Positions 1-21,545 of a stretch of DNA of 21,545 nt are shown here, piece after piece. The translations under genes were made by a program, and so were the position numbers. The notes beneath the pieces are model-generated. The model made no database searches, was not told the DNA's origin, and saw nothing but the letters and a program-made list of their open reading frames with translations. This DNA comes from a virus, in the IMG/VR virus record IMGVR_UViG_3300046319_000177, positions 1 through 21,545 of that record. One strand, 5' to 3'. Every line of letters starts with the position of its first letter. Positions within the stretch are counted from its first letter, which is position 1.

Positions 1-206
1 GCTCTTGTGGACTGACCTCGTCAGAGGTCATATATGATTCTCTGAGCCTCTGTAGACCGAGTTGATCAAACAATGAATCGCGTGAGTAGTCTACGGTAAT
101 GCCTGCTATTACAGATGGGAGAGTGGTTGTCAAGGGTTCAGACTTTCAGGTTAAGGGATGGTGTGGAATCTAATAACAAATCAAATGCGTGAAGAGATTT
201 CTTGTG

Positions 207-221
207 TGTGATCGGATCACA
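207..221. promoter_or_regulatory. CRP-like palindrome (candidate operator)
   Basis: The site reads TGTGA-TCGGA-TCACA: two 7-bp arms around one central base. The half-sites match those of the Crp/Fnr family (TGTGA and TCACA), but the spacer is 5 nt rather than the usual 6, so binding by a canonical CRP is doubtful. It lies 66 nt upstream of the late promoter. It could be a protein-binding site or a chance palindrome. Confidence 0.25.
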
Positions 222-286
222 TGAAGTGGATCTATTTAGTACTCATGAGTGTGAACTATGCTCCAAAATTAACATGTTTACTACAA

Positions 287-294
287 TATAAATA
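287..294 (+). promoter_or_regulatory. T4-type late promoter (TATAAATA)
   Basis: An exact TATAAATA octamer, the -10 type element read by gp55-containing RNA polymerase in T4-like phages. By T4 spacing the transcript would begin near position 300, giving a leader of about 75 nt before the ATG at 376. It sits in AT-rich intergenic DNA immediately upstream of a complete small gene, which makes a real promoter more likely than a chance match. Confidence 0.7.
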
Positions 295-375
295 TACGGG
301 AGCATTCACTCAGTAAACACGATACTAAATTCGCGTTTATCACATATCAACAACTCAGACTCTGACAAGGAAATC

Positions 376-702
376 ATGGAACAACAAACCCAATATCAAC
401 AACGCCCAGCTTTCAATTCTGAAGCAATGACGAATAAGCTATCAGCAATGTTTCGTAGTGCTACTCGAGCACTACCACACTCTTCCCCTAATTTGAGAAA
501 GCTTCAGGTTAAATTTACATACTTTATTGACGACATTCAACGTGGGCCGGCATATGACCAGTCAAAGTTAAGTATGTTTGTACTACAATGGGTGAATGAC
601 TTGACGCGATCTCTCCAAGAAGCTCAAGGTACTAGTGGAGTAGACTCGTGTGTTCGCAGACTTATGGTACCTGAGTACGAGCACCGAAATTACTACATCT
701 AA
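376..702 (+). CDS. Small protein of unknown function, late-expressed
   Basis: A 108-residue protein that I do not recognise. The start is well supported: AAGGA lies about 5 nt upstream of the ATG, and an exact late promoter lies about 80 bp upstream. The N-terminus is rich in Gln, Asn and Pro. The middle looks alpha-helical with mixed charge, and the C-terminus ends in an aromatic tail (YYI). No signal peptide, membrane segment or catalytic motif is visible. The gene is followed at once by a strong hairpin terminator. A late promoter and a place beside the tail operon suggest a virion or late accessory protein; this is inference from context only. Confidence 0.7.
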   Translation: MEQQTQYQQRPAFNSEAMTNKLSAMFRSATRALPHSSPNLRKLQVKFTYFIDDIQRGPAYDQSKLSMFVLQWVNDLTRSLQEAQGTSGVDSCVRRLMVPEYEHRNYYI

Positions 703-709
703 CATCAAT

Positions 710-734
710 AAAAAGCCGCTTCAAGCGGCTTTTT
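710..734. terminator. Bidirectional rho-independent terminator
   Basis: A perfect 10-bp stem (AAAAAGCCGC / GCGGCTTTTT) closes a 5-nt loop (TTCAA). The stem is GC-rich in its core, with A-tract and T-tract on opposite sides, so it can act in both directions. It ends the plus-strand small gene (stop at 702) and the minus-strand tail operon, whose last stop codon (735-733) overlaps it. Confidence 0.92.
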
Positions 735-1623
735 ATGTAATAACAAGATTTTTAATCGATTGCCTGAGAGCCTCAGCTTTTGCTCGGGCAGATGATTGTG
801 CTGCTTGAGACTCTTCGTTGATGTCTCGCCTAATTGGGTACTCTATGTTTCCACACATATTTGAGATATCAGGATTCTGCTCAAAGGGGACACCTAAGTC
901 CAGGCGGAACGCATCATAATCGAATGTGAATCTCAATATTGAGTTGTCGGTAGCTTCCATAGACAATTCATCCAACTCAAGCGTTGCTACTCTAGGGTTT
1001 ATGAATGTGTATTTGTTGAACGTGCGGCCGAATCGATACACGTGATACAATTCAATAGATTTAATTAATTGTGGTGGGGTTCCACCACCTGGCAGTCCTA
1101 AGGGCCCCGAACTAACACTGTATAAGTTTGCTGGTGTTTCATTGGGGTTGGTAGGTTCGTCATACTCAGCTGCCCCAAAGTTATACAGATACTGCCCCGA
1201 TTCCAACAATGAGCTTGTATCTGAATTAGATAGTGGACTCTGAAGCCTTAGTACATTAGCGTAAAAGTTCATCATCTGATTTTGAGAATCGTCCAGAAAT
1301 GACATAGACATATTGTCATAAGTGGTTTTTTTCAATACACCAGTCCGCATTCCATAGAGGTTCACATCACCATATTCAAACTTCGGCTTTGGTCGAGTCA
1401 TCGTCTGAGTCAGTAGCGAGAACTTATCCACCCCAACAATTGTATCATAAGGAGCATTGAATGTTATCATCGTAACAAACAAAAACTTATGTTTGGGGAA
1501 AAACTTATCAAGATCTCGGGCATATGCAGATACGTCCCTAGTAGCACCCGGCGCTACTTCAGGGGCACGTGCCCCCGAAACGAACGATCGTTGGGCTACT
1601 GTTGGTATTCTAGGGTCTGCCAT
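733..1623 (-). CDS. Tail-tube-fold baseplate protein, gp54-like tube initiator
   Basis: 296 residues, against 320 in T4 gp54. After an Ala/Pro-rich N-terminus, a strand (KFLFVTMITFN, about residues 45-58) is followed by a Pro-rich strand, a YGDVNLYGMRTG segment and a helix-containing stretch with NFYANVLRL. A second half (SIELYHVYRFGR ... FTFDYDAFRLD) completes a two-part beta-sandwich order like that of gp19/gp54 tube proteins. Such proteins sit on the hub and nucleate polymerisation of the tail tube. It is the last gene of the leftward baseplate operon, 32 nt after the spike gene, and ends inside the shared terminator. There is no Shine-Dalgarno sequence; the TATTTAGC complement (GCTAAATA) at 1662-1655 is a weak late-promoter candidate. 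It could instead be another tube-fold baseplate component. Confidence 0.7.
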   Translation of the reverse strand: MADPRIPTVAQRSFVSGARAPEVAPGATRDVSAYARDLDKFFPKHKFLFVTMITFNAPYDTIVGVDKFSLLTQTMTRPKPKFEYGDVNLYGMRTGVLKKTTYDNMSMSFLDDSQNQMMNFYANVLRLQSPLSNSDTSSLLESGQYLYNFGAAEYDEPTNPNETPANLYSVSSGPLGLPGGGTPPQLIKSIELYHVYRFGRTFNKYTFINPRVATLELDELSMEATDNSILRFTFDYDAFRLDLGVPFEQNPDISNMCGNIEYPIRRDINEESQAAQSSARAKAEALRQSIKNLVIT

Positions 1624-1655
1624 TAGGGTGATAACTTACAAATGTGGTCTATTAT

Positions 1656-3077
1656 TTAGCGCCTCCATCGCTCATCACGAACTTTGTGCTCGCGACCGAC
1701 CATTGGATCATCATACTCATATTTTGGCTCAAGTGAATTATCATTCATTGTTCCAGTTCGAGCCCACGGTTCATGGTGAGGATATCGACTTGGCCAGAAG
1801 CAGTCAAGTGGATCAGCTTTCGGTGCTGTAGGGGCGGTTGGTCCATTCATATCAATGCGGGCGGCGGTTTCAGTGATATTCCCACCAGCTTTTTCAGTGA
1901 TATTCCCACCAGCTGATTCTGTGATGTTTTTACCAATATTATCAAGCATACTACCGCCGGCGGTGTGCATTATATCACCCCCAGCTGTCATTTGAATATT
2001 CTTAACCGCATCGAGAAAAATGCTGCCCTCCGTCTTCAGATGAATGCTATCATATGCAAATAAGCGTACGGTAGCTTCACCTATTAAATTAATATCTGGT
2101 GCATTGACAGAGATCTTAGTTGTCGAGAATAATTCAACACACCCATCTTCGTCAAACTCCATCCAATTGTTGCCTTTGCATGTATTGATGTAGATGCGCT
2201 CATTTGTATCATCCAAGATAATCTGGTGGCCAGCCGTGGTACGGAATCGCATTCTACAGTTCTCGATTCGATCATCCATCGTAATAGAGTGAAACCCCGG
2301 AGTAGTCCATGTGTACACGGAACTGTCAGGAGAGTCAGCGTTGGTTCTATCCATCGTCTCAGCCATCCCTTGGACTACAAAAATTACGGTACCATCCTCT
2401 TGCTCGAATTCGACAATTTCGTCGTCTGTAACATTACACGGACTTGGGTCTAGATAATTATCGAAAATTGCAGTGGCTTGATAGTCAGCGCCGCGGGTGC
2501 GCCACTCAAAATTGTGATCTCTACGTTCGAACGCTTCTGTTTGATTATCGAAGATCGGTTGGATTGGTTCTTCTGTTCCACTCAATGGACCATATGGCGC
2601 ACCAAGTGGGTGTGGAACATTACCTTCTTCATCCTCATAGAAAAATCTACCGTGAGGGAGGGTGTTTGTTGTGAATTGGTCGTAGATGCACCCAATCCAG
2701 ATTCGTTGAGTTGGATTTCCATCGATGCACATTACGACGACTGTTGCACCAGGCTTCGGTATATTCCACATGCCGTAAGTGACAGGCCCATTAGTTAAGT
2801 TCTTCTCTAGTTCATAACTTGGTCCACGCTTCAAAATTGAGGTCGATGTTCCTGCCAATGGCGAACAATACGTGCAGAGCGGCAGATCTTCATATTCATC
2901 TTGAGCAAGATCAACTGGATCCCCCAGTTCGGGGCAATGGACGTACAATCGACCCATCTGTTGAGGATCATTGGTACTAACAACACGGCCGGTTGTTACA
3001 CCATAAAACAGTGCGCCGCCCCTAGAGGCGTCGCTATTGACATATTGAGTTCGTTCGGTATTAAAAAATTCTGCCAT
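1656..3077 (-). CDS. 5: gp5-like baseplate central spike, without lysozyme domain
   Basis: 473 residues; T4 gp5 has 575. An N-terminal OB-fold (about residues 24-135) carries the typical opening YGVTTGRVVS and QMGRLYVHCPELGD. The C-terminal part (about 283-410) is a beta-helix of the gp5/VgrG kind. It starts at GHQIILDDTNERIYINT and continues with short repeats, including AGGNITEK-type octapeptides near residue 390. T4 gp5 has a lysozyme between these two parts; here the intervening segment (about 140-280) has no lysozyme motif. The protein should form the trimeric membrane-piercing needle under the hub. After the helix comes a charged, Trp/Pro-rich tail (to 473) instead of a clear tip. The ATG follows the hub stop codon after one base (TAA-T-ATG), which implies translational coupling. 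Confidence 0.88.
   Translation of the reverse strand: MAEFFNTERTQYVNSDASRGGALFYGVTTGRVVSTNDPQQMGRLYVHCPELGDPVDLAQDEYEDLPLCTYCSPLAGTSTSILKRGPSYELEKNLTNGPVTYGMWNIPKPGATVVVMCIDGNPTQRIWIGCIYDQFTTNTLPHGRFFYEDEEGNVPHPLGAPYGPLSGTEEPIQPIFDNQTEAFERRDHNFEWRTRGADYQATAIFDNYLDPSPCNVTDDEIVEFEQEDGTVIFVVQGMAETMDRTNADSPDSSVYTWTTPGFHSITMDDRIENCRMRFRTTAGHQIILDDTNERIYINTCKGNNWMEFDEDGCVELFSTTKISVNAPDINLIGEATVRLFAYDSIHLKTEGSIFLDAVKNIQMTAGGDIMHTAGGSMLDNIGKNITESAGGNITEKAGGNITETAARIDMNGPTAPTAPKADPLDCFWPSRYPHHEPWARTGTMNDNSLEPKYEYDDPMVGREHKVRDERWRR
1868..1914 (-). repeat. 24-bp tandem repeat inside the spike beta-helix
   Basis: Two near-identical copies with a 24-bp period (1868-1890 and 1892-1914), and a decayed third copy to the right. 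Each unit encodes eight residues of the type AGGNITEK, one strand of the beta-helix. Conservation at DNA level suggests recent duplication or gene-conversion within the helix. Confidence 0.75.
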
Positions 3078-3078
3078 A

Positions 3079-5487
3079 TTACTTCTGTGTTTTTTGAGTT
3101 TTCTTGTACGGGATGTACTGTTTGTTGCCTAGGTATCTGAGAATGCTTTTTTTACCCTTTGGGTTGAAAGCAACGTGAATCCAAACACTCTTGTTGGGGG
3201 GTTGCTCAAAAATGACTTGACTGAAAGGCAACCCAGATGCTAATATCTTTTCCATAAATGCCTCAGCATCGGACGCTGCAAAGCCAGGACAAACGATGTC
3301 AGCGGCTAAGCCGGATACGTGATCAGACTTTGCAGCACCTTTCACCTTGGCGTTAACTGTAGGAGATCTGTATCCACTGTTAATTTGAATCGGGAACCCA
3401 ACAAATTTCTGCAGCTGCTGGAGGTACCCAATTGTAGATACGATGTTATCCAAAATCTCCTGCGATGGTGGAAAGTTATCCTTCTGCCAGTTGGCAACCT
3501 GTCTAGTAGCTAACATTCGTCCGAGTGTAAAGTCCTCCGTAATCTTGGTCTCTGCTGATACACTATCTATTAAGAACTTTCCACTCAATGATGATGTGGG
3601 TACTACACCAGGAATAGCTTTGATCTCTGATGTCACAGTATCTTCACGAGCAGCCTCAAGCTCAACAGGGACATCCTTCTTGCTCTGAGGTTTACCAGCA
3701 GCTTCCCCAGCAGATGGCTGATCATCTCGTGTCGGAACTATCTCTCCCGTCATAGGGTACCCAATAATCTCCAGCTCGTGCCTAAATTTACCATCTGCAA
3801 ATATTGACTTCACTTGGAGAATTTGCCAGACCCCTTCGTACCAAAAAGCATCATATGTAGGAATTTCTTCTCGACTTGCTCCCGTCTTGGTATAAGTCGA
3901 GGGCATCTTGACGTGTATTTTAATATACGGAAGTGCGGTGTGTAGTCCGATATCAATGGTCTCATCGATCACATTCCCCGGCTCCAGGTTAAATAATGAG
4001 ATCCAAGCTGGATTTCCCCGAATTCCCAAAGTCGCGGCAGATTTTGCTACAGTGATAGATGTTGATTCGGAAAGTAAGTTTTTATACTGCGTTATCGCAA
4101 CATCCATGTCTGAATTTCGCTGACGAACCGAATCCGACATTGCCCCCACCCCAACAAGAGTATTGTCAGGGATTTGCTTAGCTGGATCTTTTTCATTTGT
4201 CAGAAACCCCGACTCCTTTGCTCGCGCTGTTCCATCTCGAGTGAGTGATGGTGATCTATATGAGGTGCTAAGACTTTGATTCGTGGTCACAGTTTGAAAC
4301 AAAGGGAATCCTTCATCTACTACCATATCAAAATCTGTGATGTCTATATTCTTTCCTGTAAAAATATAGTCAAAGTGTAATACATTACTCGTTTCTTGGA
4401 GGTTTTTATCTTCAGAGATCTGTTTGTGTTCACCCACAACATACGAAGGTGTAATCCTATACACAACATCGAGTGAGTCTTTCATCGTGTAAATGGTTGA
4501 TACTATTCGATATGTAAACGATTTGCCTGGGATTTTCTCATTCGCTTGCTGTAGGTACTGCTTGCAGGATTCAAATACCAATCGAATTGCACCTTCGATT
4601 GCGATCTTTTGTCCTACAGATATTGCGTTTGTTTGCCCTGAGCCCTGAGATCGTGGGGATTTATCTTCTGTTATCGCCCAATCAGAAGCTTCAGCGATTG
4701 ATGGGTCAAATTCAATTGTATATGTTGCTACTCGTTTGTTACCAACACTACCAAACATCGTCTTGCAATTCTTCAACGCATCTTGAGTGTATGCGTCCGC
4801 TATTGTATCAAGCGCATCACCAACGCTACCACTACCACGAATGTTGATTCCACCTGCTGATGTGGATATGTTTGGGTGCATTGCTCCACTGTTAATTATG
4901 GGAAGTAGCGATAGTGAGTAGACAGTACCCTGTTCATCAATTCGTGCGCGAGATTTCAGTATGTTAAAATATAGCGGTGCAACATTCCAAACTGTTTCTA
5001 CAGTTCCTTCGTCGGTGTAACCGACGAAGACAGTCTTTATCACATTAGTGTTGTCCTGAGCAAGCCCACCGAGCGTGCGGTTGGCTTCACGAAAAATATT
5101 TGCAAACCGGATACCTGCAGGCTCTTCGACGACAATGTCGGCTTCTTGGACCGTGACATTTGAAGTCCCCATACTCATTTGATTTGATATAGGGTTGGCG
5201 GTAGTGATCATACTCGTTATACGAAGATCAGCATCTTGTGCTTCGTTTATCAATATAATGAAGTCGCCACCAGCAGGGGTGGCGGCTAAGCGGTTGCCAA
5301 ATTCATCCTTCGGTGTGGGTTGTGATACTATTTGTTGGAGGAGTTCAACATCAGAGAATACCTCTTCAGCTCGACGGGTTGAATTTGCCATACCCCATAT
5401 GTGGAAATACGAGTATGATCTGTACTTGTCAAGTGGGTTAGTGAAGCGAGCTTTGGTAGCTGCTGGAGCAGAGTCTAGTATACGCAT
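3079..5487 (-). CDS. Baseplate hub protein with C-terminal M15 peptidase domain
   Basis: 802 residues, about twice T4 gp27 (391). The N-terminal 600 residues look like a tail hub (gp27/gpD-type). The segment ending in FWYEGVWQILQVKSIFADGKF followed by HELEIIGYP is the usual hub C-terminal strand pair. A linker rich in charged residues leads to a peptidase of the M15 (D-Ala-D-Ala carboxypeptidase-like) family at about 660-790. The visible sequence is SGYRSPTVNAKV, then SDHVSGLAADIV with zinc ligands H723 and D730, then FEQPPNKSVWIHVAF with probable catalytic E761 and ligand H771. All key residues are present. The enzyme would cleave peptidoglycan peptides during penetration. It is the operon gene directly before the spike. 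The ATG lies 42 nt after the gp53-like stop, with AGGA only far upstream. Confidence 0.86.
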   Translation of the reverse strand: MRILDSAPAATKARFTNPLDKYRSYSYFHIWGMANSTRRAEEVFSDVELLQQIVSQPTPKDEFGNRLAATPAGGDFIILINEAQDADLRITSMITTANPISNQMSMGTSNVTVQEADIVVEEPAGIRFANIFREANRTLGGLAQDNTNVIKTVFVGYTDEGTVETVWNVAPLYFNILKSRARIDEQGTVYSLSLLPIINSGAMHPNISTSAGGINIRGSGSVGDALDTIADAYTQDALKNCKTMFGSVGNKRVATYTIEFDPSIAEASDWAITEDKSPRSQGSGQTNAISVGQKIAIEGAIRLVFESCKQYLQQANEKIPGKSFTYRIVSTIYTMKDSLDVVYRITPSYVVGEHKQISEDKNLQETSNVLHFDYIFTGKNIDITDFDMVVDEGFPLFQTVTTNQSLSTSYRSPSLTRDGTARAKESGFLTNEKDPAKQIPDNTLVGVGAMSDSVRQRNSDMDVAITQYKNLLSESTSITVAKSAATLGIRGNPAWISLFNLEPGNVIDETIDIGLHTALPYIKIHVKMPSTYTKTGASREEIPTYDAFWYEGVWQILQVKSIFADGKFRHELEIIGYPMTGEIVPTRDDQPSAGEAAGKPQSKKDVPVELEAAREDTVTSEIKAIPGVVPTSSLSGKFLIDSVSAETKITEDFTLGRMLATRQVANWQKDNFPPSQEILDNIVSTIGYLQQLQKFVGFPIQINSGYRSPTVNAKVKGAAKSDHVSGLAADIVCPGFAASDAEAFMEKILASGLPFSQVIFEQPPNKSVWIHVAFNPKGKKSILRYLGNKQYIPYKKTQKTQK

Positions 5488-5511
5488 ATGTAGTCGACAG
5501 ATCTTTCCTGT

Positions 5512-5539
5512 ACCCGCAGTCGGGTGCTGTTAATTTATA
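5512..5539 (-). promoter_or_regulatory. Candidate internal late promoter with 5' leader hairpin
   Basis: On the minus strand TATAAATT (5539-5532) matches the late octamer at 7 of 8 positions, 45 bp before the hub ATG. By T4 spacing transcription would start at about 5526. There the strand reads ACCCG-ACTG-CGGGT (5525-5512), a 5-bp GC-rich hairpin at the very 5' end of the message. The match is imperfect, so this is tentative. Confidence 0.4.
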
Positions 5540-5811
5540 CGGGTAGGGTGAGGTAATACAATTACTTTACCTGGGAACAATTCTTCCACTGGATCAATAA
5601 TATTGTTATATTGCAGCAACAGCCATAATAAATTATCTTTACCATATAACTTATAGGTGACTTGACTTGGTTTCAACGCTTCGACAGCTGACATTTTAAT
5701 ATACACGTCATCAGAGCGGAACGGGAGTATCTTCCGTGTCCAGAAGCCGACACCAACGGTGTTGGTGTCCACGACCCCCCCAAAACCATATCTCGTTTTA
5801 TCTGTTACCAT
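5530..5811 (-). CDS. 53: gp53-like baseplate wedge protein
   Basis: 93 residues, roughly half of T4 gp53 (196). The C-terminal half shows the typical signature: YKLYGKDNLLWLLLQYNNI, then DPVEELFPGKVIVLPHP. This LysM-like fold is shared with gp53 and other baseplate proteins. T4 gp53 clamps neighbouring wedges together around the hub. The start overlaps the stop of the upstream gp48-like gene by 7 nt (ATGGTAA), and AGGA/TAGG lie just before it, so translation is coupled. The short length means only the core is present; a general LysM-like baseplate protein is the alternative. Confidence 0.78.
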   Translation of the reverse strand: MVTDKTRYGFGGVVDTNTVGVGFWTRKILPFRSDDVYIKMSAVEALKPSQVTYKLYGKDNLLWLLLQYNNIIDPVEELFPGKVIVLPHPTRIN

Positions 5812-7823
5812 CCTAACATCCTACCTTGCTTGAATGCTGCAATGTCAAAACTCTCAACTTCCCTAGGTGAGTGTGTCTCTCTCAAGGTCATTGATATTGT
5901 CATTACAGCTGGAAACGGAATACCCTCAGATGTTGGTATGTAGTCGACGTCGTTTGGGTAATCATACGTCAGACTCTCAATCACAACTGGGATCTTATTT
6001 ATATTTTGAGCGGATGTTGAATTTCCAGGGTCTGAATATCCATATAGGTACAGTACCATCGGAGGAGCACCCAACATACTCGATTCGGTTGTTGCTGCTT
6101 TAGAAGCGGCGATTCGGTTGGCTACAGCTTCTGTCTTTTGTGCTTGAGCTGCTTTTCGTGCAGCTTGGGCCGCAGAATCCGCAGCACTTTCTGTCGCTGT
6201 TTGGTCTGGTTGAATTGGACTCTCAATATTCCCATAGTACGCACCGGTTGCATCTGTGTATCCCGTCAATCCAGGGGTAGAATCTGTAGTAGTGGGCGCA
6301 AGTTGTTTAGTGATATTTGTGGGTTGAGATCGAGCGCTACGGGCTGACGTAGATAATTTAGCAGGTGGAGCGCCGGCTGCCCCCTTGTCCACTGTGGCAT
6401 TTTGAGAATCGTTGGCTTGCGGTAGTTTATTTGCTGGAATTAGTGTAGGGTTCGCTACTTTCTCATTATTGGCAATTATTGGTACGGCCGAAGATGAGTT
6501 AGGGGTAGCATTTGAAGCTGTGGGTTGCGATGCAGCAGTTTTGTTGCGAGCGTCAGATACCGCCGACTCAGCAGCCCACTTTGCTGCTTGTTGTTTGCCG
6601 TACTCTATTGCTTGTTGCGTCTTTTCTGCTTGCGTCATTCCTGGTGTGATCGTAGGTTCGACTGCTGTTTGAATTGCTGGGGGTGTTGGTGTAGTAGCAA
6701 CAGGTTCTGCTGTTTCAGTAGCACCACCATCGCCCCCCACAGTACCAAAATATGGTTTAAGCCAACTTCTAAGTTTGTTGAGATCCCTCAAATTTTCACT
6801 AGCTTCCTCAAATGTCCTAGAAAATAGATTGATATCAGTGATTGTATAGTTGCGAGTAGGGTTACCTTTGAAAAAAGTAAAACTCGTTGGCATGTGTGTG
6901 GGAGACATCTCTGTGTATGTTGCCAAATCGCCCGTACTGATTCGAGGTTGGGCTTTGAATACAAATTTATCACCAGGACTCAATGTGGGTACCAGGTACA
7001 CTTTACCAAAGTCGGGGTCAGATACTGCTGCTGCCTGTGCAACATTGTTCACTGGTTCAGCAGCGCGGGATTGGTTTTCTGCTTGTCTAAAACTATCTCG
7101 TGGGGTAACCTCGGCGGCGTTTTGCTCTCTGATCTCCGAACGTCTAAAATCAGAGTTGTCAGCGGGTGATGTGGTATTATCATTCTCTGTGACTACACTC
7201 GATTGGTCAGAGTTTGAACCTGCTTGATTTTGGGCTGCCAATTCTGTCTGAGCTGCATTGGGAGCACTCTCAGCGCTTGCATTTTGAGCTGCTATCTCAG
7301 CCTGACGAAAGCTCACCTGCGGTTCAGCTACATCACTCGCCGCTGGTGCTGTTGAGGAAACAATATTCTGCTCAAATGCTGCAGTAGTTTGTTGCGTAAA
7401 ATTTGAAAATTGGGAACTCGCTAAATTTGTAGCAGTTCCTAGCGATGATATCGATGATCCTAGTGTATTAACGAAGGAGGTTGTCAGTCCATTTACTATT
7501 GGTCCGACGGCGGTGGTCGCTAAACCTAGCGCAGCAGAGTTACCAATGATATCCGAGCGCAATCCCGTAAACACCGCTCCTGTAGCAGCGTTTTTAAATG
7601 CGGCGGTTCCTACATCAACGATAGACCCTACTGCAGGAGCTAAGCTACCCAAGCTTTCAGTCGCAACTGAACTCGCAATCTGAACTATTTGGTCATGAGA
7701 TAGAGTGGGGAGACGAAGTGTATTAACCCCAGTTAATACCTTTGGGACGCTTAGTGATACAACTGACCGCTTGAATGGTGCACGGAGTTGATTCAGTCCA
7801 TCGGTGTATATTTTTGATGCCAT
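5805..7823 (-). CDS. gp48-like baseplate tail-tube cap protein with long low-complexity insert
   Basis: 672 residues; T4 gp48 has 364. The protein falls into four parts. An N-terminal hydrophobic, Ser/Ala/Gly-rich region (about 1-150) could be helical. A repeat region (about 165-270) has units such as FRQAEIAAQNA, FRRSEIREQNA and FRQAENQSRAA. A first tube-fold piece (about 275-370) contains KFVFKAQPRI and NYTITDINLFSRTFEEAS. An Ala/Thr/Gln/Pro-rich insert of about 210 residues is followed by the second tube-fold piece (LYLYGYSD ... PVVIESLTYDYP ... MTISMTLRETHSP). That last part is the gp48/gp54 C-terminal pattern. It should cap the hub and start the tube. It lies second in the operon, 2 nt after the nucleotidyltransferase stop. 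The exact function of the inserts is unknown. Confidence 0.72.
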   Translation of the reverse strand: MASKIYTDGLNQLRAPFKRSVVSLSVPKVLTGVNTLRLPTLSHDQIVQIASSVATESLGSLAPAVGSIVDVGTAAFKNAATGAVFTGLRSDIIGNSAALGLATTAVGPIVNGLTTSFVNTLGSSISSLGTATNLASSQFSNFTQQTTAAFEQNIVSSTAPAASDVAEPQVSFRQAEIAAQNASAESAPNAAQTELAAQNQAGSNSDQSSVVTENDNTTSPADNSDFRRSEIREQNAAEVTPRDSFRQAENQSRAAEPVNNVAQAAAVSDPDFGKVYLVPTLSPGDKFVFKAQPRISTGDLATYTEMSPTHMPTSFTFFKGNPTRNYTITDINLFSRTFEEASENLRDLNKLRSWLKPYFGTVGGDGGATETAEPVATTPTPPAIQTAVEPTITPGMTQAEKTQQAIEYGKQQAAKWAAESAVSDARNKTAASQPTASNATPNSSSAVPIIANNEKVANPTLIPANKLPQANDSQNATVDKGAAGAPPAKLSTSARSARSQPTNITKQLAPTTTDSTPGLTGYTDATGAYYGNIESPIQPDQTATESAADSAAQAARKAAQAQKTEAVANRIAASKAATTESSMLGAPPMVLYLYGYSDPGNSTSAQNINKIPVVIESLTYDYPNDVDYIPTSEGIPFPAVMTISMTLRETHSPREVESFDIAAFKQGRMLGW

Positions 7824-7825
7824 GG

Positions 7826-8422
7826 TTACGCGGTCACATTCTGTTGACTGTCGTATCGGCGCTTAAGCAGGTCGAATAATTTCTGAGCCTTAGGTTCACT
7901 GCTTGGGACAACTTGTTTAAATTGATTAAAATCACCTGCAACAACAGCGGCTCGGGCTTTGGAAGATGACAGTCCTTCAGTCCCATCAGAGTCTGGATCT
8001 CGTGCCAGGGCAACAACTTCAACAGGATCAGTCTGAGTGTCCGCAAATACGCGGGCAGCCATGCTCTTATACGCCGACAACCTATCAGATCCACACACAA
8101 TCAATCCACAACGCCGGTTAGAGTCAGATACTTGAAGTAGTGCATCGAATGCATTCTTCACAATAACAATTTCAAGATCACCATATAGATCCTTAATCTG
8201 ATCAAGCCGTTCTTTACCTGTCAGTAAGCGATCGGGAGCAAATCGACCAACATCAACAATGCACACCATCGGTGTGAGTTTTCGGGCGGCGCACTCTCGA
8301 ATCAACCTATCAACCATCTGTTTGTGCCCTTTAGTTACGGGAGAGAATTTTCCTATCACGAGGCCGACACCTGTAGCAGAAGATTCCTTCAGTGTTGATG
8401 TATTCAGGTAGGATATAAACAT
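7826..8422 (-). CDS. Nucleotidyltransferase of the HxGH (cytidylyltransferase-like) superfamily
   Basis: 198 residues. Residues 24-33 read GKFSPVTKGH, the (T/H)xGH nucleotide-binding motif with T30 and H33. Residues 152-157 read SSSKAR, corresponding to the ISSTxxR motif of the same superfamily. The central part alternates strands and helices as in a Rossmann-like fold (MVCIVDVGR, EIVIVKNAF, GLIVCGSDRL). Members transfer AMP or CMP to NMN, FMN, phosphopantetheine or glycerol phosphate. NMN adenylyltransferase (NAD+ synthesis) is a reasonable guess for a phage, but the substrate cannot be read from the sequence. It is the first gene of the baseplate operon. There is no clear Shine-Dalgarno; a degenerate late promoter lies about 35 bp upstream. 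Confidence 0.85.
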   Translation of the reverse strand: MFISYLNTSTLKESSATGVGLVIGKFSPVTKGHKQMVDRLIRECAARKLTPMVCIVDVGRFAPDRLLTGKERLDQIKDLYGDLEIVIVKNAFDALLQVSDSNRRCGLIVCGSDRLSAYKSMAARVFADTQTDPVEVVALARDPDSDGTEGLSSSKARAAVVAGDFNQFKQVVPSSEPKAQKLFDLLKRRYDSQQNVTA

Positions 8423-8532
8423 AGATTGATAGAGCTCAGATGATACATTGTTGTGTATTTACTAGATTTAGTTGACCCCAGTCTTGTCCCTGCTGTATAT
8501 AATAACCTGTACACCAAGGAATTATATACATT
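8423..8532. promoter_or_regulatory. Divergent promoter region: leftward tail operon and rightward gp55 operon
   Basis: The only intergenic stretch between the leftward tail operon and gp55. Leftward, AGTAAATA at 8463-8456 is a degenerate late octamer (6 of 8) with a suitable leader of about 28 nt. Rightward, TTGACC (8472-8477) and TATATA/TATAAT (8496-8503) resemble a host sigma-70 promoter, with an 18-nt spacer if TATATA is taken or 20 nt if TATAAT is taken. A sigma-70 promoter would fit, because gp55 must be made before late transcription. AAGGA at 8516-8520 is the gp55 ribosome binding site, 12 nt from its ATG. Confidence 0.4.
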
Positions 8533-9180
8533 ATGGCAACTAAGAAAATCAAGCAACCAAAACAACCCACACCACCATTAGAAGGCATCGATGACGACAC
8601 AAGTATACTGGCTATCGAGCTGCTTGAAGAGGAGATGCTTTCTAGCGATTTGATCACAACTGGGTCAGTTGTTGGTGATACCGTTGCTATGCCAGCAGAA
8701 AAGGTTAAGCGTCCACAAGCATATGTTAACAACAAGGCGCTTCTAGAAGAATTTGACATCAGCATTAAACAAGATCAGATGACACCAAAGTTAGCAAAGA
8801 TGGTAATGATGATATGTCAACGTTATGCGAGAAAAGTTAACTTTAGTAGCTACACATATAATGAAGATATGCAGGGGTTTGCTATGATGAATCTCGTAAA
8901 ATCGTGGCGCAGTTTTAATCCTGAGAAATCTCAGAACCCTTTTGCTTATTTTACAACTTGTGTAACCAATTCTTTCTTGCAATATTTAAACCACGAACGC
9001 AAGCATAGAAACATTCGTGACGCACTGTTGGTTGACAACGGTTTGGATCCATCATATACTTTCACTGAAGCATATAATACCTCAGAGTCTCAATCTGAGG
9101 TTGTTTCCCAACAACCTGAACCACCAACACTCAACGATGTCGTCGTCAAAAAACCCAAAAAAACAAAAACAATTAAATAA
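8533..9180 (+). CDS. 55: Late-transcription sigma factor gp55
   Basis: 215 residues; T4 gp55 has 185. The core (about 64-165) contains YVNNKALLEEF, a helical segment, and FNPEKSQNPFAYFTT (128-142), the hallmark of T4 gp55. It is followed by NSFLQYLNHERKHRNIRDALL, the region-2-like helix that binds core polymerase and melts the promoter. The N-terminal 60 residues are Lys/Pro-rich then acidic and are an extension relative to T4. The C-terminal 30 residues are Pro/Gln-rich and end in a Lys-rich tail (KKPKKTKTIK). With core RNA polymerase it should read the TATAAATA promoters of this window. It leads the rightward gene group with gp47 and gp46. Confidence 0.94.
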   Translation: MATKKIKQPKQPTPPLEGIDDDTSILAIELLEEEMLSSDLITTGSVVGDTVAMPAEKVKRPQAYVNNKALLEEFDISIKQDQMTPKLAKMVMMICQRYARKVNFSSYTYNEDMQGFAMMNLVKSWRSFNPEKSQNPFAYFTTCVTNSFLQYLNHERKHRNIRDALLVDNGLDPSYTFTEAYNTSESQSEVVSQQPEPPTLNDVVVKKPKKTKTIK

Positions 9181-9181
9181 A

Positions 9182-10213
9182 ATGCTTCTATTTACCGACT
9201 ACCATGTCGGTAAATCTCGTGATTTATTCTACACAACCAACACTCTTGAATATATGGAGTGGTTGGTTTCCCTCGTTGAGGGAGATCCGACAATCGACAG
9301 CATTGGATTCTTAGGAGATTGGCACGAATCTCGAAGTCACATACACGTCGATACTCTAAACCTTTCATATAAATTGGCAACAAGACTCAACAATCTTGGG
9401 CTCCCAATCTACTTTGTCGTAGGTAATCACGATTTATTCAACAAACACTCACGAGATATCCACAGTTGTGTATTTTTCAATAAGTTTGAAAATTTCACGA
9501 TAATTGATCAACCTACCATATTCCCAGAATTTGATAAGAGTGCTTTGTTTTCACCGTATCTCTTTCACAATGAGTATGATTTTTGCCTATTGAAGCAGCC
9601 TGCTAGCCACTTGCTCGGCCATTTCGAATTTAAAGATTTCGTGATAACTGGATATAACACCAAGATGGATCACGGGCCAGACGCTCAACAGTTGTCGGAA
9701 TACATAAGTGTGTTGTCAGGGCACTTTCACAAGAGGCAGACTACGGGAAATGTTACGTATATTGGCAACACATTTCCAACCTCATTTGCAGACGCAAATG
9801 ATACAGGTCGAGGAGCGTGCATCTATCAATTTGATACAGGACAAAAGACGTACCACAACTGGATGGGGGGTCCCAGATACTACAAGACGACACTGAGTGA
9901 GCTAGCAAGTGGTAAAGTGAACCATGAGGTGAACGAAAAGACATTTGTGCGATGTATGGCGGATACCCACATTACGTACGAGGAACACAATATACTCAAA
10001 GATATGTTTATTAAGCAGCTCGGCATCAAGTCTTTGGCTATCGAAGAGGATAAGACCGAAGCAAAGCAAATACTAGGCGAAACCTTATCAGGAATATCAC
10101 AAGACGAACTCACGAAATCTACAGTAGATGAACTTGTCCACAAGATGTTGAGTCAAATTGCAGTCGAAAAGATTGATAATAAAGCGCTAATTGAAATATA
10201 CAAAACCCTCTGA
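9182..10213 (+). CDS. 47: gp47 recombination endonuclease, Mre11/SbcD-like phosphoesterase subunit
   Basis: 343 residues, matching T4 gp47 (339). All calcineurin-like metal motifs are visible: DYH (6-8), GDWH (45-48), GNHD (81-84), GHFE (146-149) and GHFH (180-183). With gp46 it forms the ATP-driven nuclease that resects DNA ends for recombination-dependent replication. I chose the ATG at 9182, one base after the gp55 stop (TAA-A-ATG). It puts the first metal motif at residue 6 as in the family. The same frame is open upstream inside gp55 (ATG at 9137 or 9017), but those starts would add 15 or 55 non-family residues. No Shine-Dalgarno is present, so re-initiation after gp55 is likely. Confidence 0.94.
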   Translation: MLLFTDYHVGKSRDLFYTTNTLEYMEWLVSLVEGDPTIDSIGFLGDWHESRSHIHVDTLNLSYKLATRLNNLGLPIYFVVGNHDLFNKHSRDIHSCVFFNKFENFTIIDQPTIFPEFDKSALFSPYLFHNEYDFCLLKQPASHLLGHFEFKDFVITGYNTKMDHGPDAQQLSEYISVLSGHFHKRQTTGNVTYIGNTFPTSFADANDTGRGACIYQFDTGQKTYHNWMGGPRYYKTTLSELASGKVNHEVNEKTFVRCMADTHITYEEHNILKDMFIKQLGIKSLAIEEDKTEAKQILGETLSGISQDELTKSTVDELVHKMLSQIAVEKIDNKALIEIYKTL

Positions 10214-10231
10214 TAATACACACTATACACA

Positions 10232-11986
10232 ATGCTAGTAATTAAATCAATTTCTTTCCGCAATTTCCGCTCTTATGGTAAGATTGCTACGAATATCAAC
10301 TTCAATGTCCCCGGAACAACACTAATCATTGGTAAAAATGATGATGACAAGACCACAAACGGGCAAGGTAAGACTTCCATCTTATTCTGCCTGACGTGGT
10401 TATTCTACGACAAGGTGTTGGACTCTCTCACAAAAGATGAGTTGATCAACAACATCAATAAACAAGATTTACATGGTGCTGTTGACTTTTCCATAGACGA
10501 TGTGTCATATCACATCGAACGTTGGCGGAAGGGTGGAAAAGGATTCCGCGAGAATGGTGTCAGCATTTCAGAGAATGGTGTTGATATCACCCCAGCAAGC
10601 GCCGATCACACCAATACACTAATTGAGAAAATTGTTGGAATTGACTTCGACTTGTTTTCACGCATCGTGGTGTTCAGTGCAACGAATAAGAGTTTTTTTG
10701 ACTTACCCACTAATTCTCACTACGAATCAAACCAGACGGATATGATCGAGCAATTGTTTGATCTACAATCACTGTCGCTCAAGGCACAGACACTCAAGGC
10801 GCAGATCAAGGTCACTGAACAATCGCTGTCTACCCAACAGACTGTAATTGAGGCAACAGCTAAACAAATAGATACTCACCACGATTTGATCTCAAAAGCA
10901 AAAGCAAGGTCAATCAGTTGGGAAAACCAATCAAAGATTGCTATCAATCAACTAACTACCGACCTAGATTCAATCAAGGGTGTGGACTTTGAGTACGAGA
11001 AAAAGTTACACGCTACTGTAAATGAACTCCAAAAGGTAAAATCTGACACTAAGCGTGGTGTCGATAAGGTAACGTCAACAATATCCGACCTGATTCGTGA
11101 ATCCAAAAAACTAAAAAAGGAAGCCGCTGCGCTGGCAGAGTCTAAGTGCCCATACTGTGAACAGGAATTTAAGGGCTCTAAGGAGAAACAGGCTGATGTT
11201 GCTGCAAAGCTGGGCCAATTGGAGACGGACATTTTGAATTGTGATTCTGAATCTGTCGAAATGAAGACTAAGCTGGATACCGTAACAAGACTACTGGAGG
11301 CTGCCCAATCGAAGTCAACCGTTGATGATTTCAATCATCTGGTAGAATTACACACACAACACCAACAACTTCAGACGAGACTGGAGGGGTTGCGAGCTCA
11401 GTTAAACCCACACCTCGACACACTCCAGGAATTGCTTGACGCACAGCCTGAGGAAGCAAACTTTGATTCAATCAATACACTATCGAAATTGAATGAACAC
11501 CAAGCGTTTCTATTGAAGTTACTGACGAAGAAAGATTCTTTTGTTAGAAAAGCTCTCTTGTTGAAAAATATTCCATTTTTAAATGACCGGATGGCCACAT
11601 ATCTAGAAGCACTTGGCTTGCCTCATAGTGTAGAGTTTACACCTAATCTCAACGCGTGCATTACTCAATTTGGTAGAGAGCTGTCGTACGGATGTTTGAG
11701 CAATGGGCAAAAGGCTCGAGTCAACTTTGCACTTAGTTTAGCGTTCTGTGATGTACTACAGAAGATCCACCGCAAAATTAATATTCAGATATTTGATGAG
11801 GTGTTAGATATTGGGCTTGACTCACACGGCATCAGTGCCGCATCGCGCCTATTGAAACGCAAGGCTCGGGAGGAGAACCTTGCGGTATTTGTAATATCCC
11901 ACAGAGATGAGATCTCAAATGCTTTCGATAACACACTGATTGTCAGGCAGACTGATGGATTTAGTCACATCGAAATTACTCAGTAG
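10232..11986 (+). CDS. 46: gp46 recombination endonuclease, Rad50/SbcC-like ATPase subunit
   Basis: 584 residues; T4 gp46 has 560. Order of parts: Walker A in an extended form (GKNDDDKTTNGQGKTS, 34-49), long coiled-coil arms (about 180-440) and a zinc hook at the coil apex (CPYC, C306 and C309). Then come the ABC signature LSNGQKARV (489-497), Walker B IQIFDE (D522, E523) and the D-loop GLD. All catalytic elements are intact. It dimerises through the hook and drives the gp47 nuclease. It starts 18 nt after gp47, without a clear ribosome binding site, and ends 10 bp from the convergent nuclease gene with no terminator between them. Confidence 0.95.
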   Translation: MLVIKSISFRNFRSYGKIATNINFNVPGTTLIIGKNDDDKTTNGQGKTSILFCLTWLFYDKVLDSLTKDELINNINKQDLHGAVDFSIDDVSYHIERWRKGGKGFRENGVSISENGVDITPASADHTNTLIEKIVGIDFDLFSRIVVFSATNKSFFDLPTNSHYESNQTDMIEQLFDLQSLSLKAQTLKAQIKVTEQSLSTQQTVIEATAKQIDTHHDLISKAKARSISWENQSKIAINQLTTDLDSIKGVDFEYEKKLHATVNELQKVKSDTKRGVDKVTSTISDLIRESKKLKKEAAALAESKCPYCEQEFKGSKEKQADVAAKLGQLETDILNCDSESVEMKTKLDTVTRLLEAAQSKSTVDDFNHLVELHTQHQQLQTRLEGLRAQLNPHLDTLQELLDAQPEEANFDSINTLSKLNEHQAFLLKLLTKKDSFVRKALLLKNIPFLNDRMATYLEALGLPHSVEFTPNLNACITQFGRELSYGCLSNGQKARVNFALSLAFCDVLQKIHRKINIQIFDEVLDIGLDSHGISAASRLLKRKAREENLAVFVISHRDEISNAFDNTLIVRQTDGFSHIEITQ

Positions 11987-11996
11987 ATGATTTAAC

Positions 11997-12494
11997 TCAC
12001 GCAAAAAACTCTGTCAACGGCAGAGTGAGCAAATCATCGAGAGTGTATACAAACATATCCTTGTACTTGAACCTACAAGGAATTCCCTCGTGGTGTTTTG
12101 TGACTAGTACAATTTCTGGAACATTGTTATACTTGATAATTAAGAGAGGCGCCTTGCCTGTCTGAGAACTGTCTTGAGTTACTTGAGCTAACCACCCATC
12201 CCACTGCTTAATCTCTCCACTAAACAACACACCCATAGATGGTGGAGTTTTGTAGTGTTTACACTCAATAGAGAATAAAAATGAAACAGGGCAAATCAAA
12301 TCCCCAAAAGTAGCCATGCTGGTGTCGTGAGTCCCGACGCGCTGTTTATTAGAACCACCGAAGAAACTACCTGAATCTGGATTTCGGCGAAACCCCTTCT
12401 CCATTTGCAGATGCTCGGAGAATTGCTCTGATAGTCGGTTTGCGATTCTCCGCTCGAAGGTAGATCCCTTATTTTTACTATTAATTTTTGTCAT
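11997..12494 (-). CDS. PD-(D/E)XK nuclease, possible Holliday-junction resolvase
   Basis: 165 residues. The N-terminus KNKGSTFERRIANRLSE (E14) and the core GDLICP (D65) followed by SIECK (E77, K79) form a PD-(D/E)XK active site. The overall length and the order of the E, D and ExK residues resemble archaeal Hjc-type and phage resolvase-like nucleases. T4 resolves junctions with endonuclease VII (gp49), an unrelated fold, so this may be its functional replacement; that is inference. It faces gp46 tail to tail. GGTGAG lies 4 nt before the ATG, a usable ribosome binding site, and a degenerate late octamer ACTAAATA is at 12526-12519. Other PD-(D/E)XK DNA-processing roles are possible. Confidence 0.72.
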   Translation of the reverse strand: MTKINSKNKGSTFERRIANRLSEQFSEHLQMEKGFRRNPDSGSFFGGSNKQRVGTHDTSMATFGDLICPVSFLFSIECKHYKTPPSMGVLFSGEIKQWDGWLAQVTQDSSQTGKAPLLIIKYNNVPEIVLVTKHHEGIPCRFKYKDMFVYTLDDLLTLPLTEFFA

Positions 12495-12525
12495 AACTCA
12501 CCGTGGGTATTGTAGTGTGATATTT

Positions 12526-12565
12526 AGTTAAGTAGCTCGACACGCGACCCTAGAGCTACTTAACT
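12526..12565. repeat. 13-bp perfect stem-loop upstream of a late promoter
   Basis: Arms AGTTAAGTAGCTC (12526-12538) and its exact reverse complement (12553-12565) enclose a 14-nt loop. It lies between the nuclease gene start and the TATAAATA at 12590, 24 bp before it. No T-tract follows, so a classical terminator is not certain. Confidence 0.75.
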
Positions 12566-12589
12566 GTTCTGACCAACATACTATACATG

Positions 12590-12597
12590 TATAAATA
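12590..12597 (+). promoter_or_regulatory. T4-type late promoter (TATAAATA) far upstream of gp25
   Basis: Exact late octamer on the plus strand. The nearest downstream gene in that direction is gp25 at 13155, so a transcript starting near 12603 would carry a leader of about 550 nt. It is downstream of a 13-bp stem-loop, repeating the hairpin-promoter pairing seen at 13755 and 16866. Confidence 0.6.
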
Positions 12598-12610
12598 ACA
12601 GATCGATTCT

Positions 12611-12970
12611 TCAACAGAATTGATATAAAATCTGAAAATTTGAGGGGAGCACGACTCTATTAGCGGTGAGGTGCCCTTGAAGGATGTGTTGAGAGTGACT
12701 ACTTCGATGTAGGGTGAATTTGTGGGGGTCCACAACATAAGACGTATAAACAGTCGTCAGTTCACCGGAGATACAAATTTCTCCTATATTAAACCCAACT
12801 ATGTCGTAACTTCTAAACTCGAGAGACCGACCGATAAACTGTGTTGCTGCTCTTGATTGTGCCGTTGTGACCCAACGAACAAAATAGCACAAGTAATATC
12901 TGATGTAATTTGCGGTCAGATACGAGAATAAATTCAATTTATTCCGAATTGCAAATCGGCATGCTGTCAC
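12611..12970 (-). CDS. Possible small ORF, weakly supported
   Basis: 119 codons on the minus strand, read toward the resolvase-like gene. I do not recognise the product. Points for: it is the only frame of this size in a gap that would otherwise be empty. Points against: it has a GTG start, no ribosome binding site, few acidic residues, many Cys/Tyr/His, and an exact plus-strand late promoter would transcribe it antisense. It is more likely chance than a gene. Confidence 0.18.
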   Translation of the reverse strand: MTACRFAIRNKLNLFSYLTANYIRYYLCYFVRWVTTAQSRAATQFIGRSLEFRSYDIVGFNIGEICISGELTTVYTSYVVDPHKFTLHRSSHSQHILQGHLTANRVVLPSNFQILYQFC

Positions 12971-13003
12971 CCGCGTGTACGTTAGGGGGGATTATAAAAC
13001 TGG

Positions 13004-13040
13004 TTTTGTAATTTCACGCCTTAGTAATTGAATTACAAAA
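13004..13040. repeat. 10-bp perfect stem-loop upstream of gp25
   Basis: TTTTGTAATT (13004-13013) pairs with AATTACAAAA (13031-13040) across a 17-nt loop, and an A9 tract overlaps its right end (13037-13045). Low GC content makes it weak as RNA. Confidence 0.55.
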
Positions 13041-13050
13041 AAAAATTGAC

Positions 13051-13067
13051 GTAGTGCTAACGAAGTC
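13051..13067. repeat. Left arm of a 17-bp inverted repeat flanking gp25
   Basis: GTAGTGCTAACGAAGTC is the exact reverse complement of 13613-13629. The sub-motif AACGAAGT recurs directly at 13084-13091 and inverted at 13614-13621. Confidence 0.9.
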
Positions 13068-13154
13068 ACCGATAAACGGAATCAACGAAGTTGATGCAGT
13101 GCGGGAGGCAATGGTTGTAATATGAATAAGTACTAAATTAGGAATAAATCAATT

Positions 13155-13526
13155 ATGCGTAGTTTATACCGAGGATTCTCGCTGCACGAGTTCCGCCAAA
13201 AGCACAGCACTAAGTTAGTAGATCTCGACTTAGTTAAAATGAATTTGCTTACTCACATCTATACCAGCAAAGGTGAGAGATTAAAAATGACAAATTTTGG
13301 AACAAGGATTCCAGGTTTGTTATTTGAACCAATGACAAAGGAAGCAATAGATATAGTGCGCGAGGACTTGACTTATGTATGCAACTACGACCCGCGTGTA
13401 GAACTCAAAAATTTGTCTGTCGTTCCAAATTGGAATGCGCATGCAATCATTGCAACAATAGAGTTGAACTACATTGAATTAAATCTAATTGATGTACTTT
13501 CTCTGCACTTGGAATTTGGTGGTTAA
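13155..13526 (+). CDS. 25: gp25-like baseplate wedge protein
   Basis: 123 residues; T4 gp25 has 132. The C-terminal half has the family pattern: FGTRIPGLLFEPM (48-60), a helix, YDPRVEL (78-84; the conserved EPR motif with D for E), then NLSVVPNW, IIATIELNYIELN and LIDVLSLHLEF, the final strands. gp25 sits in the baseplate inner core and starts sheath assembly. AGGA lies 11 nt before the ATG, a long but workable spacing. In T4, gp25 and gp53 are neighbours and gp6 follows; here gp25 is followed by gp6, so part of the wedge gene order is kept, but gp53 has moved to the opposite strand. It is surrounded by repeats on both sides. Confidence 0.88.
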   Translation: MRSLYRGFSLHEFRQKHSTKLVDLDLVKMNLLTHIYTSKGERLKMTNFGTRIPGLLFEPMTKEAIDIVREDLTYVCNYDPRVELKNLSVVPNWNAHAIIATIELNYIELNLIDVLSLHLEFGG

Positions 13527-13601
13527 TCCACACTCCAACAAGTTGTACTGAATTCAATCGGGCAACTTACCTAGTAGGTACCTAGAGCTAGTAATTACTA
13601 C

Positions 13602-13643
13602 AGATAGATGAGGACTTCGTTAGCACTACATCCTCATCTATCT
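13602..13643. repeat. 13-bp perfect stem-loop whose loop matches upstream DNA
   Basis: AGATAGATGAGGA (13602-13614) pairs with 13631-13643. The 16-nt loop forms most of the right arm of the 17-bp inverted repeat, so in RNA the loop could pair with 13051-13067. No T-tract follows directly. Confidence 0.85.
13613..13629. repeat. Right arm of the 17-bp inverted repeat flanking gp25
   Basis: GACTTCGTTAGCACTAC, exact reverse complement of 13051-13067. The two arms are 545 bp apart with gp25 between them. Confidence 0.9.
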
Positions 13644-13648
13644 TGCGT

Positions 13649-13725
13649 TTTAAGTTACATTGAAATTCGGTTTTACTTCACTACGTTACGCAACCCCAAA
13701 GTTCAATGTAACTTAAAGTTTTTTT
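13649..13725 (+). terminator. Candidate rho-independent terminator after gp25
   Basis: A 16-bp perfect stem (13649-13664 with 13702-13717; core TTAAGTTACATTGAA) encloses a 37-nt loop and is followed within two bases by seven T residues (13719-13725). The stem is AT-rich and the loop large, so efficiency is uncertain, but the arrangement fits an end for gp25 transcripts. Confidence 0.55.
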
Positions 13726-13738
13726 AGCCCTCAGGGAT

Positions 13739-13775
13739 ATGAGTGATTTGTTTGGATAAATAACAAATCACTCAT
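13739..13775 (+). promoter_or_regulatory. Stem-loop with late-promoter octamer (GATAAATA) in its loop
   Basis: Arms ATGAGTGATTTGTT (13739-13752) and the exact complement (13762-13775) surround a 9-nt loop. GATAAATA (13755-13762) fits the late octamer except for its first base, a position that varies in T4-like phages. Transcription from it would start near 13768, within the right arm, giving a gp6 leader of about 55 nt that no longer contains the hairpin. Confidence 0.6.
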
Positions 13776-13822
13776 GCCGCGCACATGTCAAATAAGTACG
13801 GCGGAACTTACATATTACCTAA

Positions 13823-16800
13823 ATGCCAGCTGCTCCAAATACTAACTTTGCCGAACAATGGCAGTCAACATACGATGTTTTAAAGAAGTCAATTTCTTAT
13901 AAACAGTTTGATTATGATGAAATCAAACAAGTTCTCATAAGCTATCTCCGAACATATCACCCAGAGTATTTCAATAACCTTATTGAAACGGATGAAATGT
14001 TACCCTTAATAGAGTTGTTCGCATATGTGGGGGAACTGTTTGCGTATAGGGTAGATGTAAACACACAAGAACACATATTGGGAAATGTTACCCGCAAGTC
14101 CTCAGCCCTGCAACTAGCAGCGATGATGGGGTACACGCCCTCTCGCCGGACCCCAGCAACTGGTCTGGTTAAAATAGATACCCTAACTACAACTGAATCA
14201 ATTATCGACCAACAGGGTGTGGATTTAAAAAATAAAGCTGTTAAATGGAACGATCAAACCAATTCAAATTGGCAGCTTCAGTTTGAATTAATCCTCAACA
14301 AAATTGTCAATAATAAGACAGGAATCATAAACGACTCGGATAAGCTGAATCTCGATGGTACGATAGTTGAGAAGTTCTCACTTAATGTTGCGCCAACGAC
14401 GAATGGTGTGTACAGGTATACAGTCAACCTCGATAAGCTAAATTTACCGATGGAGCTCGTTCCGGTAAAATTAACTGAGAGCGCCATCGCTGAGTATCCA
14501 GCATCGGGGGATAGATCACTCGATATTCTTAGACTCAATGACGGATTTGGAGTAGGGTCAAGAAACACTGGATACTTCTTTCTAACCAAGCAAGGGCACT
14601 TATCACCAACCCCCTTGTTCTTTGACGGCGCGACAGTAAACCACACAGAGGCACTGCGGATCAACGGTATCAATGACACAGATGTCTGGCTCGCGGAATT
14701 GACCTCGAGTGGCGATTTCGTTCGCCATTGGACTCAAGTTGATAATATTGCATACAATAGCCCAACAAACGATCGCAATGTGTTTCAAGTTGAGACTCTT
14801 GAGGGTGATGGGATTCAATTGGTGTTTGGAGATGGTAACTACTCTAATGTACCCACTGGCCATTTTACTCTCTGGACTCGTGCTAGTGAGGCTCTCACAC
14901 AATCAATCCCCGTGTCGGCGATACAGAAGCGAGTGATGATACTTGAGTACCAAGACTTGTATGGTAACAAACAACGTTGTACCGTACAATTCTCTCTAAC
15001 AACTCCAATTGAGAATCAATCTGAGTCTGAATCGATTAGAAAACTTCAGCGAGCAGTTCCTGGTGTGTACTATACTCAGGACAGGATGGTTAATGCTCAA
15101 GATCACGAGGGGTACCTACTCCAAGATCCATCCATCGTAAAAATTAAGGCGGTCAATCGAAGCTTCACAGGTCAGTCGAAATATTCAGGCTGGAATGATG
15201 GTAGTGAAGTGTACGAAAATGTAAAAATATTCAGCAATGATGGTGCATTCTACTTCAAGCCAACCATCAAACTAAAGGAAGTTCTCAATCCCAATAACTC
15301 AATCCCAACAATTGTGTTCGCCCTCACACATGTGGAGCCATTACTTGCTGCACCTGACCTCTGGTTGGGTATTGTGCAGAGAAATGCGGCGAATGTGCAG
15401 GTTAGGACGTACCTTACGATACCAGAGCGCTCTCAGCTTGTCAACGCTCTTGATTTGCTGACTAGTGGCGGTACAGTCGGCTTCAAGTGGGACATTATGA
15501 CAAACACTTGGATAATCGGATTGAACCTGACTGTAACTCCTGATATTACAATCAATGTAATGACATCGACGCGGGGTTGGGTAATAACCTCATATACCGC
15601 CGCGACTATATTCTCCAGCGCAACAACTAAGTTTTGGAACTATTCGCTGGGATCTCAATTAGATTATGATACCCTATTACCAACCGCCGATCGAATTACA
15701 ATCCTGAAAGCTAACATCAACAAAACAAAAAATGGTGTGCTTACAGACGATGTTGTGTTTAAGGTCGCTGGCAACGTGGTCACATATTCTTCACTACCAA
15801 ATCAAACTACCGTAGATCTATCAAAAGTAGAACTAATTGGTTCCGATTCGAATGGTGATGGGTTCCCAGAAGATCTTGCAGCTGAGTCACTACTAAACTC
15901 AATATACACCTTCGCCGTACCGCAGAATACCGCTATTGATTTAACGCTACCCGACAAGTATCTGCGGGGATTTGGTGACATCAGTGCAGTGTATGGAAAC
16001 TCTGCCTCGGTGATATGGGCAGAAGATCCAACTGGGTTGTCTGGTCAATTGGCTAATGTGATCAAAATTGTCAACACAGGGCCCAACACTCAGATTACGG
16101 TAGTTGTACGCGACTTTGTATACTTGTCTCGTCCTAATACCAACTCAGATTTTGTCATTCAAGAGGATACGGATTCTGTCAGATTAAATTACGCTTATGA
16201 CTTCGCTCATAACCTATACATTCGTTACCCTGGACGAAAAGATTTGAACTTTTTATGGGAGCACTACACAGACTCGTTCAACCTGGTAGATCCGGTGCAC
16301 ACCAACGTCAATGATTTGTACATAATCACCAAGCAGTACTACGTTGATACTCTGAACTGGCTCCAATCAGACGCTCCTCAGCCAGAAGTACCTAGTTACT
16401 TCCAACTCAAGACGTCGTATTCTGCCTACCTGCAGAATGCGATGATGTCTGATGAGGTGATACTTCGCCCCGGTAAATTCAAAGTACTGTACGGCAAAAA
16501 TGCTCCACCACAAAGCCGTGCAAAAATTCAACTCGTTGTCAACAACCTATCAACATCTTCGGACATGGTTAAGACTGATGTGATATCACTCATTCGTCAA
16601 TACTTCGACATTTCCAACATCGCATTTGGTGATCAATTGTTTTTCTCGAGCCTGGCAGCATATGTTCAGACTAACACCAAATATGACATTCGGTCGATGT
16701 TGTTAGTGCCGCTGTACCCAGAATTTCAATTTGGAGACTTGTACCAGGTGCAAAGTGCTGCTGATGAAATCTTAATTGCAGATGTGTCGGCAGCGGATAT

Positions 16801-16843
16801 TCAAATAGTTGACACACTAACAGCTACAAACCTCAGACAGTAA
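13823..16843 (+). CDS. 6: gp6-like baseplate wedge protein
   Basis: 1006 residues, clearly longer than T4 gp6 (660). The N-terminal 115 residues carry the gp6/gpJ pattern: YDEIKQVLISYL, then MLPLIELFAYVGELFAYRVDV, then a helix and LAAMMGYTPSRR. This is the part that packs wedges together. The middle holds long beta-rich stretches, including segments (about 450-720) with no clear T4 equivalent. The C-terminal part has AKIQLVVNNL and VISLIRQYFDISNIAFGDQLFFSSL, typical of the last gp6 domain. In T4 twelve copies form the ring that joins wedges to the hub. No good ribosome binding site precedes the ATG. It follows gp25 as in T4, and a late octamer lies 60 bp upstream. Confidence 0.86.
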   Translation: MPAAPNTNFAEQWQSTYDVLKKSISYKQFDYDEIKQVLISYLRTYHPEYFNNLIETDEMLPLIELFAYVGELFAYRVDVNTQEHILGNVTRKSSALQLAAMMGYTPSRRTPATGLVKIDTLTTTESIIDQQGVDLKNKAVKWNDQTNSNWQLQFELILNKIVNNKTGIINDSDKLNLDGTIVEKFSLNVAPTTNGVYRYTVNLDKLNLPMELVPVKLTESAIAEYPASGDRSLDILRLNDGFGVGSRNTGYFFLTKQGHLSPTPLFFDGATVNHTEALRINGINDTDVWLAELTSSGDFVRHWTQVDNIAYNSPTNDRNVFQVETLEGDGIQLVFGDGNYSNVPTGHFTLWTRASEALTQSIPVSAIQKRVMILEYQDLYGNKQRCTVQFSLTTPIENQSESESIRKLQRAVPGVYYTQDRMVNAQDHEGYLLQDPSIVKIKAVNRSFTGQSKYSGWNDGSEVYENVKIFSNDGAFYFKPTIKLKEVLNPNNSIPTIVFALTHVEPLLAAPDLWLGIVQRNAANVQVRTYLTIPERSQLVNALDLLTSGGTVGFKWDIMTNTWIIGLNLTVTPDITINVMTSTRGWVITSYTAATIFSSATTKFWNYSLGSQLDYDTLLPTADRITILKANINKTKNGVLTDDVVFKVAGNVVTYSSLPNQTTVDLSKVELIGSDSNGDGFPEDLAAESLLNSIYTFAVPQNTAIDLTLPDKYLRGFGDISAVYGNSASVIWAEDPTGLSGQLANVIKIVNTGPNTQITVVVRDFVYLSRPNTNSDFVIQEDTDSVRLNYAYDFAHNLYIRYPGRKDLNFLWEHYTDSFNLVDPVHTNVNDLYIITKQYYVDTLNWLQSDAPQPEVPSYFQLKTSYSAYLQNAMMSDEVILRPGKFKVLYGKNAPPQSRAKIQLVVNNLSTSSDMVKTDVISLIRQYFDISNIAFGDQLFFSSLAAYVQTNTKYDIRSMLLVPLYPEFQFGDLYQVQSAADEILIADVSAADIQIVDTLTATNLRQ

Positions 16844-16865
16844 GGTTATCGGAATCATCACACTC

Positions 16866-16873
16866 TATAAATA
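16866..16873 (+). promoter_or_regulatory. T4-type late promoter (TATAAATA) overlapping a terminator arm
   Basis: Exact octamer whose last five bases are also the first bases of the left arm of the hairpin at 16869-16902. By T4 spacing the start point would be near 16879-16880, just past that arm. The leader to the ATG at 16965 would be about 85 nt. Confidence 0.75.
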
Positions 16874-16904
16874 CTACACTCCTTGATCGTGGTGTAGTAT
16901 TTTT
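16869..16904 (+). terminator. Rho-independent terminator after gp6
   Basis: An 11-bp stem (AAATACTACAC 16869-16879, complement 16892-16902) with a 12-nt loop runs into five T residues (16900-16904). It lies 26 bp after the gp6 stop. Only read-through RNA from gp6 would contain both arms. Confidence 0.75.
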
Positions 16905-16964
16905 CCGTGCGTCCACTACGTATCTAGCCCTAGTACTCCGATACTCACTAAAGGTGCCTGAATA

Positions 16965-19900
16965 ATGTTTGAAGAATTTGGTAGCGACTATACACGCAAG
17001 AACCTGGATTTAGATTCGCTGCTCCCTGGTGTGAATCAGTCTGAAGTGTCTAGCAGCATGTTATCTACGGTATTTCAACGATGGCTCACCAAACCTGAAG
17101 TTACAAATGTTGCTGGTACGATCGGATTTCCACTGACAAATGTATCTGAAGCTATCCTGGAAACTACAACAGGCCGCCAAGCCTACCAACTGTCGCCAGT
17201 ATACTCAGTACAGTATGGAACAGAAGAAACGATCTTAAACTGGGCTGATATTCTACGCAAAGCTGCCCATACTGGCATTGACCCTACCAGATATCGTGAG
17301 TGGGGTAAGGTTAGTCAAATGAATTTTGCTCCACCTATCGCGCTGGATAAATTCATCCACTATAACGACTATTTCTGGGCAAATCCCGACAACGTCACTG
17401 AGAAACCGGATTACATCACAATTACACGAGATGTGGCTGTGCCTAATGCTTGGAGTGCATCAAATAAGTGGTACACTCAAGCTCAGATTGAGTCTCCATT
17501 CTTGTATGGGTTGTCGACAAATCCCACAGCATCGTGGACAGGAATTGCAAAACAAGCAGTTCTACCTATCATTGAGTTTGATGACATTGAGCTCAATGCC
17601 TGGTCGCAAGTACACAGGACCTGGAATCACCGACAAACACTTTCGGATCAGTGGACGACATCGATTACAGATCCGACTGATCTACAAATTCAAGATCCGT
17701 TGTTTCCACTATTGTGGGAACTTGTCGATGAGAGAGTATCACCATGTGTGCACCAACCACTACTACTGACTCCACACGCCTCACAACTCATCACTCAACC
17801 AACAACTCAAGTATACTGCCCAGCCTTTCTATTTGGACAGGATGCTATCATAGTTCATCATAATGGGAAGCGCGTATTCAACTATATCGAAGTTGAAACT
17901 CCTGGGTCCCAATATAGTACAGAAATTCAATTTCTGACCCCTGTTGTTGGTAGCGTGGAAATTTTCCACGGAGCTCAAACCGCGGCAGACGTTGGTAGGG
18001 AAGATGTGGTTACAAAAGTGCTATCATCAGCGGCTGTATTCACAGACTTTGCTGGTATTGAAGTCTCGGGTACTATTAGAAAAAATCTAACTAAGTATCG
18101 ATACACTGACCAGGTAAAGTCTGCACACTCTCAACAACCCAGATTTAATTTGTACGATGTTGCTACGAGTGAGTTGCACTCAATTGGTACCATATGGGAA
18201 TATGTTGGAGACCCCGATGCGGGGGTTACACCTCAACTCAACAAACGCATTTGGGTATCAAATGGCCGTGAAGACTTCAAGTTTTCGACTGACCTCGCTA
18301 CATCCACAAACGAGTTGTTGGCCTTCAAACACAGTTCGAACTTCAGCACAATCTGGAGAGGGCCACACCAATATGTGCCACGCTATGTGAATCAAGATAG
18401 GGTTGCTGATGGCGAACTGCCTGGAGTTTCTGTCCCGCCTGGGTCGGGGACTTGGGAACCATCACCACTGCTGGCAGCGAACCCTATGCGCGAAACTCGC
18501 CGAGTTGTTAGATATAGTGAGATTGCTCCCCATTTCAAGTCAATTAGCGAACATCAACCACCCACTGGTGGTGCTCCGACAGATTGGTCGCTCGGTGGAA
18601 TCATTAAGATAGCGCACGGTGGAGAAATTCATTGGATATCGTCAATGATTGCTAAGCACATTGCAATGCCTAATCTGATTAACTTCATTATTGATCAAAC
18701 CTACGCACACACAGCATTCGTCGAGCAGCAGGCTACATTATTGTTGGCGGATCTAATTGCTACTGCGGAACATAACGCTGAAACGATTGCGGCTGTAATA
18801 TACAGTTCGATTAAAACCGCTGCAGTGACTAGCGGTACAAATGATTTAGTGTTCCAAGATTCGGCAACCTATAATGTGACCACGGGCGTGGGCTTCCCAA
18901 ATTTGGTACCGTCGCTAGCTATGTATGGCATTGTACCACTCATTACTCCAACTCTGGTCGTAGACCCATCACTTGGGGTAATATCGCTAACCTCCCACAC
19001 AGGATCCAAGCGTATCCTAGCAGTCAACAAAGCCAGGCATGACTCGGTAGTATCTAGTGTAGTAGCGACAGGATCTGTTGTGACAGCAAATGTCCCACCA
19101 CTTCCTATAGCTAGAAATGCTCTCTGGTTGAACACATCAACCAACCAACTAATGAGTTTGGTAGTCGACTACATCGCGACTTCAGCACCACAAGGCCTAA
19201 TCCCAACTGGTAAGTTCTGGTTAGAAACACCAACAAATGTACTGTACCAAATGACTAATTTGGGTTGGGTAATCGTACCTACCATTCGTGCGTGGCACAC
19301 CCTCGACACTGCTGTCATACTAGCGCAAGTGCAGCTATTATTTGAGACAGACCTACACAAGCGAACCCTGGAGCGCAATCCACAACCACTTTCGTTACTG
19401 GATATTAACACACAGCACACAGCACTCGAAGCTAGTGGGTTGACCAAGGCATACCAAACCGCCTACAAGCGATTGGTACGCACCCGAAATCAGACTAATA
19501 CACTAACTCGATCGTATGTTGCTACAAAGGCGTTTACGTGGTGGTACGGCAATACATTCACCCCCGCTATCAATGCACCTTACCCAACCATTCCCGTCGA
19601 GTGGGCAAATACTACATTGGAGATTTACTCCAATCTATATGGAACCTCATATCCGCACCGCGAACCATGGTGCCTGCAAGGTTACATAAACGAACCCACC
19701 TGGTGGAAGGCTGAGTACTCTGACCAATCTCGTTTTCGAGTGTGGACTCAGACAATGTGGGAAAATATTGCTCAAGGGATTGTCCCACCTGGATATCCAC
19801 TGCCAGACGATGTTGCTATTTCAAGTGGAGTAGCAGGCGAAGTATTGGGTTGTGTCAGAACATCAGTTAATACAACTGACTATACAACTTCTGATGGAAT

Positions 19901-21545
19901 TTTACCAGACGGTCTGCTTCCGCCTTATTGGGTGCCTGTATCACTGACTGATCAGCAAGTAGACGGGCAGCAGTTATTGACAAATATATCTGCGATAGGA
20001 TCCACCACTCCTCCATCAGTACTCCCATATAGAGCAGGTAGCAACTCGGAGTTTATCTGGAGATGGTCTGACGACTTCGTCAGAGCTCGACTACAAACAG
20101 CACACGCAGCAGATCCTTTTGAATTCTACAAATTGGTGGTCATGCAAGCTGACACTATTGTAGTTGGTGGGTTAACAATTAACACTAATACTCACAATGT
20201 CCACTCTCAACTAGACTCCCTACTTGGTGACAATCTCCACTCGGACAGATCACTAATGAGTCTTGTTGTACTCTTCAGCAGATACAACAATTTGTTGAGC
20301 GTCAACGACTCACCCCTACTTGCTTGGAAGTCTTGGACTACCAAGCTTGCTTATCAAACAGGCTCACTAATAGTTCCTCAGACTCTCCGAATATATGAAG
20401 AGTGTTCACCACTGACAAACTACAAACTTGCACTCAAGCGCACCGAGAATGTAAAAACTATATCATTCTCAAATCTTATCGTGACACTCAATAAGGCAGG
20501 ATCCCCACTCACGCTACCTGCAGGTACTGGAGACGATTGGGAATATAAGATCGATACTTCTGAGTCCATTGTGGAAACCCGCCGCCGGTACGGAATGTTG
20601 AGACGCTCCGTGACATGGAAGCCTTCCCTACTCGCATTTCAATGTGTGGGTAGTGCACCTTGGATTACAGGAGAGGCAATTACTATAGTAATTGATGGAG
20701 TGTCTAGTGTATTATATGTGCGTAATATGCCGCATATTACAACCTCTTCACACAGCTTTTTCCAACTATGTGATGACATCGACCAATCACTAATATCCCA
20801 AGGGACCACAGCGGTGTTTGGAATGAACGAATTCGTTGCAGAAGCTAAATCTATAGAGTCCACATTTCACTCAGCTGTTGATAGTGTGAAGCGAGTTTGG
20901 GAGTATATTGTTCCGGATAGAAATGAAATTATCCCATTTGAGTTTCCAGTTGTTGTTACAGGTATACAGAATCTAATCGACTTCATTCACTCATATGTGC
21001 GGTTCATGGAGGATGATGGTGTTGTGTTTGCTTATGGTGGAAACCCGACGTACGATCCTGATACTCAAGAATTAGTGGACTGGAATCAGCAAGTTAGACG
21101 AATGTTGAGTACCATATACAATTCATATGGACTGTCAAATCGGAGATATGTACCCGAAGATTCGTACAATACCCGACTAGCGCTAGATATTCCGTATGTA
21201 GAACTCAATCCATTCCGTGATCGGATCTGGGTGAACACTCCTGAAGGTGTGATATGCAACATTTACAATACTCCATACACCACCGAACTACAATCCACAG
21301 CGGCAATATATGATGATATTGGCGATCCGATCACCTCTGATGTAGTTCCGCTGCGTACTGACAGAATCACTACATTCTTTTACGAAAATAAGAATCGTGT
21401 AGGCAATGCAGTACCAAATCAAAACAAGTTCCAACACATTGGATCAGGTAAAGTGTCTGTTGATTACTATGAACACGCGCTACTCTTCGATGCTCAGACT
21501 GCTGGTGGGCTCGTTATCTATGATCCATTTTTAAATATTCAGAAA
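16965..21545 (+). CDS. Giant virion structural protein, partial at 3' end
   Basis: Open from the ATG at 16965 to the last base, 1527 codons with no stop, so the C-terminus is outside the window. AAAGGTG lies 8 nt before the ATG, and an exact late promoter lies about 90 bp upstream. Stretches such as FIHYNDYFWANPD (about 125), PNAWSASNKWY (about 162), HREPWCLQGYINEPTWW (about 898) and LNPFRDRIWVNTPEGV (about 1410), and the end YEHALLFDAQTAGGLVIYDPF, recall very large uncharacterised structural proteins of T4-like marine and large phages. I recall this from memory and have not run a search. Its place directly after gp6 is that of gp7, the outer wedge organiser, in T4. It has no membrane segment or enzyme motif. 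The role as a wedge or tail-fibre-network protein is inference. Confidence 0.82.
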   Translation, partial: MFEEFGSDYTRKNLDLDSLLPGVNQSEVSSSMLSTVFQRWLTKPEVTNVAGTIGFPLTNVSEAILETTTGRQAYQLSPVYSVQYGTEETILNWADILRKAAHTGIDPTRYREWGKVSQMNFAPPIALDKFIHYNDYFWANPDNVTEKPDYITITRDVAVPNAWSASNKWYTQAQIESPFLYGLSTNPTASWTGIAKQAVLPIIEFDDIELNAWSQVHRTWNHRQTLSDQWTTSITDPTDLQIQDPLFPLLWELVDERVSPCVHQPLLLTPHASQLITQPTTQVYCPAFLFGQDAIIVHHNGKRVFNYIEVETPGSQYSTEIQFLTPVVGSVEIFHGAQTAADVGREDVVTKVLSSAAVFTDFAGIEVSGTIRKNLTKYRYTDQVKSAHSQQPRFNLYDVATSELHSIGTIWEYVGDPDAGVTPQLNKRIWVSNGREDFKFSTDLATSTNELLAFKHSSNFSTIWRGPHQYVPRYVNQDRVADGELPGVSVPPGSGTWEPSPLLAANPMRETRRVVRYSEIAPHFKSISEHQPPTGGAPTDWSLGGIIKIAHGGEIHWISSMIAKHIAMPNLINFIIDQTYAHTAFVEQQATLLLADLIATAEHNAETIAAVIYSSIKTAAVTSGTNDLVFQDSATYNVTTGVGFPNLVPSLAMYGIVPLITPTLVVDPSLGVISLTSHTGSKRILAVNKARHDSVVSSVVATGSVVTANVPPLPIARNALWLNTSTNQLMSLVVDYIATSAPQGLIPTGKFWLETPTNVLYQMTNLGWVIVPTIRAWHTLDTAVILAQVQLLFETDLHKRTLERNPQPLSLLDINTQHTALEASGLTKAYQTAYKRLVRTRNQTNTLTRSYVATKAFTWWYGNTFTPAINAPYPTIPVEWANTTLEIYSNLYGTSYPHREPWCLQGYINEPTWWKAEYSDQSRFRVWTQTMWENIAQGIVPPGYPLPDDVAISSGVAGEVLGCVRTSVNTTDYTTSDGILPDGLLPPYWVPVSLTDQQVDGQQLLTNISAIGSTTPPSVLPYRAGSNSEFIWRWSDDFVRARLQTAHAADPFEFYKLVVMQADTIVVGGLTINTNTHNVHSQLDSLLGDNLHSDRSLMSLVVLFSRYNNLLSVNDSPLLAWKSWTTKLAYQTGSLIVPQTLRIYEECSPLTNYKLALKRTENVKTISFSNLIVTLNKAGSPLTLPAGTGDDWEYKIDTSESIVETRRRYGMLRRSVTWKPSLLAFQCVGSAPWITGEAITIVIDGVSSVLYVRNMPHITTSSHSFFQLCDDIDQSLISQGTTAVFGMNEFVAEAKSIESTFHSAVDSVKRVWEYIVPDRNEIIPFEFPVVVTGIQNLIDFIHSYVRFMEDDGVVFAYGGNPTYDPDTQELVDWNQQVRRMLSTIYNSYGLSNRRYVPEDSYNTRLALDIPYVELNPFRDRIWVNTPEGVICNIYNTPYTTELQSTAAIYDDIGDPITSDVVPLRTDRITTFFYENKNRVGNAVPNQNKFQHIGSGKVSVDYYEHALLFDAQTAGGLVIYDPFLNIQK

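Follow-up and report, generated by a model that had tools for sequence, protein, structure and literature searches.

A predicted late promoter nested in a perfect inverted repeat upstream of a gp6-like gene, a member of a recurrent hairpin design in uncultured jumbo T4-like phages

The virion RNA polymerase of phage N4 uses hairpin promoters, in which promoter information lies in a DNA hairpin with a short stem and is read by this dedicated polymerase; nothing at the element presented here, at positions 13739 to 13775 of an uncultured phage sequence, shows recognition of hairpin DNA. In phage T4, late promoters nested in the 5' arms of translation-masking hairpins are classic cases (PMC3014915, PMC2988022). 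At T4 e, soc, 49, I-TevI, I-TevII, I-TevIII, and segB and at Aeh1 mobE, as predicted at 13739, the 5' arm is missing from late RNA, so that the hairpin folds only in RNA initiated upstream. Aeromonas phage 25 seg43 has a stable hairpin that lies upstream of, and does not cover, its ribosome-binding site (PMC2988022). Composite early promoter-stem-loop motifs (PeSLs; Arbiol 2010, Comeau 2014) of T4-like phages are described in summary as mediating gene shuffling (PMC4503421).

The DNA analyzed (the window) is the entire 21,545-nucleotide IMG/VR virus record IMGVR_UViG_3300046319_000177, with no longer genome behind the record. Its gene content is that of a fragment of a jumbo T4-like phage and includes gp25-like, gp6-like, and other baseplate genes, gp46/gp47-like recombination genes, and a gene for a gp55-like late sigma factor (8533 to 9180, plus strand; phrog_234, 3e-31; phrog_12791, 3e-25; Sigma70_r2), the expected reader of the late promoters of the window. 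The element lies between genes for a gp25-like baseplate wedge protein (13155 to 13526, plus strand; phrog_261, 4e-16) and a gp6-like baseplate wedge protein (13823 to 16843, plus strand; phrog_10646, 3e-197), the latter being closest among named phages to proteins of Xanthomonas phage XacN1 (35% identity) and Stenotrophomonas phages CM1 and RAS14 (34%). Direct DNA homologs were not found among named phages, and a search of Rfam gave no match. IMG/VR relatives were grouped into clade A (near-identical contigs), clade B (gp6 74% identical), and clades C and D (approximately 50%). The element sequence itself is present in just two near-identical contigs, which precludes a covariation test within the clade. 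Elsewhere in the window, a 10-bp hairpin (TGTATATAAT..ATTATATACA, 8494 to 8530) encloses AAGGA immediately 5' of the start of the gp55-like gene and shares bases with an early-type -10 box, possibly controlling the late sigma gene, and a 14-bp palindrome with A- and T-runs (708 to 736), located between the convergent ends of 376 to 702 and 733 to 1623, has the appearance of a bidirectional terminator.

Positions 13739 to 13775 form a perfect inverted repeat (14/14 bp) in which the left arm, ATGAGTGATTTGTT (13739 to 13752), and the right arm, AACAAATCACTCAT (13762 to 13775), are 100% complementary across the 9-nt loop TGGATAAAT, as the earlier note had read it. This repeat is far beyond chance: perfect inverted repeats of at least 13 bp (loop ≤20 nt) occurred four times in the window and not once in 150 dinucleotide shuffles, and the RNA fold of -18.1 kcal/mol corresponded to a z score of -6.2. 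The octamer GATAAATA (13755 to 13762, plus strand), predicted to be the gp55-type late-promoter -10 box of gp6, is not wholly within the loop, its last base being the first base of the right arm. The absence of a T-tract that the earlier note had reported was confirmed for both arms and both strands, and the stem is A+T-rich, unlike the G+C-rich stem directly followed by a T-tract of an intrinsic terminator.

All 37 nt of the element were identical in a 96 to 98% identical contig. In the only divergent strain, all changes in the gp25/gp6 gap lay upstream and the 37 nt and the whole leader were unchanged, a weak comparison with few changes. The hairpin was missing from the gp25/gp6 junction in clade B, which keeps GATAAATA, and in clades C and D; no counterpart of the left arm was found at this junction in the 74% relatives. 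The hairpin at 13739 is therefore best read as a lineage-specific member of its class. An ancestral right arm, considered because the clade B box is followed by ACTCACGCCG, was dropped because similarity of the leaders was not beyond that of shuffles (91/500). An ATG located 23 nt past the promoter box, a spacing usual in the group, starts a 32-codon frame (13786 to 13884) that overlaps the gp6 start out of frame and was not seen in clade B.

The octamer at 13755 to 13762 very probably serves as the gp6 late promoter and directs initiation near 13768, both activity and start site being predicted from sequence. Late boxes of T4 span -13 to -6 by convention (PMC2988020), and this rule places +1 at approximately 13768, within the right arm, with the left arm at -29 to -16 and the right arm at -6 to +8. 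RNA started there would lack the left arm and retain 8 nt of the right arm, so that only read-through RNA could form the hairpin, and folding predicts that late and read-through RNAs differ by the hairpin; the reading of a start inside the right arm, made from the sequence earlier, was thus borne out. As in late promoters, the box is TATAAATA-like, has no -35 box, and lies about one turn upstream of the predicted start, and the phage encodes its own late sigma factor. Octamers were not more numerous across the window than expected (5 versus 4.05), with four of the five located in the intergenic 6% of the window and all on the strand of the next gene. GATAAATA was retained at the gp25/gp6 junction in L005, L006, and L007; it is kept in the 74% clade. 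In a 7-mer enrichment scan of positions 12 to 60 nt upstream of genes in 396 kb of nonredundant sequence of the group, with expectation derived from coding sequence, ATAAATA (30 versus 0.29 expected), CTAAATA (27 versus 0.18), and GTAAATA (14 versus 0.23) were among the most enriched, from which VTAAATA, about 60- to 150-fold enriched directly upstream of genes, was taken as the late core of the group. This enrichment and the gp55 homolog support the proposal that the octamer is a late promoter. For phage Aeh1, [a/g]C has been described at -13/-12 (PMC2988020).

A sister element follows gp6. The predicted late promoter of the next gene, TATAAATA (16866 to 16873, plus strand), is overlapped by the left arm of an 11-bp terminator-type hairpin (arms 16869 to 16879 and 16892 to 16902; z, -4.0), the end of which overlaps a T5 tract at 16900 to 16904 (element, 16869 to 16904, plus strand). 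The start at this site had also been placed in the right arm; the predicted +1 (approximately 16879) is instead the last base of the left arm, and the accompanying claim that only read-through RNA forms the full hairpin stands. Upstream of 13739, a long imperfect hairpin (13649 to 13717) followed by T7 (13719 to 13725) forms an intrinsic terminator (13649 to 13725, plus strand; z, -4.5) that is expected to end the gp25 transcript; in the 96 to 98% relative, changes improve its stem and T5 is kept. It is preceded by a 13-bp perfect hairpin without a T-tract between gp25 and gp6 (13602 to 13643, plus strand; z, -6.4). A further 13-bp perfect hairpin (12526 to 12565, plus strand) lies between two divergent late boxes, ACTAAATA (12521 to 12528, minus strand) and TATAAATA (12590 to 12597, plus strand), the latter upstream of gp25 and a possible source of RNA entering 13739. 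No obvious gene was seen in the approximately 560 nt between this plus-strand box and gp25. With the hairpin at 13004 to 13040, those at 12526 to 12565, 13602 to 13643, and 13649 to 13717 make four between the gp55/gp47/gp46 operon and the late tail genes. This operon, with an early-type promoter upstream of gp55, points toward 13739, with terminators and a convergent gene in between. A 20-nt inverted match (95%) was found between 13048 to 13067 and 13613 to 13632, 545 nt apart, the second copy being the loop region of the hairpin at 13602 to 13643. A conserved loop motif of the neighboring hairpins, CTTCGTTA, was rejected as not enriched.

The element at 13739 belongs to a recurrent, group-wide design. 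With genes called by a simple longest-ORF rule, a perfect stem of at least 8 bp across the predicted start was found for 15 of 83 VTAAATA genes versus about 5 of 187 position-matched controls (P of about 3e-5), and stems with the core in the loop were found for 10/83 versus 2.6/187 (P = 6e-4). Core-in-loop stems of at least 11 bp occurred at 6 of 87 sites and at none of 1,740 shuffled sites. The core had been learned on the first contig set, which is the reason that a second set matters; in contigs fetched later and masked for overlap, hairpins of at least 8 bp across +1 were again more frequent than in controls (12/57 versus 2.9/84, P = 0.0013). In T4 itself, hairpins were likewise associated with late cores (9/22 versus 6/97, P = 1e-4), and the same scan recovered the known cases segB, I-TevII, I-TevIII, and gene 49. 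In the more distant phage RAS14, late cores were not enriched in hairpins. Strict NATAAATA with perfect hairpins gave only 3 to 5 of 39, barely above intergenic background, which was resolved by use of the group core VTAAATA. Many members of the group are terminators fused to a promoter, with a T-tract and RNA-terminator geometry, some mask a start codon, and others are T-less core-in-loop stems of 11 to 18 bp before other genes.

Comparison across clades suggested persistence of structure rather than of sequence. Across 140 sites, hairpin presence was common to orthologous junctions in 23 pairs versus 7.6 expected (0 of 5,000 label shuffles). At the gp26-like junction, the stems of four clades were CGAAAAACTAGAGGAGT, AAAAGGAGGAGTA, AAATAGGGCAG, and TAACAGCAAA (the last with a short inner stem), always around AGTAAATA. 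At the gp4-like junction, a terminator whose stem is AACCCCACA or AAATAGCCCC overlaps ACTAAATA. Upstream of the putative prohead-protease-like gene (compare T4 gp21), two clades have terminator-type hairpins and a third has a T-less 16-bp stem with the core in its loop. At the junction after gp6, the terminator-type hairpin of the window corresponds to T-less, core-in-loop stems (8 and 12 bp) in clades C and D, and clade B lacks a hairpin there. Thus, at this junction and at that of the prohead-protease-like gene, a hairpin with a T-tract in one clade stands where another clade has a T-less one, which suggests that both forms handle RNA from the upstream gene. Since the compared stems are unrelated sequences, these results concern persistence of structure and not column-by-column covariation; the hairpin structure itself seems to be kept. 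Arms of different elements share no sequence even within one genome. The claim of the earlier note that the element is part of a recurring system was therefore sustained by octamer-hairpin enrichment over shuffles and control intergenic positions, by out-of-sample replication, and by persistence across clades. Its comparison with mobile cassettes was not: neither the stems nor the flanks are related to one another, moved copies were not found, and one element alone lies inside an insert, with a homing endonuclease. A core of the form GTAGT..AAATAC.CTAC was present at two loci in two contigs, all from one sample, and was set aside as too little to indicate a cassette copied between loci.

Other arrangements of promoters and hairpins were observed in the relatives. 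In contig G005, an 18-bp perfect palindrome at approximately 130162 (TGTACTAAATAGCGGTCA..TGACCGCTATTTAGTACA; L051) carries a late core on each strand and is located upstream of an ortholog of window positions 11997 to 12494. The same contig contains a GIY-YIG gene with TATAAATA and a hairpin over the Shine-Dalgarno sequence and start codon (75740 to 75781, minus strand; L048), which in a jumbo-phage contig is the textbook I-TevI/segB arrangement of T4. A 1.67-kb insert in IMGVR_UViG_3300046336_000121 (L037, 15296 to 16965), missing from the 98.7% identical contig G009, contains apparent split-intein halves (..SILDEK|CLVAGTEV.. and ..TLSISGN|CHTDAMI..) flanking a free-standing GIY-YIG endonuclease gene; the late box of this gene, CATAAATA, occupies the loop of an 11-bp hairpin with perfect pairing. 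An early-type promoter family, TTGACC-N16..19-TATAATAGACCCTAAGAGCAA, was found in L037 to L039 and L042 to L051; its -10 box is sometimes itself palindromic (TTAGGGT ataatag ACCCTAA), with stems of at least 5 bp in 5/26 cases versus 5.5% in shuffles.

The overall explanation proposed here, to which about an even chance is given, is that the predicted gp6 late promoter is nested in a hairpin formed by read-through RNA only, that it is one instance of the recurrent design, and that it serves as a back-up barrier. RNA from upstream, whether from the late promoter at 12590 through gp25 or from the gp55/gp47/gp46 operon, would fold the 14-bp hairpin, and RNA from the gp6 promoter would start hairpin-free. 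In the design as a whole, a late core placed within a junction hairpin, either in its loop or in its left arm, would allow one short sequence to end or structure the incoming RNA and to start the next late RNA. Members with a T-tract would be terminators fused to promoters, and members near the next start codon would mask that start in incoming RNA. Because the terminator at 13649 to 13725 would already end RNA and gp6 is too far away for masking, the hairpin at 13739 would most likely be a back-up barrier on read-through RNA, acting by structure, pausing, or processing, and may be redundant; with the terminator directly upstream, little RNA may reach it. We infer this specific role, and action at the RNA level, from the geometry of a conserved class and from the position in the zone that separates the gp55/gp47/gp46 operon from the late tail genes.

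The same redundancy would fit a neutral palindrome, that is, an ordinary late promoter beside a functionless, lineage-specific repeat produced by template switching during replication. Such an origin, which would fit the perfect arms if it was recent and also the absence of the hairpin, but not of the promoter, at this junction in the 74% and 50% relatives, is a minor but real possibility; the group-wide enrichment of such nesting and its persistence at other junctions despite different stems argue against it, as do, weakly, the unchanged element and leader in the divergent strain. Action in DNA, either by binding a dimeric regulator as its operator or by extruding as a cruciform in which the -10 box is hidden or presented, is unlikely. 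A repeat that is perfect in DNA and centered on the -10 box would suit it, as would the T-less core-in-loop stems before other genes, but the unrelated arms leave no place for a common sequence-specific protein, including the dimeric DNA-binding protein suggested previously, and the many members with a T-tract and RNA-terminator geometry are unexplained by a role in DNA only. In one highly improbable form of this idea, the extruded palindrome would show an unpaired nontemplate -10 box and help gp55, a minimal sigma factor that opens promoters weakly, to open chosen late promoters, and pairing rather than sequence would be conserved for that reason.

A translational gate of the T4 e/I-TevI type, in which upstream-initiated RNA masks the gp6 start until hairpin-free late RNA appears, shares its promoter/hairpin topology with T4 e, 49, segB, and I-TevII (PMC3014915, PMC2988022), and GIY-YIG genes of relatives show its classic form. 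At 13739, the late start is inside the hairpin and the Shine-Dalgarno sequence and start codon are not masked: 47 nt separate the end of the stem from the gp6 ATG, and opening of the start site costs 3.5 kcal/mol in read-through RNA versus 3.1 kcal/mol in late RNA. The same calculation, which ranks e, 49, segB, and I-TevII at the top in T4, gave masking differences of 13 to 16 kcal/mol for T4 gene 49, e, and segB, 8 kcal/mol for I-TevII, and 0.4 kcal/mol for gp6. A gate is accordingly quite improbable here, and the suggested shielding of gp6 translation in long transcripts was not upheld. That the hairpin is an intrinsic terminator like the one at 16866 and ends the upstream unit is barely credible; it is stable and terminator-type members are common in the group, but there is no T-run on either strand, the stem is A+T-rich, and a complete terminator lies just upstream.

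The element is real, as is the group-wide design, which has clear T4 precedents. If the back-up barrier and its design are as proposed, one very short DNA would separate neighboring late units, with incoming RNA stopped or structured and new RNA unaffected, and the principle of T4 e and I-TevI, by which lysis or selfish genes are gated, would extend to structural genes of the ordinary kind. Late promoters of uncultured jumbo phages could then be found by a rule, namely VTAAATA within or adjacent to hairpins. The exchange of stems with pairing kept across clades makes the nested-promoter idea directly testable.

Among described systems, PeSLs, as summarized above, resemble the element in combining a promoter and a stem-loop in one short intergenic unit of T4-like phages; they differ in that the promoter at 13739 is late-type, not early, and is nested inside the stem-loop, and in that neither movement, recurrent mobile copies, nor a shared flank was found. 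The seg43 hairpin is similar in being very stable, near a start, and not sequestering, but it lies directly next to a ribosome-binding site, that of a homing endonuclease gene, whereas the hairpin at 13739 is 47 nt away, precedes a baseplate gene, and holds a late core. Terminator/late-promoter overlaps (at 16866 and at the gp4-like and prohead-protease-like junctions of relatives) have the same nesting, with a T-tract present and the core located in the left arm, unlike the T-less element at 13739. Unlike the hairpins of the gated T4 genes, that at 13739 leaves the gp6 ribosome-binding site uncovered; its stem is perfect and longer, and the loop holds the core. In the relatives, the design stands upstream of structural genes, often as a fusion with a terminator.
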